A stretch of 64,000 bases of DNA from Spirochaetes bacterium GWB1_60_80. Lineage in GTDB: Bacteria; Spirochaetota; Spirochaetia; Treponematales; UBA12059. The DNA is taken from contig MIAR01000018.1 in the NCBI GenBank assembly GCA_001829185.1, positions 1 to 64,000 on the forward strand, in the 5' to 3' direction. A program made the position numbers and the translations under genes. Positions within the stretch are counted from its first letter, which is position 1. The number at the start of each line of letters is the position of its first letter. Below, piece after piece: positions 1-64,000 of the stretch. Under the pieces are notes generated by a model. It had not been told where the DNA came from, searched no databases, and saw nothing but the letters and a program-made list of their open reading frames with translations.

Positions 1-10
1 CCAGGAAACT

Positions 11-36
11 CTAGTCCAAGCTTATCCTTGGACTAG
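11..36. repeat. Perfect 10-bp inverted repeat (hairpin)
   Basis: CTAGTCCAAG at 11-20 pairs perfectly with CTTGGACTAG at 27-36 around a 6-nt loop. It is followed by AATTT, so it could be the terminator of a gene left of the window or an operator. There is no long T-run. Confidence 0.5.
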
Positions 37-90
37 AATTTGACTTATGAGGCAACCACCTCGTAGGACTAGATTTTATTATGAGGCAAC
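30..90. repeat. Imperfect direct repeat of about 25 bp
   Basis: Two copies that begin GGACTAGA and end TTATGAGGCAAC lie at 30-56 and 66-90. They differ by a small indel and a few bases in the middle. The first overlaps the right arm of the hairpin at 11-36. Function is unknown. I see no convincing gene between here and position 199. Confidence 0.45.
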
Positions 91-199
91 ACGTATTGCT
101 TGCTGCCTGGCGGATTGGCGGCTATAGTGGACGAAGGCCGAGCTGTCCGGCGGCTTTGGCGCTGACGTCGGGGGCGCTGCTGCCAACAGGAGGGGGAGT

Positions 200-437
200 A
201 TGTCGTCTGGTCAGTTTGTTCCGCAACCCTGTTTCCAGACTGATCGGCTGCTGTTGCAGACTTCTAGCTGACGCGGCCGAGTTTTTAGCGCTGTGCTCGG
301 AGCCGGCTATTTTGCGGTATGTGGCCATGTAGCCGTACGCCGATCTGGCCCAGGCCGAGCACTGTATCGATGCGGCTTTTTGGGCTGGAAGGAACCGACT
401 GGGCCGCTTGGTCGCCAGTAGTCCGAAAATAGTTTGA
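200..437 (+). pseudogene. GNAT (RimJ/RimL-like) N-acetyltransferase remnant
   Basis: A good ribosome-binding site (GGAGGGGGAG) precedes ATG 200. The first frame reads MSSG, then PCFQTDRLLLQ, the typical beginning of RimJ/RimL-type acetyltransferases (E/T-x-ERLLLR), and stops at TGA. Continuing in another frame gives ADAAEFLALCSEPAILRYVA, an in-frame TAG where the family usually has Trp, then PYADLAQAEHCIDAAFWAG up to TGA 435-437. The match runs in family order across one frameshift and one stop, so I read it as a decayed gene. Only the N-terminal half is present; the acetyl-CoA-binding part is gone. The call rests on recognising the family pattern by eye. Confidence 0.6.
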
Positions 438-538
438 GCGGACTGGATTTCTCATCTGTCAGGCACTACTATTGGAGATATATCAGCGAGGGATGTGGTT
501 TTATCACGATTTCGGAGCACGGGGGGGATGGAGTGGCG

Positions 539-892
539 ATGCTGCGCAAGCTGGACGAGGCGGAGTGTAGCTATCTGATGGCGCATGGCGAGTTCTCGGC
601 CCAGGTGCTCAGCGCCGCTGACCGGGTGGCGGTGGTGCTGACCCAGAGTTGGTGTCCGCAGTGGCAGATGCTGCGCTCCTGGTTGGAAGGCTGGGCGCAA
701 GAACCGGCGGCGGCGCTTTTTTACGTGGAGTATGACCGCGAAAGTTATTTTGAGCCGCTCATGCTGTTCAAGGAAAATCATTTTGACAATCGTACCATTC
801 CATATATTCGTTACTATGCGGCCGGCCAGCTGGCGGGCGAGAGTAATTTTATCGGCCGCCAGCAGTTTGCCCGCAAATGGTTGGGACGCTGA
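539..892 (+). CDS. Thioredoxin-like protein with single-cysteine WCPQW motif
   Basis: A 117-residue protein. A hydrophobic strand (RVAVVLTQ) leads into S-W-C39-P-Q-W, in the place of the thioredoxin WCxxC motif but with only one cysteine. Further on, FDNRTIPYIRYYAAGQ fits the cis-proline strand-turn of that fold. Without the second cysteine it is unlikely to be a disulfide oxidoreductase by the usual mechanism; a binding or monothiol role is possible. The start was chosen at ATG 539 because GGAG lies 6 nt upstream. The frame is open to TTG 434, which would add 35 residues with no thioredoxin-like character. It sits directly upstream of the c-di-GMP protein gene. Assignment is by motif only. 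Confidence 0.55.
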   Translation: MLRKLDEAECSYLMAHGEFSAQVLSAADRVAVVLTQSWCPQWQMLRSWLEGWAQEPAAALFYVEYDRESYFEPLMLFKENHFDNRTIPYIRYYAAGQLAGESNFIGRQQFARKWLGR

Positions 893-943
893 TGTCATTC
901 GGCGCTACGGCGCGTCAGGTAATAATAGAGGAGTGCGCTAGCT

Positions 944-2605
944 ATGCTTGAAGACCTTACCCACGCTCTTGAGGCCTTGTTTACCGATCTGCGCGCGAGT
1001 TTGGCGGCGGCGGGTAAGACCTTTGACGCCGGCGTGCTCGGTCAACGCATGGCCGGCATCCAGCGTAGCCTGGCGGTTTCCGTTGCCGAGCTGGACGACA
1101 AAAACCATACTCTGCAGGACTTGAACCGCCGACTGCTGCAAGCCTATGAGATCATCGAGAATACCAATATCGTGCTCATGGAGTGGACCCTGGTGCAGGA
1201 TATTCCCACCAAGTTCGTTACCGAGAATATCCGTCAGTACGGCTTTGAGCCTCAGGATTTCTACACCGGTTTCCTCAAGGATTACTGGGACTTTATCCAT
1301 CCGGACGACCGCAATGCCGCCCGGACGCTGGTACACCAGATGCGCGCCCGGCACGTGGCCGACTATAAGCACCGCTATCGGGTGGTCTGCCGCGACGGGG
1401 CGGTGCGCTGGGTGGAGGAAAACACCCTGCTGGACTTCGACGAAACCGGCATCCCCATCCGCGAGCGGGGCATTCTCTACGATATAACAAATATCATGGA
1501 AATCGACGACCAGATTCGCTACCTGGGTTACCACGATGCTTTGACCGGGCTGTTCAACCGGGCCTGGTTCGACGAGAAAATCGCCGAGCTGGAACGGGAG
1601 CAGCGTTTCCCCTACGCGGTGGTCATCGGCGACATGAATGGCCTCAAGGTGACCAACGATCTGTTCGGGCACAAGGCTGGCGATGACTTGTTGGTGGCCG
1701 CGGCGGCTATCATGCAGCGCAGTTGCCGCGACAGCGACATCATCTGCCGCTTCGGGGGCGACGAGTTCATCATCCTGCTGCCGGGTGGCGACGAGGCGGT
1801 GGCCATCGAGGTCTGCCAACGCATCCGCCAGCAATGCGCCAAGGCTAACTGTAAGCCGGTTAACCCTAATCTGGCCCTGGGCTATGCCACGCGCGGGCCG
1901 GAGACGGTTTCGGCCGAGGCGCTCATTAAGCTGGCCGACGACATGATGTACCGCACCAAGCTCGACGAGGCCGTGGTTGCCCGACAGGGGCTGCTACTCT
2001 CGCTGCAAGCCAGCCTGGAGGCCAGGACCATGGAGACGGCCGCCCACGCCGAACAGGTGCAACGTCTGGCCCTGGCCTTGGGCCGGGCGGCGGGTCTGGA
2101 CGACCAGGCCTTGGAGCAGCTGGCCATAGCTGGCTTACTGCACGACGTGGGCAAGGTGGGCGTTCCGGACGAGTTGCTGCTCAAGCCGGATGTCCTGACC
2201 GAGGAGGAATGGGTGACGATGCGCAAACACTGCGAGTTGGGTAGCGCCATCCTGGGTGCCTCGGCTGGTCTGCCCGGGGTGGGCGAGCTGGTACTGCACC
2301 ATCACGAGCGCTGGGATGGCGGCGGCTATCCGGCTGGGCTGGCCGGCGAGGCTATTCTGCTGGGCAGCCGCATCATTGGTATCGCCGATGCCTTCGACGT
2401 TATGGGCCGGCCGCGGCCTTACCGTCCGGCCAAGGCGCGCCTGGAGGTTCTGACCGAGCTGCAGAGTGGCGCCGGCCGGCAGTTTGACCCCGCTCTCGTA
2501 GCGCTGTTCTGCCAGCTAGTGGCGGCTGGCCTGGCCGAGGCCGAGGCCGATCCAGCGGCTGATTCTGCGGCCATCGCACCGCTATGGGTTACACGACGTG
2601 GATAG
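944..2605 (+). CDS. PAS-GGDEF-HD-GYP c-di-GMP signalling protein
   Basis: A 553-residue cytoplasmic protein with no membrane segment. Order: an N-terminal helical stretch, a PAS domain (about residues 70-190), a GGDEF diguanylate cyclase domain (DALTGLFNR start, intact GGDEF near residue 271) and an HD-GYP phosphodiesterase domain (HDVGK near residue 400, HHERWDGGGYP near 456-465). Both catalytic signatures look intact, so it may both make and hydrolyse cyclic di-GMP, with the PAS domain sensing an unknown signal. In many such hybrids only one activity dominates, and sequence does not tell which. AGAGGAG 11 nt before ATG 944 supports the start. It is separated from the ATPase operon by its own intergenic promoter. 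Confidence 0.9.
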   Translation: MLEDLTHALEALFTDLRASLAAAGKTFDAGVLGQRMAGIQRSLAVSVAELDDKNHTLQDLNRRLLQAYEIIENTNIVLMEWTLVQDIPTKFVTENIRQYGFEPQDFYTGFLKDYWDFIHPDDRNAARTLVHQMRARHVADYKHRYRVVCRDGAVRWVEENTLLDFDETGIPIRERGILYDITNIMEIDDQIRYLGYHDALTGLFNRAWFDEKIAELEREQRFPYAVVIGDMNGLKVTNDLFGHKAGDDLLVAAAAIMQRSCRDSDIICRFGGDEFIILLPGGDEAVAIEVCQRIRQQCAKANCKPVNPNLALGYATRGPETVSAEALIKLADDMMYRTKLDEAVVARQGLLLSLQASLEARTMETAAHAEQVQRLALALGRAAGLDDQALEQLAIAGLLHDVGKVGVPDELLLKPDVLTEEEWVTMRKHCELGSAILGASAGLPGVGELVLHHHERWDGGGYPAGLAGEAILLGSRIIGIADAFDVMGRPRPYRPAKARLEVLTELQSGAGRQFDPALVALFCQLVAAGLAEAEADPAADSAAIAPLWVTRRG

Positions 2606-2625
2606 GACCAGCGCGCCGGCCGCTA

Positions 2626-2655
2626 TTGGCTTAAGCTATCCGCTTCAGCTATAAT
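2626..2655 (+). promoter_or_regulatory. Sigma70-type promoter for the V-ATPase operon
   Basis: TTGGCT at 2626-2631, an 18-bp spacer and a perfect TATAAT at 2650-2655. Transcription would start about 15 nt before ATG 2677, whose ribosome-binding site (GAGGGAG) follows. No promoter of similar quality is visible before atpE, so this probably drives the whole cluster. Confidence 0.7.
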
Positions 2656-2676
2656 ACGGAACCGAGGGAGCCCACC

Positions 2677-3030
2677 ATGCCAACAAACACTGACCATTTT
2701 CTGCGCTTGCTCAAAGTCGAGCTGCAGGACCTTGTCGAGGATATCCAGGATCTGGATGAACATCTGCAACATCGTCTCGAAGATGAAGAAATCTCAGAAT
2801 ATGTTTTCAAGGAAAATGATGCCTTCTTCCGGCGCGAGCTGGATTCTTTGACAAAATTCCGGAATTTGGTTGACGGAATCAAGCATGGAGATTATAAAGA
2901 TACGGGCGCAATGACGAGCGATTTGCTTGGGAAGCTGGAACGGTCAACGGCCGAATCCGGCGATCCGGAGGCGGTACTCGGCTTGGTCAGCCGTAAATTC
3001 CGAAAATTGGAAGATTATCTGCACAACTGA
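2677..3030 (+). CDS. Small acidic helical protein at head of V-ATPase operon
   Basis: A 117-residue acidic, probably all-helical protein (ELQDLVEDIQDLDEHLQHR near the N-terminus, FRKLEDYLHN at the end). I recognise no family. It has a good ribosome-binding site, follows the strong promoter at 2626, and lies 55 bp before atpE, so it is likely co-transcribed with the ATPase genes. The charge pattern would suit a coiled-coil or regulatory partner, but that is inference. Its G+C is visibly lower than that of the ATPase genes. Confidence 0.7.
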   Translation: MPTNTDHFLRLLKVELQDLVEDIQDLDEHLQHRLEDEEISEYVFKENDAFFRRELDSLTKFRNLVDGIKHGDYKDTGAMTSDLLGKLERSTAESGDPEAVLGLVSRKFRKLEDYLHN

Positions 3031-3085
3031 AGCCTGCACTGCCAGGCCACGTTGACTGACATATATATTGGCGAAAGAGGAAACC

Positions 3086-3694
3086 ATGGATAGTCGCGTA
3101 CAGGAGATTCTGGAGAAAATCAAGCGGGACGCCGTAGACGAGGCCAAGGCCAGTTCGGACAGGATTTTGGCTACTACCGAGGCCCAGCGCGTCGAGCTGT
3201 TGGCCGCTGCCGAGCGGGAAGCCAAGGCGATCATCGACAAGGCTCAGGCCGACGCCAAGCGCAGCGCGGAGGCCGGCGACGCCGCCCTCCAGCAGGCCTC
3301 GCGTGATTTGATCCGCGCTTTCCGGGGCGAGATCGAGAAGCAACTGGCTGCCATCGTCCGCAACGAGGTCCAGGCTGCCTACACCGAAGATACCCTCAAG
3401 CAGGCCCTGCCGGCCGTTCTCGAGGCTTGGGCCAAGCAGGGCAGCGACGATATCGCGGTGCTGCTGCCCGAAGCCCAGCTCAAGTCGCTGGAGGCCTACT
3501 TCCGCACGGCACTGGCCAAGAGCTTCGCTCGGGGCGTCGAGCTCCGGCCGCTGCGCGCCAGCCAGGCCGGTTTCCGCATCGTCCAGAAAGATGGCGCCGC
3601 CTACTACGACTTCTCGGCTGAAGCGGTCGCCACCATGCTCAGCGCCTATCTGAACAGCCATCTGGCTACGCTGATGGCCGGAGCGGCCAAGTAA
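3086..3694 (+). CDS. atpE: V-type ATP synthase subunit E
   Basis: A 202-residue peripheral-stalk subunit. The first half is a long charged, alanine-rich helix (RDAVDEAKASSDRI, then AAEREAKAIIDKAQADAK), and the C-terminal half is the globular head that binds the A3B3 ring. ATG 3086 was preferred over TTG 3068 because GAAAGAGG lies just upstream of 3086 and the mature subunit pattern begins MDSRVQEIL. It is the first ATPase gene of the cluster and ends 5 nt before the next gene. Confidence 0.92.
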   Translation: MDSRVQEILEKIKRDAVDEAKASSDRILATTEAQRVELLAAAEREAKAIIDKAQADAKRSAEAGDAALQQASRDLIRAFRGEIEKQLAAIVRNEVQAAYTEDTLKQALPAVLEAWAKQGSDDIAVLLPEAQLKSLEAYFRTALAKSFARGVELRPLRASQAGFRIVQKDGAAYYDFSAEAVATMLSAYLNSHLATLMAGAAK

Positions 3695-3699
3695 CGGCC

Positions 3700-4281
3700 A
3701 TGGCCAGCTATTATTATTTCGCGGCTACCTTGCCGTCCCTCAGCCAGTGGACGCCGGTGCCGTTCAGCCATGCCGAGTTCCTGGAGCGGGCCAGCCATTT
3801 CCTGAAGCCAGCCGATTTCGCCACCTTGGCGGCGGCCAGTTTGTTTGTCCCGGACGACGGCGCCACGCCGCGCCCGGCGGCGCGTCTCAAGCTGCTGACC
3901 CAGTATTACCGCTGGGAGCGGGGCTTGCGCAACGAGCTGACACGGCTACGCGCCGCCCGCCTGCAGAAGCCGGTCGAGAAGCATCTCAAACCCGGCGACA
4001 TCGAGTGGGACGCCTTGCGCGTCGCCCAGGCGGCCTTCGCTGCCGACAACCCGCTGGAAGGCGAGCTCTTGATCGAGAAGGAACGCTGGCAGACCATCGA
4101 GCGGCTGTCGGTAAACCGCTACTTTAACATGGACTATCTGGCGGCCTACGCGCTCAAGCTGCAGGCCTTGCTGCGCCGCGAGCGCTTTAAGGCGGCCGAG
4201 GGCGAGGCCGGTTACCGGATCGTCTACGATTCCGTACTGAAATCCGCGGATTACCGCAATCAAACCGGAGATACAAAATGA
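3700..4281 (+). CDS. DUF2764 protein of the V-ATPase operon
   Basis: A 193-residue protein starting MASYYYFAATLPSL, the pattern of the DUF2764 family found between subunits E and A in compact V-ATPase operons of spirochaetes and chlamydiae. These operons have no recognisable C or F subunit, so the protein is a candidate for the central-stalk/rotor-coupling position usually filled by subunit C. That role is inferred from operon position, not shown by motif. The stop overlaps the atpA start by 4 nt (ATGA), indicating translational coupling. Confidence 0.85.
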   Translation: MASYYYFAATLPSLSQWTPVPFSHAEFLERASHFLKPADFATLAAASLFVPDDGATPRPAARLKLLTQYYRWERGLRNELTRLRAARLQKPVEKHLKPGDIEWDALRVAQAAFAADNPLEGELLIEKERWQTIERLSVNRYFNMDYLAAYALKLQALLRRERFKAAEGEAGYRIVYDSVLKSADYRNQTGDTK

Positions 4282-6056
4282 CCAATACCAAAGGATGGGT
4301 CACCGGCGTTAACGGCAACATGGTTAGCGTGCGCGTTGAAGGGCCAGTCGCCCTCAACGAGGTGGCGTTCATAGAAATCGGCGGCAAGCGGCTCAAGGCC
4401 GAAGTGATCCGCATTCGCGGCGACATAGTGCAGACCCAGGTTTTCGAGATGACCAAGGGCATCACCGTTGGCCTGCCGGTGGTTTTCTCAGGCGAGATGC
4501 TGGCCGTCGAGCTTGGGCCGGGCCTCTTGGGCAAGATCTATGACGGCCTGCAGAACCCGCTACCCGAGGTGGCCAAGCAAACCGGCTACTTCCTGGAACC
4601 CGGCGTCTATCTCGATGCCCTGCCGCGCGCTACCAAGTGGGCCTGGACCCCGGTGGCTAAACCGGGTGACCGCGTCGAAAAGGCCGACCTTCTGGGTACG
4701 GTGCCGGAAGGCACCTTTACCCACCAGATCATGGTGCCCTTCGGCCTGCTCGAGACCTACACCGTCAAGAGCGTCAAACCGGCCGGCCAGTACACTATCC
4801 AGGACGAGATGGTAGTCTTGGCCGACGCGGCTGGCGCCACTATCAGCCTGACCATGATGTTCGAGTGGCCGGTTAAGCGGGCCATCGATTGCTACGCCGA
4901 GCGGCTCAAGCCGACCGTGCCGATGGTCACCAAGACTCGCATCATCGATACCTTCTTCCCGGTGGCCAAGGGTGGTACCTACTGCGTTCCCGGGCCTTTC
5001 GGCGCCGGTAAGACGGTGCTGCAGCAGGTTACCTCGCGTAATGCCGACGTCGACATCGTCATCATCGCGGCCTGCGGCGAGCGCGCCGGCGAGGTGGTCG
5101 AGACCCTGATCGAATTCCCCGAACTGATCGACCCCAAGACCGGCCGCTCCTTGATGGAACGCACCATCATCGTCTGCAATACCTCGTCCATGCCGGTGGC
5201 CGCCCGCGAGGCCTCGGTCTACACGGCCGTGACCATGGCCGAATACTACCGCCAGATGGGGCTCAACGTCCTGTTGCTGGCCGACTCGACCAGCCGCTGG
5301 GCCCAGGCCATGCGCGAGATGTCCGGCCGCCTGGAAGAGATCCCCGGCGAGGAAGCCTTCCCGGCCTACCTGGAGTCGGTCATCGCCGGCTTTTACGAGC
5401 GCGCCGGCATCGTCCGCCTCAAGTCGGGCGCCATCGGCTCGGTCACCATCGGCGGAACGGTGTCGCCGGCCGGCGGTAACTTCGAGGAGCCGGTTACCCA
5501 GGCCACCCTCAAGGTGGTCGGCGCCTTCCACGGCCTGTCGCGCGAGCGTTCCGACGCCCGCAAGTACCCGGCCATCCACCCGCTGGACTCCTGGTCCAAA
5601 TACTCGAGCGTCATCGACGGTAAGGCCGTAGCCTGGGCCCACTACTTCCTGGAGCGCGGCTCCGAGGTCGGCCAGATGATGAAGGTGGTGGGCGAGGAAG
5701 GCACCAGCCTGGACGACTTCCTGATTTACCTGAAAGGCGAGTTCCTGGACGCGGTTTACTTGCAGCAGAATTCCTTTGACGCCGTCGACGCTTCGGTCAG
5801 CACCGAGCGCCAGTCCCTGATGTTCAGCCGGGTGGTCAAGGTGCTTGGTTCCAGATTCGAGTTCAAGGACAAGGAAGAGGCCCGCGGCTGGTTCAACAAG
5901 CTGCGCCAGATGTTCCTGGACGCCAACAGCATCGAGTGGGCGACCGACAAGTTCCGCGACGCCGACCGGGCCATCCTGGACTTCCTGGCCGCCAAGGTCA
6001 GCGGCCTCGACGCCGCGGCCGGCCGCATCATCGAAAACCTGGAGCGCGCTGTATGA
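4278..6056 (+). CDS. atpA: V-type ATP synthase catalytic subunit A
   Basis: A 592-residue catalytic subunit. The P-loop GPFGAGKT is at residues 239-246, preceded by the A-subunit non-homologous region. CGERAGEV and the [20 protein letters not shown] segment, which contributes to the nucleotide site, are intact. Length is normal for the bacterial/archaeal family. It forms the A3B3 hexamer with AtpB and couples ATP hydrolysis or synthesis to ion flow through AtpI/AtpK. Both ends overlap their neighbours by 4 nt. Confidence 0.97.
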
Positions 6057-7354
6057 AAAAGGTATACTCCCGCATTGAATCGATCGCCGGCAACGTCATC
6101 GCGGTCAAGGCCGACGGCGTGGCCTACGGCGAGCTGGCCGAGGTTTCCACCCGCTTCGGCATGTCCCTGGCCGAGGTCATCCGGTTAGATGGCGGCCTGG
6201 TCTCCCTCCAGGTTTTTGCCGGCGGTCGCGGTATTTCCACCGGCGACGAGGTGCGCTTCCTCGGTAACCCGATGCGCGTCTCCTTCTCCGACGACCTCAA
6301 GGGCCGCATCTTCAATGGCGCCGGCGAGCCGCGCGACAAGGGGCCGGCCCTGACCGAGAACCTGATCCCCATCGGCGGACCGTCGGTGAATCCGACCAAG
6401 CGCATCATCCCCAAGGAGATGATCCGCACCGGCATCCCGATGATCGACCTCTTTAACACCCTGGTGAAGAGCCAGAAGCTGCCGATCTTCTCCGTCTCCG
6501 GCGAGCCGTACAACCAGCTGCTGGCGCGCATCGCCATGCAGGCCGAGGTTGACCTGATCGTGCTCGGCGGCATGGGCCTCAAGTACGACGATTACCTGTA
6601 CTTCAAGGAGACCCTGGAGGAGGGCGGCGCCCTGCAGAAGACCATCATGTTCGTCAACACGGCGGCCGACCCGGTGGTGGAGTGCTTGATGGTGCCGGAT
6701 ATTTCGCTGGCCGTGGCCGAGCGCTTCGCCCTCAAGGGCCTCAACGTCCTGGTGCTACTGACCGACATGACCAACTTCGCCGACTCCCTCAAGGAAATCG
6801 CCATCACCCAGGAGCAGGTGCCGTCCAACCGCGGCTACCCTGGCGACTTGTACAGCCAGCTGGCCAGCCGCTACGAAAAAGCGGTCGACTTTGCCGACTC
6901 CGGCTCCATCACTATCCTGGCCGTGACCACTATGCCGGGCGACGACGTGACGCACCCGGTGCCCGACAATACCGGCTACATCACCGAGGGCCAGTTCTAC
7001 CTGAAGGGCGGCCGCATCGAACCCTTCGGGTCGCTGTCGCGCCTCAAGCAGCAGGTTAACGGCAAGACCCGGGCCGACCATCGCGCCATCATGGACGGCA
7101 TGATCAAGCTGTTTGCCGCCTACCGCGACACGCTGGAGAAGAAGTCGATGGGCTTCCAGATGAGCGCCTGGGACTCCAAGCTGCTCAAGTACGGCGAGCT
7201 GTTCGAGGCCCAGATGATGGACCTGTCGGTCAACATTCCCTTGGAAGGCGCCCTCGACAAGGGCTGGGAAATCCTGGCGGCTTGCTTCGAGCCGCAGGAA
7301 ACCGGCTTGCAGACCAAGCTGCTTGACCAGTTCTGGCCCAAGAAGTCGCATTGA
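6053..7354 (+). CDS. atpB: V-type ATP synthase regulatory subunit B
   Basis: A 433-residue non-catalytic partner of AtpA. ATG 6053 overlaps the atpA stop (ATGA), and the protein starts [18 protein letters not shown]; an open frame further upstream is discounted. At the position of the P-loop there is [13 protein letters not shown] (about residues 148-160), the expected degenerate B-subunit sequence without [20 protein letters not shown] and [22 protein letters not shown] are typical of the family. The end is 31 nt before atpD. Confidence 0.96.
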
Positions 7355-7385
7355 GCCCGGCTGACGGCATGCAAGGAGCGATACC

Positions 7386-8003
7386 ATGGCCAAAGTAAAG
7401 CTGACCAAGAACGAGCTCAAGAAGCAGAAGGACGCCCTCAAGATGTTCAAGCGCTACTTGCCGACGCTGCAGCTCAAGAAGCAGCAGTTGCAAAGCGAGA
7501 TTCGCGGCATCCAGGCCCGCGCCCGGCAGATCGCCGCCGAGCGCGACCGCCTGCTCGAGGAATTCCGCGCCTGGATCGCCGTCTTCGGCGAGGAATCGGC
7601 CGTCAAGAAGCCCGACGGCTCCTGGATCCTGGCCGATGGCCGGGTGGTGGTCGATACCGGCAACATCGCCGGCGTCGAGATCCCGATCTTCCGCAAAGCC
7701 GAGTTTACCATCGACGACTACGACCTGTTCGCCAAGCCGTTGTGGGTAGACCGGGCGTTGGATCGTCTGCGCTCCATGCTGACGCTGGACCTGGAAATCA
7801 AGGTCTTGGAAGAACAGATCGTGCGGCTGGAGCACGAGCTGCGCATCACCACCCAGCGCGTCAACTTGTTCGAGAAAGTCAAGATTCCGGAAACCTCCGA
7901 AATCATCCGCAAGATACGCATCTATCTGGGTGACCAGCAGACCGCCCAGGTGGTCCGCGGCAAGATCGCCAAGAACAAGGTTCTGGAAAGGGCGGCCTCA
8001 TGA
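7386..8003 (+). CDS. atpD: V-type ATP synthase subunit D (central rotor shaft)
   Basis: A 205-residue, mostly helical protein that begins with a lysine-rich helix (KLTKNELKKQKDALKMFKRYLP) typical of subunit D, the shaft that turns inside the A3B3 hexamer. The C-terminal helix (LERAAS end) completes the coiled-coil hairpin. AAGGAG precedes ATG 7386. The stop overlaps the atpI start by 4 nt. No subunit F gene follows, as in other compact spirochaetal operons. Confidence 0.92.
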   Translation: MAKVKLTKNELKKQKDALKMFKRYLPTLQLKKQQLQSEIRGIQARARQIAAERDRLLEEFRAWIAVFGEESAVKKPDGSWILADGRVVVDTGNIAGVEIPIFRKAEFTIDDYDLFAKPLWVDRALDRLRSMLTLDLEIKVLEEQIVRLEHELRITTQRVNLFEKVKIPETSEIIRKIRIYLGDQQTAQVVRGKIAKNKVLERAAS

Positions 8004-9868
8004 TAGCGCCAATGAAACGGGCCTTCGTCATGGTGGTGGAAGCCGAGCGCAAAAACGCCGTGCGCGAGCTGCGCAAGCTGGGCATCATCCATCTGGAGCC
8101 CTTGGCCGGCCGCGGCGAAACCTATAGCGAGCTGGTGGCCGAGAAGGAGCGCCTGGTAAAGGCGGCCTACGTTCTGATCGAGGCCAAGGCCAAGCAGCTA
8201 GAGCGCCAATTCAGCATCCGCGAAGGCATTGACTTCGCCGACCGGGTGTTGGTCAAGGTTGAAGCCATCAAGGACTGCCGCGTTCGCCTGGCCGACCTGG
8301 CCAACGAGATCGAGCGTATTGCGGCCTGGGGCGATTTCCAACCGGCCCTGCTGAGCGACCTGGCCGGCAGCGGCGTGCCCTTGCGCCTGGCCGAAATGCC
8401 GGCCAAGCTGGTTGCTGCCATCCCGGACAGCCTGCAGTGGTTCCCGGTGGAAACGGCCAAGGGGCGCACCCGCCTGATGTTCGTGGCCGATCGCGCGGCG
8501 GAGCTGCCGGCCGCCGCCCAGGAATTCCTGCCGGCCACCGCTTCGCTCGGCCAGTTGCGCCAGGACCTGGCTGACCAGCGGCGCCAGTTGGCTGAGCTTC
8601 AGGCTGACATAAAACAGCTGGCCGTTTACGCCGACGCCCTCCAGCCGGTCGAGGCGATGCTGGAGCGCGAGCTGAGCTTCGAAACCCTCCATTCCGGCAT
8701 GGAAAACGCCGGGCCGGTGGCCTGGTTTGGCGGCTGGGTGCCGGCCAAGGACGAGGCTAAGCTAATCACCGTGGCCAGCCGCCAACAGTGGGGCTTGATC
8801 CTGGACGACCCCAAGGAAGACGAGTTGCCGCCCACCAAGGTAGAGAACCCGCCGATGGTGCGCATGATCCAGCCGGTGTTCGACTTCCTGGGCGTGGTGC
8901 CCAATTACCGCGAGTATGACATTTCCGCCTTGTTCATGCTGTTCTTCGTTATTTTCTTCGCCATGATCTTCGGCGATGCCGGCTACGGCAGCCTGATGCT
9001 GCTGGCCGGCCTGGCCGGGGCAATCGTCGCCAAGGCCAAAACCGGCAAGGTGCCCGATCCGTTGCGCCTGCTGCTTATCCTGGCCCTGGCCACGGTGACC
9101 TGGGGCGTGGTTACCGCCAGCTGGTTCGGCATACCCTACAACGACCTGCCGCCCCTGCTGCGCAGCCTGGCCATTCCCTTCGTTTCCGGGAATGACGCCG
9201 ACCAGGTGGGCGATAACATCAAGTTCTTGTGCTTCTGCCTGGGCCTGGTGCAACTCTTGCTGGCCCACATCAAGAACATCATGCGCGACATCCGGTCGCT
9301 CAAGTTCCTAGGCCAGGTCGGGCAGTTCGGCATGGTGCTGGGTATCTACTTCCTGGTGCTGTTCCTGGTGGTCGACGCCGAACGCTTCGCCATTCCGGCT
9401 TGGTGCTTGTACTTGATTATCTCGGGTTTCGGCCTGAGTTTCATCTTCAGCAACTACGACGGCTCGAAGGGATTCCTGCGCGGCATCCTGGGTGGTATTG
9501 TCTCTAGCCTGGCCAACATCGTCTCGGTCTTCCTGGGCGTGGTCAACATCTTTGCCGACCTGGTGTCGTACATCCGCCTTTGGGCGGTCGGCCTGGCCGG
9601 CGTGGGCATCAGCCAGACGGTGAATAACATGGCCGGGCCGATGCTGGGAAAACTGTCGCTCTGGCTGATCGGCGGCATCGCGCTGCTGGTCTTTGGCCAT
9701 GGCCTGAATATTATCCTGAGCGTGCTGTCCGTCATCGTGCACGGCGTGCGGCTCAACATGCTCGAGTTCTCGGGCCACCTCGGCATGGAGTGGTCCGGCT
9801 ATAAATACGAACCATTTAAGGACACCGTTCACAAAGAACGGGTCGACACTGAAAGGAGCCTCTCATGA
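8000..9868 (+). CDS. atpI: V-type ATP synthase subunit I (membrane stator)
   Basis: A 622-residue subunit I/a. The N-terminal half (to about residue 300) is the soluble coiled-coil arm; the C-terminal half holds the membrane helices. IFGDAGYG (about 323-330) is the classic first-helix motif. SYIRLWAVGLAG carries Arg526, equivalent to the essential stator arginine of the SYLRLW motif in the family. ATG 8000 overlaps the atpD stop; an in-frame ATG at 8012 is an alternative with family-like MKRAFVM. The stop overlaps atpK by 4 nt. Confidence 0.94.
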   Translation: MIAPMKRAFVMVVEAERKNAVRELRKLGIIHLEPLAGRGETYSELVAEKERLVKAAYVLIEAKAKQLERQFSIREGIDFADRVLVKVEAIKDCRVRLADLANEIERIAAWGDFQPALLSDLAGSGVPLRLAEMPAKLVAAIPDSLQWFPVETAKGRTRLMFVADRAAELPAAAQEFLPATASLGQLRQDLADQRRQLAELQADIKQLAVYADALQPVEAMLERELSFETLHSGMENAGPVAWFGGWVPAKDEAKLITVASRQQWGLILDDPKEDELPPTKVENPPMVRMIQPVFDFLGVVPNYREYDISALFMLFFVIFFAMIFGDAGYGSLMLLAGLAGAIVAKAKTGKVPDPLRLLLILALATVTWGVVTASWFGIPYNDLPPLLRSLAIPFVSGNDADQVGDNIKFLCFCLGLVQLLLAHIKNIMRDIRSLKFLGQVGQFGMVLGIYFLVLFLVVDAERFAIPAWCLYLIISGFGLSFIFSNYDGSKGFLRGILGGIVSSLANIVSVFLGVVNIFADLVSYIRLWAVGLAGVGISQTVNNMAGPMLGKLSLWLIGGIALLVFGHGLNIILSVLSVIVHGVRLNMLEFSGHLGMEWSGYKYEPFKDTVHKERVDTERSLS

Positions 9869-10287
9869 ATATTGGTATGATCGGCATTGCCGCCGTGCTC
9901 GGCATCTCTGCGGTCGGATCGGCCATCGGTGCCGGCATCGCCGGCCAGGCCGCCATCGGCGCCTGGAAACGTAACTACATGGCCAACAAGCCGGCCTCGT
10001 TCCTGCTGGTGGCCTTCGCCGGCGCTCCGCTGACCCAGACCATCTACGGCTTCCTGTTGCAGGGCCAAATGATGAATTCGGAAAAGCCCGCCCTGCTGTT
10101 GGCCGCCCTCGGCATCATGAGCGGCCTCGGTATGGCCATGTCGGCCATCGCCCAGGGCCAGGCTTCGGCCGCCGGTTGCGATGCCTATGGCGAGACCGGC
10201 AAGGGCTTCGGCCAGTACATCACCGTCGTCGGCTTGTGCGAGACGGTGGCCTTGTTCGTGATGGTGTTCACTTTCATGGCGCTGTAA
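9865..10287 (+). CDS. atpK: V-type ATP synthase proteolipid subunit K (probable Na+ type)
   Basis: A 140-residue protein made of two fused helical hairpins (four membrane helices). The carboxylate of the ion site is Glu126 in GLCETVAL, with no acidic residue in the first hairpin, as in 16-kDa V-type proteolipids. Thr57 and Gln58 (PLTQTIYG) and Gln97 (AIAQGQ) align with the Thr64, Gln65 and Gln110 side chains that with Glu139 bind sodium in Enterococcus hirae NtpK. A Na+-coupled enzyme is therefore likely, by inference. GAAAGGAG precedes the ATG. It is the last gene before the terminator. Confidence 0.93.
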   Translation: MNIGMIGIAAVLGISAVGSAIGAGIAGQAAIGAWKRNYMANKPASFLLVAFAGAPLTQTIYGFLLQGQMMNSEKPALLLAALGIMSGLGMAMSAIAQGQASAAGCDAYGETGKGFGQYITVVGLCETVALFVMVFTFMAL

Positions 10288-10290
10288 CTT

Positions 10291-10382
10291 CTTCCTGCCG
10301 CCAGCCCCACCGTATAGGCGGTGGCTGGCGGGAAGAGTTTGAATCAAGGAGCCGCCCCCGCATCGGGGCGGTTCTTTCATTT
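10291..10382 (+). terminator. Double hairpin terminator of the V-ATPase operon
   Basis: A bulged hairpin (10291-10335, arms CTTCC...GGAAG) is followed by CCGCCCC at 10352-10358 pairing with GGGGCGG at 10365-10371 and then TTCTTTCATTT. The second hairpin with its T-rich tail is a classical intrinsic terminator. Its tail runs straight into the next promoter. Confidence 0.8.
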
Positions 10383-10409
10383 GACAAGCCGGTCCCTTTG
10401 ACGGATACT
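10381..10409 (+). promoter_or_regulatory. Consensus promoter positioned for leaderless transcription
   Basis: TTGACA at 10381-10386, a 17-bp spacer and GATACT at 10404-10409. The -10 box ends 6 nt before ATG 10416 and no ribosome-binding site is present. The mRNA is therefore expected to begin at or next to the start codon. Confidence 0.7.
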
Positions 10410-10415
10410 GGCGGC

Positions 10416-11612
10416 ATGCCGCCTTCGATTAGTGTCGAGCGCCTGGAGTTCCATACCATTGTTCAACCCTTGCGCTTTGCCTACGGGCACGCCAAGGCCA
10501 CCCACCGGTCGGTCGAGGCGGTGCTCTGCGTGGCCGTGGACCGAGCCGGTAACTATGGCCTGGGCGAGGCCGTCCCGCGGGCCTACGTCAGCGGCGAGAG
10601 CGGCGCTTCGGTCATGGCCGACCTGCGCCGCCTGGCGCCTCGGCTGTTGGCTGGTACTGTTAGCCTGGCTAGTCTGCGAGCTAACATCGCCGAACTGATC
10701 CGGTCTTGGCCAGGCGTTTTTCCTTCTTGTGCCCTCTGCGCCTTGGAAGGCGCCACCCTGGATTTGCTGGCCAGGCAGAGCCGGTGTCCGCTTTATCATC
10801 TGTTCCGGCCAGGGCCAGTCGAGGTCTTGCGCTATACGGCTTCCCTGGGCTTCGGCTCGGCGCGGTCGGTGGCCTTCAAGACCAGGCTGTATCTGGCAGC
10901 CGGCTTCCGCGCTTTCAAGGCCAAGGTTGGCGATGCCGAGGATGTGCCGCGCCTGGCCCTGATCCGGCGCCTGATCGGTCCCAGTCGGCCGCTGTTCGCG
11001 GACGCCAACGGCGCCTGGACCAAGGAAGAGGCCGTAGTCAAGATTGAAGGGCTGGCCGCCTTGGGCGTATGGGCCATGGAAGAACCATTGCGGACGGCCG
11101 ACCCGCCGCCAGGGGCTGGCGGTCAGCTGGACCGGGAGGCTGTACTGGACGACAGCCATTACCAAGCCTGCCACTGGATCCGCCGGCGTTCGGCCCTGCC
11201 GTTGATCGCCGACGAGAGCCTGATCTCACCGGCCTCGCTGGAGCGCTTGCTGGGGCACCAGGCTTTCGATATCGTCAACGTGCGCTTGTCCAAGTGCGGC
11301 GGCCATTTTGCCGGAGCCTATATGGTCGAGCGGGCCGCTCAGCAGGGGCTGGGTTATGGCTTTGGCGCCATGGTGGCCGAGTCGGCCGTTCTGGCCAACC
11401 ACGGCGCCCATTTTGGGGCCTGCCATCCGGAACGTTTGTACATCCAGGGTTATTCTCACCTGGCCTTGCAGGCCCGCGCCTACAGCTCCGGCGGGGCGCG
11501 GTTGCGGCTGGGAGCCACCGTCAAGTTGGGCGACGCGCCCGGGCTTGGCCTCAGACTGAATCGCGCGGCGCTGTCGGCCATCAGCCGCGCCAAGGAGACC
11601 ATAACGTTATGA
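10416..11612 (+). CDS. Enolase-superfamily enzyme (muconate-lactonizing/dipeptide-epimerase-like)
   Basis: A 398-residue member of the mandelate racemase/muconate lactonizing enzyme group. The capping domain (VEAVLCVAVDRAGNYGLGEAVPR) is followed by the barrel with FKAKVG (catalytic KxK), LFADANGAW (metal Asp), AMEEPL (metal Glu), ADESL (third metal acidic residue) and VRLSKCGG (second-side Lys). The substrate cannot be read from sequence; dipeptide epimerase, o-succinylbenzoate synthase or sugar-acid dehydratase lineages share these motifs. ATG 10416 was chosen because the upstream open frame crosses the terminator and promoter. It is coupled (ATGA overlap) to the nucleotidyltransferase/lipid-kinase fusion, which suggests a shared pathway. 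Confidence 0.85.
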   Translation: MPPSISVERLEFHTIVQPLRFAYGHAKATHRSVEAVLCVAVDRAGNYGLGEAVPRAYVSGESGASVMADLRRLAPRLLAGTVSLASLRANIAELIRSWPGVFPSCALCALEGATLDLLARQSRCPLYHLFRPGPVEVLRYTASLGFGSARSVAFKTRLYLAAGFRAFKAKVGDAEDVPRLALIRRLIGPSRPLFADANGAWTKEEAVVKIEGLAALGVWAMEEPLRTADPPPGAGGQLDREAVLDDSHYQACHWIRRRSALPLIADESLISPASLERLLGHQAFDIVNVRLSKCGGHFAGAYMVERAAQQGLGYGFGAMVAESAVLANHGAHFGACHPERLYIQGYSHLALQARAYSSGGARLRLGATVKLGDAPGLGLRLNRAALSAISRAKETITL

Positions 11613-13318
11613 AGCAACGTAACCTGATTATACTGGCCGGCGGCGAACAGGGACCGCTCAGCGCCGAGGCCGGCACCATTCACAAGGCCATGTTGCCTAT
11701 CCACGGCAAGCCGATGCTCGATTGGGTGCTAGACGCCTTCCAGGCCACCGGGCTGATCGACCATATCGCGGTGGTGGGGGCGCCGGAGCTGGACCAGCTG
11801 GCTTCGATGCGTTTCGTTACCAAGCGTCTGGACCCGGGAGTCAATGTTATCCAAAATTTGCTCAACGCCGTTTCCTATATCAAGGCGGAAATTTATGGCA
11901 ACAAGCCCGGCCATGACGGCTATTTCATTTCCTTTTGCGACGCGGTCTTCCTGACGCCGGAGCTTATCGCCGACGCGATCCGCGGCGTCGAGGAGGCCGC
12001 CGCCGACGTGGTGCTGCAGTACGTCGACCGCTCCAGTTTTATCCGCGATGGCTTGGACAGCCAGCGGACCTGGATCCAGATCGACGGCCATTCCCTCACC
12101 GGCACTACGCTCTACTACGTCCGCCAATTTACCAAGCTCATCCAGTACGCGCCCAAGCTGATGCAATTGCGCAATGTCCGGAAGGAACCAGAAAAATTCT
12201 TCGAGCTGATCCATTGCCGGGAGCGGACCATCGCCGGCGTGGAGGACAGCTTGTCCCGCGAGATCGGCGGCCGAGTGCGCGTCATCATCTCGCCCCACAC
12301 CCGCCTGGGCATGGATGTGGACAAGCCTTCCGACCTGAGTCTGGCAACACGTCTTTTGGAGTCTCCCTGGCGGCATTCCTACCGCAAGGCCGTGCTGATC
12401 CATAACCCCCAGTCGGGGCAGAGCGCCGCCCTGTCCCCACTTTTCCGCGAACTTTTGGGCCTTGAGCAGAAACGCTATGAGCTCTATTCGCGCAAGGCTG
12501 ATTACATCGAGCATATCCTCGGCTATCTACGGGACTACGGCCTTGAACCCGAAGTACTGGTGACCAAAGCTCCTGGCCACGCCACCGAGTTGGCCCGGGC
12601 CAGCGTGGCCCAGGGGGCTGATCTGGTGATAGCCGCCGGCGGCGACGGCACCATTAATGAAGTCGTCAACGGCTTGGCCTACTCCGGAGTTACCCTGGGG
12701 ATCATCCCCATGGGTACGGTCAACGTGTTGGGATTGCAGTTGAAGATTCCGGCCGAGATAAAGGCCGCCTGCCAGGTGATCGCCCAAGGCCGGAGCACGA
12801 TGATCGACCTGGGCAAGGCCGGTAATAAATACTTCGCCTGCATGGCTGGCATCGGCTTTGACGCCTTCGTGGTGCGCAAGACCGGCTCGCGCCTGAAAAA
12901 GGCCTTTGGCGCCCTGGCTTATGCCCTGACCGCCTTCCGCCACTTCCTGGCCTACCGCTTTAGGCCGATCCTGGTACGCATCGACGACCAGCCCATCCTG
13001 CGTCGCGGCTATTTCGCCATCATCGGCAACAGCAAGTACTACGGCGGAAAAACTATCCTGGCTTCGCAGGCCGACATCTCGGATGGCTTGCTGGATATCT
13101 GCATTTTTAAGCATGCCAATCTTTTCCGCCTGTTTTCCTACTTTTTACGCCGCAGCGGCCGCCGCGTCGACCGCGACCTGGCGGTGGAGTATTTTCAGTG
13201 CCGCCGCATCTCGGTGTTACGCAGCGGCCGGCACGAGGTTCATATCGACGCCGAATACCTCTGCCGGACGCCGGTGGAAATCAGCGTCTGCCCCCAGGCC
13301 ATCCGCGTCGCCATTTAG
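11609..13318 (+). CDS. Nucleotidyltransferase fused to diacylglycerol/sphingoid-type lipid kinase
   Basis: A 569-residue two-domain protein. Residues 1-250 form an NTP-transferase domain (NLIILAGGE start, HKAMLPIHGKPMLDWVLDAF, metal Asp in ISFCDAVFLTPE). The usual Arg of the GGxGxR loop is absent. From about residue 265 a DAGK-catalytic (YegS/LCB5-like) domain begins (KAVLIHNPQSGQ) with the nucleotide motif AAGGDGTINEVVNGL (GGDGT at 344-348) and the C-terminal beta-sandwich. Such a fusion could both phosphorylate a lipid and activate a head group as an NDP derivative, but this is inference. Its ATG overlaps the stop of the enolase-type enzyme gene. There is no membrane segment. Confidence 0.85.
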   Translation: MKQRNLIILAGGEQGPLSAEAGTIHKAMLPIHGKPMLDWVLDAFQATGLIDHIAVVGAPELDQLASMRFVTKRLDPGVNVIQNLLNAVSYIKAEIYGNKPGHDGYFISFCDAVFLTPELIADAIRGVEEAAADVVLQYVDRSSFIRDGLDSQRTWIQIDGHSLTGTTLYYVRQFTKLIQYAPKLMQLRNVRKEPEKFFELIHCRERTIAGVEDSLSREIGGRVRVIISPHTRLGMDVDKPSDLSLATRLLESPWRHSYRKAVLIHNPQSGQSAALSPLFRELLGLEQKRYELYSRKADYIEHILGYLRDYGLEPEVLVTKAPGHATELARASVAQGADLVIAAGGDGTINEVVNGLAYSGVTLGIIPMGTVNVLGLQLKIPAEIKAACQVIAQGRSTMIDLGKAGNKYFACMAGIGFDAFVVRKTGSRLKKAFGALAYALTAFRHFLAYRFRPILVRIDDQPILRRGYFAIIGNSKYYGGKTILASQADISDGLLDICIFKHANLFRLFSYFLRRSGRRVDRDLAVEYFQCRRISVLRSGRHEVHIDAEYLCRTPVEISVCPQAIRVAI

Positions 13319-13361
13319 CCGGCGATCGAACGCCCGGCTGGTTGCCACGCCTCGGCCGGCC

Positions 13362-13739
13362 TCACAAGCTGACGATGGCTTCGATCTCCACCAGGCCGCC
13401 CTTGGGCAGGCCGGCCACGGCGATGGTGGAGCGGGCCGGCTTGTCGGCCGGGAAGCAGGCGCCATACACCTCGTTTACGGTCGGGAAATTGTCCATGGTG
13501 GTCAGGAAGATGGTGGTCTTGACGATGTTGTCCAGCGTACCGCCGGCGGCCCCGATGACAGCCTGCAGGTTGCGCATAGCTTGTTCAGCCTGAGCCCTGA
13601 GCCCGTCCTTGAGGTTGCCGGAAACCGGGTCGAGCCCGAGTTGGCCGGAACAGAAGAGCAGGTTACCGGTCTTGACGGCCTGCGAGTAGGGGCCGATGGC
13701 GGCGGGCGCGGACGCGGTGGCGATGATGGTCTTGCTCAT
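13362..13739 (-). CDS. ridA: RidA family enamine/imine deaminase
   Basis: A 125-residue RidA/YjgF protein that hydrolyses reactive enamine/imine intermediates from PLP enzymes such as threonine dehydratase. AIGPYSQAV near the N-terminus, LFCSGQLG and the KPARSTIAVAGLPKG segment with the catalytic Arg are intact. ATG 13739 has AAGGAGT upstream and starts MSKTIIATASAPAAIGPYSQ; a longer open frame is ignored. It is transcribed from its own strong promoter at 13774-13802 and is convergent with the fusion gene. Confidence 0.92.
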   Translation of the reverse strand: MSKTIIATASAPAAIGPYSQAVKTGNLLFCSGQLGLDPVSGNLKDGLRAQAEQAMRNLQAVIGAAGGTLDNIVKTTIFLTTMDNFPTVNEVYGACFPADKPARSTIAVAGLPKGGLVEIEAIVSL

Positions 13740-13773
13740 GGGAAACTCCTTTATGGTATGGCGCAGTGCCGAC

Positions 13774-13802
13774 AGTATGGGGATTTTGGCCCGGATTGTC
13801 AA
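13774..13802 (-). promoter_or_regulatory. Consensus promoter for ridA
   Basis: On the minus strand TTGACA (13797-13802), 17-bp spacer, CATACT (13774-13779). A leader of about 25-30 nt with a good ribosome-binding site follows. Confidence 0.72.
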
Positions 13803-13896
13803 ACAAAACCGCGATTATGGCCGGCCGGCCGGTTTTTTGGCTGGAATTATCGGCAAAAATCATATACTATGAAAGAGACCGGTTCCTAAAAAACCT

Positions 13897-14703
13897 ATGA
13901 TACAAAGCGCATTATCATCCGCCGCCATGCTGGGCGCCACAGTAGACCAGGTTCTCGAAGCTGCCAGCCGGGCCGGCGTGCGCGCCGTCGAGTGGTCTTG
14001 CGATGGCTTCATCGAGCGCGGCGATACCGCCCTGGCCGGCCAAATCATGGTCAAGACGCTGAAGGCTGGCCTGAGCGTAGCCTCGTTTGCCACGCTTTTC
14101 CGCGTTGGCCTCCATGCCGAAAATGAATTCGGCCGTCTGCTGGAAACGGCCCAGATGATGCACGCGCCGCTAATCCGCCTGTGGAGCGCGCCGGCTGTAT
14201 CTGGTGACTACGCCAGCCGGAAAGCGGCCGACCAGGCTTTCATCGATCAGGCGCGGCGTTTGGGCGACCAGGCCGGCACCCTGGGCGTTACCCTGTGCTT
14301 TGGCGTGGCCCGCGACACGGTTCTCAATTCCTGGGCCCGGGCGGCCAACCTGTTCTCCAGCATCAAGCATCCCTTCGTCAAGCTGTCCTGGGAGCCGGCG
14401 CCGGACATCGCCTTCGACGACAGCATGGAGATTTTCTGCGGGTTGTCCGGCCAGATTGGCATGCTGGTGGCCCGCTCGGCGGCGGCCGACGGCACCATCC
14501 ACTCTTTGTGCGAGCACGACGACGACTGGTCGCAGTACCTGGACGCCTTCGACGAGCAGGCCGGCAGCCCGGAGATGGTGCGTTATGTGCTGTTGCGCGG
14601 CATCAAGGGCGGCGACCACGCCAACCTGCGGGCCGACGCCGACTTATTAAAATATTACAGCACTCAGCTGCGCCGTTACCGCGGACGGAGAGTGTACGGA
14701 TGA
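13897..14703 (+). CDS. Sugar-phosphate isomerase/epimerase-like TIM-barrel protein
   Basis: A 268-residue protein of the xylose-isomerase-like AP-endonuclease/IolE TIM-barrel group: VLEAASRAGVRAVEWSCDG near the start, then SVASFATLFRVG and MHAPLIRLWSAP in strands 2-4, and WEPAPDI later. The metal ligands are less clear than in well-studied members, and the substrate is unknown. A TATACT at 13864-13869 is a possible -10 box, but no good -35 or ribosome-binding site is seen. The stop overlaps the transporter start (ATGA), so isomerase and transporter are probably functionally linked. Confidence 0.72.
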   Translation: MIQSALSSAAMLGATVDQVLEAASRAGVRAVEWSCDGFIERGDTALAGQIMVKTLKAGLSVASFATLFRVGLHAENEFGRLLETAQMMHAPLIRLWSAPAVSGDYASRKAADQAFIDQARRLGDQAGTLGVTLCFGVARDTVLNSWARAANLFSSIKHPFVKLSWEPAPDIAFDDSMEIFCGLSGQIGMLVARSAAADGTIHSLCEHDDDWSQYLDAFDEQAGSPEMVRYVLLRGIKGGDHANLRADADLLKYYSTQLRRYRGRRVYG

Positions 14704-15542
14704 GCAGACCCTATACACTTAAAAGCGTCATCTGGTTGGCGGTCGTCACCGCGGCGGCGGTGGCCGGGCTGGTTTTCGGCCGGCACGATCTGCGCGAATT
14801 CGTGATCCTGGCCGGCCTGTGTTTTGCCTGCGAGCTGGTAGACAGTGGCCTGGGCATGGGCTATGGTACCATCCTGACGCCGGTGCTGCTGCTGATTGGC
14901 TTTCGGGTGGAAAGCATCGTGCCTACCGTGCTGCTATCGGAATTGCTCAGCGGCTTCGCGGCCGCTTTTTTTCATCATGAGGTGCGCAATGTTGATCTAT
15001 CGCTGCGGGGCCGGGACTTCGGTCCGGCTATGATCCTGGTGGTTGGCAGCGTGCTGGGTGTTAGCGGCGGCGTCTTTTTGTCGTTGAACATCCCCAAGGA
15101 CGCGCTGACCATTGTTGTCGGCTGCATTATCATGCTATCCGGGCTTTTTGTGGTACTGTTGGCCACAAAGGCCATCCGCTACAGCCGGCCCAGGATGATT
15201 CTGCTGGCGGCGGTGGCCTCGTTCAACAAGGCGGTGTCCGGCGGCGGCTACGGCCCTCTGATGACCAGTGGCCAAATTCTAAGCGGCGTCCAAGGCAAGG
15301 CGGCAGTGGGCATCACTGCCTTTGCCGAGGCCTTTACCTGCCTGATCGCCGCCAGTCTCTTTCTGCTGCGTGGCGGCGGCATCGATTTCCGCCTGTTTGT
15401 GCCGATGTGCGCCGGTGCCTTGCTCTCGGTGCCGTTTTCGGTGTTCGCCATCAGCAAGGCCAATGAAGGTATTCTGCGGCGGGTTATCGGCCTGCTTACC
15501 CTGGCCCTGGGAGCGTTGACTATTTACAAAGCCGTCAGCTAG
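14700..15542 (+). CDS. TSUP (TauE/SafE) family transporter
   Basis: A 280-residue polytopic inner-membrane protein with about eight hydrophobic segments and the internal repeat typical of TauE/SafE permeases: CELVDSGLGMGYGTILTPVLLL in the first half and AAVASFNKAVSGGGYGPLMTSGQIL in the second. The family moves organic or inorganic anions such as sulfite, sulfonates and sulfoacetate. The substrate here is unknown. The start is set by the ATGA overlap with the isomerase; an upstream extension in this frame is antisense-like and rejected. Confidence 0.85.
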   Translation: MSRPYTLKSVIWLAVVTAAAVAGLVFGRHDLREFVILAGLCFACELVDSGLGMGYGTILTPVLLLIGFRVESIVPTVLLSELLSGFAAAFFHHEVRNVDLSLRGRDFGPAMILVVGSVLGVSGGVFLSLNIPKDALTIVVGCIIMLSGLFVVLLATKAIRYSRPRMILLAAVASFNKAVSGGGYGPLMTSGQILSGVQGKAAVGITAFAEAFTCLIAASLFLLRGGGIDFRLFVPMCAGALLSVPFSVFAISKANEGILRRVIGLLTLALGALTIYKAVS

Positions 15543-15579
15543 GTACCGCGCCTGCGACGTTGTTATAAGGAAGTACTAC

Positions 15580-15873
15580 ATGCTTGAGAAACAGCACTAT
15601 ACCAATGGGCAGAAAGTGTTTGAGCTGGTTGATGGAACGCTGACCTATTTTTTTAAGACCGGCAAGATCAAGGCTGCCGGCACCTACCTGGCCGACAAGA
15701 TGGAAGGCGAGTGGCATTTCTATCGCGATGGCGGCCAACTCTGGCAGGTTGGCCAATTCAAGGGCGGACTGAAGCATGGCAGCTGGGTGCGTTACGACCG
15801 CTTGAGTCGCGTGGAATACGAAGAAACCTTTTTGGATGGCAAGTTGACCAAGCCGCCAGTCGCCGAGGATTGA
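15580..15873 (+). CDS. MORN-repeat protein (YwqK-like)
   Basis: A 97-residue protein with three or four consecutive MORN-type units (GKIKAAGTYLADKMEGEWHF, GQLWQVGQFKGGLKHGSW, SRVEYEETFLDGKL). No signal peptide. Such proteins are mostly scaffold- or membrane-associated and of unknown function. TAAGGAAGTACTAC precedes ATG 15580. It ends 21 bp before the first 137-bp element. Confidence 0.75.
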   Translation: MLEKQHYTNGQKVFELVDGTLTYFFKTGKIKAAGTYLADKMEGEWHFYRDGGQLWQVGQFKGGLKHGSWVRYDRLSRVEYEETFLDGKLTKPPVAED

Positions 15874-15894
15874 GGCGGCGGCGGATTCAGCCTT

Positions 15895-16031
15895 CTAGCA
15901 GGTTGTTGAAAAAGCCGGTTGCTTTCTCAACAACCTTAACAATTCCTCGCATAGCTTGCGCTATGCTGCGTAATTGTACCGGCATTTGAAGTGTTGAAAA
16001 GCCGCATTCGCGTTTTTCAACACCCTGCTAG
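15895..16031. repeat. 137-bp three-hairpin element, copy 1
   Basis: First of five copies. The ends CTAGCAGG and CCTGCTAG are inverted and similar for about 20 bp inward. Inside are three hairpins: AGGTTGTTGA with TCAACAACCT, GCATAGC with GCTATGC flanked by ACAATT/AATTGT, and GTGTTGAAAA with TTTTCAACAC. This copy differs from copies 2, 3 and 5 by two substitutions. It lies between convergent genes and supplies the last codons and stop of mazG. No coding capacity of its own. Confidence 0.9.
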
Positions 16032-16925
16032 TGTTTTGGCCTCGTCCCAGAAGCGGTCCATCAGCGCCAGTTTGCCTGGTTCCATCGTCTGGCCGCTCTC
16101 GGCCATGCGCTTCTCGACATGGCGGAAACGCTGGCTGAATTTTTCCATGCTGCGGTGCAGGGCCAAGGCCGGATCGACCCGGTGGGTGCGCGCCACATTG
16201 ACCAGCGAAAACAACAAGTCGCCGATTTCGTCCTCTAGTTGGGCGTGTAACGCCTCGGGCGTGGCGGCCGCGTCAGGCTGATCGGCGGGCGGCGCTGACA
16301 TGTCAGCCGCTTCCGCACTGGCTGACGAAACTTGACGCTGTTCCAGGGCCTGGCAGGCGGCGCGGGCCTCGGCCAGCTCTTCGGCCATCTTGTCCCAGGG
16401 GCCGTCGCTGGAGTCCCAGTCGAAGCCGGCCTTGGCGGCCGCCTTCTGCAGCTTATAGGCCCGCTCCAACGGCGGCAGGCCGGCCTTGACGGCGTCGAGG
16501 GCCGAGTCCTTGCGGCGGCGGCCTTCGACCGTTTCCTTGATGTCGTTCCACTGGGCCACCACCTTGTCGGCCGTGTCAGCGCCCGAGGGGCCGCCGAAGA
16601 CATGCGGGTGGCGGCGGACCAGCTTGTCGCAGATGCCGCCGAAGACCTGGTCGACCGTAAAGTCACCCCGTTCTTCGTGCATCACCGCCACCATAGTGGG
16701 CAGCAGGAACAGGTCGCCCAACTCCTCGCGGACATGGTCGCTGTCCGCCTGGTTGATGGCCTCGACCACCTCGTAGGCTTCCTCGATGATGTTGCCGCGC
16801 AGGCTGACCGGGGTCTGCTCGCGGTCCCAGGGGCAGCCGTCGGGCGCGCGCAGGGCCCGGGCGATTGTACACAGCTTGGTGAAGCCAGCCGGCTGGTCAA
16901 GGATGGCTTGTTTGCGGTCGTTCAT
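16017..16925 (-). CDS. mazG: Nucleoside triphosphate pyrophosphohydrolase MazG
   Basis: A 302-residue MazG that hydrolyses NTPs to NMP and pyrophosphate, a house-cleaning role. APDGCPWDREQT at the start, then IIEEAYEVVEAI and REELGDLFLLP form the first metal-binding helix pair, and a second, more diverged copy (DEIGDLLFSLVNVARTHRVDP) follows, as in full-length MazG. An alanine-rich insert (about residues 195-220) separates the halves. The last four residues LAGC and the TGA lie inside the 137-bp element, so the native 3' end has been replaced. It starts 28 nt after rlmB and is probably co-transcribed. Confidence 0.92.
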   Translation of the reverse strand: MNDRKQAILDQPAGFTKLCTIARALRAPDGCPWDREQTPVSLRGNIIEEAYEVVEAINQADSDHVREELGDLFLLPTMVAVMHEERGDFTVDQVFGGICDKLVRRHPHVFGGPSGADTADKVVAQWNDIKETVEGRRRKDSALDAVKAGLPPLERAYKLQKAAAKAGFDWDSSDGPWDKMAEELAEARAACQALEQRQVSSASAEAADMSAPPADQPDAAATPEALHAQLEDEIGDLLFSLVNVARTHRVDPALALHRSMEKFSQRFRHVEKRMAESGQTMEPGKLALMDRFWDEAKTLAGC

Positions 16926-16953
16926 GCTATTCCCCCGGGTGGCCGGAATCGGC

Positions 16954-17667
16954 TCAGCGCTGGTTGCGGATGGCGTACAGGAAGATGCCGGTGGCCACTG
17001 AAACGTTAAGCGACTCGACGTGCCCGCCCTGCGGAATAGCCACCGTCTCGTCGCAGTGCTCCTGGAGCAGGCGGGAAACGCCCTTGCCCTCGGCGCCCAT
17101 CACCAGCACGGTGCGCTTGGTGAACTTGACCGACGGCAGTTTGCTGCCCTGCATATCGGCGGCGTAGGCCCAGAAGTCGTTTTCCTTGAGCTGTTCCAGG
17201 GCGCGGGCCAGGTTGGGGACGCGGGCCAGCGGCACGTAGGCCAGGGCGCCGGCCGAGACGCGGGCCACGGTATCGGTTTCGCGGGCCGCCCGCCGTTCCG
17301 GTATGATGACCAGGTCGACGTTGAAGATGTCAGCCGAGCGCAGGATGGCGCCTAGGTTGTGCGGGTCTTCGATGTGGTCCAGGATGAGCACCAGCGCTTT
17401 TTCCGGCGGCTCGGCCAACCAGCTGTCCAGATCGACGGACTTGTCCTGTAGCTTGTGCTTGAGGGCCAGCACGGCGCCGCGGTTGTCGGGCGCCATCTTG
17501 TCGAGTTCGGCCTGGCCGACGCGCTGGACATTGACACCGTGCTGGTCGGCCAGGGCCATGATGCGCTTGACGCGCGGGCCGGGCGTGCCGACGTAGAGCA
17601 TGGCGCCGTTCTGGTCGCCCGCCTGGATTTGTTCTTCGATGGCATGAAAGCCGGAGAGGTAGGTCAT
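16954..17667 (-). CDS. rlmB: SpoU-family 23S rRNA 2'-O-ribose methyltransferase
   Basis: A 237-residue RlmB/TrmH-type enzyme. The N-terminal substrate-binding domain (YLSGFHAIEEQIQAG) is followed by the SPOUT knot with motif 1 (DPHNLGAILRSADIF), motif 2 (VLVMGAEGKGVSRL) and motif 3 (VAIPQGGHVESLNVSVATGI). It is expected to methylate the 2'-O of a guanosine in 23S rRNA (RlmB: G2251) or a related target. GAGG 4 nt upstream supports ATG 17667. One 137-bp element separates it from the upstream kinase gene. Confidence 0.88.
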   Translation of the reverse strand: MTYLSGFHAIEEQIQAGDQNGAMLYVGTPGPRVKRIMALADQHGVNVQRVGQAELDKMAPDNRGAVLALKHKLQDKSVDLDSWLAEPPEKALVLILDHIEDPHNLGAILRSADIFNVDLVIIPERRAARETDTVARVSAGALAYVPLARVPNLARALEQLKENDFWAYAADMQGSKLPSVKFTKRTVLVMGAEGKGVSRLLQEHCDETVAIPQGGHVESLNVSVATGIFLYAIRNQR

Positions 17668-17745
17668 GGCCTCATGATACCCTGAAACGCGGCCGGCGGC
17701 AAGCGCGTCAGCCCGTAACTAGGCCTACGGCATGACTCGTCATAC

Positions 17746-17882
17746 CTAGCAGGGTGTTGAAAAACGCGGATGCGGCTTTTCAACACTTCAAAAGCCGGTA
17801 CAATTACGCAGCATAGCGCAAGCTATGCGAGGAATTGTTAAGGTTGTTGAGAAAGCAACCGGCTTTTTCAACAACCTGCTAG
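17746..17882. repeat. 137-bp three-hairpin element, copy 2 (reverse orientation)
   Basis: Identical to copies 3 and 5 and inverted relative to copy 1. It lies between the cytidylate-kinase-like gene, whose TAG stop is the element's own CTAG end, and the start of rlmB. Here it sits between two same-strand genes and may affect read-through. Confidence 0.9.
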
Positions 17883-18700
17883 GGCATCACGGCAAATTCC
17901 TGGACAATCTGGATGGCATTTTCGACGTCAACGACGCCGGGCACCTTCCGTGCGGCGCTGATAGCGGCCTCGATGGCGCCTTGGGTGTTGGCCACGCCGT
18001 GCAGAGTAACCTTGGTGCCGGCCACTTCCGCTTCCAGGAAATGGATGGGAATATGTTGGTGGTAGATTAGCTCGCTGATCAGCTGCCGGCCCAGGTTCAA
18101 CTCGGCCAGCCGTTTGGCGCAGGCCGCAGTACTGTCCGGCGTAACCAGCAGCTGGCGCAGGCGATCGATGACGGCGGCGGCGGCGGCCGGGGGCGTCCAT
18201 TCTGAATTGATGGTCAGGTGGTAGTTGTTCGGATCCAGCCAGTTCAGATTGAAGAAGTAGTCGTAGAAACCCTTGCGGTCGTGGTCCTGCTGCTTAAGTA
18301 GGTGCTGGGCGTGGCGCGCGTCGCAGGAAAAGCGGGTGATGATGTTGCGCAGGCGGAAGTCGTAGGCTGCGTCCAGCCGGATTTTCAGCACACTCGGCAG
18401 GCCGCTGAAAAGCGCCAAGGCGCCCCGGCCAACGATGATGCAGTCGCCCTTGATGGCCTCGGCGTACAGCACCGAAGTCAGGTAGTGCAGGTAGTCGTCG
18501 CGGTCTTGGCTGAGCGAGGCCCAGAAGCCCGGTTTCTTCTCGTCGTAGCGCTCACGGACCCCGGGCTTGAGACCGCGTTCAGCCATCAGCTGCTCGATGT
18601 GATCCTTGTCGAACAGGCGGTACCCGGTCAGCTTGGCCAATTCGGTGCCGGTCTCGTCACCTAGCGCTCCGAAGGCCCTGGCGATGCAGATTACTGACAT
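17879..18700 (-). CDS. Cytidylate kinase-like domain fused to BON domain
   Basis: A 273-residue protein. Residues 1-200 match the cytidylate kinase-like family (VICIARAFGALGDETGTELA in place of a standard P-loop start, GYRLFDKDHI, CIIVGRGALALF, LKIRLDA). The C-terminal 75 residues form a BON domain (VAGTKVTLHGVANTQGAIEAA, KVPGVVDVENAI), more usual in periplasmic or membrane-associated proteins; no signal peptide is present here. The combination suggests a kinase with a ligand- or membrane-binding regulatory module. GGAGGATAAT before ATG 18700 fixes the start. The stop codon is the end of the 137-bp element. Confidence 0.75.
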   Translation of the reverse strand: MSVICIARAFGALGDETGTELAKLTGYRLFDKDHIEQLMAERGLKPGVRERYDEKKPGFWASLSQDRDDYLHYLTSVLYAEAIKGDCIIVGRGALALFSGLPSVLKIRLDAAYDFRLRNIITRFSCDARHAQHLLKQQDHDRKGFYDYFFNLNWLDPNNYHLTINSEWTPPAAAAAVIDRLRQLLVTPDSTAACAKRLAELNLGRQLISELIYHQHIPIHFLEAEVAGTKVTLHGVANTQGAIEAAISAARKVPGVVDVENAIQIVQEFAVMP

Positions 18701-18880
18701 ATTATCCTCCTTGTCGCGGCCGATTAGCCGCCCCGCGCTTAGCGCCGCGTGCCCCTTGGCGAATAGGTTACCGGATAGATCCGAGCCTGTGCTTCGCTCC
18801 ACGTTCAACATAGGACTTTGCCGCCAGCTTGTCAAATTCGCGGGCGGACAGGGTGTCTTCCCGTTCGGCGTTGGCCGTGC

Positions 18881-18886
18881 TATAAC
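18881..18886 (+). promoter_or_regulatory. Probable -10 box for leaderless transcription
   Basis: TATAAC ends 6 nt before ATG 18893 and there is no ribosome-binding site. No clear -35 is seen 16-18 bp upstream. The geometry is the same as at 10404 and 20468. Confidence 0.45.
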
Positions 18887-18892
18887 CGTGCT

Positions 18893-19834
18893 ATGAACCA
18901 CACGGGCGAACTGGCGGCCTTCGGCACCGCCATCTGCTGGACCTTGTCGGCCATCTTTTTCGAGCGCGCCTCCAAGCGCATTTCGGTGCTGGCCGTGAAT
19001 CTTTTCAAGCTCATTTTGTCCTTCGGCTTCCTGGTGGTCACCGCCACCATCCTGCGCGGCATCCCGTTTCCGACTGATGCCCCGCCGCGGGCCTGGCTGT
19101 TCCTGACTATCTCCGGGGTGGTAGGCTTCGTCATCACCGACTTCTTCCTGTTTACCGCCTACAAGACCATCGGCAGCCGCGTCTCCAGCCTGTTCCTGGC
19201 CCTGTCGCCGACCATCACCGCCCTTCTGGGCTTCATCTTCCTGGGCGAGCGCCTGGGCTGGCGCGGCCTGGTGGGCATGGGCATGGTGATCTCAGGCATC
19301 CTGGTTACGGTGGTGGCCAAGGGCGACCTCAAGATTGCCGGCCGCAAGGTGTCCGGCCTGCCGCCGGAGCACGGCGACCTGCGCCCGGCCCAGCTGTCCA
19401 AGGTCGACCGGCGCGGCTACCTATTCGCCTTCCTGGCCTGCATCGGCCAAGCCATCGGCATGATCCTGACCAAGCATGGCCTGCAGGACTACAACCCGGT
19501 GGCCGGCTCGACCATCCGCTCGCTGGCCGGCGTCGGCGGTTTCCTGGTCTTCGGCTTCCTGACCGACCGCGGCCGATCCTTTACGACCGCCCTTAAGGAC
19601 AAGACCGCCCTCAAATTCACCTTCCTGGGCGCCATCGTCGGCCCCTTCCTGGGCGTCACCTTGTCGCTCTTCGCCATGCAGCGCACCCAGGCCGGCGTGG
19701 TCTCCACCCTGATCGGCCTGACGCCGGTGCTGATTATCCCGCCGTCCATCCTGTTATTCAAGCAGAAGGTCAAACCAGCCGAAATCGGCGGCGCCCTGCT
19801 GGCGGTAGCCGGCTCGGCCGTGTTTTTTTTGTAG
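18893..19834 (+). CDS. DMT-superfamily (EamA) transporter
   Basis: A 313-residue inner-membrane protein with ten hydrophobic segments in two EamA repeats (FGTAICWTLSAIFFERASKR..., YLFAFLACIGQAIGMILTKHG...). Each repeat ends with the usual small-residue helix (LGERLGWRGLVGMGMVISGI; KPAEIGGALLAVAGSAVFFL). Members export metabolites or amino acids; the substrate is unknown. ATG 18893 has a TATAAC just upstream and no Shine-Dalgarno sequence. Confidence 0.88.
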   Translation: MNHTGELAAFGTAICWTLSAIFFERASKRISVLAVNLFKLILSFGFLVVTATILRGIPFPTDAPPRAWLFLTISGVVGFVITDFFLFTAYKTIGSRVSSLFLALSPTITALLGFIFLGERLGWRGLVGMGMVISGILVTVVAKGDLKIAGRKVSGLPPEHGDLRPAQLSKVDRRGYLFAFLACIGQAIGMILTKHGLQDYNPVAGSTIRSLAGVGGFLVFGFLTDRGRSFTTALKDKTALKFTFLGAIVGPFLGVTLSLFAMQRTQAGVVSTLIGLTPVLIIPPSILLFKQKVKPAEIGGALLAVAGSAVFFL

Positions 19835-19861
19835 GGGGGCGATTCCCCAAGGAGCCCCATC

Positions 19862-20221
19862 ATGTCCGGCAACCTCGAATACCTAAACCATAACCTGCGC
19901 CGCTCGGCCGGGCCGATCCTGGCCTGCACCAAAGCCTTCCTGGCCAGCGACAGCCAGCCCTGCGTCAGGCAGAATTTCCAGAACCAGGACTGGTACCACG
20001 GCACGGGCATCAAACCGGCCGACCATCCCGGCCGGCTTGAACTGGCCGTGCTCGACCGCCACCTGCCCGACGCCTGCTGCGCCTGGTGCGCCAGCCGCGA
20101 TGTGCTGGTAGTAGCCCTGCAGGGCTGCGTCTCGGAACACTCCGGCGACGCCTACTACGACTACGAACTCCACTGCCGCCGCTGCGGCCAATTCACCGCC
20201 TGCTCCTACGCCGAGAACTAG
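19862..20221 (+). CDS. Hypothetical protein with C-terminal zinc-ribbon-like cysteines
   Basis: A 119-residue protein of unknown family. The second half has CCAWC and CRRCGQFTAC, two cysteine pairs about 40 residues apart that would suit one zinc ribbon. The first half is polar with no recognisable domain. AAGGAG precedes ATG 19862. It lies 27 bp after the DMT gene, so it may be its operon partner. The conserved-arm hairpin at 20307 follows. Confidence 0.6.
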   Translation: MSGNLEYLNHNLRRSAGPILACTKAFLASDSQPCVRQNFQNQDWYHGTGIKPADHPGRLELAVLDRHLPDACCAWCASRDVLVVALQGCVSEHSGDAYYDYELHCRRCGQFTACSYAEN

Positions 20222-20306
20222 ACGGTCAGACCCTGCCGTGCGATGGCGCTGTGCGGTTTGAAAAAAGTCAAATACCGCGCCAGATTATCTTGGGTGGCCG
20301 CGACAC

Positions 20307-20374
20307 CGCGGGTGGCGCTACAAAAACAAGACCATGGTACATGGCCTTGTTTTTGTAGCGCCAGGCCCCGCGTC
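20307..20374. repeat. Conserved-arm hairpin element A
   Basis: Left arm CGCGGGTGGCGC (20307-20318) and right arm GCGCCAGGCCCCGCGTC (20358-20374) are base-for-base the same as in the element at 26858-26927. They enclose a different, near-perfect palindrome (TACAAAAACAAG with CTTGTTTTTGTA, inner CCATG with CATGG). The whole can form a 49-nt stem-loop with an extra-helical GGC on the right side. Confidence 0.75.
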
Positions 20375-20444
20375 GAGGCCTCCTAAGGCAAGCCTGCGCT
20401 CTTGTTGGGCATATTTCTTAAAGCCGCTTAGCTCCAAAAAAAAC

Positions 20445-20473
20445 TTGCGCGCCGTCCGTTTTCGGCCTACACT
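20445..20473 (+). promoter_or_regulatory. Promoter positioned for leaderless transcription
   Basis: TTGCGC (20445-20450), 17-bp spacer, TACACT (20468-20473). The -10 box ends 6 nt before ATG 20480, and no ribosome-binding site intervenes. Confidence 0.5.
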
Positions 20474-20479
20474 GAAGGC

Positions 20480-21886
20480 ATGGCTATAACACTGTATTCC
20501 GAAGGAGCCGCCCGCGAGGTGACCGGTTCCAAGCACGTTCTGGACATCGACGGCAAGCGCTACCTGGTGGATTGCGGCGCTTTTCAAGGCAAGCGCGAGG
20601 AAAGCGACCAAAAGAACCGGGCGCTGCTTTCCGATCCGCAGTCGATCGAGGCGGTCATCCTGACCCACGCCCACTTCGACCACTGCGGCCTCTTGCCGCT
20701 CCTCACCAAGCGCGGCTTCAAGGGCAACATCTACTCGACGCCGGCCACGCGCGACCTGGCCAACATCATCATGCTGGACTCGGCCCGCATCCAGGCCCGC
20801 GACGCCGAGTACCTGGCCAAGCAGGCCCTCAAGAAGGGCGAGGTCTTCACCTGGAAGCCGATGTACGACCAGGTGGACGCCGTGGAGGCCGCCAGCCAGT
20901 TCATGACCATCAACTACCGCCGGCCCCAGCCCTTGGGGGACATCAAGCTGGAGTTCCGCGACGCCGGCCACATCCTGGGATCGGCCACGGCGCACGTCAC
21001 GGCCACCGACAAGGACGGCAAGACTGTGCGCATCGGCTTCACTGGCGACCTGGGGCGGCCCGAAAAGCCCATCATCTGCGACCCGGACAAGATGGAGCCG
21101 GCCGACTACCTGATGATCGAGAGCACCTACGGCAACCGCCGCCACGATTCCACCGTGGACGCCCTGGACAAGCTGGCCCACGTGGTCAACGAGACCTTCG
21201 AGAAGCGCGGCAAGCTGATCATCCCGGCCTTCGCCATCGAGCGCACCCAGGAACTTATTTATTACTTCCACATGCTGGTAGACCAGAAGCGCATCCCCAA
21301 GATCCCCATCTGGGTGGACTCGCCCATGGCCATCAACGCCACCAGCATCTTCCAAGTGCATCCGGAGTGTTACGATAAGGACACCTACGAGGCCTTCCTG
21401 CAGCACCACGTCAATCCCTTCGGCTTCAACGAGCTGCAGTTCTCCAGCACCGTCGAGCAGTCCAAGAAGCTCAACCTGATGGCCGGCCCGGTGGTCATCA
21501 TGAGTGCCGACGGCATGTGCGAGGCCGGCCGCATCCAGCATCACCTCTTGCACACCCTGGAGGATGAGCGCAACACCGTTCTGGTAGTCGGCTTCATGGC
21601 CGCCAACACCTTGGGGCGGCGCATCCGCGACGGCCAGAAGCAAGTCCGGATCCACGGCAACCTGCTCAACGTCCGGGCCAAGGTGCAGGAAATCAACGCC
21701 TTCAGCGCCCACGCCGACTACCAGGAAATGTGGGACTGGCTGAGCGGCATGGACCTATCTAGCCTCAAGACCATCTTCCTGGTGCACGGCGAGGATGACG
21801 CCATCGAGGCCCAGAAGAAATTCCTGGAAGCCAAGGGCATCAAGGACGTCAAGATCATCGAGTACGGGCAGAGGTACGAACTGTAA
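20480..21886 (+). CDS. Beta-CASP metallo-beta-lactamase RNA-processing exonuclease
   Basis: A 468-residue CPSF73-like nuclease. The MBL domain has THAHFDHCG (HxHxDH), DAGHILGSA and TGDLG; the beta-CASP insert has YGNRRH, FAIERTQELIYYF and the SADGMCEAGRIQHHL motif, and the C-terminal FSAHADYQEMWDW supplies the final histidine. All zinc ligands appear intact. Members process or degrade RNA. A long open frame on the opposite strand (20318-21712) is a shadow of this gene. An intrinsic terminator follows. Confidence 0.93.
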   Translation: MAITLYSEGAAREVTGSKHVLDIDGKRYLVDCGAFQGKREESDQKNRALLSDPQSIEAVILTHAHFDHCGLLPLLTKRGFKGNIYSTPATRDLANIIMLDSARIQARDAEYLAKQALKKGEVFTWKPMYDQVDAVEAASQFMTINYRRPQPLGDIKLEFRDAGHILGSATAHVTATDKDGKTVRIGFTGDLGRPEKPIICDPDKMEPADYLMIESTYGNRRHDSTVDALDKLAHVVNETFEKRGKLIIPAFAIERTQELIYYFHMLVDQKRIPKIPIWVDSPMAINATSIFQVHPECYDKDTYEAFLQHHVNPFGFNELQFSSTVEQSKKLNLMAGPVVIMSADGMCEAGRIQHHLLHTLEDERNTVLVVGFMAANTLGRRIRDGQKQVRIHGNLLNVRAKVQEINAFSAHADYQEMWDWLSGMDLSSLKTIFLVHGEDDAIEAQKKFLEAKGIKDVKIIEYGQRYEL

Positions 21887-21910
21887 TTTTAGTATAACTC
21901 ACTGGCGCTC

Positions 21911-21946
21911 GGCGGCCATCCGGCAAGGGTGGCCGCCCGTCTTTTA
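21911..21946 (+). terminator. Intrinsic terminator of the beta-CASP gene
   Basis: GGCGGCCA (21911-21918) pairs with TGGCCGCC (21930-21937), followed by CGTCTTTTA. The same hairpin is also the palindromic centre between TGGCGC (21903-21908) and GCGCCAGGCC (21951-21960), an arrangement like elements A and B. Confidence 0.65.
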
Positions 21947-22047
21947 GGGGGCGCCAGGCCACCGCCACTCCGGGCGGGTTGGCCAGACGCGCCCCCTAGC
22001 GCCAGCTACGGCCATCCGGCCGTGATCTGGCGCCTCCCCGGGGAGGG
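21946..22047. repeat. Cluster of nested hairpins
   Basis: Successive inverted repeats: AGGGGGCGC (21946-21954) with GCGCCCCCT (21989-21997), enclosing GGCCA/TGGCC and CGCC/GGCG; then GCGCCAG (21999-22005) with CTGGCGC (22027-22033), enclosing CGGCC/GGCCG; then the palindrome CCTCCCCGGGGAGG. The rest of the gap up to 22198 holds no recognised feature except the ribosome-binding site of the next gene. Confidence 0.6.
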
Positions 22048-22198
22048 GGGCGAAGTTCAAGGCTCGGGCCGGGTTAAGCTCGCCCTCGGACTGGGCTTGA
22101 CGCAGCCGGGGTCAGGCCTCTGATCAGTTGGGGCCGGGGGGCTGGCATAAGGGGAATTGCGCTCGCGGACGCTAAAATCTGTTTCCCGAGGAGGAACG

Positions 22199-23143
22199 AT
22201 GAAACGTACAATGGTATTCGTTTGCGCGGTGCTTGTGGGAATAGTCGCCTTAGTCTATGGACAGGACCCAAGGGATTATATGTCCGCCACCATCGGAGTT
22301 TTAAAGTACGTACCGGCCGGTCGCTTTCAGCGTGACGGTACGGCAGGGAATATCAGTCTGATAACCCAGCCCTACCGGATGAGCCAGCACGAGATTACCC
22401 GCACTCAATTTCGGACTATTATGGGGGCTGATCCAAGCGAGGCCGGTTTTTCCAGTGGCATTATAGATCCGGTACAGATGGTGAACTGGTACCAAGCGAT
22501 TGCTTTTTCTAACAAGCTGAGCCTGGCTGAGAACTTAACGCCGGTGTATGCAGTCAGCGGTGTAAATTTCACAACCCTGACATTCAGGCAGATACCGACA
22601 AGCTCAAATGCGACGTGGGATGCTGTCACGGCTAACTGGAGCGCTAATGGCTATCGCTTGCCGACGGAGATGGAATGGATGTGGGCCGCCATGGGTGCCC
22701 TGGCAGACGGTCAGGGGCGGGGGACCAATACTACTGGCTATACCAAGGCCTTTGCGGGTAGCACTGGCAGCAATGCGATTGGGGATTATGCGGTATTCGG
22801 ATATATGGGTCTCGATTTCAGAATGGGAACGGCGGTAGGTCGAACAAGTTCGCAAAGATCAAATCTTGCCGGATCCAAACTGCCTAACGAGCTGGGCTTG
22901 TACGATATGAGCGGGAATGTATGGGAATGGTGCTGGGACTGGTATGCGGACAATGGTTCCTGGCCTCAATATGCCGTGACCGGAACAGTCACGGACCATC
23001 GGGGCGCCGCTTCGGGCTCGATCCGCGTCCTTCGCGGTGGCAGCTGGTTCGAAGATGCGTCTATCTGCCGCGTGGCGACGCGGGGTGTCAATGATCCGGG
23101 CAGCCAGAACCGCGATATCGGGTTTCGGGTGGTGCGCCCCTGA
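22199..23143 (+). CDS. Secreted formylglycine-generating-enzyme-fold (SUMF1) protein
   Basis: A 314-residue protein with a signal peptide (MKRTMVFVCAVLVGIVALVYGQ). It is an FGE-sulfatase domain: YRMSQHEITRTQFRTIMG, GYRLPTEMEWMWAA, NELGLYDMSGNVWEWCWDWY and the C-terminal RGGSWFEDASICRVATR ... IGFRVVRP. This fold is used by sulfatase-activating enzymes and by many exported ligand-binding proteins, including targets of diversity-generating retroelements. The active-site cysteine pair of true FGE is not evident, so a binding role is more likely. GAGGAGG precedes ATG 22199. Its G+C is clearly lower than its neighbours, which hints at transfer. Confidence 0.85.
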   Translation: MKRTMVFVCAVLVGIVALVYGQDPRDYMSATIGVLKYVPAGRFQRDGTAGNISLITQPYRMSQHEITRTQFRTIMGADPSEAGFSSGIIDPVQMVNWYQAIAFSNKLSLAENLTPVYAVSGVNFTTLTFRQIPTSSNATWDAVTANWSANGYRLPTEMEWMWAAMGALADGQGRGTNTTGYTKAFAGSTGSNAIGDYAVFGYMGLDFRMGTAVGRTSSQRSNLAGSKLPNELGLYDMSGNVWEWCWDWYADNGSWPQYAVTGTVTDHRGAASGSIRVLRGGSWFEDASICRVATRGVNDPGSQNRDIGFRVVRP

Positions 23144-23193
23144 CTTTTGGCCAGTTAGGTCCACAAACGAAAAACGACAGAAAGGGATTGTCC

Positions 23194-23646
23194 ATGGATC
23201 AAATAGACAAGTACCAGAAAATCGGACATTTGATCATGACCGGAGGAGGCCAGGCGGCCGCTGCTTTGCGAATTAGCTGTTCGATAAGGACAATCAATTG
23301 CCTGCCTGTCGGTAGCCGGAAGCATGAGTTACTGCTGTGGCTAACCAGGCTGACCGACGACTATGCCGACCGCTTTTTGAGTTTTGACCAGAAGAGCGCC
23401 ATAGCCTGGGGCGCTCTGTGCGCCGAACTGGAAGCCAGTGGTCACCCCATCCCGGTGCTTGATGGCCTGATCGCGGCTTGCGCCCTGCGCCATGGCTTAA
23501 CGCTGGTGACCCGTAATGAAAAAGAGTATCGCCACAGCGCGGTGCCGCTGCTCAATCCCTGGGGAGGTAGCCCGTACGCCTTCCCTGAGTGCGGCCGGCG
23601 CCTTGGCCTACTGGCGGCCAGAGCGGTGCCTTCAATCGTCGACTAA
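23194..23646 (+). pseudogene. Truncated VapC/FitB-type PIN-domain toxin with foreign N-terminus
   Basis: A 150-codon open frame. From about residue 33 it follows the FitB/VapC family (LPVGSRKHELLLWL, DRFLSFDQKSAIAWG, PVLDGLIAACALRHGLTLVTRN, LLNPWG), with the last two catalytic acidic positions present. The PIN N-terminus with the first catalytic Asp (LDTNV motif) and the helix-2 Glu are missing. They are replaced by MDQIDKYQKIGHLIMTGGGQ, which I do not recognise. It is probably a non-functional fusion of two fragments. No antitoxin gene is seen. A ribosome-binding site (AAAGGG) remains. Its 3' end overlaps the convergent exported-protein gene by 15 bp. Confidence 0.65.
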
Positions 23647-24276
23647 CAATAAGCCGGTATCGAAGGTGATGGCGATGCTGTCCAGGTAGAGATCGATGCG
23701 TGGCCGGGCGGAGCGATGTACCAGCAGGCCGCGCAATTCCAACCAGGGCGCGTACTGGCGCACGTTGGGCAACCAGGACAAATAGATGTGCCTTACCTGT
23801 TGGATGTATTCGGGGTTGTCCACCGCTATCTGTTGTTCGTAAGAGCGGTTGGGAACCAGTTGGGTGGCGTCCAGGTATAGGACGGAGACCTGACCATCCA
23901 GGCTGGCCAATACCAGGCCCAAGCTGTACGGCGCTTCGACGCCGGCTAGGCCGGGCAGGCTTTGCGCCAGGCTGGCGGCAAACCTGAATCTTCGGATTGC
24001 GCCTACGTTCTCCAGGCGCCAGGCGCGCGGCGGGAGCAGCAACATGGCATCGGTGCCGGCAGGCGCGGCCGAGAAATCCAGCCGCACCTGCCGGCTTTGG
24101 CCGGCTGGGCAAACGAGTGGCGGCGCGGCCTGGCCAGAGGGCAGGTACCAGGCTTCCCAGGTTTCGGTGGCTTCAAGTGCCGGTAGCAGCAATCCGTCTT
24201 CGGCCATGATTGGCAAGCTGATTGCCAGGATCAGGCTGACCAGTATCCCCTCGAAAATGCCGTGCTGCCTGTTCAT
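23632..24276 (-). CDS. Exported hypothetical protein, possibly FlaA-like
   Basis: A 214-residue protein with a signal peptide (ILVSLILAISLPIMA). The rest is beta-rich: VRLDFSAAPAG, SLGLVLASLDGQVSVLYLDA, then PNVRQYAPWLELRGLLVHR and IDLYLDSIAITFD at the end. The last 60 residues recall the C-terminus of spirochaetal FlaA filament-sheath proteins (YP-x-L-x-GF ... YFDxI), but the similarity is weak and I offer it only as a lead. It is coupled (ATGA overlap) to the larger exported protein upstream. Confidence 0.55.
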   Translation of the reverse strand: MNRQHGIFEGILVSLILAISLPIMAEDGLLLPALEATETWEAWYLPSGQAAPPLVCPAGQSRQVRLDFSAAPAGTDAMLLLPPRAWRLENVGAIRRFRFAASLAQSLPGLAGVEAPYSLGLVLASLDGQVSVLYLDATQLVPNRSYEQQIAVDNPEYIQQVRHIYLSWLPNVRQYAPWLELRGLLVHRSARPRIDLYLDSIAITFDTGLLLVDD

Positions 24277-26351
24277 GGCGCAGTACCTCCGGTTTGCCGG
24301 ATTTCAAAGGCGCCGATACCTAGCGGCAACATGGCCGGCTCCAGGCCGCTCAGCCAGGGTTCTGGCTGGACATATAAACGCGCTTCCACCAATTGCAGGC
24401 TGCGGAAGCTGGTCAGGATATCTAGACTGAATTCATAGTCCAGTGGGTGAATTCGGTCGAAGCGGCAGGTGCCCATCGGAAACTCGCGCAAGCGGCCGTT
24501 CTCGTCGCGGAAGACCAGGCAAAGTAGCCACGGAGCCTGACTGCCCCGTATCCGGATGGCCATGGACTGGCCGGGCAGGGCTGCCACGCGGCGGCCGGCG
24601 TCGCTCGGCAGGGTGGGCAGGACATACCAGCCGCTGCGGCCATCCTGGCAAGCCACTTCCAGGAGCGGTGCGGCGCCAAACCGGTCGTCGCTGACGGCTC
24701 TGGCCGGGGCGACCAGTTCCAGCTGGCGGGCGGCCAGGCGGGCGGCCATGGCGGTCCGGTCGGGCAACGGCTGGTTGGCGGGCGCCTCAGCGGCGGCGTT
24801 CGGCGGCTGCCCGTTCAGGAGGCCGTCGCGCAAGGGGTGCGGCGGGCTGAGCGCCAGATAATGGTAATAAAAAGCTTGCTGCCAGACCGGCAGTTGGCCG
24901 AGCCGGCCCAGGCTGGCGGCCGCCGCGGCGCTGGCTTGGCCGGCATAGAAGGCTGCGATGGCCCGGTCCATGGCCAGGGTAGGGAGGCTGGCGAAGGCCG
25001 CCGTGGATAGTGCGGCCGAAAGCGTCGTCGCCGGCACTTCGGCGATGGCGCCCAGGCGGACCAGCAGGGCTTGATACAACAGGCTGGTCCGGTCCGGTTC
25101 GCGCCACCCCTTCAGGTCTTCGGTCAAGCCGGCGCGCTGCCGGAGGCCCCGCAGTAGCTGGTCGGTGGCCAGGTTGCGCTCGTGCAGGAACTCGAAGGCC
25201 TGGCGGTCCGCTTCCGGGTTTTCCAGGGCCAGGCCGGCATAACGCAGCCACGTCCCCAGCCAGGGTTCGGGCCGCACCGCCTGGTGGGCGGCGGCGGCCA
25301 TCAGGAAGGCGTTGCTGCCGCTGGCCCAATCGGCTATGAAATACAGTACATTGTCGAACCAGGGTGACCACTGATAGCCGATGATGGCGAACAGTTCCAT
25401 CGGGCTGATCCATTGCCAAAGATCCTCGCCCAGGGCTTGCAGCCAACCCAGGGTGCGTGCCGCGTCGATCCGCCACAGGCCGTCGATCAGGTCATCGCGG
25501 ATAGCCGGAAAGCCCGGCGCGTCCGGGTGGCGCAGCGAGCCGCCAAAGAAGCCGAGCAGGCCTTCATAATCGCCGGCTTGGGCGGCTGGCAGGGCGGGAT
25601 TGCGCCAGGCGGTCTGACCGGCGGCCGCTGCCGGCGGATTGGCGCTGGCTGGGCTTGCGGTTTGGCTGGGCGTCAGGCTATCCCACCCGCCGGCCGGGCT
25701 GCTGTCATCGTCAGGCTGGGCGGAGAACGTATCGACCACTAAGCCCAGGCTGACCAGTTTCAAGCCCGAAGGAGCCGCGCCATGCAGCCGGAAACCGAGC
25801 AATCGCAGCCCGAAACGCTGATTGTCCAGACTGACGCGCTGCATGATGCCCGGCGGGACTGCCCAGCGCAAGGTGCACTCGGATTGGCTCAGCCGAGCGG
25901 CCGGCAGACGGTAGGTGAAGCCGTTTGAATCCTGCACAATGGGCTGGATGGTCAAACCAGTCGTCACCAGGCGCTGGAAAGTTGCCGCCTCGGGTATCCG
26001 CAGCGACAGCGAGACCCTCTGAACGATGCCGCCGCTTTCCAGGGGGACAGCTAGCAGGCAGTCCCAGGCTGGCGGCAGGCCAGCTACCTGCGACACCAGG
26101 CTGGCCGCGGTAGCCGGGGCAGCCTGACGCGGCGGCGCTGGCAGAGGCGCTACCGCCACCGCCGCTTGCACAACCAGGCTGCCAGCCGAGCCATCGCCCA
26201 ACAGGTAGACTCGATCCTGCAGCCCTATCTGGCTGATTGACAGCAACGCTTCATCTTGGGCAAGCGCCGAGCCGGCACTCAAAAAGAGGCTAAGCAGCAG
26301 GCCGACCAGCCTCGACGCGGCGGACTGAAGCCTAGGACATCCAAAAAACAT
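24273..26351 (-). CDS. Large exported protein of unknown function
   Basis: A 692-residue protein with a signal peptide (RLVGLLLSLFLSAGSALAQ). Residues 30-230 and about 570-692 are beta-rich and share phrases with the coupled downstream gene (FGLRLLGFRLHG, LKLVSLGLVVDTF; later LVEARLYVQPEPW). The middle is alanine/leucine-rich and probably helical. The N- and C-terminal parts may be two FlaA-like or carbohydrate-binding-like domains around a helical insert; this is inference. AGGGAGG precedes ATG 26351, and a strong promoter lies at 26415-26442. The two genes probably encode an envelope complex. Confidence 0.6.
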   Translation of the reverse strand: MFFGCPRLQSAASRLVGLLLSLFLSAGSALAQDEALLSISQIGLQDRVYLLGDGSAGSLVVQAAVAVAPLPAPPRQAAPATAASLVSQVAGLPPAWDCLLAVPLESGGIVQRVSLSLRIPEAATFQRLVTTGLTIQPIVQDSNGFTYRLPAARLSQSECTLRWAVPPGIMQRVSLDNQRFGLRLLGFRLHGAAPSGLKLVSLGLVVDTFSAQPDDDSSPAGGWDSLTPSQTASPASANPPAAAAGQTAWRNPALPAAQAGDYEGLLGFFGGSLRHPDAPGFPAIRDDLIDGLWRIDAARTLGWLQALGEDLWQWISPMELFAIIGYQWSPWFDNVLYFIADWASGSNAFLMAAAAHQAVRPEPWLGTWLRYAGLALENPEADRQAFEFLHERNLATDQLLRGLRQRAGLTEDLKGWREPDRTSLLYQALLVRLGAIAEVPATTLSAALSTAAFASLPTLAMDRAIAAFYAGQASAAAAASLGRLGQLPVWQQAFYYHYLALSPPHPLRDGLLNGQPPNAAAEAPANQPLPDRTAMAARLAARQLELVAPARAVSDDRFGAAPLLEVACQDGRSGWYVLPTLPSDAGRRVAALPGQSMAIRIRGSQAPWLLCLVFRDENGRLREFPMGTCRFDRIHPLDYEFSLDILTSFRSLQLVEARLYVQPEPWLSGLEPAMLPLGIGAFEIRQTGGTAP

Positions 26352-26414
26352 GGGTTGGCCTCCCTGTCGTAGTTGAACCTATCGTCCATCCGGCTGATAT
26401 GGCTATGTCACCTA

Positions 26415-26442
26415 AGTATATGAACCCTGTCCGCACTGTCAA
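26415..26442 (-). promoter_or_regulatory. Strong promoter for the exported-protein pair
   Basis: Minus strand TTGACA (26437-26442), 16-bp spacer, TATACT (26415-26420): both hexamers at or one base from consensus. The leader to ATG 26351 is about 55-60 nt. Confidence 0.7.
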
Positions 26443-27036
26443 TGTTTCGGATCACGCTCACTTCACTATGCCGACCTTGATGCCAGGCGTGATGAGCCGC
26501 CAGGAAGCGCCCGCCCCGAGCGGCGCCCCAGATCGAGCCAACACAGTCAGCGGCCGGCACATCCGGCGGCTAGAAGGCAGACTAAGGCGCTGGCCGGCAG
26601 CCACCAAGAGTGGGGGTAGGCCGGGATCCCCCGCGCCGCACACAGGGCCCAACACTGGCGGGCTTGCGCGCAAGACCGCCAGACCAGCCCCCCCACCGCG
26701 GCGCGGGTAGCCCGGCCGAAGGGGGAGCCGCCAGCCGACCCAAGGACCCAGCCTAATGGGAACCCCGACCGGCGCTGAAAGCCGCTACGCCTCGCAGCAA
26801 GCCACGGCGTGATACCATCAAACGCCGCCACTGGCTTGCCCTGGAACAAGGCGGCCGCGCGGGTGGCGCAACCAAGCATGACCCGGCGATAAGCCGGGCC
26901 ATGCTTGAACGCGCCAGGCCCCGCGTCTGCAAGCTCCATATACAAGCCACCGCCGTTGCCTTGGCTAACCCAGTCGCTGTACTGAAACCCGGTGCGGTTT
27001 TCATCGCCGAACCGCCCACTATGCTGTGCTCCCCCC
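26443..27036. other. Non-coding, hairpin-rich intergenic region
   Basis: About 600 bp with no convincing gene. The open frames here are alanine/glycine/arginine-rich and share no family pattern. It contains a hairpin at 26655-26682 (CTGGCGG with CCGCCAG around the 12-bp palindrome CTTGCGCGCAAG) and the conserved-arm element B. A minus-strand stretch at 26940-27040 reads as GGAQHSGRFGDENRTGFQY, which may be a remnant of a lost gene. Confidence 0.5.
26858..26927. repeat. Conserved-arm hairpin element B
   Basis: Left arm CGCGGGTGGCGC (26858-26869) and right arm GCGCCAGGCCCCGCGTC (26911-26927) match element A exactly over 12 and 17 bases. The centre is an unrelated palindrome: CAAGCATG with CATGCTTG and CCGGC with GCCGG. 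Structure is preserved while sequence is not. Confidence 0.75.
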
Positions 27037-27474
27037 TTAAGGCTGCATGGAGTCGAGCTTGTCCACCCGGCGCTGATGCCTCTCACCCTCGAATTCGGCC
27101 GCCATGTAGGCCCGGATCATGGCGGTCACCGGCATCGCGTAGTTGACGCGGCCCCCGAAGGCGATGAAGTTGGCGTTATTGTGGCGTTTGCACATTTCGG
27201 CGCTATACAGGTCGAAGACCTGGGCGCAGCGGATGCCCTTGACCTTGTTGGCGGCGATGCTGATGCCGATACCCGAGCCGCAGCACAGGATGCCGAAGTC
27301 GTAGCCGCCTTGCAGGAAGCGCTCGCCGGCCTGGCGGGCGATATCCGGATAGTCGACCGAGTCGGTCGCGTCGACGCCCAGATTGTCCACCTGATGGCCG
27401 GCTTGGGTCAGATCGGCGCTGATGACGCGTTTCAAGTCGATGGCGCCGTGGTCATTGGCTATCAGGATGCGCAT
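27037..27474 (-). CDS. rpiB: RpiB/LacAB-family sugar-phosphate isomerase
   Basis: A 145-residue isomerase of the ribose-5-phosphate isomerase B family (pentose phosphate pathway; aldose-ketose isomerisation). IANDHGAIDLK at the N-terminus, YPDIAR, the active-site loop CCGSGIGISIAANK with Cys base and RHNNANFIAFGGR are all present. ATG 27474 has GGAGG upstream; a longer reading is rejected. A promoter is at 27536-27564. Allose-phosphate or LacAB activity cannot be excluded. Confidence 0.9.
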   Translation of the reverse strand: MRILIANDHGAIDLKRVISADLTQAGHQVDNLGVDATDSVDYPDIARQAGERFLQGGYDFGILCCGSGIGISIAANKVKGIRCAQVFDLYSAEMCKRHNNANFIAFGGRVNYAMPVTAMIRAYMAAEFEGERHQRRVDKLDSMQP

Positions 27475-27535
27475 GCGGGAACCTCCGGGTTTGCTGGGCG
27501 ATGAAACTGGCGCTGTCCGCGTCCGGCCCGGGCTA

Positions 27536-27564
27536 AATATACCATTAATGCGGCAGCTGATCAA
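27536..27564 (-). promoter_or_regulatory. Promoter for rpiB
   Basis: Minus strand TTGATC (27559-27564), 17-bp spacer, TATATT (27536-27541). Leader of about 55 nt to ATG 27474. Confidence 0.6.
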
Positions 27565-27643
27565 TCAAGTCAGGCGCATAGAGTGGCCGTTATATGTCGA
27601 CCAGGTGGCCCGGCGCGGCGTCTTTGTGTCAGGAGGACAGGCC

Positions 27644-28777
27644 ATGAAACTATCATATAAGCGCCGTCAATCGGCTCGCGCCGTCAGCTTGGCCGGTGCC
27701 ATGGCCGTGGCCAGCGCTCTGGCTGTGGGCGGATTGTTTTGTATGTCGCTGGCTGGCTGCATTCCGGCCGTCATCGACGCCGTGTACGAGCCGACCGACC
27801 TCCAGCCGCCCAGCCTGGTGGCCTGGAGCGCTAACGGGCCGGGTCAGCTGCGGCTGGACTTTGACGAGGCGGTCAGCCTGGCCGCCACCGACTGCACGGT
27901 CAGTGCCCAGGCGGCGGGTAGCGCAACGGACGGTGGCGGGGGAGTCGCCGCCGGTATCGCCGTCAGTCGGGTCGAGATTCTGCCCGACTTGTCAGGCGCC
28001 CTGGTATTGGAACTGGCCTTGGTTTTGCCGCCGGGCGAAGCCTATGCTTTGTCCGGTCTGGCTTTTGACGAGGCCGGCAATGCCATCAGCTTTACGGTGC
28101 CTTTTTGGGGCTATAACCCGCAGCCGGCCGGCCTGGTCATCAACGAACTCCTAAGCGCCGGCAGCGATACTCATCCGGACGCCGTCGAGTTTTACGTCAG
28201 CCAGGCCGGTGACCTGGCCGGCTTGGCCTTCTATGTCGGCGTCAGCGACGACGCCGATGGGCGCTACATTTTCCCGGCCTGCCCGGTCGCGGCCGGCGAG
28301 TATATCGTCCTGCACCTGCAACCTCAAGGCCTGCCGGAAGAAATCGACGAGTTGGCGGCGACCAATGTATCCGGCGGACTGGACGCCAGTAGCGCTGGCC
28401 GCGACCTGTGGTGTAGCGGCGCCGCCCTGTCCGGCAAGAATGGCGCCGTCAGTCTGTACGCCAGCCCGCATGGCGCCATGATTGACGCCGTCGTCTACTG
28501 TGAGCGAACCTCGGCCTCGGACAGCGATTATCGGGGCTTTGGCAGCGCCAAACTGCTGCGGCGGGTCGACGCCATCGCCGCGGCCGCTATGTGGTTGGCC
28601 ACCGGCGGCCGGGTGACGCCGGAAGCGGCCGCCCAGTCCGGCTATGTGACGGCCACGCGTACCCTGTGCCGCTCCGGCGCGTCGGCCGATACCGATAGCG
28701 CTGCCGACTGGCATATCGTGCCGACGCGCGGCGCCAGCCTGGGCGCGGCCAACGTTGATGCCGTCCATCAGCCTTAG
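27644..28777 (+). CDS. Lipoprotein with lamin-tail domain
   Basis: A 377-residue lipoprotein: a basic N-terminus, hydrophobic segment and lipobox MSLAGC. Residues 50-150 resemble an SbsA/Ig-like domain (QLRLDFDEAVSL ... GLAFDEAGNAISFTVPF). Then a lamin-tail domain (GLVINELLSAGSDTHPDAVEF, YIFPACPVAAGEYIVLHL, GAVSLYASPHGAMIDAVVY) as in many secreted spirochaetal proteins. Likely surface or periplasmic and adhesive or nuclease-associated, but no catalytic domain is seen. AGGAGG precedes ATG 27644. A 137-bp element follows 51 bp downstream. Confidence 0.8.
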   Translation: MKLSYKRRQSARAVSLAGAMAVASALAVGGLFCMSLAGCIPAVIDAVYEPTDLQPPSLVAWSANGPGQLRLDFDEAVSLAATDCTVSAQAAGSATDGGGGVAAGIAVSRVEILPDLSGALVLELALVLPPGEAYALSGLAFDEAGNAISFTVPFWGYNPQPAGLVINELLSAGSDTHPDAVEFYVSQAGDLAGLAFYVGVSDDADGRYIFPACPVAAGEYIVLHLQPQGLPEEIDELAATNVSGGLDASSAGRDLWCSGAALSGKNGAVSLYASPHGAMIDAVVYCERTSASDSDYRGFGSAKLLRRVDAIAAAAMWLATGGRVTPEAAAQSGYVTATRTLCRSGASADTDSAADWHIVPTRGASLGAANVDAVHQP

Positions 28778-28828
28778 CGGGGCATGCAGCGGCACCAAGC
28801 GTAGCGTGCGGTTTGGCCAGGCGACCAC

Positions 28829-28965
28829 CTAGCAGGTTGTTGAAAAAGCCGGTTGCTTTCTCAACAACCTTAACAATTCCTCGCATAGCTTGCGCTATGC
28901 TGCGTAATTGTACCGGCTTTTGAAGTGTTGAAAAGCCGCATCCGCGTTTTTCAACACCCTGCTAG
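28829..28965. repeat. 137-bp three-hairpin element, copy 3
   Basis: Identical in sequence to copies 2 and 5 and in the orientation of copy 1. It lies between two same-direction genes (lipoprotein and RNase Z). It also has a long-range 10-bp match, AAAAGCCGGT in hairpin 1 with ACCGGCTTTT between hairpins 2 and 3, so alternative folds are possible. Confidence 0.9.
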
Positions 28966-28986
28966 GCCAGGCCTCAGCGCCTGTTT

Positions 28987-29034
28987 ACGGGAAAAAGGCG
29001 GGGCTTGCCTTTACCGGGCCTTTTTCCGTATTAT
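28987..29034 (+). promoter_or_regulatory. Promoter with overlapping hairpin upstream of rnz
   Basis: TTGCCT (29005-29010), 18-bp spacer, TATTAT (29029-29034), with ATG 29043 only 8 nt beyond. The same DNA forms a stem (ACGGGAAAAAGGC at 28987-28999 with GCCTTTTTCCGT at 29018-29029, one bulge). The hairpin could terminate transcription arriving from the lipoprotein gene. Confidence 0.5.
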
Positions 29035-29042
29035 GAGGCCGC

Positions 29043-29972
29043 ATGAATTTGGAAGCGTTTGTCCTCGGTTGCGGTGGCATGATGCCGTTGCCCAACCGTC
29101 ATTTAACCAGCCTGCTATTGCGTCGCGAAGGGGATCTGTTCCTGTTCGACGCCGGCGAGGGCACCCAGGTATCGCTACGCCGCCTCAACCTGCGCTGGAA
29201 AAAAATCAGCGCAATTTTCATCTCGCATACCCATGCCGACCATGTCACCGGTTTACCGGGCCTCCTGATGCTGTCCAGCCAGGTCGACCGCGATGAGCCG
29301 CTCTACATCTACGGACCGCCGCGCATCGCCGAATACATTGAATCCAGCCGCCGCGTTTTGGACATGTACATCAACTACGAGATCATTATCCGCGAAACCA
29401 GCGAAGCCGGTATCTGCCACCAGGAGGCGGACTTCCAGGTGCGTACCTTCCCCCTGCGCCATACCAAAACCTGTTACGGCTACGCGCTGGAGGAGCACGC
29501 CCGGCCGGGTGAGTTTAATCCGGCCCGGGCCCTGGAATTGGGTGTGCCGCGCGGGCCGCTCTGGTCGCGCCTCCAGGCCGGCGAGAGTGTCCAGTCCGAC
29601 TCCGGTACGATGGTGGAGCCGTCGGCGGTGCTCGGCCCGGCGCGCAGCGGACGCAAGGTCAGCTTTGTGACCGATTCGCTGTATTTCCCGGAGATCGCGG
29701 CCGAAGTGGCCGGCTCCGACCTTTTTGTCTGCGAGGGCATGTTCGAGCATGCCTTGCTGGACAGCGCCGTCGAGAAGAAGCACATGACGGCGGTGCAGGC
29801 GGCCATGCTGGCGCGCGACGCCGGCGGCGTCAAGCAATTGGCGCTCATCCACTATAGCCCGCGCTACACCGAGTACGACTTGAAGCGCGTCCTCGACGAG
29901 GCTCGTGAAATTTTTCCGGCCACCATCCTGTCGCGCGACCGGATGCAGCTGCCGCTGGAGTACGTCGACTGA
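29043..29972 (+). CDS. rnz: Ribonuclease Z
   Basis: A 309-residue tRNA 3'-processing endonuclease (tRNase Z). LFDAGEGTQ, SHTHADHVTGLPGLL (zinc ligands), FPLRHTKTCYGY, FVTDSLYFPE and LALIHYSPRY are all present in order, with the exosite insert between. Short form, normal length. It cleaves precursor tRNA trailers in the cytoplasm. GAGG lies 4-7 nt before the ATG, but the -10 box is so close that the mRNA may begin at the ATG. Confidence 0.94.
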   Translation: MNLEAFVLGCGGMMPLPNRHLTSLLLRREGDLFLFDAGEGTQVSLRRLNLRWKKISAIFISHTHADHVTGLPGLLMLSSQVDRDEPLYIYGPPRIAEYIESSRRVLDMYINYEIIIRETSEAGICHQEADFQVRTFPLRHTKTCYGYALEEHARPGEFNPARALELGVPRGPLWSRLQAGESVQSDSGTMVEPSAVLGPARSGRKVSFVTDSLYFPEIAAEVAGSDLFVCEGMFEHALLDSAVEKKHMTAVQAAMLARDAGGVKQLALIHYSPRYTEYDLKRVLDEAREIFPATILSRDRMQLPLEYVD

Positions 29973-30077
29973 GCGGCCGACGCGACCATTGACCAAGATG
30001 ATTATTGAACCTTTCGAGCCAGCCGCGTAGTGGTCGGCGGGGAAGGTTCCTGTGCAAATATCCTGACAGGAGCGCAT

Positions 30078-31052
30078 ATGATAGAAGTAAGCAATCTGGT
30101 GAAACGGTATGGCGGCTTCGAGGCCGTGCGCGGCGTTTCCTTCGTGGCCGGCACCGGCAAGGTGGTCGGGCTACTGGGGCCGAACGGCGCCGGCAAGACC
30201 ACCATCATGAAGGTCTTGACCGGCTACCATCGGCCCAGTAGCGGCCAGGCCCTGCTCAACGACATCGACGTCGCCGTCGATCCGGTGGCGGTGAAGAGCA
30301 GCGTCGGCTACTTGGCCGAGGGCGTCCCCCTGTACACCGACATGACGGTTCGCGAATACCTCGACTTTATCGCCGAGTCCCGCCAGCTGCCGGCGGCGGA
30401 ACGGGCGGAGGCCATCGCTAAGGCCTGCCAGAGCTGCGGCCTAAAAGGCATGGACGATGTGCGTATCGAGCATCTGTCCAAGGGATTCCGGCAACGCGTC
30501 GGCCTGGCCCAGGCCATTCTGCACGATCCGGCCATCCTCATCCTGGACGAGCCGACTACCGGCCTGGACCCCAACCAGATCCTGGAGATCCGTTCCCTGA
30601 TCCGGTCGCTGGGCGTCAACAAGACGGTCATCCTGTCCACCCACATCCTGCAGGAGGTTGAGGCCCTCTGTTCGGAAGTGATCATCATCAACGAGGGACG
30701 CATCGTGGCTCAAGGCACTACCGCCGAGATCGCCCGCAGCCTGCAAGGTGAGGACCGCCTGGACTGTTTGGTCAAGCTGCCGGCTAATGCCGCCAAGGAC
30801 GCTTTTTCGGCGGCCAAAGTTGGCGCGGCGCTCCGGGCTTCCGGCGTGATCGGGTCCTGTGAGGTTGAAGCCCTGAGCGGCGGCAAACTGCGGCTGAAGC
30901 TGCTGACCGGCGCCGGCCAGGCCGACGATGCGGCGGCCGCCGTCTTCGGCTGGGCCAAGGACCAGGACTGCACGCTGCTGGACTTGCGCCGCGAGGCTCT
31001 CAGCCTGGAGCAGATTTTCGTGCAATTGACCGGCGAGGAGGCCAAACGATGA
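30078..31052 (+). CDS. ABC transporter ATP-binding protein (GldA-like)
   Basis: A 324-residue ATPase. Walker A GPNGAGKT, signature LSKGFRQRVGLAQ, Walker B ILILDEPTTGLDP and the switch STHILQEVE are intact. A C-terminal extension (about 90 residues) is typical of ABC-2 exporters and GldA. CAGGAG precedes ATG 30078. First gene of a four-gene coupled operon with an ABC-2 permease, a GldG-like protein and a DUF4340 protein. Confidence 0.93.
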   Translation: MIEVSNLVKRYGGFEAVRGVSFVAGTGKVVGLLGPNGAGKTTIMKVLTGYHRPSSGQALLNDIDVAVDPVAVKSSVGYLAEGVPLYTDMTVREYLDFIAESRQLPAAERAEAIAKACQSCGLKGMDDVRIEHLSKGFRQRVGLAQAILHDPAILILDEPTTGLDPNQILEIRSLIRSLGVNKTVILSTHILQEVEALCSEVIIINEGRIVAQGTTAEIARSLQGEDRLDCLVKLPANAAKDAFSAAKVGAALRASGVIGSCEVEALSGGKLRLKLLTGAGQADDAAAAVFGWAKDQDCTLLDLRREALSLEQIFVQLTGEEAKR

Positions 31053-31771
31053 ACCGCACCCTGACCATCGCCCGCAAGGAAATCCAGGGCTACTTCAATT
31101 CGCCGGTCGGCTGGCTGTTCGTGCTGGTCTTCCTGGTGGCCTGCTCGGCGCTGTTCTTTTTCATGCAGAGCTTCTTTGCTTCGGACCGCGCCGAGCTGCG
31201 CGGCTTCTTCTCGCTGATGCCGCTGCTGCTGTCGGTCATCCTGCCGGCTTTAACCATGCGGCTGTGGGCCGAGGAAAAGAAGCAGGGCACCTACGAGTTC
31301 CTGCTGACTATGCCCTACACCGAGCCAGAGCTGGTGCTAGGCAAGTACCTGGCCACCATGGCCGTGGTCGGCCTGGCCCTGGTGCTAACCTTCCCGGTGC
31401 CGCTGATGGTGTCGCTGTTCGGGGCGCTCGATTTCGGCCAGGTGGTAACCGAATACCTGGGCGTCCTGTTGCTGGCTTCGGCCTCGGCCGCCATCGGCCA
31501 GCTGATATCCTCGTTCACCCGCCACCAGATCAGCGCTTTCATCGTTTCGGTAATCATCCTGACGGTACTCAATCTCCTAGCCCAGTTGCCCATCCTGGTT
31601 GAGCTGCCAGCCGTCTTGGCCGGCATCGTCAACTGGCTGTCGTTGAACCATCACTTTATTTCCTTCTCGCGCGGCGTCCTCGATAGCCGCGACCTGTTCT
31701 ATTTTATCATCCTGACCCTGGCTCCGCTCTACGTCACCGCCAGGACCATCGTCTTCGGCAGGTGGAGGTAA
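31049..31771 (+). CDS. ABC-2 type permease (GldF-like)
   Basis: A 240-residue permease with six membrane segments. It begins with the ABC-2 amphipathic start (RTLTIARKEIQGYFNSPVGWLF) and has the conserved MRLWAEEKKQGTYEFLLTMP loop. The substrate is unknown; in Bacteroidota GldF works in gliding, but similar sets in non-gliding spirochaetes have no known role. The start overlaps the ATPase gene by 4 nt. Confidence 0.9.
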   Translation: MNRTLTIARKEIQGYFNSPVGWLFVLVFLVACSALFFFMQSFFASDRAELRGFFSLMPLLLSVILPALTMRLWAEEKKQGTYEFLLTMPYTEPELVLGKYLATMAVVGLALVLTFPVPLMVSLFGALDFGQVVTEYLGVLLLASASAAIGQLISSFTRHQISAFIVSVIILTVLNLLAQLPILVELPAVLAGIVNWLSLNHHFISFSRGVLDSRDLFYFIILTLAPLYVTARTIVFGRWR

Positions 31772-31774
31772 TAT

Positions 31775-33388
31775 ATGATTGATACACCGAAAAAACAGGA
31801 ATATTTAATCACCGGTTTGGCGCTGCTGTTCTTCGCGCTCCTGGCGGTGGCGACCACGCTGGTCTTTACCCGGCTCGACCTGACCAGCGGTCGGGCGCAC
31901 ACCCTGTCGGCCACGGCGCGCAACCTGCACCGCGAAATTCCGGAAAGCGTCCGCATCACCTATTTTATCTCCAAATCGCTGGCTTCGCGCCATCCGGGCG
32001 CCCAGCAGGTCGAGGATTTCCTGCGTGAGCTGGAAGCCGCCTCGCGCGGCCGCATCCGGGTGCGGATCGAGGATCCGGCAGCCGACCCGGAGAAAGCCCA
32101 GGGCTTCGGCGTGCCGCCCCAGGAAATGCAGGTCATCGAACGCAATGAGCAGCGCGTCGCCCAGGTTTATACCGGCGTCGTCATCGAGTACCTCGACGAC
32201 TTTCAGACGCTGCCCGTGGTCATCGGCACCGAGACCATTGAATACGAAGTCATCAAGGCCGTCCGCAACCTGATCCACAAGACCACGCAGGTGGCCGGCT
32301 TCCTGGTCGGCGACGCCGGCCGCAGCCTCGACGCCAACTACACCATGCTCAGCCAGTACATTCAGCAAGCCGGCTACGAGCCGCGCGCCGTTGCGCCTAG
32401 CATGCCTATCGAGAGCGACATCAACGTGCTGTTCGTGCTCGGCAACAGCCAGCTGGACCGCTACGACGCCTACTTCATCGACCAGTTCATCATGCGCGGC
32501 GGCCGGGTGCTGTTCGCGGTGCACGGCGTCAATGTCGACATCGAACAGGGCATCCTGGCCACGCCGGTGGAGGCCGACGGCGTTATCGACCTCCTGGCAG
32601 CCTACGGCATCGAGCTGCGGCGCCAACTGGTGCTGGACGAGGCCAACGTTACCGTGCCGTTCCAGATCGGCAATTATAGCGGCGGCTATGACATCCAGTA
32701 CATCCGCTACCCGCACTGGATTGCCGTTCAGGACCGCTTCGTGAATCACGACCATCCGATAACCAGCCGCTTCGTCGGCCTGAGCCTGTACTGGCCGTCG
32801 CCCCTGACGGCGCGGGCCGGCACTGGTCTTGAGGCCCAGTCGCTGATCACCACCACGCCCAAGGGCTGGCTGCAGACCGGCAACTTTGCCACCGCCCCGC
32901 AGGAGGAGGCCTCCTACTACTTGGAGAAGACCGCCACCACCGGCAGCTATACTCTGGCCCTGGCCGTCTCCGGCCAACTGCGCAGCCCCTTCGCCAATGG
33001 CGATCTGCCAGCCCGCGACGGCGCCGAGCCACTTGAGTCGCCGGCCATCGCCAGCACCGATTCGCGCTTCGTGGTGGTATCGTCGACCGATTTCCTGAGC
33101 GACATCATCCAGTTCGCGCGCTCCGAGGTAAATATCAGCTTCGGTATTTCGTCGGCTGACTGGCTGGCGTCGGCCGAAGACCTGATAGCCATTCGCACCC
33201 GGGCCGAACGCGACCTGCGCCTCAACCTGATCCGCGACGAGGATACGCGCGCGGCGCTGATCGTCCTGGTGTACATGGTCAACTTGGTGCTGATACCGGC
33301 ACTTGTCATTGTCTGGGCATTGCTGCGCGCCCATGCCCGAAAGCGCCGCGAGCAGCTGGCTAGAGCGCAGCGGGGAGGCGAACTATGA
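31775..33388 (+). CDS. GldG-like ABC transporter auxiliary protein
   Basis: A 537-residue protein with one membrane helix near each end (about residues 10-30 and 490-515) and a large extracytoplasmic domain between. The N-terminal half (SATARNLHREIPESVRITYFISKSL, VIERNEQRVAQVYTGVVIEY) is the GldG/ABC_transp_aux pattern, related to intraflagellar-transport-like domains. GTGGAGG precedes the ATG. It overlaps the next gene by 4 nt. Confidence 0.87.
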   Translation: MIDTPKKQEYLITGLALLFFALLAVATTLVFTRLDLTSGRAHTLSATARNLHREIPESVRITYFISKSLASRHPGAQQVEDFLRELEAASRGRIRVRIEDPAADPEKAQGFGVPPQEMQVIERNEQRVAQVYTGVVIEYLDDFQTLPVVIGTETIEYEVIKAVRNLIHKTTQVAGFLVGDAGRSLDANYTMLSQYIQQAGYEPRAVAPSMPIESDINVLFVLGNSQLDRYDAYFIDQFIMRGGRVLFAVHGVNVDIEQGILATPVEADGVIDLLAAYGIELRRQLVLDEANVTVPFQIGNYSGGYDIQYIRYPHWIAVQDRFVNHDHPITSRFVGLSLYWPSPLTARAGTGLEAQSLITTTPKGWLQTGNFATAPQEEASYYLEKTATTGSYTLALAVSGQLRSPFANGDLPARDGAEPLESPAIASTDSRFVVVSSTDFLSDIIQFARSEVNISFGISSADWLASAEDLIAIRTRAERDLRLNLIRDEDTRAALIVLVYMVNLVLIPALVIVWALLRAHARKRREQLARAQRGGEL

Positions 33389-34329
33389 TCTCGTTCCAGA
33401 AACGCATGTTACCGATCGTGATAGCCAACGCGGCTTTGCTGCTGATCATATTGTTGGCTCTTATGCTGGCGCCAGCCCGGCGCAACAACCGGCAGGCCAA
33501 CCTCAGCCTGTACAGCCCGGCCGACAGCCTGGAGCGCATCCGGTTGGAAGGTGCCGTCGAAGTCAGCCTGGTACGCTCTGGCGCCGCCTGGCTGGTGGAG
33601 TCGGGTACCGACCTGTTCCCGGCCGACACCACCCGGATCACCGCCTTCCTTGAGGCTCTGGCCAAGAGCGGCCAAGCCGAACGGGTGGCCACCCGACGCG
33701 AAGCCTGGGCCGATCTTGGCCTGGAGGACGACGTGGCCGTACGCGTCAGCCTGTTGGCCGCCGACGGCTCGGCGCTTCATGCCTTCCGGGTGGGCAATTA
33801 CGCCAGCGGCAGCGCCGCCATCTATGTGGCGCTGGATGGTAAGGATGAGGCCTGGTCCGTCCCGGCCGGCTTCGCTTCCTACGCCAAAGGCCCAGCCAGC
33901 TCCTGGTACGACCTCCGGCTGTTCGCGGATCTGGCGCCCCAGGACGTCCAGAACCTGGAACTGCGCGGCAGTCTGGCCATGACCGACGGCGTGGTGGTGC
34001 AGACCGATTATCGCCTGCAGCGCTGGCAGAACGGCTGGATGCTGGCCGGCAACGACCAGGTCAGCCTGAACCGCGACAAGGTGGAGGCCCTGCTGCGCGC
34101 CTGGTCCGGTGCCCGCGCCCAAGCCTATGCGCCGCTGGATGAAGCCCCCGGCGAGGCGCTCTGCACCCTGACTGCTTGGCTGGCCGACGGCACCAGCCGC
34201 AGCGTCAGTATCGAGGGCACCGCGGACGGCTACGCCGCCACCCTTCAACCACTGGGCAAGCGGGTCTACCTGACGGCCTGGTCTATCCGCGAGAGCATTA
34301 AGGACCTGGCCAGCCTGCTGCAGGAGTGA
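33385..34329 (+). CDS. DUF4340 domain protein
   Basis: A 314-residue protein with one N-terminal membrane anchor (LPIVIANAALLLIILLALML) and an extracytoplasmic beta-rich domain built of DUF4340 repeats (LERIRLEGAVEVSLVRSGAAW; later VQNLELRG...). DUF4340 genes commonly close GldFG-type operons, and the protein probably works with the GldG-like partner. An intrinsic terminator follows 65 bp downstream. Confidence 0.85.
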   Translation: MISFQKRMLPIVIANAALLLIILLALMLAPARRNNRQANLSLYSPADSLERIRLEGAVEVSLVRSGAAWLVESGTDLFPADTTRITAFLEALAKSGQAERVATRREAWADLGLEDDVAVRVSLLAADGSALHAFRVGNYASGSAAIYVALDGKDEAWSVPAGFASYAKGPASSWYDLRLFADLAPQDVQNLELRGSLAMTDGVVVQTDYRLQRWQNGWMLAGNDQVSLNRDKVEALLRAWSGARAQAYAPLDEAPGEALCTLTAWLADGTSRSVSIEGTADGYAATLQPLGKRVYLTAWSIRESIKDLASLLQE

Positions 34330-34393
34330 GTCGCCGGCCGGCCCGCCACTGCGGCAGGCTGGCCATGAGGACAGCTTGACTATTATCGACCGA

Positions 34394-34436
34394 AAAGGGC
34401 GGCGGCGCGTTAATCTGCGCCGTCGCCCCTTGTTTT
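34394..34436 (+). terminator. Intrinsic terminator of the Gld-like operon
   Basis: AAGGG-CGGCGGCGC pairs with GCGCCGTCGCCCCTT with one bulge and one mismatch, followed by TGTTTTGG. Confidence 0.7.
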
Positions 34437-34476
34437 GGCGCGTCCGGCTTCGTTCCGGAGCACCGGTGTCTGAGCT

Positions 34477-34613
34477 TTAGCAGGTTGTTGAAAAAGCCGG
34501 TTGCTTTCTCAACAACCTTAACAATTCCTCGCATAGCTTGCGCTATGCTGCGTAATTGTACCGGCTTTTGAAGTGTTGAAAAGCCGCATCCGCGTTTTTC
34601 AACACCCTGTTAG
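34477..34613. repeat. 137-bp three-hairpin element, copy 4
   Basis: In the orientation of copies 1 and 3, with two changes near its ends (first base T; right end CCTGTTAG). It lies between convergent genes and provides the TAA stop of the minus-strand gene. Confidence 0.9.
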
Positions 34614-36235
34614 TGGTTGGTGAGGAATGAGCGGTATTTTTCGGGGTCGGGGCGGAAGGCCATGATGTGGGTGTCGCGCTCGATGCGGGCCTTGCGCAGG
34701 GCGACCAGCGCTTCGGCGATGACGCGCTCGGCGTCGACGATGCGGCCCGACCGGGAACTCAAGCCCATGAATACTTCCAGGTACTTGAGTTGGCTGGTCC
34801 GGTCCTGGATGACGAAGGTCAGCTTTTTGATAAGTTCCTCGGTATGGCGCATGGTCTCGTCGATGTCGCTGTTGGGCAGCACCACCGCTACGCCGTCCTC
34901 GCCGAACGCGAAGCTCAGGTCCTTAAAATTGAAGAAGTCGCGCACCGTGGCCGTGAATGTTTCGTAATCGAGTGAATATTTCTTGACGCTGTCCCAGGAG
35001 GCAAGCAGCAGGACCAGGTCCTGTTCGAAGGTCGCCGCCCGGCGCAGTTCGGCGTTGAGCCGCTCGCGCAGGTAGGATTCCCAGCACAGGCCGCTGCCTG
35101 GATCGTACAGGCCTTTGGGGCCGCCGATATCTTCCTCGACTACCGGGATGCGTTTCGGGGCGGGCTGGTCGCTAGGGCTGGCCGGCGTCGACGCGACGGA
35201 ATCGGCGCGCGTCGACGCCAGGTTGGGGTGCGGCTCGCTGATGGCTAGCCCGTCATCCTGGCCGTTATTGGCGACGGGCTCGGCCAGCGCCAGCACGTCC
35301 TCGATGTCGCCGTCCAAGTAGGGCAGGTCGGGTAAGGATTCATCGGTCGCGGTGGCGGCGGCGTCGGTGCTTAGGTCGACGCCGTTGGCGACCGCCGTGG
35401 CCGTTAGGTCGGCGACGGCCAGGCCGCTGGCGGGCGAGTCTGGCTGGCTGGGCGCTGTTGTCTCGGACACGGCTGTCGCGGCTGGGGTGGCGGCCGCCGC
35501 CAGGCTAGGGTCGGCCAGGCTGACCGCGCTGCCCTGGTCGTCCGTGAGGGCCTTATTGGGAACGGTGGTCTCGCTGTCGGTGGTGGCTGCAGCCGGTTGG
35601 TCAGCCAGTTGGTCGGTTGGATGGTTGATCCTGCTATCGCTCGGCACGGGACGCGGCGCGGCGTTTGTCAGCTCGATAGTCGGAACCAGCTTGACCGGCG
35701 TCAGATCGGGCCGCGGGCTAACCAAGAGGGCGGCGGCGAGGCCGATGGATAGCAGCAGGAGGCCGACCAAGGTCTCCAACAAGGCGCGGAAGACTTGTTC
35801 CTGGCTGACGGTGACATAGAGCGCCTCAAGCTGGAGCCCGCCGGGCAGGAGCGTGGAAAAACGGCTGGTGGAAAAGGCTGGGGCGGTAAACTGGTCGGCT
35901 GGTCGGCCGTCGGCGTCGCTAGAAGTCAGGGGCAGGAAAGGCGAATCGAGCGGGAGGGCATACACCAGGCCTTGTTCGCTGGCGCGCACCGTGATGGCCA
36001 GGAGGCGATGCTCGGTCTGGAAGAATTGCCGGCTGTGCTGCTGCCAGGCTTGGTCGGCCACGGCGCTGGGGTGCGCCAAGAGGCGCTGGCCGGCGCTCTG
36101 TAGCGCCAGGAAGCTGCGTTGGGCGTACAACTCGCCCTGGAAGCGGTTACTGGCGATGTGGAGCGTCGGCCAGGCCAGGCTGGCGGCTAGTATCAAGCTA
36201 CCGCATAACAGGGCCACTATTGTTGATGACTTCAT
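34610..36235 (-). CDS. Membrane protein with degenerate GGDEF domain
   Basis: A 541-residue protein: a membrane helix at residues 5-25, an extracytoplasmic region to about 155, a second helix (LLETLVGLLLLSIGLAAALLV), a 200-residue Ala/Thr/Asp/Pro-rich low-complexity linker, then a C-terminal GGDEF-like fold (about 385-541) in which the signature is FGEDGVAVVLPN. The catalytic GGDEF is lost, so diguanylate cyclase activity is unlikely. It may bind GTP or c-di-GMP or serve as an adaptor. TATAAT ends 8 nt before the ATG and no ribosome-binding site is seen. The stop codon comes from the 137-bp element. Confidence 0.75.
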   Translation of the reverse strand: MKSSTIVALLCGSLILAASLAWPTLHIASNRFQGELYAQRSFLALQSAGQRLLAHPSAVADQAWQQHSRQFFQTEHRLLAITVRASEQGLVYALPLDSPFLPLTSSDADGRPADQFTAPAFSTSRFSTLLPGGLQLEALYVTVSQEQVFRALLETLVGLLLLSIGLAAALLVSPRPDLTPVKLVPTIELTNAAPRPVPSDSRINHPTDQLADQPAAATTDSETTVPNKALTDDQGSAVSLADPSLAAAATPAATAVSETTAPSQPDSPASGLAVADLTATAVANGVDLSTDAAATATDESLPDLPYLDGDIEDVLALAEPVANNGQDDGLAISEPHPNLASTRADSVASTPASPSDQPAPKRIPVVEEDIGGPKGLYDPGSGLCWESYLRERLNAELRRAATFEQDLVLLLASWDSVKKYSLDYETFTATVRDFFNFKDLSFAFGEDGVAVVLPNSDIDETMRHTEELIKKLTFVIQDRTSQLKYLEVFMGLSSRSGRIVDAERVIAEALVALRKARIERDTHIMAFRPDPEKYRSFLTNH

Positions 36236-36243
36236 GGTGTACT

Positions 36244-36282
36244 ATTATATACCCAAAGCCTTTGTTTGTGCAAAAGCCTTTG
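36244..36282 (-). promoter_or_regulatory. Promoter of degenerate-GGDEF gene with two direct repeats
   Basis: Minus strand TTGCAC (36268-36273), 18-bp spacer, TATAAT (36244-36249), 8 nt before the ATG. AAAGCCTTTG occurs twice (36255-36264 and 36273-36282), covering the spacer and -35 and lying just before the ribosome-binding site of the divergent gene. The spacing (18 bp) would suit a regulator touching both genes. Confidence 0.5.
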
Positions 36283-36292
36283 GGGGGAAAAC

Positions 36293-37135
36293 ATGAAGCT
36301 GCGACAACGCCGCTTGCCGGCCGGTTGGTACCCGGAAACCGCCGCCGAGGTGCGAGAAATGTTGAAGGCCTGGGAACTGGCCGACCCGTTGCCGGCGCCT
36401 GCCGCCGCCGTTCCAGCGTCGCTGGCCGCGCTGGCGCCGCATGCCGGCTGGTATTTCTCCGGCGCCCTGGCCTGGCGCAGCTGGCGCTCGCTAGCCCAGT
36501 CTGACATCGTGGCCGTCATCGGCGGCCATCGGCCGGCCGGCGCGCCTTGCCTGGTCGATCTGTCTGAGGCTTACGCCACGCCGCTGGGCAACATCGCGGC
36601 GGCTTCTGAGCTGCGCGCCGACCTGATGGCGGCGCTGGACTGCGCCGAGGATACCGCTATGGACAATACGGTGGAGGTGCAGTTACCGCTGCTGGCGGCG
36701 GCGCAGCCGGCAGCAACCCTGCTGTGGGTGCGGGCCCCGGCCGACCAGGCAGCGGAGCGCTTGGGCGAATTCCTGGCCGCCTGGGCCGAGCGCACCGGAA
36801 CGCGGCTGGCCGTCCTGGGATCGGCCGATCTGACGCACTATGGACCGGATTACGGTTTCGAGCCGGCCGGGCGCGGAGCATCTGCCCTGGCCTGGGCGGC
36901 CGACAACGATGCCCAGCTTTGCCGGGCTGCCTTGGCCCTGGATACGGGGCGGGTGTTGGCCCTGGCGGAGGCGACCCAGGCCACCTGCTCGGCCGGCGCC
37001 GTCTGCTGCGCCGCGGCCTATGCCAGGGCCAGGGGCATCAAGGTCGGCCGCTTGCTGGAGCTGACTTCCAGCCACGCCGTCCGGGCGGCCGCCTCGTTCG
37101 TCGGTTACGCCGCTCTTACCTATGCGCCGGCCTGA
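36293..37135 (+). CDS. MEMO1/AmmeMemoRadiSam system protein B family
   Basis: A 280-residue MEMO-like protein. LAPHAGWYFSG, DNTVEVQLPLL, GSADLTHYGPDYG and ATCSAGAVCCAA correspond to the conserved blocks, including the His/Asp/Cys cluster shared with extradiol dioxygenases. No AMMECR1 or radical-SAM partner is next to it. GGGGGGA precedes ATG 36293. Its 3' end overlaps convergent murD by 16 bp. Confidence 0.85.
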   Translation: MKLRQRRLPAGWYPETAAEVREMLKAWELADPLPAPAAAVPASLAALAPHAGWYFSGALAWRSWRSLAQSDIVAVIGGHRPAGAPCLVDLSEAYATPLGNIAAASELRADLMAALDCAEDTAMDNTVEVQLPLLAAAQPAATLLWVRAPADQAAERLGEFLAAWAERTGTRLAVLGSADLTHYGPDYGFEPAGRGASALAWAADNDAQLCRAALALDTGRVLALAEATQATCSAGAVCCAAAYARARGIKVGRLLELTSSHAVRAAASFVGYAALTYAPA

Positions 37136-38565
37136 GCCGCCAGCAGGGCCTGTACGGCGGCCTTGAAGCTGTTGCCGCGGTCGAACTCGTTCTTGAACAT
37201 GCCGAACGAGGTGCAGCCGGGCGACAGTACGACGGTGTCGCCGGGGCGAACCACGGCTAGGGTGGCTTGCAGCGCCTGGTCCAGCTGGCTGAAGGGACCC
37301 TGATAGGCCGTGCCGTCGGCTTCGAGCAAGGCGCGCAGCTTGTCGCTGCCGCTGCCGGCCAGCAGCACCACCTGGCGGGCCTTGGCGCAGGCCCGGCGCG
37401 ACGGTTCAAAGTCCAGCACCTTGTCGGTGCCGCCGGTGATGAGCACCAGCGGCGTGGTAAAGGAGTTGGCGGCGGCCTCGACGGCTTCCGGCACGGTAGC
37501 CGCCGAGTCGTTGCACCAGGCGATGCCGTCGTGGCTGGCGAATACTTCCAGGCGGTGGGGCACGCCGGGGAAATCGGCCAGGGCCAAGCGGATGGCGTCG
37601 GGTTTGAGGCCGACCGTCCAGGCGGCCAGGCCGGCGGCCAGGCAATTGAGGCGGTTATGGCGACCCGGCACGCGCAGGCTGCCCGGCAGTAGACTGGCTT
37701 CGGTCAGCGGCCCGGAATCGGGCCCCACGGCAGTCGGCCCGGCAGTCGGGTCGGTGGCGGGCAAGCGCGTCCGGTCGCGGCCGGCGCTGTCCAGCCAGCC
37801 GCCCAAGGCCTCCGCCGGCAACTGGTCGCCATAGAACAGGCTGCGGCCCTGACTCTCGGCCGCGAAGCTCCGTCCCCAGTCGTCGTTTTCGCAGACCAGC
37901 CAGTCGGCGGCGGTCTGGTTGGCGTAGATCAGGCGCTTGTCGGCGATGTAGGCTGCCATGGTGCCGTAGCGGTCGAGGTGGTCGGGCACGATATGGGTCA
38001 GCACGGCGCAGTGCGGCTGGAGCACGCTCTTGCCGCGCAGGTCGCCCAGCTGCCAGCTGGACAGCTCCAGTACCACCACGTCCGAGCCGGTCAAATGCTC
38101 CAGGAAATCCAGTGGCGAGACGGTGATGTTGCCGCCCAGGAAGCTGCGCCGGCCGGAACGGGTCAGGATGTGGTGGATGGCGCTGGCGGTGCTGGACTTG
38201 CCCTTGGAGCCGGTCACGGCGATGACGGTGGCCGGGCATTGGGCCAGGAAGAGCGAGATGTCGGTATCGACCCGGCGGGCGGCGGCCAGGAAGGGGTTGT
38301 CCGGCCGGACGCCCGGATTCTTGATAACCAGGTCGGCGCCGGTAAAGTCGGCCATTTCGTGGCGGCCCAGCACATAGCGGATCGGCCAGGCTTGGAGGGC
38401 CTCGACGCTGGGCGCCAGGACGTCGGCGCCACGCAGGTCGGTGACGGTGACGACGGCGCCGGCCTGGGCGAAATAGCGGGCCGAGGCCAGGCCGCCGCCA
38501 TTGATGCCCAGCCCCATGATGGTAACTTGTCGGCCCCGGTAATTAGACGCTTGGTTTGTGTTCAT
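37120..38565 (-). CDS. murD: UDP-N-acetylmuramoyl-L-alanine:D-glutamate ligase
   Basis: A 481-residue Mur ligase that adds D-glutamate to UDP-MurNAc-L-Ala in the cytoplasm. The N-terminal Rossmann domain (VTIMGLGINGGG), the ATP loop AVTGSKGKSSTA, the central domain (VLELSSWQLGD), the FPGVPHRLE motif, NDSAATVPEAVEA and the C-terminal VVLSPGCTSFGMFKNEFDRG are present. Slightly longer than average owing to an insert (about 250-290). It overlaps the upstream gene by 23 nt, and no strong ribosome-binding site is seen, so it is probably coupled. Confidence 0.95.
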   Translation of the reverse strand: MNTNQASNYRGRQVTIMGLGINGGGLASARYFAQAGAVVTVTDLRGADVLAPSVEALQAWPIRYVLGRHEMADFTGADLVIKNPGVRPDNPFLAAARRVDTDISLFLAQCPATVIAVTGSKGKSSTASAIHHILTRSGRRSFLGGNITVSPLDFLEHLTGSDVVVLELSSWQLGDLRGKSVLQPHCAVLTHIVPDHLDRYGTMAAYIADKRLIYANQTAADWLVCENDDWGRSFAAESQGRSLFYGDQLPAEALGGWLDSAGRDRTRLPATDPTAGPTAVGPDSGPLTEASLLPGSLRVPGRHNRLNCLAAGLAAWTVGLKPDAIRLALADFPGVPHRLEVFASHDGIAWCNDSAATVPEAVEAAANSFTTPLVLITGGTDKVLDFEPSRRACAKARQVVLLAGSGSDKLRALLEADGTAYQGPFSQLDQALQATLAVVRPGDTVVLSPGCTSFGMFKNEFDRGNSFKAAVQALLAAQAGA

Positions 38566-39511
38566 GATGGAGCAGATATTCCTTGTGTTCGTTTTCGTTG
38601 AGGTAGGATTCCATGCTGAAGCAATTAAAATAATGCCGCCAGCGCTCGGGCAACTGCTCGCGCAGCTTCTGATAGATGGGCAGGTCTTCGGCGAATTTGG
38701 CGCTGCGCAACGTTTCCTGGATCTGGTGCATTTCCGGCAGCAACAGCTTAACCGAGTGGTGCAGGGCCGGCAGCAGGTGGCGTCGGCCCGATCCGGTCAA
38801 CACCGGCGCGGCGGCGCAGACCGTGCGGTACTTGCAGAATAACGGGAAAAATGGATAGATGCGCTTGCCGGAGGGCAGGAATAGGCGGGTGAAGAACTTG
38901 GACAGGTCGGAGTCCATCCAGATGCCGCGCACGAAGTAGCCCTTGCCGGTCTCGCCGATCCAGGTCTGCGAGATAAGCTGCTTGAGCACGAAGGCCCGGA
39001 CTCGGCCGTTTTCCCACATCACCGCTTCCAGGGGAATGAGCTCGGATTCCAGGTAGAGGTGCTTGGTGCTATAGGCTGGCGTGATGTCGTTGCTGCCGGC
39101 TTGCAGCACCTCGATTTCCAGGTGGCGGGGCTCCAGGTCAAGGCGCAGCAGGTACAGGTAAATGTTGTCTTCCAGTTTGTAGAGGTGGTAAAAACAGGGT
39201 TTTAGAATCTCGCCGGGATCAAAGAAGTAGCTCAGGCCAGCCATGCAGTTAGGCAGCATCTTACAGAGCTGGCGGACGACGTCGGCGACACTGCGGATAT
39301 ACGGCGCGTCCGGCGTCTGGCGCTTAATATCGTGGTGGATGGGTAGCCGGGGCACAAACAGGGGTTCAGCCGTCTTGATGAACAGTTCTTCCGCCTGGTT
39401 GAAGTGGATGCTGTATAGCGGCGCCTCGGCCTGCTCCTGGCAGGTGGCAAGGTCGTTGTTTATGCCGACATCCTGGTAGGCGATGCGGATTTCGTTGAGT
39501 ACCTGATCCAT
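38543..39511 (-). CDS. Conserved-looking hypothetical protein upstream of murD
   Basis: A 322-residue soluble protein, no signal peptide or membrane segment. It has a mixed alpha/beta character with motifs such as YFFDPGEILKPCFYHLYK and LPSGKRIYPFFPLFCKYRTVC. I do not recognise the family. ATG 39511 (MDQVLNEIRIAYQDVG) was chosen; a TTG 45 nt upstream would put the start inside the promoter. TATACT ends 9 nt before the ATG and there is no ribosome-binding site, pointing to a leaderless or near-leaderless mRNA. The overlap with murD suggests co-expression. Confidence 0.7.
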   Translation of the reverse strand: MDQVLNEIRIAYQDVGINNDLATCQEQAEAPLYSIHFNQAEELFIKTAEPLFVPRLPIHHDIKRQTPDAPYIRSVADVVRQLCKMLPNCMAGLSYFFDPGEILKPCFYHLYKLEDNIYLYLLRLDLEPRHLEIEVLQAGSNDITPAYSTKHLYLESELIPLEAVMWENGRVRAFVLKQLISQTWIGETGKGYFVRGIWMDSDLSKFFTRLFLPSGKRIYPFFPLFCKYRTVCAAAPVLTGSGRRHLLPALHHSVKLLLPEMHQIQETLRSAKFAEDLPIYQKLREQLPERWRHYFNCFSMESYLNENEHKEYLLHHEHKPSV

Positions 39512-39520
39512 CGTGTCTAC

Positions 39521-39550
39521 AGTATAGATGCAAGTGGGCAATGTAAGCAA
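39521..39550 (-). promoter_or_regulatory. Promoter of hypothetical-murD operon
   Basis: Minus strand TTGCTT (39545-39550), 18-bp spacer, TATACT (39521-39526). It has the same geometry as the promoter at 36244-36273. Confidence 0.5.
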
Positions 39551-39656
39551 CTGCAAAATGCCAGGCGGCCTGGAAAGGGCGCGCGTCGGCTGAAAATGTG
39601 CTATACTAAGACTATCGGGTTAAGTGGCCCGCCTGGTATACGCGCCTGGAGGTAAC

Positions 39657-40778
39657 ATGAACAAGTCTTGCCGTTTTTTCCTGGCCCTCGGTCTGCTGCT
39701 GCTGGCCGCTTGGACCCTGTCGGCCCAGTCAGCCCAGTCGACCCCGATCGCGGCCATCGAATTCGCCAGCAGTGACGACGTTACCATAATCCGTCAGGGC
39801 CGCCGTCTGACGGTGACGGACCTGTTCGACCTGCCCCTCTATACTGGCGACCAGATCCAGACTGGTCGCGGCGTTTCCCTGGAAGTGCGCATCATCAGCA
39901 ACAGCGCCTTGCTCCGGGTAACCGAAAATACCGCCTTCATCCTGCAGGCGCCGGCCGTTAACGCCATCACTATCCAGCTGGTCTACGGTCGCATCCGGGC
40001 CAAGGTGGAACGCCTGACCGGAAACGAATCGTTTAATGTGGCCACCACCACGGCGGTGGCCGGGGTGCGCGGTACCGACTTTGCGTACGACTTTATCGCC
40101 TTGCGGCCGGTAACGGCGGCGGTCGATCCTGCCGCCAGCGGCGCCGCGCCGGCCAATCTGCCGGTCTCGGCCATGCCAACCGCCCGCATCTACTGTTTTG
40201 AAGGCTTGGTTGAGGTCAGCGCCTTGGTGCGCACGCCGGCCACCCAGGACGAGGAGTTGGAACCGGTCGAGACCCGCTTTGAGGTGGCGGCCGGGACCAT
40301 GCTCGAGGTTTCGCCGTCGGCTACCGTGGCCGATACCCAGACTGAAGCGCTGCAGAGCGAACTGCGCGATTTCTGGGTAAAAAACGATTTTATCGAGGAG
40401 CCGGGCGTCCCGGAACTGCCAGGCGCGACGACTGAACCGGCCGGGGACGACGACTCAGGCCGGGTGACGACCAGCACCCCGCCAGTCGGTACCGGCGACG
40501 CGACCGCTGGCAGCCAGGAGTCCAGCCCGCCGCCGGCCGTCGTTTATCTGCTGGACGAAGAGTTCGCCGCCCGGGTGCGCCAGGCCCTGGAACTTAAAAC
40601 CAGCGTGGCCATCGTCGGCACCGGCCTGGTCGGTCTTGGCCTGGGCGTGCAGGTCTTCGCTCTGTTCGTGGCCGGCGACGGCAATCTGCCGCTGGCCGAC
40701 TCACTGTCCAAGGCGGCCATCGCCATTTATGCCGGCTCGCTGCCGTTCCTGATAGGGTCGCTGTTCATCAATCCCTAG
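39657..40778 (+). CDS. FecR-domain exported protein
   Basis: A 373-residue protein. Signal peptide (FFLALGLLLLAAWTLSAQ), then a FecR domain (LPLYTGDQIQTGRGVSLEVRI, LVYGRIRAKVERL, FNVATTTAVAGVRGTDFAY), a long acidic/Ser-Thr-Pro linker, and two membrane helices at the C-terminus (about 315-340 and 350-370). This arrangement is common in spirochaetes; the protein is probably anchored with its FecR domain in the periplasm, not a sigma-factor regulator. CTGGAGG precedes ATG 39657. Its end overlaps the convergent ABC gene by 11 bp. Confidence 0.85.
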   Translation: MNKSCRFFLALGLLLLAAWTLSAQSAQSTPIAAIEFASSDDVTIIRQGRRLTVTDLFDLPLYTGDQIQTGRGVSLEVRIISNSALLRVTENTAFILQAPAVNAITIQLVYGRIRAKVERLTGNESFNVATTTAVAGVRGTDFAYDFIALRPVTAAVDPAASGAAPANLPVSAMPTARIYCFEGLVEVSALVRTPATQDEELEPVETRFEVAAGTMLEVSPSATVADTQTEALQSELRDFWVKNDFIEEPGVPELPGATTEPAGDDDSGRVTTSTPPVGTGDATAGSQESSPPPAVVYLLDEEFAARVRQALELKTSVAIVGTGLVGLGLGVQVFALFVAGDGNLPLADSLSKAAIAIYAGSLPFLIGSLFINP

Positions 40779-42672
40779 CCGGTTCCGCGTCGCGCCCCAG
40801 GTGCTCGCGGATGAATTCCTTATAGGCCGGGTTCTGCAGCAACTCGTCGTGGGTGCCGAAGCCGACCGAGCGGCCGTCCTTCAGGAAGAGTACCTTGTCG
40901 ACGTATTGCAAGGTGGACAGGCGGTGCGATACGATGCAGAAGCTCAGGTCCTTGGACATGGCTTCCAGCGCCCGCATCAGGCGCTCCTCGTTGGCGGCGT
41001 CCAGGCTGGCGGTGATGTCGTCGAACAGCATCACCTCCGGCCGGCGGGCGATGGCGCGGGCGATGGCCATGCGCTGTTTCTGGCCGCCGGACAGGCTGAT
41101 GCCGCGTTGGCCGACCACCGTCTTCTCGCCCTCGGCGAAGCTGGCGATTTCTTCCTTCATCTGGGCAGCCTCCACCGCTTGATTGAACAACTGGTCGGTC
41201 GGTTCTTGGCAGGCGAAGTCGATGTTCTCGCGCAGCGAGCCTGAGAAGAGCAGCGCCTCCTGCGGTACGTAGCCCAGGCGCTGGCGGTAGCCGGCCAGGT
41301 CGATGTCCGCCAGTTCCCGGCCGTTGACCAGGATGCGGCCCTCGCGCGCCGGCAGCAGGCCCAGCATCAGCTTGATGAGGGTGGACTTGCCGGCGCCGAC
41401 TGGCCCGATGATGCCGATGCGCTCGCCGCGCTTCAGGGTCAGGTTGACCGCACTGACCGCGTCGCCCGGGCGGTCGCCATAACCGAAGCTAATGCCGCGG
41501 AATTCGAGGCTCTCGATCGGGCCGGTCTCGGTCGGAATGGCGCAGGGCGGCGGCGAGGGGTGTTGCCGCATTTCTTCCAGGCGGTCGATGTTGACGAAGG
41601 CCCGCTTGCCGGAGACGAAGAGCTGCGGGATGTCCAGGATCGGGTAAATCAGCATGGACAGGTAGCTATAGAAGGCGTAGAAGGTCCCCACCGAGATGGA
41701 GCCGCGCACCGCCATGATGCCGCCGCCGAAGACGATGCCGATCTGGGCGATCTGGTCGATGTACTGGTAAATTAAATGTAGCACGATCTCCAGCTTGGCC
41801 ACGGCGGTCTCGGTTTTGCGCCTTGTTTCCAGCACGTCGCGGAAGAAGCGCTGGTACTTGTGCTCGCAGGCGTAGGCCTTGATGATGCGCACGCCGGAGA
41901 AGCTCATCTCCAGACGGCTGTTGATGGCCGAGATGGCCTCCTGGTTCTTCTGGAAGGTGGAGTAGATGCGGTCCGAGGTGACGTAGAAGATCAGGATCAT
42001 GATGGGGATGGGGATGATCGACAACAGGGTCAGCTGCGGGTTGATCATGAACATGGCGGCCAGGCAGAAGGCCACCTTGCTGATCGACTCCACCGCCCGG
42101 AAGATGCCGGAGCACAGGAACCAGCCCAGCTTGGGGAAATCGTACAGGTCGTCGGTCAGCCGGGTGACGATGTCGCCGGAAGCGAAGCGCGCGAAGAAGG
42201 TATAGTTTTTCTCCAGCACCTCGCGGAAGTATTTGACGCGGATCAGGTGCTCGAAGACCGAGTTGGTCATGCCGCGGATGCCCGGGAAGATCGAGGCCAC
42301 CAGGCCGGCCAGGCCGACGGCCACGAAGACCAAGAGCAGGCGGTTGACCTGGGCCATCGGCTCGGTCACTTGCGGCGATTCCAGCAGGCGCTGGATGGTG
42401 TCCAGCAAGAGCTTGGCCAGGTAGGGATAGGCCACGGCTACGGCGCTGGACAGCAGCGTCAACAAGAAGAGGAAGATGATCAGTCCGCCGCGCTCGCCCC
42501 AGATCTTGCGCACCCAGGCGATGTGCTTAACCTTGGGCATGGTATAGGTCGGCCCGCTTGGAGTTGCCGTTTCGGCGCCGGCGGTGTCGGTAGACGCGGT
42601 CTGGCCGGTGGCTACAGCCGCGGCCTGATCCTTGGCCGCGGCCGGTTTTGATTTATCGACTGTTTTTTTCAT
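40768..42672 (-). CDS. ABC exporter half-transporter with degenerate Walker B
   Basis: A 634-residue type-I exporter half: an N-terminal extension, six membrane helices (about 65-360) and an ATPase domain with Walker A GPVGAGKST, signature LSGGQKQRMAIARA and VMLFDDITASLD, where Asp replaces the catalytic Glu after Walker B. Paired with the upstream coupled half-transporter it would form an asymmetric heterodimer. Likely function: drug, lipid or peptide export; the substrate is unknown. The start overlaps the partner's stop by 4 nt. Confidence 0.92.
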   Translation of the reverse strand: MKKTVDKSKPAAAKDQAAAVATGQTASTDTAGAETATPSGPTYTMPKVKHIAWVRKIWGERGGLIIFLFLLTLLSSAVAVAYPYLAKLLLDTIQRLLESPQVTEPMAQVNRLLLVFVAVGLAGLVASIFPGIRGMTNSVFEHLIRVKYFREVLEKNYTFFARFASGDIVTRLTDDLYDFPKLGWFLCSGIFRAVESISKVAFCLAAMFMINPQLTLLSIIPIPIMILIFYVTSDRIYSTFQKNQEAISAINSRLEMSFSGVRIIKAYACEHKYQRFFRDVLETRRKTETAVAKLEIVLHLIYQYIDQIAQIGIVFGGGIMAVRGSISVGTFYAFYSYLSMLIYPILDIPQLFVSGKRAFVNIDRLEEMRQHPSPPPCAIPTETGPIESLEFRGISFGYGDRPGDAVSAVNLTLKRGERIGIIGPVGAGKSTLIKLMLGLLPAREGRILVNGRELADIDLAGYRQRLGYVPQEALLFSGSLRENIDFACQEPTDQLFNQAVEAAQMKEEIASFAEGEKTVVGQRGISLSGGQKQRMAIARAIARRPEVMLFDDITASLDAANEERLMRALEAMSKDLSFCIVSHRLSTLQYVDKVLFLKDGRSVGFGTHDELLQNPAYKEFIREHLGRDAEPARD

Positions 42673-44522
42673 AAGGTATGCTCCTGCGCGCCGGAAGCGG
42701 CGCCTGCGGCCAGATGGTCGCCAGCCGTTAAGCCGGTGGCCAACTTGGCCGGCGGTTCGGTCGACAATTCCGGGAACTGCAGCTTGACCAGCTCCTCGTA
42801 TTCCGGCAGCTGGGCCAGCAATTCCGCATGGCGGCCCTGGGCGATGATGCGGCCGTCCTTGAAAAAGAGGATGCGGTCGGCGTTGAGGATAGATGACAGG
42901 CGGTGCGCCACGATCAGGGCGGTGCGGCCCTTGAGCAGCTCCTGCATGCTGTCCTGGATGCGGCGCTCGGTGGCCACGTCGACGCTGGCCGTGGCCTCGT
43001 CCATGATGATCAGCTGGGTGTCGAAGGCCACCGCCCGGGCGAAGGACAAGAGCTGCTTCTCGCCCATCGACAGGTTGGTGCCGCGCTCGTGTAGCTCGGT
43101 GCGCACATCCAGCGGCAGTTTGCGCACGAAGTCGGCGGCATGCACCGTCTTCAGGGCCTCGAAGACCTGGATCTCGCTGATCTCGTCATCATAGATGCGG
43201 ACGTTTTCCAGGATGCTGCCCGGGAAGAGGTAGATGTCCTGCAGCACCAGGCCGATGGTGCGCCGCCAGGCGGTCAAGTCGATGTTGGCCAAGGGTACGC
43301 CGTCGATGAAGATGTTGCCCGAGCCGACCGGGTAGAAGCGGCAGAGCAGGCTGACGGTGGTGGTCTTGCCGGAACCGGAAGGGCCGACTAGGGCCACGGT
43401 CTGGCCTTTCTTGATGCTGAACGACACATTCCGCAGCACCGGTTCGTCTTCTTTGTAGGCGAAGCTGACGTTGCGGAACTCGATCTCGCGCTCGAAGCGC
43501 GGCGGCAGGTCGGCCTTGGCCACTTCACCGGTCTCGTCCATGATGCTGAAGATGCGGTTCATGGCCACCCGGGCCTGCTGGATGCCGCGGATGTTTTCGC
43601 CAATCGAGAACAGCGGCTCGAACAGGCGCATGCCGTACTCGATGTAGACCAGCAGCATGCCGACCGTCAAGGCGCCTGAGAAGACGCCGGGCGCCACCAG
43701 CCGGATAATCAGCACCATGAACATCGGCCCGGCCAGAAACTGCATGACGCCCATGGAACTGTACTCGATTAAACCGCTTTTGATTTCGGAGTTGCGCTTG
43801 TCGAGGCTGGCCGCTTCCAGCTTGTCGGCGGCTTGCTTGGTGCGGTTGAAGACCTGCAGGATCTCGATGCCCTGGACGAACTCGGTGGCCACGGCGCAGA
43901 TCTCGGCGTACTTCTTGCGCGCCTTGTCGTACAGCGGGCGCAGCTTGTCGAAAATGAACATGAACAAGAAGAGCAGCACCGGCATGGGCAGGAAAATGTA
44001 CAGGCTGACCCGGGCGTTACGGCTCAGGAAAACGCCAAAGATGCCCAGGAAGTAGAGGGCGTTGCCGATCAGCATGATGGCGGTTTCGGAGAATAGCTGC
44101 TTGACGCGTTCGGTGTCGCTCTCCACTCGGGCCATCAGCTCGCCGACCTGGTGCTTGTCGAAGTAGGACACCGGCAGGGTGAGCATGTGGCTGAAGAGGT
44201 CGTCCTTGATGCGGGTGACCACGTTCAGGCCCAGCCGGACTATCAGCATGGTCTGGAAGTAGGTCAGCACGCCGCCGAAGATGACCAGCCCGAGGAATAA
44301 CAGGCCGAAGCGGACCATCAGGCCGATGTCCTGTCGCGGGATGGCCCGGTCGATGATGCCGGCCAGGATAAGCGGGCCGGACAGTTTGGCGGCCGTGACC
44401 AAGGCCATGGCCGCCAGGCCGGCCAGGAAGAGTCCCAGGTAGGGTTTGAGGTAGCTGAAGAAGCGTTTCAGGCTGCGGCGCTGTTCGGCGGGGCTTGGTT
44501 TCGGTTTTTTTTCGGTGCTCAT
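42669..44522 (-). CDS. ABC exporter half-transporter with canonical Walker B
   Basis: A 617-residue partner. Six membrane helices, Walker A GPSGSGKTTT, signature LSMGEKQLLSFARA (non-canonical) and LIIMDEATASVD with the catalytic Glu. The good ATP site is therefore built from this protein's Walker motifs and the partner's LSGGQ, while the other site is degenerate on both sides, as in TM287/288-type exporters. ATG 44522 (MSTEKK) was chosen over a longer open frame whose start has an Arg-rich, unfamiliar sequence. The ribosome-binding site is weak (GATGGA). Confidence 0.92.
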   Translation of the reverse strand: MSTEKKPKPSPAEQRRSLKRFFSYLKPYLGLFLAGLAAMALVTAAKLSGPLILAGIIDRAIPRQDIGLMVRFGLLFLGLVIFGGVLTYFQTMLIVRLGLNVVTRIKDDLFSHMLTLPVSYFDKHQVGELMARVESDTERVKQLFSETAIMLIGNALYFLGIFGVFLSRNARVSLYIFLPMPVLLFLFMFIFDKLRPLYDKARKKYAEICAVATEFVQGIEILQVFNRTKQAADKLEAASLDKRNSEIKSGLIEYSSMGVMQFLAGPMFMVLIIRLVAPGVFSGALTVGMLLVYIEYGMRLFEPLFSIGENIRGIQQARVAMNRIFSIMDETGEVAKADLPPRFEREIEFRNVSFAYKEDEPVLRNVSFSIKKGQTVALVGPSGSGKTTTVSLLCRFYPVGSGNIFIDGVPLANIDLTAWRRTIGLVLQDIYLFPGSILENVRIYDDEISEIQVFEALKTVHAADFVRKLPLDVRTELHERGTNLSMGEKQLLSFARAVAFDTQLIIMDEATASVDVATERRIQDSMQELLKGRTALIVAHRLSSILNADRILFFKDGRIIAQGRHAELLAQLPEYEELVKLQFPELSTEPPAKLATGLTAGDHLAAGAASGAQEHTL

Positions 44523-44706
44523 AGTGTTTTTCCATCGGAGGCGCGCTACCGCTTTCCGGCGGTGGCCGCGAGTGGTTCTGGCGCGCGGACTAGCTGCGGC
44601 TGGTTGCGGCGTCCCTATGACGCGGCCAGCCATTCGTCGGTCATGATAGCGGAAAGTGGCTGCTTTGACCAGTGAAAGAACCGGTTAACCAAACTTGGCC
44701 GCCCGC

Positions 44707-46131
44707 TTAGGCGCGAACGCTTTCTTGGTAGGTATTGATGGGGAAGGTGATGGACACCTGGACGCCGTTGCCCGACTTGATGCTCAGGTTGCCGCCCAGC
44801 TGGTGCTCGGCCAACGACTTGAGTAATACCATGCCCAGACTCTGGCTATGATCCAGGTCGAAATCGGCCGGCAGGCCCCGTCCATCGTCGCTGTACTGGA
44901 TGGTCAGCCGGTCCGGCGCGGTCAAGCGCAGCTGCAGCTGGATGGCGCCTAGGCGCGGCAGAGGGAAACCATGCTTGCAGCTATTGGTCAGAAGCTCGTT
45001 GATGATGAGTCCGCAGGGGATGGCCTCGTCGATCAGCAGCCGCGGCGAATCACCGGCAATGCTGCGGGTCACCCGGCTGTTCATCTCATAGAACTTGAGC
45101 ACGGCCGTTGACAGCTGTTCCAGGTAGTGGCGCAGGTCGATGCGGGACAGGTCGCTGGACTTGTAAAGCATCTGGTGTACCAGCGACATGCTCTTGATGC
45201 GCTGGTCGACATCGGCCAGGGCCTCGCGCAGTACCGGGTCGCGGTACTTGATGGTCTGCAGGTTGATGATCGAGCTGATGACCTGCATGTTATTTTTGGT
45301 GCGGTGGTACAATTCCTTGAGCAGGCTGTTTTTTTCGGCCAGGTTGCGCTGCAAGGTGGTTTCAAACAGCTTGCTGTTGGTAATGTCGCGGGCCGTGGCG
45401 ATCAGTACCGGTTGGCCAAAGTAGAAGCCCCGGTTGACGATGACTTCCTTGGGGAAGATTTCGCCGTTTTGACGTTGCCCCCAGAACTCGAACTGGGTGG
45501 CTTGGCCAGTCAGGCTGACTTCGTTCATGAGGGCTTGAACTGCCAGCAGGTCGTTGTGCCCGGGGGCGCCGACCTCGGCCGGGGTCAGGCCGACCAGCTG
45601 GTCGCGGCTGAGGCCGTACATCAGTTCGGCGCCGCGGTTGACCTCGATAAAAACACCGGCTTGGTCAATGATATAAATGGCCTCGCTCAGCGTGTTGAAG
45701 ACGGCCTGATAACTCTGTTCGGTTTGGCGGAGCCGTTCTTCGGTTCGCTTGCGCTGGCTGATGTCGCGCGAATTGTACAGCATGCCGGTCGGCGTGCCAG
45801 CCTCATCCGTGATTAAGGTGCCTACCACCTCCAGCCAGAGGTAGCCGCCGTCGGCGCAACGCGAGCGCAGTTCCGAGCGGTTGCGTTGAGGATCGCACCT
45901 GAATTCGGCCAGCGCCCGTTCCACCATGGCCAGATCGGCGGGGTGGACGAAATCCAGCAGCGGCTGGCCGATCAACTGGTCTTCGCGGTAGCCGAAGGCC
46001 CGATGCGACGGGCCGACATAGCGGATGATGCCGTCAAGGTCGGTCAGGGTAATGAAGTCGAACAGGTTTTCGGTGATGACCTTGAACAATGCCGCCTGAT
46101 CCGACTGGTTGTTATCGGCTTGTCCGGACAT
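44707..46131 (-). CDS. PAS-PAS sensor histidine kinase (HisKA_2 family)
   Basis: A 474-residue soluble kinase: PAS 1 (FDFITLTDLDGIIRYVGPSH, about 15-130), PAS 2 (about 140-265), then the HisKA_2 dimerisation box LLKELYHRTKNNMQVISSII with the phospho-acceptor His and an HATPase domain (LIINELLTNSCKHGF, DDGRGLP, SLGMVLL). No membrane segment. This kinase type often works in light, general-stress or c-di-GMP-linked responses. No cognate regulator is adjacent. AGAGGAACGCG precedes ATG 46131. Confidence 0.9.
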   Translation of the reverse strand: MSGQADNNQSDQAALFKVITENLFDFITLTDLDGIIRYVGPSHRAFGYREDQLIGQPLLDFVHPADLAMVERALAEFRCDPQRNRSELRSRCADGGYLWLEVVGTLITDEAGTPTGMLYNSRDISQRKRTEERLRQTEQSYQAVFNTLSEAIYIIDQAGVFIEVNRGAELMYGLSRDQLVGLTPAEVGAPGHNDLLAVQALMNEVSLTGQATQFEFWGQRQNGEIFPKEVIVNRGFYFGQPVLIATARDITNSKLFETTLQRNLAEKNSLLKELYHRTKNNMQVISSIINLQTIKYRDPVLREALADVDQRIKSMSLVHQMLYKSSDLSRIDLRHYLEQLSTAVLKFYEMNSRVTRSIAGDSPRLLIDEAIPCGLIINELLTNSCKHGFPLPRLGAIQLQLRLTAPDRLTIQYSDDGRGLPADFDLDHSQSLGMVLLKSLAEHQLGGNLSIKSGNGVQVSITFPINTYQESVRA

Positions 46132-46265
46132 CGCGTTCCTCTCTAACAGGGTTAGCCGGCCCTTGGCAGGCCATCGCGCTTGGCCACGCCTACAGGCCGG
46201 TGCCGACCAGTTGCCCGTCGCTTGAAGTATGTCGTATCGAGGTGAAAAAAGCAAACGTCCGGCCA

Positions 46266-46291
46266 GTTGGCGGCTAAGCTATGCCGCCAAC
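46266..46291 (-). terminator. Possible terminator hairpin of the Cache MCP gene
   Basis: GTTGGCGG (46266-46273) pairs with CCGCCAAC (46284-46291), 22 bp beyond the MCP stop. A T-run follows on the minus strand only about 15-20 nt later, so termination is uncertain. Confidence 0.35.
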
Positions 46292-46313
46292 CGACCGGAG
46301 CGTTAGCCGCTGT

Positions 46314-48191
46314 TCAGGCGTCGGCCGCCTCTACGGTCGGTAGCAAGGCTGGGGCCGTGTCCAGCGCCAGGGCCAGGTGGGAGCCGTCAGCCACGCCCAG
46401 TTGGAAGTGGCAGATAGCCTGCTGCAAGTCCACCGCCTGGTTGGATAGGCTGATCGCCAAACTGGCCAGCTCCTCGCTGGCGCTAGCGTTCTGCTGGATG
46501 ACCGAGTCCAGCTGGGTAACCGCGTTGGCGATCTGCTCGACGCCCTGGCTCTGCTCGCGGCTGGCGTTACTGATCTCGGCCACGTTGTCGGCGCCGCGTC
46601 GGATATCCGGGGCCACGCTGGCGATGCGCTGGCCGGCGCCGACGGCCACCGCCGTACTGCGCTTGGACAGGCTCAGGATGTCGGCCGCCGCCGCTTGGCT
46701 GCGTTCGGCCAGTTTGCGCACCTCGCTGGCCACCACCGCGAAGCCTTTACCGGCCTCGCCGGCGCGGGCGGCCTCGATGGCGGCGTTAAGGGCCAACAAG
46801 TTGGTTTGCCGGGCAATCTCGTCGATGATGCCGATGCGGCTGGCGATTTCCTTCATGGCGTCGACCGCCTGGCCAACGGCCGTGGCGCCGGCCTCGCTGT
46901 CGCCGGCCGCCTGGCGGACGAGCCCTTCGGCCGTCTGGGAATTGTCGGCCGTCTGCTTGATGGCGCTACTCATTTCCTCGATGGACGAGGCCAGTTCCTC
47001 GGTGGTGGCGGCCTGCTCGGTGCTGCCCTGGCTAAGTTGCTCGGCGCCGCCAGCCAGCTCGCGGCTGCTGCCCGTCAGGGCCAGGCTGGTGGCCTGGACC
47101 GCGCTCAGGCTGGCGCGCACGGCGTGCACCATGGTGTCGAAGGCCCGAGCCAGGTCGCCGATTTCGTCGCCACGGCGCTGGAATATCAAGGGTACTTCCT
47201 TGCTGAAGTCGCCTGAGGCCAGTAGGCTGGTAAAGCCGACGCAGTCCTTGATGGCCACGATGATGTCGCGCGACAGCAACACCATCAGGAGGCTGCCCAG
47301 TAGCAGGCAGACGGCGGCGATGACTATGATATTGGTGCGCATGATAACCACCGGGGCAAAGATGTCGGCCTTATAGGCACCGACGGCGATTGACCAGCTG
47401 GTGTCCGGAATCGGCGCATAGCCGAATACCCGGTCGGTACCCATAAAATTATATTCGTCGAAGCCTTGCTCTCCCTCGGTCATGCGCTGGAACATGGCGG
47501 CTAGGCGGGTATATTCCGGGTTGGTCTTGGCTTCCTCGATGAAGTTTTTTTGCTCCAGGACATAATCGCGGTTGTTGTGGGCTATCAGGGTGCCCTGTCC
47601 GTTTATAATATAGGAATAGCCCTTGGCGCCGTAGCCTATGTCGTCGGTGCTCTCCGACAGCCAGGTGGCGTCCATGATGGCGATGACGATGCCGATGACG
47701 GCGTTGGCCTGGTCATAGATCGGCGCGGCGATGACTTGGATGGGTATGTTGCGGACCCGGTGGATGAGCACGTCCGAGATGTTGGTCTCGCCGGCCAGGG
47801 CTTTAACGAAGTAGTCGCGGCTGGTGACGTTGCTGCCGTCGCCGTTATGCAGCAGGGCATCGCCGGCTAGATTGGCCACGCCGACTTGGAAAAAGCCGTA
47901 GCGGGCGACGGCGGCTTCCAAGATGGGCAGCTGACGGCTCCAGTCCATGCTGACGATGTCCGGGTGGCGGGCGACCTCGTTGACGGTGATCATGCGGCGG
48001 TCGATGCCGCCGCGGATCAGGCCGGCGGCGTAACTGGCCGTTTGGGGGGTGTTTTCCTCCAGCTGGCTTTGCAGGGCCTGGTCGGCTTGTTGCAGGGCCC
48101 GCCAGCCGATAGCCAGTACTACCAACAGCAGCAACATGATGACGCCGCCGGTTAGGCGTAGACCGATTGTTATTCGGGCGCGTTTTTTCAT
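46314..48191 (-). CDS. Methyl-accepting chemotaxis protein with dCache sensor
   Basis: A 625-residue MCP: membrane helix ([22 protein letters not shown]), periplasmic double-Cache sensor to about residue 290 ([45 protein letters not shown]), second helix, HAMP, and a signalling domain with the hairpin tip [41 protein letters not shown]. Small-molecule ligands such as amino or organic acids are typical for dCache. GGAGG precedes ATG 48191. Promoter at 48259-48287. Confidence 0.94.
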
Positions 48192-48258
48192 GGTTAACCT
48201 CCGCGAATCGGATTGTGGGTGGATACCAGGTGTGGTGACAGGGGTGTAGAATATCTCC

Positions 48259-48287
48259 ATTTTAAGGTGGGGAAGGTGGTAATGCAA
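48259..48287 (-). promoter_or_regulatory. Promoter of the dCache MCP gene
   Basis: Minus strand TTGCAT (48282-48287), 17-bp spacer, TAAAAT (48259-48264). The leader is about 60 nt with a good ribosome-binding site. A-rich DNA at 48299-48305 gives a T-run on the minus strand that may end the upstream AEC operon. Confidence 0.55.
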
Positions 48288-48357
48288 GCCTGCTGATAAA
48301 AAAATATCGAAAAATCGACAGCCAGGTCACACTGACGCCTGCCGGCCCGAGCGTCGC

Positions 48358-49374
48358 TTAGGCCGGCAGTAAACGCATGATGAGTGGAATAGTGACCAGC
48401 GAACCAAGGGTGGACACGAAGACTAGGCCGCCGGCCATCCGGCTGTCGCCGCCGTAGACAGTGGCCAGGAGGCTGGAATTGGCGGCCACCGGCATGGCGG
48501 CGATCAGCACCGGCACAGCCAGTTCGTGGCCCGACAGGCCGAGCAGCCTGGCCAGGCCGAGCACCACCAGCGGGTGCAGGCAGAGTCGGTAGAGGCTGGT
48601 CAACCACAGCCGCGGATTGCGCAGTAGCGACCCCACCCGGCTGTGGTAGAGGGTCACGCCGATCAGAGTCATGGCCAGTGGCGTGGTGACCCCGCCCAAC
48701 AGCTCCAGGCTGGTATGCAGGATGGTTGGCAGGCGGATGGACAGGCTGAAGAGGCCGAAACCGACCACCGCCGCCAGGATGGCCGGATTAAGCAGCTTGG
48801 CAGCCTTCCGTCCCAGGTGTTTCAGGGCGACACCAGGACCGCGCGGCGCTTGGTCGCCGTGACCCGTCGCTTCGTCCCGATCAGCCCGGCTACCGTCAGG
48901 TGCCGCCCGGCTACCGTCAGGGGAGGCAATCATCAGGATGCCGACCGAGAAGGCCAGTACTTGGAACGGGATGTTGTAGATGGACACCATGAACAGGCTG
49001 GAGCGGCCCAGCAAGGCTTCAGCCACCGGAAAACCCATGAAGCCGACGTTGGAAAAGCAGAAGGCAAAGCGGTGCACACCCAGCTCGGCCCGGTCTAGAC
49101 CACGGTAAAACAGCCGGGTCAAGCCGAAGGCCAGGGCGAAGGCCACGGCGTAGACCAGGACCGAGAAGCCGAGCACCCGCCAGGCCTGGTCGCGCAGGTC
49201 GGGGCTGAAGGGTTGCTGCATCGACACCAGCACCAGGGCCGGCAGGCTGAAGTTGACCAGGAAACGCGACAGGCTGGTGGCGGCCTCCCGGCTGATGGTG
49301 CCAGTGCGGCCGGCAATCCAGCCGACGGCGATCAGGCAGAACAGGATCAGGCTCTGGCTGGTGGCGGCGTTCAT
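48358..49374 (-). CDS. AEC (auxin efflux carrier) family transporter
   Basis: A 338-residue inner-membrane permease with about ten helices in two halves (LILFCLIAVGWIAGRTGTI; NVGFMGFPVAEALLG; LAMTLIGVTLYHS; SSLLATVYGGD). Between the halves is a polar loop containing a 7-residue tandem repeat (DGSRAAP / DGSRADR). AEC proteins move organic acids such as malate; the substrate is unknown. The start overlaps the sugar-kinase stop by 4 nt, so the two are co-translated. Confidence 0.87.
   Translation of the reverse strand: MNAATSQSLILFCLIAVGWIAGRTGTISREAATSLSRFLVNFSLPALVLVSMQQPFSPDLRDQAWRVLGFSVLVYAVAFALAFGLTRLFYRGLDRAELGVHRFAFCFSNVGFMGFPVAEALLGRSSLFMVSIYNIPFQVLAFSVGILMIASPDGSRAAPDGSRADRDEATGHGDQAPRGPGVALKHLGRKAAKLLNPAILAAVVGFGLFSLSIRLPTILHTSLELLGGVTTPLAMTLIGVTLYHSRVGSLLRNPRLWLTSLYRLCLHPLVVLGLARLLGLSGHELAVPVLIAAMPVAANSSLLATVYGGDSRMAGGLVFVSTLGSLVTIPLIMRLLPA
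48884..48921. repeat. 21-bp-period tandem duplication inside the AEC gene
   Basis: GCCCGGCTACCGTCAGG occurs at 48884-48900 and 48905-48921. The 21-bp period keeps the frame and adds seven residues to the central loop. Confidence 0.8.
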
Positions 49375-50819
49375 AGGTGTTGCCTGGCCACATCAATGGC
49401 CGCCCGGGTGGCGGCCCGGAAACGCTGGTATTGCTCTTCGTAGGCGGCGCGGCTCGCCAGCGCCGTCTGCCAGGTTCGGCCGGGATGGACCAACTGGCCG
49501 GCGGCTTCCTCCCAGCTGGCGGCACGCCGCAGGGCCAAGCTGCAGGCGCAGGCCGCGCCGACGCATTCAGCTTCGGCCAGCTGCAAGCCTTCCAGCTCAA
49601 GGCCGAAAATGTCAGCCTTAAGCTGGCACATGAACGGATTGCGGGCCGCCGCGCCGCTCAGGCGGAGCCGGCTCGGCCGCTGACCGGCGGCTTGCATGGC
49701 GTCGAGGCTGAGGCGCAAGCCGTAGACGATGCCTTCCAGCGCCGCCCGGGCTAGGTCAGCGCGGGCGGTACTGGCGGCCAGGCCCTGCCAGCCGCCGCGC
49801 AGCCGGCTGTCCCAGAGCGGCGCCCGCTCGCCGTCCAGCCAGGGCAGGAATATCGCGCCGTTGGCGCCGGGCGGCGCGCTGGCGGCGGTCGCGAAGATAG
49901 CGTCGATTGAATCGAAGCCGAGCGCCTGCTGCAGCCAGACTAGGCTGCGGCCGGAACAGGAGACGCCGCCGGAGGCGTTCCACAGGCCCGGCACTAGGTG
50001 CGGCAGGCAAAACAGGCGGCTGTTGGACAACGGGGCGGCCGTGCACAGGTTGATGGCCTCGCTTGAGCCGGAACGGTCCACCGCCCAGCCCGGCCGGACG
50101 GTGCCCGAGCCGGCCAGGGCGGCCAAGAAATCCGGGAAGGCGGCCACGATGCGGGCGCCTGAGGGCAGGCCGTATTCGGTCGCCGCCGCCGGGCTGACCG
50201 CGCCGATGGTGGTGCCGGGGCGGACGTAGTCCGGAAAGAGGCGGCCGTCCAGACCGAGGCGGTCGTGTAGCGGCCGGAACCAGACGAAGCGGTCGTAGAA
50301 GTCGTCGGCCAGATAGGCGACCGGCTCGGCGCCCAGTACCCAGGCCAGGTATTCAGGCGCGGAGAAGAAGATGGCCGGTCGCGGTCCGGACGGCCGTTGC
50401 CGGCAGTCCTCGAGCAGGCGCAGGGCCTTGGCTAGGTAGAAGGAGGCGTCCACCGCAGGGCCATCCAAGCCGAGGCTGGCGGCGGCGGCGGCGATGCGGG
50501 TGGCCTGGTCGGTGGCGCCGCGTTCCTGCCAGGGGCTGGCCAGGCCAATTGGTTGGCCGGCGGCATCCACCGCCAGCAGGCTGGGGCCCTGGCCGGTTAT
50601 GGCCAGCGCCTCGATCGGCGGGCTACCTGGCGGCAGTTGCTGCAAAGCCTGACGCAGGGCGGCCTGCAGAGCCGCGCGCCAGAGCGCCGGGTCGCTCGAG
50701 TAGCGGCCGTCGCGCTGGACTATGGTTACCGCCGCCTTGCCGCTTCCAGCCAGTCGTCCATCCGGCGTCAGGAGCAGGCATTTGAGGGCTGAACTGCCCA
50801 GGTCGATGGCGCAATACAT
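49371..50819 (-). CDS. FGGY-family carbohydrate kinase (xylulokinase-like)
   Basis: A 482-residue sugar kinase. YCAIDLGSSALKCLLL at the N-terminus (ATP/sugar cleft), QGPSLLAVDAAGQPIGLASPWQ, and in the second half FLPWLDGERAPLWDSRLRGG and RLSGAAARNPFMCQLKADIFG are typical of the xylulokinase branch. It would phosphorylate a pentulose or related sugar. ATG 50819 lies 1 nt after the MerR stop, so translation is probably coupled. The divergent BMP-type importer may bring in the substrate; that link is inference. Confidence 0.9.
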   Translation of the reverse strand: MYCAIDLGSSALKCLLLTPDGRLAGSGKAAVTIVQRDGRYSSDPALWRAALQAALRQALQQLPPGSPPIEALAITGQGPSLLAVDAAGQPIGLASPWQERGATDQATRIAAAAASLGLDGPAVDASFYLAKALRLLEDCRQRPSGPRPAIFFSAPEYLAWVLGAEPVAYLADDFYDRFVWFRPLHDRLGLDGRLFPDYVRPGTTIGAVSPAAATEYGLPSGARIVAAFPDFLAALAGSGTVRPGWAVDRSGSSEAINLCTAAPLSNSRLFCLPHLVPGLWNASGGVSCSGRSLVWLQQALGFDSIDAIFATAASAPPGANGAIFLPWLDGERAPLWDSRLRGGWQGLAASTARADLARAALEGIVYGLRLSLDAMQAAGQRPSRLRLSGAAARNPFMCQLKADIFGLELEGLQLAEAECVGAACACSLALRRAASWEEAAGQLVHPGRTWQTALASRAAYEEQYQRFRAATRAAIDVARQHL

Positions 50820-50820
50820 T

Positions 50821-51348
50821 TCAGCTACCAGTTTGGGCTGGTGAACCAGCCTGGGCCGGCCTTCCAGCCGCCGCAACGTCCGGTCTAGGCAGCAGGCTGT
50901 GCATATCGCAGCGTTCGGCCCAGCCGCACGTCTCGCAGGCCTGGCCCGGACAGGCGAAGAAATCGTCCACCTTGTCCAGCTGTTCCAGGTGCCAGGCCAG
51001 TTCGTCGATATAGTGGTCCAGTAGGTCGCGGCGGCGGCGGGCTTCAGTCAGCTTGGCGGCGTATTTTTGGGCCAGACCCTGGCGGACGGCGCGACCGGAG
51101 CGATCCTTGCGGGCCAGTTCGAACAACTCGTGGATCTCGGCCAGGGTCAGGCCATAATCCTTGAGTTGCTGGATGCGCTTCAGCCGAATGACGTTTTTCT
51201 CGTCGTAGCAGCGGTGGGCCAGGCCCTGGCCCTGCTGACGATTCCCGGCCTGGAGCAGGCCTAGTTCCTCGTAGTAGCGTAGGGTGCGGGTGGTAATGCC
51301 GAAACGCCGGGCTAGATCGCCGATACGGTAGGCTTTGTCTGTATCCAT
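50821..51348 (-). CDS. MerR-family transcriptional regulator with Cys-rich tail
   Basis: A 175-residue regulator. The winged-helix N-terminus (YRIGDLARRFGITTRTLRYYEELGLL) is followed by a long dimerisation helix and a C-terminal FFACPGQACETCGWAERC cluster with four cysteines that could bind metal or a redox cofactor. After it comes a short Ala/Gly/Gln repeat tail. It is first gene of an operon with the FGGY kinase and AEC transporter and divergent from the BMP transporter; the shared 160-bp region carries inverted repeats suited to MerR control. Confidence 0.88.
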   Translation of the reverse strand: MDTDKAYRIGDLARRFGITTRTLRYYEELGLLQAGNRQQGQGLAHRCYDEKNVIRLKRIQQLKDYGLTLAEIHELFELARKDRSGRAVRQGLAQKYAAKLTEARRRRDLLDHYIDELAWHLEQLDKVDDFFACPGQACETCGWAERCDMHSLLPRPDVAAAGRPAQAGSPAQTGS

Positions 51349-51362
51349 CTCTAATTGACCTT

Positions 51363-51383
51363 TAACGTAAACTTGCCGTTACG
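51363..51383. promoter_or_regulatory. Candidate MerR operator
   Basis: Two overlapping inverted repeats: TAACG (51363-51367) with CGTTA (51377-51381), and CGTAA (51366-51370) with TTACG (51379-51383). They lie 15-35 bp upstream of the MerR start. A TATACT at 51423-51428 may be the -10 box toward the lipoprotein gene, but no good -35 is visible, which is common for activated promoters. Confidence 0.45.
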
Positions 51384-51508
51384 CCACTTTTCGGTGGCTA
51401 CACGTGGAATCCGGCAACTCAGTATACTCAGGCTCGAATGAAATGTGAACCAGTCCGGCCGGCGGCTAAAAACCGACCAGGCGGGACGGATACCTAGTTT
51501 GGAGGATC

Positions 51509-52525
51509 ATGATGCGTAAAGTACGCGGTTTTTTGGCAATAGTACTCTTGACAGGCTTACTCGGTGCCTGCGCCGACAATGAGAAGACGGTCGGTCAGCT
51601 GGATGTGGCCGTTTTTGTGCCCGGCATGGTGGCCGGTAGCCCAATCTACGAAATGCTGGTGGCCGGCGCCACTCAGGCGGTCAGCGAAGTGCCCAACGCC
51701 ACCCTCAAGATTATCGAAGCCGGCTACAATCAGGCCGAATGGCTGGACAAGTTGACCGCCCTGGCCGAAACCGCCGAGTTCGAATTGATCGTCAGCTCCA
51801 ACCCGGCCTTGCCGGACTTATGTGCCCGGGTGGCGGCCGATTATCCAGAGCAGCGCTTCTTCATCGCCGACGCCTACCTGGCGGGCAACCCGGCCATCCA
51901 TACCGTGCTCTATAATCAGCAGGAGCAAGGCTACATGATCGGCTACCTGGCCGCCCTCTATACCAAAGAATTGGGCGGCCCGCCGGTGGTTGGCCTGATC
52001 GCCGCCCAATCCTACCCGACGCTGGATCGGCTGATCCGGCCCGGCTTCCTGGCTGGCCTGCAGGCCGTCGACCCGGCCTTCCAGATCGAGTACCGCGAGA
52101 TCGGCAACTGGTACGACGCCGCCAAGGCCGCCGAGTTGGCCGCCGCCATCTATGACAGCGGCGCCCAGGTCATCCTGCCCATCGCCGGCAGCGCCGGCCA
52201 GGGAGTCGTGGCCACGGCCGTGGAGCGCGACCGCAAGGTGGTCTGGTTCGACGGTTCCGGCTACCAACTAGCGCCAAACGTCGTCATCGGCTGCGCCGAC
52301 CTGGCTCAAGACCGGCTGGTCTATGAGCGCGTTAAGCAGCTCCTGGAAGGTGATGACCAATTGTATGGCCAGGCCGCCATCGTCAGCGTTCGTGAAGATT
52401 ACATCCTGTTCGATCCCGATGGCGAAGGCTACCGCGCCCTGTCGCCGTCGGTGCGCCAGCAACAGGAAAACGCCTTGCAGGCCCTGGCCGCCGGTCAGCC
52501 GGATTTTTTGTTGACCGACTTCTGA
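51509..52525 (+). CDS. BMP/PnrA-family substrate-binding lipoprotein
   Basis: A 338-residue lipoprotein with lipobox LLGAC (Cys near residue 21). The periplasmic-binding fold follows the basic membrane protein family (VAVFVPGMVAGSPIYEMLVAGA, RFFIADAYL, GYMIGYLAALYTKE, ILPIAGSAGQGVV, WFDGSGYQ). Relatives such as Treponema PnrA bind purine nucleosides; others bind sugars or autoinducers. ATG 51509 and ATG 51512 are both possible behind GGAGG. It is first gene of a complete ABC importer. Confidence 0.9.
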   Translation: MMRKVRGFLAIVLLTGLLGACADNEKTVGQLDVAVFVPGMVAGSPIYEMLVAGATQAVSEVPNATLKIIEAGYNQAEWLDKLTALAETAEFELIVSSNPALPDLCARVAADYPEQRFFIADAYLAGNPAIHTVLYNQQEQGYMIGYLAALYTKELGGPPVVGLIAAQSYPTLDRLIRPGFLAGLQAVDPAFQIEYREIGNWYDAAKAAELAAAIYDSGAQVILPIAGSAGQGVVATAVERDRKVVWFDGSGYQLAPNVVIGCADLAQDRLVYERVKQLLEGDDQLYGQAAIVSVREDYILFDPDGEGYRALSPSVRQQQENALQALAAGQPDFLLTDF

Positions 52526-52538
52526 TAAAATCCGCCGT

Positions 52539-54047
52539 ATGGCCGGAATCGAGCTGCGCTCAGTTTCCAAAACCTTTGTCATGACCGGCACCCGCGCCCT
52601 AGCGGGTGTCGATCTGTCATTGCGGCCAGGCCAGATCCATGCCCTGGTGGGCGAGAATGGCGCCGGCAAGTCCACCCTGGCGCGCATCCTCTGTGGCTTC
52701 GAGACGGCCGACTCAGGCCAGCTGCTGGTGGACGGCCGGCCGCTGACCTTCGGCAGCCACCGCGACGCCGAGCGGGCCGGCATTGGCTTCGTGCCGCAGT
52801 ACGGCATGCTGGCCGAAGGCCTGACCGTGGCCGAGAACCTGGCGCTGGGCCACGAACCGCGGCGCTGCGGCTTTCTGTACGACCGGCGGCGGGGTCGGGC
52901 CCAGGCGGCCCAGCTCTGCCAGCAGTACGGTTTTAGCCTCCATGTCGACGCGCCGGTGGCCAGCCTGGCCGCAGCTAAGAAGCGCGAGGCCGAGATCCTG
53001 CGCGCTGTGGCCCGGGCCTCGCGCCTGCTGGTGCTGGACGAGCCGACGGCGGTGCTGTCCGAGGCAGAAAGCCATCATCTGTTCGACTTGCTCCGCCAAT
53101 TGCAGGACCGTGGCCTGGCCATTCTCTATATTTCGCACCGCGTCAAGGAAATATTGGCCCTGGCTGACAATCTGACCGTACTGCGCGATGGCCGCGTCCA
53201 CGGCACCCGACCGATGGCCGGCCTGGACGAATGCAGCCTGGCCGAGTTGATAGTCGACAGTTCGGCCTGCCTGACCCTGCCGACCGCTAACGCTACCACC
53301 GGGCCAAGCGCCGTAGTACTTGAATTGACTGACTTGGTTGTCCGGGGCCGGGGAGCCGATTCGCTGGACGGGCTGAACCTGACCGTGCGCTCCGGCGAGG
53401 TGGTCGGCGTCACCGCCCTCGGCAGCAACGGCCTGGAAACCCTGGAGGCGGTCGTTTCCGGCCGCCTGGCACCGGATTCTGGCAGCGTCCGCCTGGCTGG
53501 CCGGCTACTGGCCAGCTGGCCGCCAGAGCGCTTGCGCAGCGGCCTGCTAGCCTATATTCCCTCGCGCCGCGAGGAGCTGGGCCTCTGCCTAGCGGCAACC
53601 GTCAGCGACAACATCCTGTCCAAGGCCGTGCATGGTATTAGCGCGGCGGCCTACGCTTGGGGGGCCGAACCGGTCAGGCTGGCCGGGCGACTGTTGCAGG
53701 CCGGCAGCATCCGGGCCAGGCTGCATAGCCCGGTGGCCAGCCTGTCCGGCGGCAATCGCCAGCGCCTGGTGACCACCCGCGAGCTAGACCTGGACACGCC
53801 TTGCCTGCTGGCCGCCAATCCAGCCCAAGGCTTGGACAGCGCGGCGCGCGAGCAGCTGCTGCTGCGCATCCAGGCCAGACGCGACGCCGGCGCGGCCGTG
53901 CTCCTGCTCAGCGCCGATCTGGAAGACCTGGCGGCCATCGCCGATCGGGCTTTCGTACTCTACCGCGGCCAGATGCGGCCCGTCGATCCGGCCCAACTGG
54001 CCGATGGCACGGGGACACTAGCCCGCCTGCTTACCGGAGGCGCCTGA
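52539..54047 (+). CDS. Nucleoside/sugar-type ABC importer ATPase (two domains)
   Basis: A 502-residue tandem ATPase. Domain 1: Walker A GENGAGKST, Walker B LLVLDEPTAVL, but a weak signature (LAAAKKREAEI). Domain 2: degenerate Walker A (LGSNGLETLE), signature LSGGNRQRLV and altered Walker B (LLAANPAQGLD). The single working site is thus formed by domain 1 Walker motifs and the domain 2 signature, as usual for NupO/RbsA-like proteins. TAAAAT ends 7 nt before ATG 52539 with no ribosome-binding site, so an additional leaderless start is possible. Confidence 0.93.
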   Translation: MAGIELRSVSKTFVMTGTRALAGVDLSLRPGQIHALVGENGAGKSTLARILCGFETADSGQLLVDGRPLTFGSHRDAERAGIGFVPQYGMLAEGLTVAENLALGHEPRRCGFLYDRRRGRAQAAQLCQQYGFSLHVDAPVASLAAAKKREAEILRAVARASRLLVLDEPTAVLSEAESHHLFDLLRQLQDRGLAILYISHRVKEILALADNLTVLRDGRVHGTRPMAGLDECSLAELIVDSSACLTLPTANATTGPSAVVLELTDLVVRGRGADSLDGLNLTVRSGEVVGVTALGSNGLETLEAVVSGRLAPDSGSVRLAGRLLASWPPERLRSGLLAYIPSRREELGLCLAATVSDNILSKAVHGISAAAYAWGAEPVRLAGRLLQAGSIRARLHSPVASLSGGNRQRLVTTRELDLDTPCLLAANPAQGLDSAAREQLLLRIQARRDAGAAVLLLSADLEDLAAIADRAFVLYRGQMRPVDPAQLADGTGTLARLLTGGA

Positions 54048-55114
54048 TGCGCAGCCTCTTACAACGCCTGGGTATTGCTCTGGGCCTCACCTTAACGTTG
54101 GCTTTTATATTCATCCTGGTCTGGTCGCGCCAGCCGGCCCAGGCCTTACGCGCCTTTTTCCTGTCGCCTTTTTTGAACCGCAATGTCTTCCTGTCGATGC
54201 TGGAGCAGGCTGCGCCGCTGCTGCTCTGTTCACTGGGCGCGCTGGTAGCCTTCCGGGCTGGGCATTTCAGCCTGGGCGGCGAAGGCCAGCTCTACGCCGG
54301 CGCCTGTCTGGCCGCCTTGGTCGGCGGCGGCCTGGCCCGCTGGCTGCCAGCCGCGGCCACGGCCTCGACTGGCGTCTGGCTGACGCTGGCCGCTCAAGGC
54401 GCTGTCCTGCTGGCCGGCATGGCCGGCGGCCTGCTGGTGGCCGCCCCGCCGGCCCTGGGCAGTCGCCTGGCCGGCGCTGATGTCCTCTTAACCAGTTTCC
54501 TAGTGTCGCAGGCCGCCATCCTGGTGGTGGACAGCCTGATCGGCGGCGCCCTGCGCGACACCGCCAACAACCTGGTGGCCATGCCGACCATCGCCGACTT
54601 GGCCCGCCTGCCGCGGCTGGCCCGGCCCTCGGCCCTGACCAGCGCGCCCTTCATTGCCCTAGCGGCCTGCCTGTGGCTATGGTTCTTCATGGAACGCAGC
54701 CGCGGCGGCCGCAAACTCAGCCTGTACGGCAAGAACCGGGCCTTCGCCGGCCTGATGGGCTATCCGGTGCGGCGCCTGGCCTGGAGCCCGATGCTGGCGG
54801 CCGGCGCCCTGCACGGCCTGGCCGGCGCCAGCCTGGTGCAAGGCGTCAACGGCACCGCCATCCGCGGCATGTCCGGCGGCCTAGGCTGGAGCGCCATCGG
54901 CGTGGCCCTCATCGCCAGCAACCGGCCGGCCCTCGTCCCGGCGGCGGCGCTGCTCTTTGCCTGGCTGGACTCCGGCGCCCGCCAGGCCTCGGTGCTGGCC
55001 GACATCCCGGTGGAACTTAGCCTGATCGTCAAGGCCACCGTCATCATGGGCATTACCCTCCGTCCCCTCTGGCGCAGCCTGCGCGCCAAGCGTTTCACTG
55101 GAGAGCGCCTGTGA
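54047..55114 (+). CDS. BMP-type ABC importer permease 1
   Basis: A 355-residue permease (NupP-like, BPD_transp_2 family) with about nine helices. LLCSLGALVAFRAGHFSLGGEGQLYAG is the conserved early block; GRKLSLYGKNRAFAGLMGYPV is the cytoplasmic coupling region. The ATG shares one base with the upstream TGA (TGATG), with GGAGG before it. A long upstream open frame is rejected. Confidence 0.92.
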   Translation: MRSLLQRLGIALGLTLTLAFIFILVWSRQPAQALRAFFLSPFLNRNVFLSMLEQAAPLLLCSLGALVAFRAGHFSLGGEGQLYAGACLAALVGGGLARWLPAAATASTGVWLTLAAQGAVLLAGMAGGLLVAAPPALGSRLAGADVLLTSFLVSQAAILVVDSLIGGALRDTANNLVAMPTIADLARLPRLARPSALTSAPFIALAACLWLWFFMERSRGGRKLSLYGKNRAFAGLMGYPVRRLAWSPMLAAGALHGLAGASLVQGVNGTAIRGMSGGLGWSAIGVALIASNRPALVPAAALLFAWLDSGARQASVLADIPVELSLIVKATVIMGITLRPLWRSLRAKRFTGERL

Positions 55115-56004
55115 GCGGCATCCTGGGCTTCCTGGCCGACGTGCCCGGCGGCTTCGCCGCCCTGGCCCCCGCCGCCCTGGCCGGCCTAGTCACCGAACAG
55201 TGCGGCTTCCTTAATATCGCCCTGGAAGGACTCGTCATGGCCGGCGCCTTCGCCTACATCGCTGTCGGCAGTCTGTTCGGCCCCTGGGCCGGCCTGCTGG
55301 CCGCCCTGGCAGTACCGGCCTTGCTGGCCGGCTTGGCCGATCTCTTAGCACGACGCGGCGGCGCCGATTCGTTCGTGGTCGGCCTCGGCCTCAACCTGTT
55401 GGTGCCCGGCCTGGTGCCCATCCTGTCCTACAGCCTGTTCGCCACCAAAGGCATCGTGGCCGCCGCCGCCCTGCAGTCGGCCCGGCCCTTCAGCGCCTTG
55501 GCCGTCCAGCTGCCCTTGATTGGCCCCCTGGTCTTCGGCGGCCGCGCCACCGATTACCTGGTCGGTCTAGGCCTGGTCGTCACCATCCTGCTCCTCAAGC
55601 ACACCGACTTCGGCCTGCGCAACCGCGCCCTGGGCATGAACCCAGACACCCTGCGCATGGCCGGCGTCAACCCGCACGCCGTGCGCCGCAACGCCTGGCT
55701 GCTGTCCGGCGCCTTGGCCGGCCTGTCCGGCCTCAGCCTGGCCGCCTCAATCGGCGCCTGGGTGCCAAACATCAGCGCCGGCCGCGGCTGGATAGCCCTG
55801 GTAGCCGTCTTCTTGGGCGGCAAACGCCTGGGCGGCACCCTCCTGGCCAGCCTGAGCTTCACCGTCCTCCTGGCCGCCGCCAGCCGAGCCCAGCTATTCG
55901 CCGCCCTGCCGGCCGAACTGCTCACCGCCCTGCCGTACCTGCTAACCGCCATCGTCGTCATGGCCGGCGCCGCCCACAAACGCCGCCGCAACCCAGTGCG
56001 TTAG
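55111..56004 (+). CDS. BMP-type ABC importer permease 2
   Basis: A 297-residue second permease (NupQ-like) starting with GTG 55111, which overlaps the previous stop (GTGA). APAALAGLVTEQCGFLNIALEGLVMAGAF is the family signature, and FGLRNRALGMNPDTLRMAGVNPH the coupling loop. Together with the lipoprotein, ATPase and permease 1 it completes the importer. No clear terminator follows. Confidence 0.92.
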   Translation: MSGILGFLADVPGGFAALAPAALAGLVTEQCGFLNIALEGLVMAGAFAYIAVGSLFGPWAGLLAALAVPALLAGLADLLARRGGADSFVVGLGLNLLVPGLVPILSYSLFATKGIVAAAALQSARPFSALAVQLPLIGPLVFGGRATDYLVGLGLVVTILLLKHTDFGLRNRALGMNPDTLRMAGVNPHAVRRNAWLLSGALAGLSGLSLAASIGAWVPNISAGRGWIALVAVFLGGKRLGGTLLASLSFTVLLAAASRAQLFAALPAELLTALPYLLTAIVVMAGAAHKRRRNPVR

Positions 56005-56093
56005 TAGCAGGGTCGGTGTTGTGGCCTTAACCATCTGGAGTGCCGCTAGTCGGTTGGCGGCTTTGGTCACCTCATAGCCGCCAGCTTTGCACG

Positions 56094-56329
56094 AGGAGCC
56101 TGTCGGGCTTTGGAACGCGAAGAATAATTGTCAGGAAAAATTGGGAGACAAATTTGATGAATCCAGTAGCTCGGGAGATTTTTTACGCTTTTTGGCCGAT
56201 CTCAGCGCCCCATGGCGTAAAATGGGTTTGTCAATCGGGCCATACAGGAAGTATGACCCTCAATCCTCACCAATTTTCCACTCGTGGCTCGCTTTCGCTG
56301 GGCCAAAATCCAAAGCCCGACAGACTCCT
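56094..56329. mobile_element. 236-bp element with 21-bp terminal inverted repeats (IS-derived MITE?)
   Basis: Positions 56094-56114 and 56309-56329 are inverted repeats of 21 bp with one mismatch; the shared core is CTGTCGGGCTTTGGA. Such ends are typical of insertion sequences, but no transposase fits inside, so it is probably a non-autonomous derivative or the two ends of a deleted IS. Its right end overlaps the 137-bp element copy 5 by two bases. The interior is A+T-richer than the flanking permease gene. Confidence 0.6.
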
Positions 56330-56464
56330 AGCAGGGTGTTGAAAAACGCGGATGCGGCTTTTCAACACTTCAAAAGCCGGTACAATTACGCAGCATAGCG
56401 CAAGCTATGCGAGGAATTGTTAAGGTTGTTGAGAAAGCAACCGGCTTTTTCAACAACCTGCTAG
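56328..56464. repeat. 137-bp three-hairpin element, copy 5 (reverse orientation)
   Basis: Identical to copies 2 and 3. It lies at the junction between G+C-rich DNA and the lower-G+C chemosensory region, touching the 236-bp inverted-repeat element on its left. The response-regulator frame runs through most of it. Confidence 0.9.
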
Positions 56465-57626
56465 TGCTCTTTTGATACGCGGGCAGCTGGATTTCGATCC
56501 GACCGGTATCAGGCTCTACTAGTTCAATTGCCACCTTGCCATCTAAAATAGTAATGATTTTTACGGCCAACGGAAGGGCCAGGCCTAATTCCCGGCCAGC
56601 TTCCGACGGATGGATGGCATTAGTAGTTTGGAAGAGTGTGTACATTGCTTTGTTGGAGGTGGTTTGCCTAGTGAATATTATTTCTAATATCAGGATCTGG
56701 CCCTCAAGTCGGCTGCTCAGTCTCAAGGTGCTAGCGGACTGGGCGAGAATGATGGCGGCTTGAAAAATTGTGCTGACTGCCTGGGTAAGCAGATCTAGGT
56801 CGCCTGCCACGACGTTGCTGCTCATAGCATTATTTTCCCAGACCAGACTCTTGGCCTTCGCCGCATTGTCCATTTTAGCGATGATGTTCTGGATCATCGA
56901 TGATATTATCACCGGCTGAGCATCATACTGGCCCCACCAGTGATTGGTCTCAGCCATTATGAGAGCATTGTTGGTGGTTTGGAGCAATTGCTCTTCACTT
57001 TGCTTGTACCGTTCGACAAGGACGGCTTGCTCCTTTGGGTGTTTGTCGAGGGAGTTTATTACCGATCTTGCCTGCTCAATCAGGCCCTCACCAGGCGCCC
57101 ACAGTGATTTGTAGATGATCTGGAGATAATCATACATGGCTGAACTCTGGGTTTTGAGATGGTGATGAGCCTCCACCAACTGATTGGATCGTTTGGTGAC
57201 CAAGGTTTCCAAGTGCTCGTTGTGCTCTTGAAGTAGGCGGCGCGCATAGTACAACTCTAGGTGGTTCGCTACCCGAACGCGCACCAAAGCCAGGCTGAAT
57301 GGCTTGGTGATGTAGTCCACAGCGCCTAATTGTAGGCCTTTGGCCTCGCTTTCGCTGGAATTTAATGAAGTCAGGAAGATGATAGGTATTTGTTTGGTGG
57401 ACTCATCTTTCTTCAACTGGCGACAGACTTCGTAGCCGTCCAGGCTGGGCATCATGATGTCCAGGAGGATCAAGTCTATTGGCGTGGAACGGACGATGTT
57501 TAGACAGTGCAACCCGTTGGTGGCCACCCTGATCTCATAGCCGTCCGATTCCAGCAGTTCTCCCAAGACGCGGAGATTCTCTGGTGTGTCGTCGACAATG
57601 AGGACATTGCCGTTCTGCTTTGTCAT
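56370..57626 (-). CDS. Response regulator with degenerate histidine-kinase-like C-terminus
   Basis: A 418-residue protein. The receiver domain (1-125) is complete: Asp12, Asp13, phospho-acceptor Asp56, Thr86, Lys108. After a coiled-coil (QEHNEHLETLVTKRSNQLVEAHHHL), the C-terminal part resembles a HATPase fold (EAGRELGLALPLAVKIITIL) but lacks a clear N-box, so kinase activity is doubtful. The final residues after QKST are encoded by the 137-bp element and read SRLLKKPV up to NCTGF; the native end is probably lost. GGGAGG precedes ATG 57626, with TATAAT further upstream. Confidence 0.82.
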   Translation of the reverse strand: MTKQNGNVLIVDDTPENLRVLGELLESDGYEIRVATNGLHCLNIVRSTPIDLILLDIMMPSLDGYEVCRQLKKDESTKQIPIIFLTSLNSSESEAKGLQLGAVDYITKPFSLALVRVRVANHLELYYARRLLQEHNEHLETLVTKRSNQLVEAHHHLKTQSSAMYDYLQIIYKSLWAPGEGLIEQARSVINSLDKHPKEQAVLVERYKQSEEQLLQTTNNALIMAETNHWWGQYDAQPVIISSMIQNIIAKMDNAAKAKSLVWENNAMSSNVVAGDLDLLTQAVSTIFQAAIILAQSASTLRLSSRLEGQILILEIIFTRQTTSNKAMYTLFQTTNAIHPSEAGRELGLALPLAVKIITILDGKVAIELVEPDTGRIEIQLPAYQKSTSRLLKKPVAFSTTLTIPRIACAMLRNCTGF

Positions 57627-57651
57627 CTCAGCCTCCCTTTCCCACCCCCTT

Positions 57652-57657
57652 ATTATA
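57652..57657 (-). promoter_or_regulatory. -10 box of the response-regulator gene
   Basis: A perfect TATAAT on the minus strand, about 25 nt upstream of ATG 57626. The -35 (TAACAG at 17 bp) is weak. It implies that the regulator can be expressed independently of the che operon that ends at 57699. Confidence 0.5.
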
Positions 57658-57698
57658 TATGATGCGGGCTATCTCTGTTAGTGGCACCTTCGCTTGCC

Positions 57699-58553
57699 TC
57701 ACTGGAGCTGGAAGACCGCCGGGCTGATTGCCCGTAGCGGTAAGTTTTTGCCGGCCATGGTCTCGGAGTGGCCGAGGAAAAGAATTGAGGCGGCGCCCAT
57801 GTGTGCCACTAGATTGGTCACTACGCGCTCCTGGACGTTTGGCGTAAAATAGATCAACACGTTCCGGCAGAAGATCAGGTCATAACGATTGGCATGGAGC
57901 GCGTTGCTGTACAAGAGATTGCCGGTATGAAATTCCATGCAGCGCCGTAGTCCGGGCACAATACGGTAAAGACCACGCTTAAGGTCCTTGCTGCGCATGA
58001 GATAGCGGTGACGAAGATCCGGCGGGATTGCGGTTGTCCGCGTTTCGGCATATACACCGCGGGTAGCCACCGATATAGCCTCGCTGGACAAGTCCAGGCC
58101 TTCAACCGTGAAGGTCAAGTCAGTGCGCCGGCTATCCAGGATGGCTTGGTTAGTTAGCATAACCAGCGTATAGGCTTCCTCGCCTGTGGAGCAGGCCGCA
58201 CTTAGAATGCGGATGGATTTTCGCCGTTTTTGCCTACACCAGGCCGGTAGAACCGTTTCGACTAGCAGTTGGAAGTGTTTGGCTTCCCGGAAAAAGCTAG
58301 TCTCGTGGGTAGAAACCAAATTCACAAAGCGTAGGAACTCGTCGCGCCCTGCTGGGCTGGTAGTAATATGTTCGAAATATTCTCCATACGAAGGTATGCC
58401 ACAAGCTGCCAGGCGTTTAGCCAACCGTCCTTCCAACAAATGCCGTTTGAGTCGTGGCATTTTGATGCCGAATTCTCGCTCAACGTACGTGCTGATCTTG
58501 ACTAACTCGGTCTGGCTCATCTGCGGGCCATAGCCTGGCAGCAAGGGAGTCAT
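57699..58553 (-). CDS. cheR: Chemoreceptor glutamate methyltransferase CheR
   Basis: A 284-residue CheR that methylates glutamates of MCPs using S-adenosylmethionine. The N-terminal helical domain (KMPRLKRHLLEGRLAKRL), THETSFFREAKHF, SAACSTGEEAYTL (SAM loop), VEGLDLSSEAISVA and YDLIFCRNVLIYF are present. The start overlaps cheW by 4 nt. It is the last gene of the che operon. No cheB or cheY is visible in the window. Confidence 0.95.
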   Translation of the reverse strand: MTPLLPGYGPQMSQTELVKISTYVEREFGIKMPRLKRHLLEGRLAKRLAACGIPSYGEYFEHITTSPAGRDEFLRFVNLVSTHETSFFREAKHFQLLVETVLPAWCRQKRRKSIRILSAACSTGEEAYTLVMLTNQAILDSRRTDLTFTVEGLDLSSEAISVATRGVYAETRTTAIPPDLRHRYLMRSKDLKRGLYRIVPGLRRCMEFHTGNLLYSNALHANRYDLIFCRNVLIYFTPNVQERVVTNLVAHMGAASILFLGHSETMAGKNLPLRAISPAVFQLQ

Positions 58554-59092
58554 GTGCTTGGCATCAATGTGGAAACATCCACAGTATTCGGCGAACCGTT
58601 TTCTTCGCCAGTCGTCTTATCACCCAGCGCCCAAAGTTCTTTTTCAGCGAATATGCTGTCTGTATCCAGGATGATCACGAATTCGCCATTGCGCTTGGCA
58701 ATTGCTTGTACCAGGGCGGCATCTAGGCGCATGCCGAATTTAGGTGGCGGCTCGAGGTCGGCGCGTTCGCAACGCATGACGCCTTTAACTGCATCAACCA
58801 AGGCGCCTATCACCATCAACTCGCCGGCAGTGGTCAGCTCAACGATGATGATAGCGCTGTTGATAGTATGATTTTCCATAGGCAAATTGAATTTTTTGCG
58901 TAGATCTACCACCGGGATGACGCTGCCACGCAGGTTGATGACGCCGGATAAATATGACATGGCGTTGGGCAGCGGCGTGATCTTGGTCAGCTCGAGTACT
59001 TCCCTGGTCTTCAACACATCGAAGGCGTATTGTTCGCTGGCCAGCTGGAAGCGCAGATATTGGGATAATTCAGTCGTCTTGACATTTTCCAT
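58550..59092 (-). CDS. cheW: Chemotaxis coupling protein CheW
   Basis: A 180-residue CheW that links receptors to CheA. YLRFQLASEQYAFDVLKTREV, GVINLRGSVIPVVDLRKKF and DAVKGVMRCERADLEPPP match the two beta-barrel subdomains. The C-terminal 25 residues are an extra polar tail. It starts 11 nt after the MCP gene and overlaps cheR by 4 nt. Confidence 0.95.
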   Translation of the reverse strand: MENVKTTELSQYLRFQLASEQYAFDVLKTREVLELTKITPLPNAMSYLSGVINLRGSVIPVVDLRKKFNLPMENHTINSAIIIVELTTAGELMVIGALVDAVKGVMRCERADLEPPPKFGMRLDAALVQAIAKRNGEFVIILDTDSIFAEKELWALGDKTTGEENGSPNTVDVSTLMPST

Positions 59093-59103
59093 GATGGCCT
59101 CTT

Positions 59104-60675
59104 TCAGAATTGCTCGAAGTCTTCATCTTCTTTGTCTACGTCAGCCAGGTTGATTTTGACACCAGGAGTTTTCGGTGGTTTCAAGGCGGTGCTATAATCC
59201 GCTCTGGTTTGGACTGGCTGAGCCTTGGGCGTGAGCGAACCTCTGGCCGGGTTTTGTCTTTCGGCATGGGTCTGTGAATCGCTGGCATGGGTAACTGCCG
59301 GGCTAGTGCGATTATGCCGTCCGGTTTTCAGGAGAGTAACTGCGCCCATCACAGTCTCAGCCTGGGATGCCAGTTCTTCGGCCGTGTTGGCAAGCTCCTC
59401 CGCGCCGGCGGCATTTTCCTGTACTACAGCGTTGAGTTGCTGAACTGCTACGTTGATCTGTTGTACTCCGCTGGCTTGCTCGCTAGAGGCGGCGTTTATC
59501 TCGGTCACCAAGTCAGCCGTTTTTTGGATATCCGGTACCAATTTATCGAACATGGTGCCGGCTTGTTCGGCAATATCGACGCTAGACTTGGACAGCCCTT
59601 CGATCTCGCGGGCCGCTTCCTGGCTGCGCTCGGCTAATTTCTGGACCTCATTGGCTACGACCGCAAAACCACGGCCATGCTCACCAGCTCGGGCAGCCTC
59701 GATGGCAGCATTCAAAGATAATAGATTAGTTTGCCGGGCGATCTCTTGGATAACTTGTACTTTCCCAGCTATATCCTTCATGGCGGCAACCGCCTGCTTG
59801 ACTGAGGCACCACTCTCGCGGGCGTCCTGGGCAGATTTACTGGCAATCTTCTCAGTCTGGCTGGCGTTGTCTGCATTTTGCCGGATAGTTGCAGATAATT
59901 CTTCGATACTAGAAGACACCTCTTCAACGCTGGCTGCCTGCTCGTTGGATCCTTGGGCTACTTGTTCGGAAGTGGCCGAGATTTGGCTGGTGCCGATATT
60001 CACGTTGTTGGTGGCGACCTCGATGGTCGAGAAAGCCTTCATAATGGAAGCGGTGATGACAAGGGCTAATATGATAGAAAGAATCAGGGTGACGATGATC
60101 AGGATGGTAAAGACCAAGATGGCCTGATTGGCATTTTTCGTATTCTGGTTTGAAATTTCCTCAGCGGCGGAAATATTGAGTTCGGTTATCCTTTGGAGTT
60201 GCACGTCAACATTACTGACGCTTTGATGATACTCTGTGATGATAAAAGCGGCCGCCGCAGCTTGCCCCTCGCTAGTCATTATCTGGAAGAATCGGTCGAC
60301 ACTGTCGAAATGTCGCTGTTCTAGGGTTTGATAGATCGCGAATTCCTGACGATCAGCGTCATTGAGGAAGGTGGTCTTGTAGTGTTCATCCGCTGCTGTG
60401 ATGGCCTGCCGGAATTCAAGGCATTCTTGACGGAGGGATTCGGTCTGGGCGGGAGTATTGATGAGTACAGCCATGGAAATGTTACCCATGTGGCTGGCCG
60501 TATTGGAGATCAGAGCGCACAAGTCGGCTAGTGGCGCCGTCGCTTTCTCGTACAGTCTGGTATCGGCGGTATTTAAATTCCTAAGGCTGATCAAGCCAAC
60601 CACGCCAATGCTCAAGCCCAATAAGGCAACTATGAGGAAGCCGCCCAGCACCTTTGTCCTGATTCCCATGTTCAT
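59104..60675 (-). CDS. Methyl-accepting chemotaxis protein (four-helix-bundle sensor)
   Basis: A 523-residue MCP. Helix 1 ([20 protein letters not shown]), a helical periplasmic domain to about residue 185 (4HB_MCP type), helix 2 ([20 protein letters not shown]), and a signalling domain with tip [41 protein letters not shown]. The acidic end [10 protein letters not shown] is typical of receptors served by CheR/CheB tethering or spirochaetal MCPs. GGGAGGAACACG precedes ATG 60675. It is embedded between cheA and cheW. Confidence 0.94.
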
Positions 60676-62828
60676 CGTGTTCCTCCCTGTGTTACGTCCA
60701 GTTTTTCCGACTTGGCCTTAATGATTTCCGCTATATCTAGAATGAGCGCCACCGAGCCATCGCCCAGAATAGTCGCACCGGATATTATCTTGATCTGCCG
60801 CATATTCGTTGATAAAGGCTTGATCACTACTTGTTTGCGGCCCAGCACCGCGTCAACCATGAGGCCAACACAGTGATTTTCATTGGCTACGATGACGAAG
60901 CGCGGCTTTCCTTGATAGGCTGCCTTCACACCCAGGCTCTCGCGAACAGAAATGACCGGAATAGTCTGCCCACGCAGGTTGAGAATGCGTCCATCATTGC
61001 CGTCAATCCGAATGTCCGGTGTCATATCCACGCATTCCTGTACTTGGCTTAGCGTGATCACGTAGTCAAAGCCGTTGATCCGTACCAGGAGTCCTTCGAT
61101 GATGACCAGTGTCAGGGGAATGGAAAGGGTGATGCTGATACCCTTGCCGCTTTCGGAGTGAAGGCGGACTTCACCGCGCAGCCGTTTGATATTGCGCTTG
61201 ACTACATCCATGCCCACGCCGCGGCCAGACAAGCCGGTGGCGTGGTCGCTGGTGGAAAAACCTGGTTCGAAGATTAAAGCTTGGATCCGATCGGGATCCG
61301 CGTCTTTCGGATCTAGTAATTTTCGTTCTATGGCGCACTGGCGAATCCGTTCCATGTCAAGGCCGCCACCATCGTCAGCGATGGTTATCTCCACCCGGGA
61401 GCCAGCCTGGCAAGCAGACAAGGTGATGGTGCCTTCTGGCGGTTTACCAGCGGCCGCGCGGATGGCGGGAGCCTCGATGCCATGGTCGGCGGAATTGCGG
61501 ATGATGTGTAATAGTGGATCCTTTAGTGCCTCGATGAGGTTTTTGTCCAACTCTGTGGAACTGCCGGATATTTCCAGGCGAAGTGGCTTCCCGACGCTCT
61601 TGGAAAGGTCACGCACTAATCTCTGAAAGCTGGCGAAGGATTCCTCCAGCGGGACCATACGGATGCCCATAGTGGTGTCGCGCAGGTCGGCTGTCAATCG
61701 GGACAAGTTTTCCGAAAGACTAACGAATTCCCCCCGTCTAGCCTGGCGAGATTCCTGTTCCAGGATGGCCTGGAGGATTACAAGTTCGCCAACCAAGTCG
61801 ATCAGATCATCCAGCTTCTCCTTGCGCACCCGGATGGTGCTGGATTCCCGTTTTGCTTCGCGTTCTGTATTGGTGGACTTGACAATGGATTGCTCCGCGA
61901 GGGCCGCATCCACGTGTTCCTGGGCCACCCTTCCACTGGCCACGGCTAAATGGCCGAACGGCAGTTGGGCGTTACGGATGCTTTCGATCTCGGCAGGTGC
62001 CAACAGCCCCCGGTCAGCTAAAATTTCCCCGATGCGCGGCGTCCTCGGTTCGCCATCCTCGCCTTCAAGCTTTACAGGCGTATAGGTGATCTTTGCATAA
62101 TCCTCCACAAAGATAAAAACTGACTTGATAGCTGCCAAATTCCGAGAGGTAGACAAGGTGATTGTCCAATCAACATGCAAGGCTGTGGGATCCAGTGCTT
62201 CCAGGGGCGGGATTCGTGAAGTATTGGCTACAGTATGGCAAGTGCCCAGAGCTTCTAGTTCGCGGAACAGCGGCGCTAGATGGGCACCGCGGTGGAGAAG
62301 GTCGGTTTCCGGCCGGAAGGTTATGCGCCAGACTTGCGGTAAGGCCATGTCATTGGCTGCGCCTTCCGCAAGTTCGCCTTTCGCCTGGCTTTTACTTGCG
62401 GTAATGGAGTCACTAGGGGACGCGACGGTTACCGGCTTCGAGACAGTACTCGAGGCCGACGGCTCGCAGACGGCGGCGATTTCACCGATTAGGGTAGTCA
62501 AGTCCGAGGCTGCTTCTGGCTGATCAATCAAAACACGGATGCTATCGGCCGCCCGTAAACCTATGTCCACTATCCGCGAATCGATATGTAGCCGGCCTTT
62601 GCGAAGTTCGTCAAACAGGTTTTCTACAATATGAGAGAAATCCGAGACTCTGGAAAAACCGAACATTGCCCCTGATCCTTTGATGGTATGGAGGCAGCGG
62701 AAAACTTCATTGACGAGTTCCAGGTTTTCCGGTTGGCTTTCGAGACTGATTAGCACGGTTTCGATTTTGGCTAACAATTCCCGGGCTTCTTCCAGGAATA
62801 AGGCGCTGTTGTCGGTGAAATCGATCAT
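60672..62828 (-). CDS. cheA: Chemotaxis histidine kinase CheA
   Basis: A 718-residue CheA. Hpt domain with His47 ([11 protein letters not shown]), a middle region (about 140-320) with a divergent P2-like module ([19 protein letters not shown]), P3 dimerisation ([18 protein letters not shown]), HATPase ([31 protein letters not shown]) and CheW-like P5 ([24 protein letters not shown]). All catalytic boxes appear intact. Overlaps both neighbours by 4 nt, so STAS-CheA-MCP-CheW form one translationally linked unit. Confidence 0.95.
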
Positions 62829-63148
62829 AGCATACCTGCGATGGTTAGATGGCGCTCGAGCGGAATTCCCAGTAGGTTGGCCAGCTTGGAAACCGGGTGT
62901 TCAATTGGTAGGGGCGCCAAGATCATGTGCCGGTTCCGGCTCAGTAGCGCACTGTTGAAGGCAAGGATGATCTGAAACAGAGTAATGTCTGCTTCTACGA
63001 CTCCGGTCAGGTCAATGTTGATCAGCTTGGCTGGTCCATCCAATAAGCTCTGGCATCGCGCGGCGAGACTATCGGCCTCGGCTACCAGGCTCATGCCGCT
63101 TACCGTCAATAGCGCCTCGTTGGGTAATTCGCTATTTTGGTCGTCCAT
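62825..63148 (-). CDS. STAS-domain protein at head of che operon
   Basis: A 107-residue STAS domain (anti-sigma-factor-antagonist fold): ALLTVSGMSLVAEADSLAARC, LINIDLTGVVEADITLFQIILAF, ILAPLPIEHPVSKLANLLGI. The position of the usual phosphorylated Ser is occupied by ADIT, so Thr could be the site, or regulation may not use phosphorylation. GGGAGGATCCG precedes ATG 63148. STAS proteins beside cheA occur in several alternative chemosensory systems; the partner is unknown. Confidence 0.85.
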   Translation of the reverse strand: MDDQNSELPNEALLTVSGMSLVAEADSLAARCQSLLDGPAKLINIDLTGVVEADITLFQIILAFNSALLSRNRHMILAPLPIEHPVSKLANLLGIPLERHLTIAGML

Positions 63149-63308
63149 CGGATCCTCCCTAGAAGGGGTTTACCAACACATGAGGCTTCACAAGCCGCAT
63201 TTAGGCTATGCTTATGGGTTTTGATCCTAGCTAATGTTTGCCGGTTGGGGGAATAATGGCCTCCAACCTCTTGTTTGAGATTATAGGTGCCCCACTAGCC
63301 AGAGTACT

Positions 63309-64000
63309 ATGGCACAAAGGATGTCTTTTAATAGTCCTTTTAGCCCATTGCTAGAGCAGATCCTAAATAGCTTCAGCTCTCAGCAAGCACCTTTGGACAG
63401 GCTTGCATACAGTCCGGAAATGACTGAGAATGATCATATGGATTCTGTCGTACTAGAATCCGTCACGCAGTCCAATCCGGCGGAGGATCTGGCCCGCTAT
63501 CTTGACGGAATTGAGCACGCACCAGTCGGCCTGCTTGGATTATCCAGTGGTGCAGATGGTCAACCAGATCTCAGTTTCGCGAATGCCCAAGCTCGGAATC
63601 TGCTTGGACTGCAACTCTGTTCCAGCCGGCAGATTTGGGTGGCTTTTCTTGAGCTGATGTCCCCTAATGGGCGAGCTGAGTTCTTGCAGCTATTGAACGA
63701 AGCCAGGAAACCTCCAATTACTCTGGAGGTCAAGGTGAGGGCCTTGGTGCACGGAAGCCAACGTTTCTTGCGGTTGCGTTTCCTATCGGCCTTGGGAAGC
63801 GATGGCCAGCCAGAAGTCAGCGAGCCAGTGTCTAGCTTCAACCGGTTGCGCGTGATAAGTGTGGAAGATATCACGGTTTGCGAAGCTGACTCGGTTCGTT
63901 GCACCGATCTTTTGGCGTTTGCCCGCACTTTAAAAGAGAGCATTAACTCCATCGATGAATACTTGGGTACAGATAAGCCAACATCGCCGCCTTATCATGA
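63309..64000 (+). CDS. PAS-domain protein, truncated by the window end
   Basis: An open frame from ATG 63309 to the last base (230 codons plus 2 nt, no stop). After a polar N-terminus of about 60 residues comes a PAS-like domain (LDGIEHAPVGLLGLSSG, FANAQARNLLGLQ, ITLEVKVRALVHGSQRFLRL, LRVISVEDIT). The last residues begin a possible kinase linker (LLAFARTLKESINSIDEYLG). Divergent from the che operon, it is likely a sensor or regulator for it. Codon use is like the che genes (lower G+C). No clear ribosome-binding site; ATG 63321 is an alternative. Confidence 0.7.
   Translation, partial: MAQRMSFNSPFSPLLEQILNSFSSQQAPLDRLAYSPEMTENDHMDSVVLESVTQSNPAEDLARYLDGIEHAPVGLLGLSSGADGQPDLSFANAQARNLLGLQLCSSRQIWVAFLELMSPNGRAEFLQLLNEARKPPITLEVKVRALVHGSQRFLRLRFLSALGSDGQPEVSEPVSSFNRLRVISVEDITVCEADSVRCTDLLAFARTLKESINSIDEYLGTDKPTSPPYH

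Follow-up and report, generated by a model that had tools for sequence, protein, structure and literature searches.

A recently spread 129-bp element with IS5-type ends and three covarying hairpins in a spirochaete genome

What is the 137-bp repeat that recurs five times in the window, the whole 64-kb stretch of DNA analysed here? An earlier note, made from the letters alone, had placed five copies of this length, with copies 2, 3 and 5 identical and copies 1 and 4 carrying two differences each, and all of this was borne out. Three copies read one way (copy 1, 15895-16031; copy 3, 28829-28965, the reference; copy 4, 34477-34613; + strand) and two the other (copy 2, 17746-17882; copy 5, 56328-56464; - strand). 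We argue that the repeat is very probably a 129-bp non-autonomous element (a MITE) that depends on an IS5-type DDE transposase acting in trans. Recently spread, high-copy MITEs whose ends and target are of the IS5 type are a known kind of element; the new part is that the three hairpins of this one covary across a bacterial family.

The differences between copies reveal where the element ends. Copy 1 differs from the reference at two internal positions. Copy 4 has the interior of copy 3 and differs at C1T and C134T, both in the flanking 4 bp, so that it reads TTAG...TTAG. Elsewhere in the genome, TTAG/TTAG, TTAA/TTAA and CTAA/CTAA pairs likewise surround otherwise identical interiors. Because copies with identical interiors vary in the outer 4 bp nearly always alike on both sides and in direct orientation, where an inverted end would vary as TTAG...CTAA, these bases are a YTAR target-site duplication and lie outside the element. 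What moves is a unit of 129 bp, which contains no transposase gene. In the window it occupies 15899-16027 (copy 1, between CTAG duplications at 15895-15898 and 16028-16031), 17750-17878 (copy 2, CTAG), 28833-28961 (copy 3, CTAG at 28829-28832 and 28962-28965), 34481-34609 (copy 4, TTAG at 34477-34480 and 34610-34613) and 56332-56460 (copy 5, CTAG). A direct YTAR duplication was present in 68 of the 71 complete copies examined: CTAG/CTAG in 48, a share inflated by the loci having been picked partly by a CTAG-containing search, TTAG/TTAG in 8, TTAA/TTAA in 8 and CTAA/CTAA in 4, leaving 3 mixed. One of these three hybrids lies inside a tandemly repeated segment (L046, 1052-2024, G000:C11), where each 422-bp unit holds one element and the hybrid duplications stand at the junctions. 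Copies in related genomes are likewise flanked by YTAR duplications.

Both ends of the element read CAGG[T/G]TGTTGAAAAA. In copy 3 the left terminal inverted repeat (TIR), CAGGTTGTTGAAAAA, lies at 28833-28847 (+) and the right one, CAGGGTGTTGAAAAA, at 28947-28961 (-). Allowing two mismatches, we counted 15 occurrences of the TIR-like word in the window against 0.18 expected. The repeat had been described as fitting a TA-targeting MITE; a TA-related MITE it is, with the amendments that the target is a 4-bp YTAR site that is duplicated and that the unit is 129 bp long.

The repeat extends far beyond the window. In the genome of the uncultured host (G000), a 3.6-Mb draft in 59 contigs that is 96% complete, we counted 92 + 66 = 158 cores, defined as a 43-base core of hairpins 1-2 with up to three mismatches. 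The density is about one per 23 kb, so five copies in 64 kb is near the genome average. The exact end joined to CTAG occurs 67 + 64 times, and the best 40 BLAST places in the draft are all 100% identical over 137 bp. Compared with the reference, 56 of the 71 complete interiors show no difference, 9 show one and 4 show two. Searches with the element returned no match in plasmid and phage collections and none in Rfam at gathering score; the literature on its end sequences and on a described family likewise yielded nothing.

A same-genus genome (G001) provided empty sites for comparison, and a genome-wide search of it gave no element match. Both window sites for which a comparison was possible, on contigs G001:C50 and G001:C346, lack the element in G001. 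The copy-1 site (G001:C50) reads ...TTAGTGTT..., with a single TTAG. The interval orthologous to copy 4 aligns over the junction without the element, at about 67-73% identity, too diverged for a base-exact junction. Together with the 56 identical interiors, these absences bear out the recent spread that the near-identity of the window copies had suggested, and the expansion in the host genome would most simply be placed after its split from G001.

Relatives of the host carry the same design, mostly at 128-131 bp (G003, G005, G006, G008, G009, G011, G013, G014, G016 and G017), as does a genome from a neighbouring bacterial family (G023). Their copies are often 70-78% identical, and the spread covers about ten genera. 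A covariance-model scan of 296 genomes of the phylum, run with stricter filters, found the element in the host's bacterial family and almost nowhere else (one weak match). One 129-bp sequence in G008 (L240, 2785-2913) has largely unrelated letters and the same three-hairpin layout, with no TIR or YTAR; it is possibly an old, immobile descendant.

Which enzyme might move such an element? E. coli IS5 duplicates Py-T-A-Pu on insertion, most commonly CTAG (PMC5493358, PMC10359306). Outside the spirochaetes we found five full-length insertion sequences (IS) with ends of the type CAGG...TGAA(A/G)AA, in Sinorhizobium, Azospirillum, Acidovorax, Bradyrhizobium and Hyphomicrobiales. The Sinorhizobium type was recovered in an IMG/VR scan as a full IS of about 1.54 kb whose transposase is identical to that of a Sinorhizobium meliloti plasmid copy; it has ends CAGGGTGTTGAAAAAG / CAGGCTGTTGAAGAAG with CTAG on both sides, and its 368-aa product matches NF033581, the IS5 family (E 2.9e-79), with DUF772 and DDE_Tnp_1. 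The Azospirillum IS has CAGGGTGCGGAAAAAGGG ends and TTAG/TTAG, the Acidovorax IS CAGGCCGTTGAAAAA ends and TTAA/TTAA; a genome scan contributed two more, from Bradyrhizobium (CTAG/CTAG) and from Hyphomicrobiales (CTAG/CTAA). The transposases of these four likewise score above the NF033581 cut-off. The earlier note had proposed looking for a full-length IS with the same ends; IS with ends of this kind do exist, in the IS5 family, and all five come from Alpha- or Betaproteobacteria. The known likeness lies in the ends. Ends and target in common with IS5-family IS elsewhere point to an IS5-type partner.

The partner gene was sought in several ways. Profile searches of the host draft genome gave no match to PF01609, PF13751, NF033581 or PF01797 (Y1), and a survey of PF01609, PF13751 and NF033581 across 39 to 294 genomes of the order again placed none in the host. 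Those NF033581 elements of the order that have readable ends carry different ones, GGGCACCTCTAAAAAC, i.e. GGG(C/A)ACCTCTAAAAAC; L183, L187 and L186 are of this kind, and two of them have TTAA beside one end. Searching 39 relatives for TIRs not followed by the MITE sequence returned MITE variants alone and no full IS, and long-range TIR pairs in G014, G005, G003, G006 and G008 enclosed just 129-131 bp elements or diverged copies. These negative results, like the restriction of the matching IS to other phyla, count against an IS5-type partner. Since the draft assembly breaks within copies, contigs C1 and C34 stopping about 93 bases past the element start, it may however lack an IS that is present in several copies.

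The end type itself is widespread. The exact word CTAGCAGGNTGTTGAAAAAG occurs in Nitrospirota, Proteobacteria, Chloroflexi, Planctomycetota and others. For 39 of the 82 matches listed, a partner end lies within less than 500 bp, and nearly all of these 39 show CTAG-like direct repeats, under a pairing rule that itself required at least 3/4 equal bases; in 14 of the 82 the end carries a hairpin. One end type (YTAR, CAGGNTGTTGAAAAA) thus seems to have spread over many phyla as short elements, and hairpin ends, found in some of them only, appear to recur outside the spirochaetes without being obligatory.

Insertion sites within the host follow a clear pattern. With genes from a simple, crude codon-usage caller and the 64-kb window alone as background, 11 of 68 copies lie inside a predicted gene, a position shared by 184 of the window's 242 YTAR sites (p 3e-19). 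Another 21 overlap a stop codon and the remaining 36 are otherwise intergenic (stop-codon versus intergenic placement, p 0.04); convergent gene pairs are enriched around copies (odds ratio 4.3, p 0.003). In the window, copy 1 is found at the 3' end of ORF 16017-16925 (-), and the right duplications of copies 2 and 4 overlap the stop codons of ORFs 17879-18901 (-) and 34610-36235 (-). YTAR holds TAG or TAA or the complement, and at a stop codon the duplication restores it. To account for the placement, no more is needed than purifying selection against insertions into genes and promoters.

Directly next to copy 5 stands another inverted-repeat element, about 230 bp long (window ~56096-56327), with ends GAG[C/T]CTGTCGGGCTTTGGA ... 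TCCAAAGCCCGACAGACTC, and the end word of this neighbour also flanks the 129-bp element at L001, L026, L029 and L055, with a near-match at L061. The longest reading of the ORF at 56370-57626 enters copy 5 by about 95 bp, and the element may supply its C-terminus. Elsewhere in the window, at 20277-20399, we noticed a large imperfect inverted repeat with 60-nt arms, 77% complementary, and a 3-nt loop; it is unrelated to the element.

We then considered the fold. The reference copy (28829-28965) folds far better than shuffled sequences, with z -7.2 as RNA and -7.7 as DNA. Hairpin 1 (28834-28870, +) has the left TIR as its outer arm and TTTCTCAACAACCT as its inner arm; hairpin 2 (28873-28911, +) is central, with two stacked stems and an internal loop CTC/TGCG; hairpin 3 (28925-28957, +) has the right TIR as its outer arm. 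In an alignment of 60 distinct sequences to a covariance model, 92% of cells pair and 43 of 46 pairs show changes on both sides (17/17 in hairpin 1, 13/15 in hairpin 2 and 13/14 in hairpin 3). Double changes fill 364 cells against 106 in shuffles, and the covariation score is 0.380 against 0.115 for shuffles and 0.048-0.072 for slid pairings, the control that weighs most since the alignment is fitted to the structure. End-to-end pairing, by contrast with the hairpins, scores 0.106 against 0.081 for shuffles, with 15 double-change cells against 11: the sequence of the terminal repeats is conserved, with hardly any covariation between the two. Of the cloverleaf proposed for the repeat, the three hairpins therefore stand and the closure by the termini finds little support. 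Strong covariation within hairpins and little end to end imply that each hairpin, the central one included, evolves as its own unit; a transposase is not known to need this central hairpin. A competing 10-bp fold, AAAAGCCGGT with ACCGGCTTTT, had also been proposed. The match is present in the window sub-family, but it is broken in copy 1 (T90A) and its linker is not conserved in relatives, and we rejected it as lacking evolutionary support.

Compensatory change is usually read as proof of a functional RNA. Here the stems hold 48 G-T cells and 89 A-C cells on this strand (24 and 35 in well-paired columns). The lack of a wobble excess argues against RNA-level selection on this strand and fits a DNA-level cause, which these counts, together with the scant covariation between the two ends, make the more likely of the two; we rejected RNA function as the main cause of the covariation.

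A single locus shows the hairpins changing in place. G008 and G013 share an orthologous copy between convergent ORFs, with flanks about 92-95% identical, from which TIRs and YTAR are gone. Its hairpin 1 is CGACCAGATGAAAC...GTTTCATCTGGTCG in one genome and AGGCCGGGTGAGAC...GTTTCACCCGGCCT in the other; four double changes, each compensated, have preserved the 14-bp stem, and one further change gives G-T. Uncompensated changes are found in hairpin 3. The copy adjoins a separate strong hairpin. It is a single locus, and the differences may also stem from recombination in which another copy took the place of the original. In the host, one variant (L250, 1506-1640, G000:C20) has lost its right end and acquired, flanking the loop of hairpin 2 on either side, a new perfect stem of about 20 bp; a foldback template switch would be expected to leave such a product. 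According to a published proposal, hairpins can be both created and mended by template switching (PMC8794818).

How might these observations fit together? An IS5-type DDE transposase, supplied in trans, would recognise the CAGGNTGTTGAAAAA ends and cut at YTAR, mostly CTAG, leaving a 4-bp duplication on each side. Most surviving insertions would be intergenic, above all between convergent genes, and many would lie at stop codons. The hairpins would be maintained at the DNA level, most simply when replication switches templates and one foldback arm is copied from its partner; if transposition requires the ends to be folded, selection may act on them as well. We infer, with belief and doubt evenly balanced, that such DNA-level upkeep, most simply by template switching and perhaps with fold selection in addition, underlies the covariation.

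Template switching is the explanation of the covariation that we favour, and its main rival is a DNA fold needed in transposition. Selection on such a fold would leave much the same pattern, which counts against the template-switching reading. It is possible, though we lean away from it, that the fold itself is selected because the transposase, or else some host factor, depends on hairpin ends and a central hairpin, for example as an extruded cruciform or in single-stranded DNA; arms would then change together, since copies with a broken fold would not move. Covariation across genera extends to all three hairpins and so to the central one too, each end forms a complete hairpin by itself and is thus more than a terminal repeat, and hairpin ends recur in unrelated YTAR MITEs, as in the 14 of 82 listed matches above. 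Yet terminal hairpins are missing from many MITEs that share these ends, so this end type does not depend on folding, and the immobile copy shared by G008 and G013 has compensated changes even without TIRs. More specifically, DDE transposition might act on a folded three-hairpin DNA substrate, with hairpin ends and central hairpin needed for movement; this we consider doubtful. Were it true, compensatory change would uphold the fold, and the terminal repeats would show conservation alone.

A host function after insertion, as transcription terminator, insulator or mRNA-end structure, seems unlikely to be what selects the hairpins. Enrichment at stop codons and between convergent genes would suit it, as would some weak terminator-like matches within copies, but the stems have no excess of G-U over A-C, the 36 of 68 intergenic copies without a stop codon occur in all gene orientations, as simple purifying selection explains, and a strong hairpin distinct from the element is already present next to the G008/G013 copy. 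A family of structured non-coding RNAs spread by gene conversion would account for strong covariation and near-identical copies; it is very improbable given target duplications and absence at syntenic sites, which show transposition, no wobble excess and no Rfam match. Least probable of all is a REP/BIME-type element mobilised by a Y1 (RAYT) transposase, despite its palindromic units, tetranucleotide at the foot and intergenic spread: the host draft genome has no PF01797, both flanking tetranucleotides vary together as a duplication, and the Y1 mechanism (IS200/IS605) is not known to yield one.

The element shows strong compensatory change in mobile DNA with no sign of RNA-level selection, which is unexpected for a passenger element, and in one copy such change goes on in place after loss of the mobile ends. 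One genome holds about 158 near-identical cores, diverged subfamilies occur in about ten genera, and some orthologous copies are shared; the family is thus a natural test bed for distinguishing replication template switching from a DNA fold used in transposition as the cause that keeps the hairpins paired.

Among known systems, the element resembles REP/BIME with RAYT in its palindromic intergenic units and the tetranucleotide at the hairpin foot, and differs in its target-site duplication and in that no Y1 transposase was found in the draft genome. BOX and SPRITE of Streptococcus pneumoniae, compared by their review description only, are also intergenic structured repeats. Their ends and target presumably differ from those of the element. 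With the IS5 family (NF033581 type; IS5 for the target) the element shares a 4-bp YTAR duplication in which CTAG is preferred, and with the Sinorhizobium, Bradyrhizobium and Hyphomicrobiales members the terminal repeats CAGGNTGTTGAARAAG; unlike them, it is 129 bp long, has no transposase gene and no partner found in the genome, and has hairpin ends and a central hairpin. With the bacterial MITEs (PMC10969869) it shares small size, lack of coding capacity, intergenic placement, TIRs, target duplication and many near-identical copies. Unlike MITEs in general, it keeps a near-constant length of 128-131 bp, and its three hairpins covary separately across about ten genera while its terminal repeats hardly covary.
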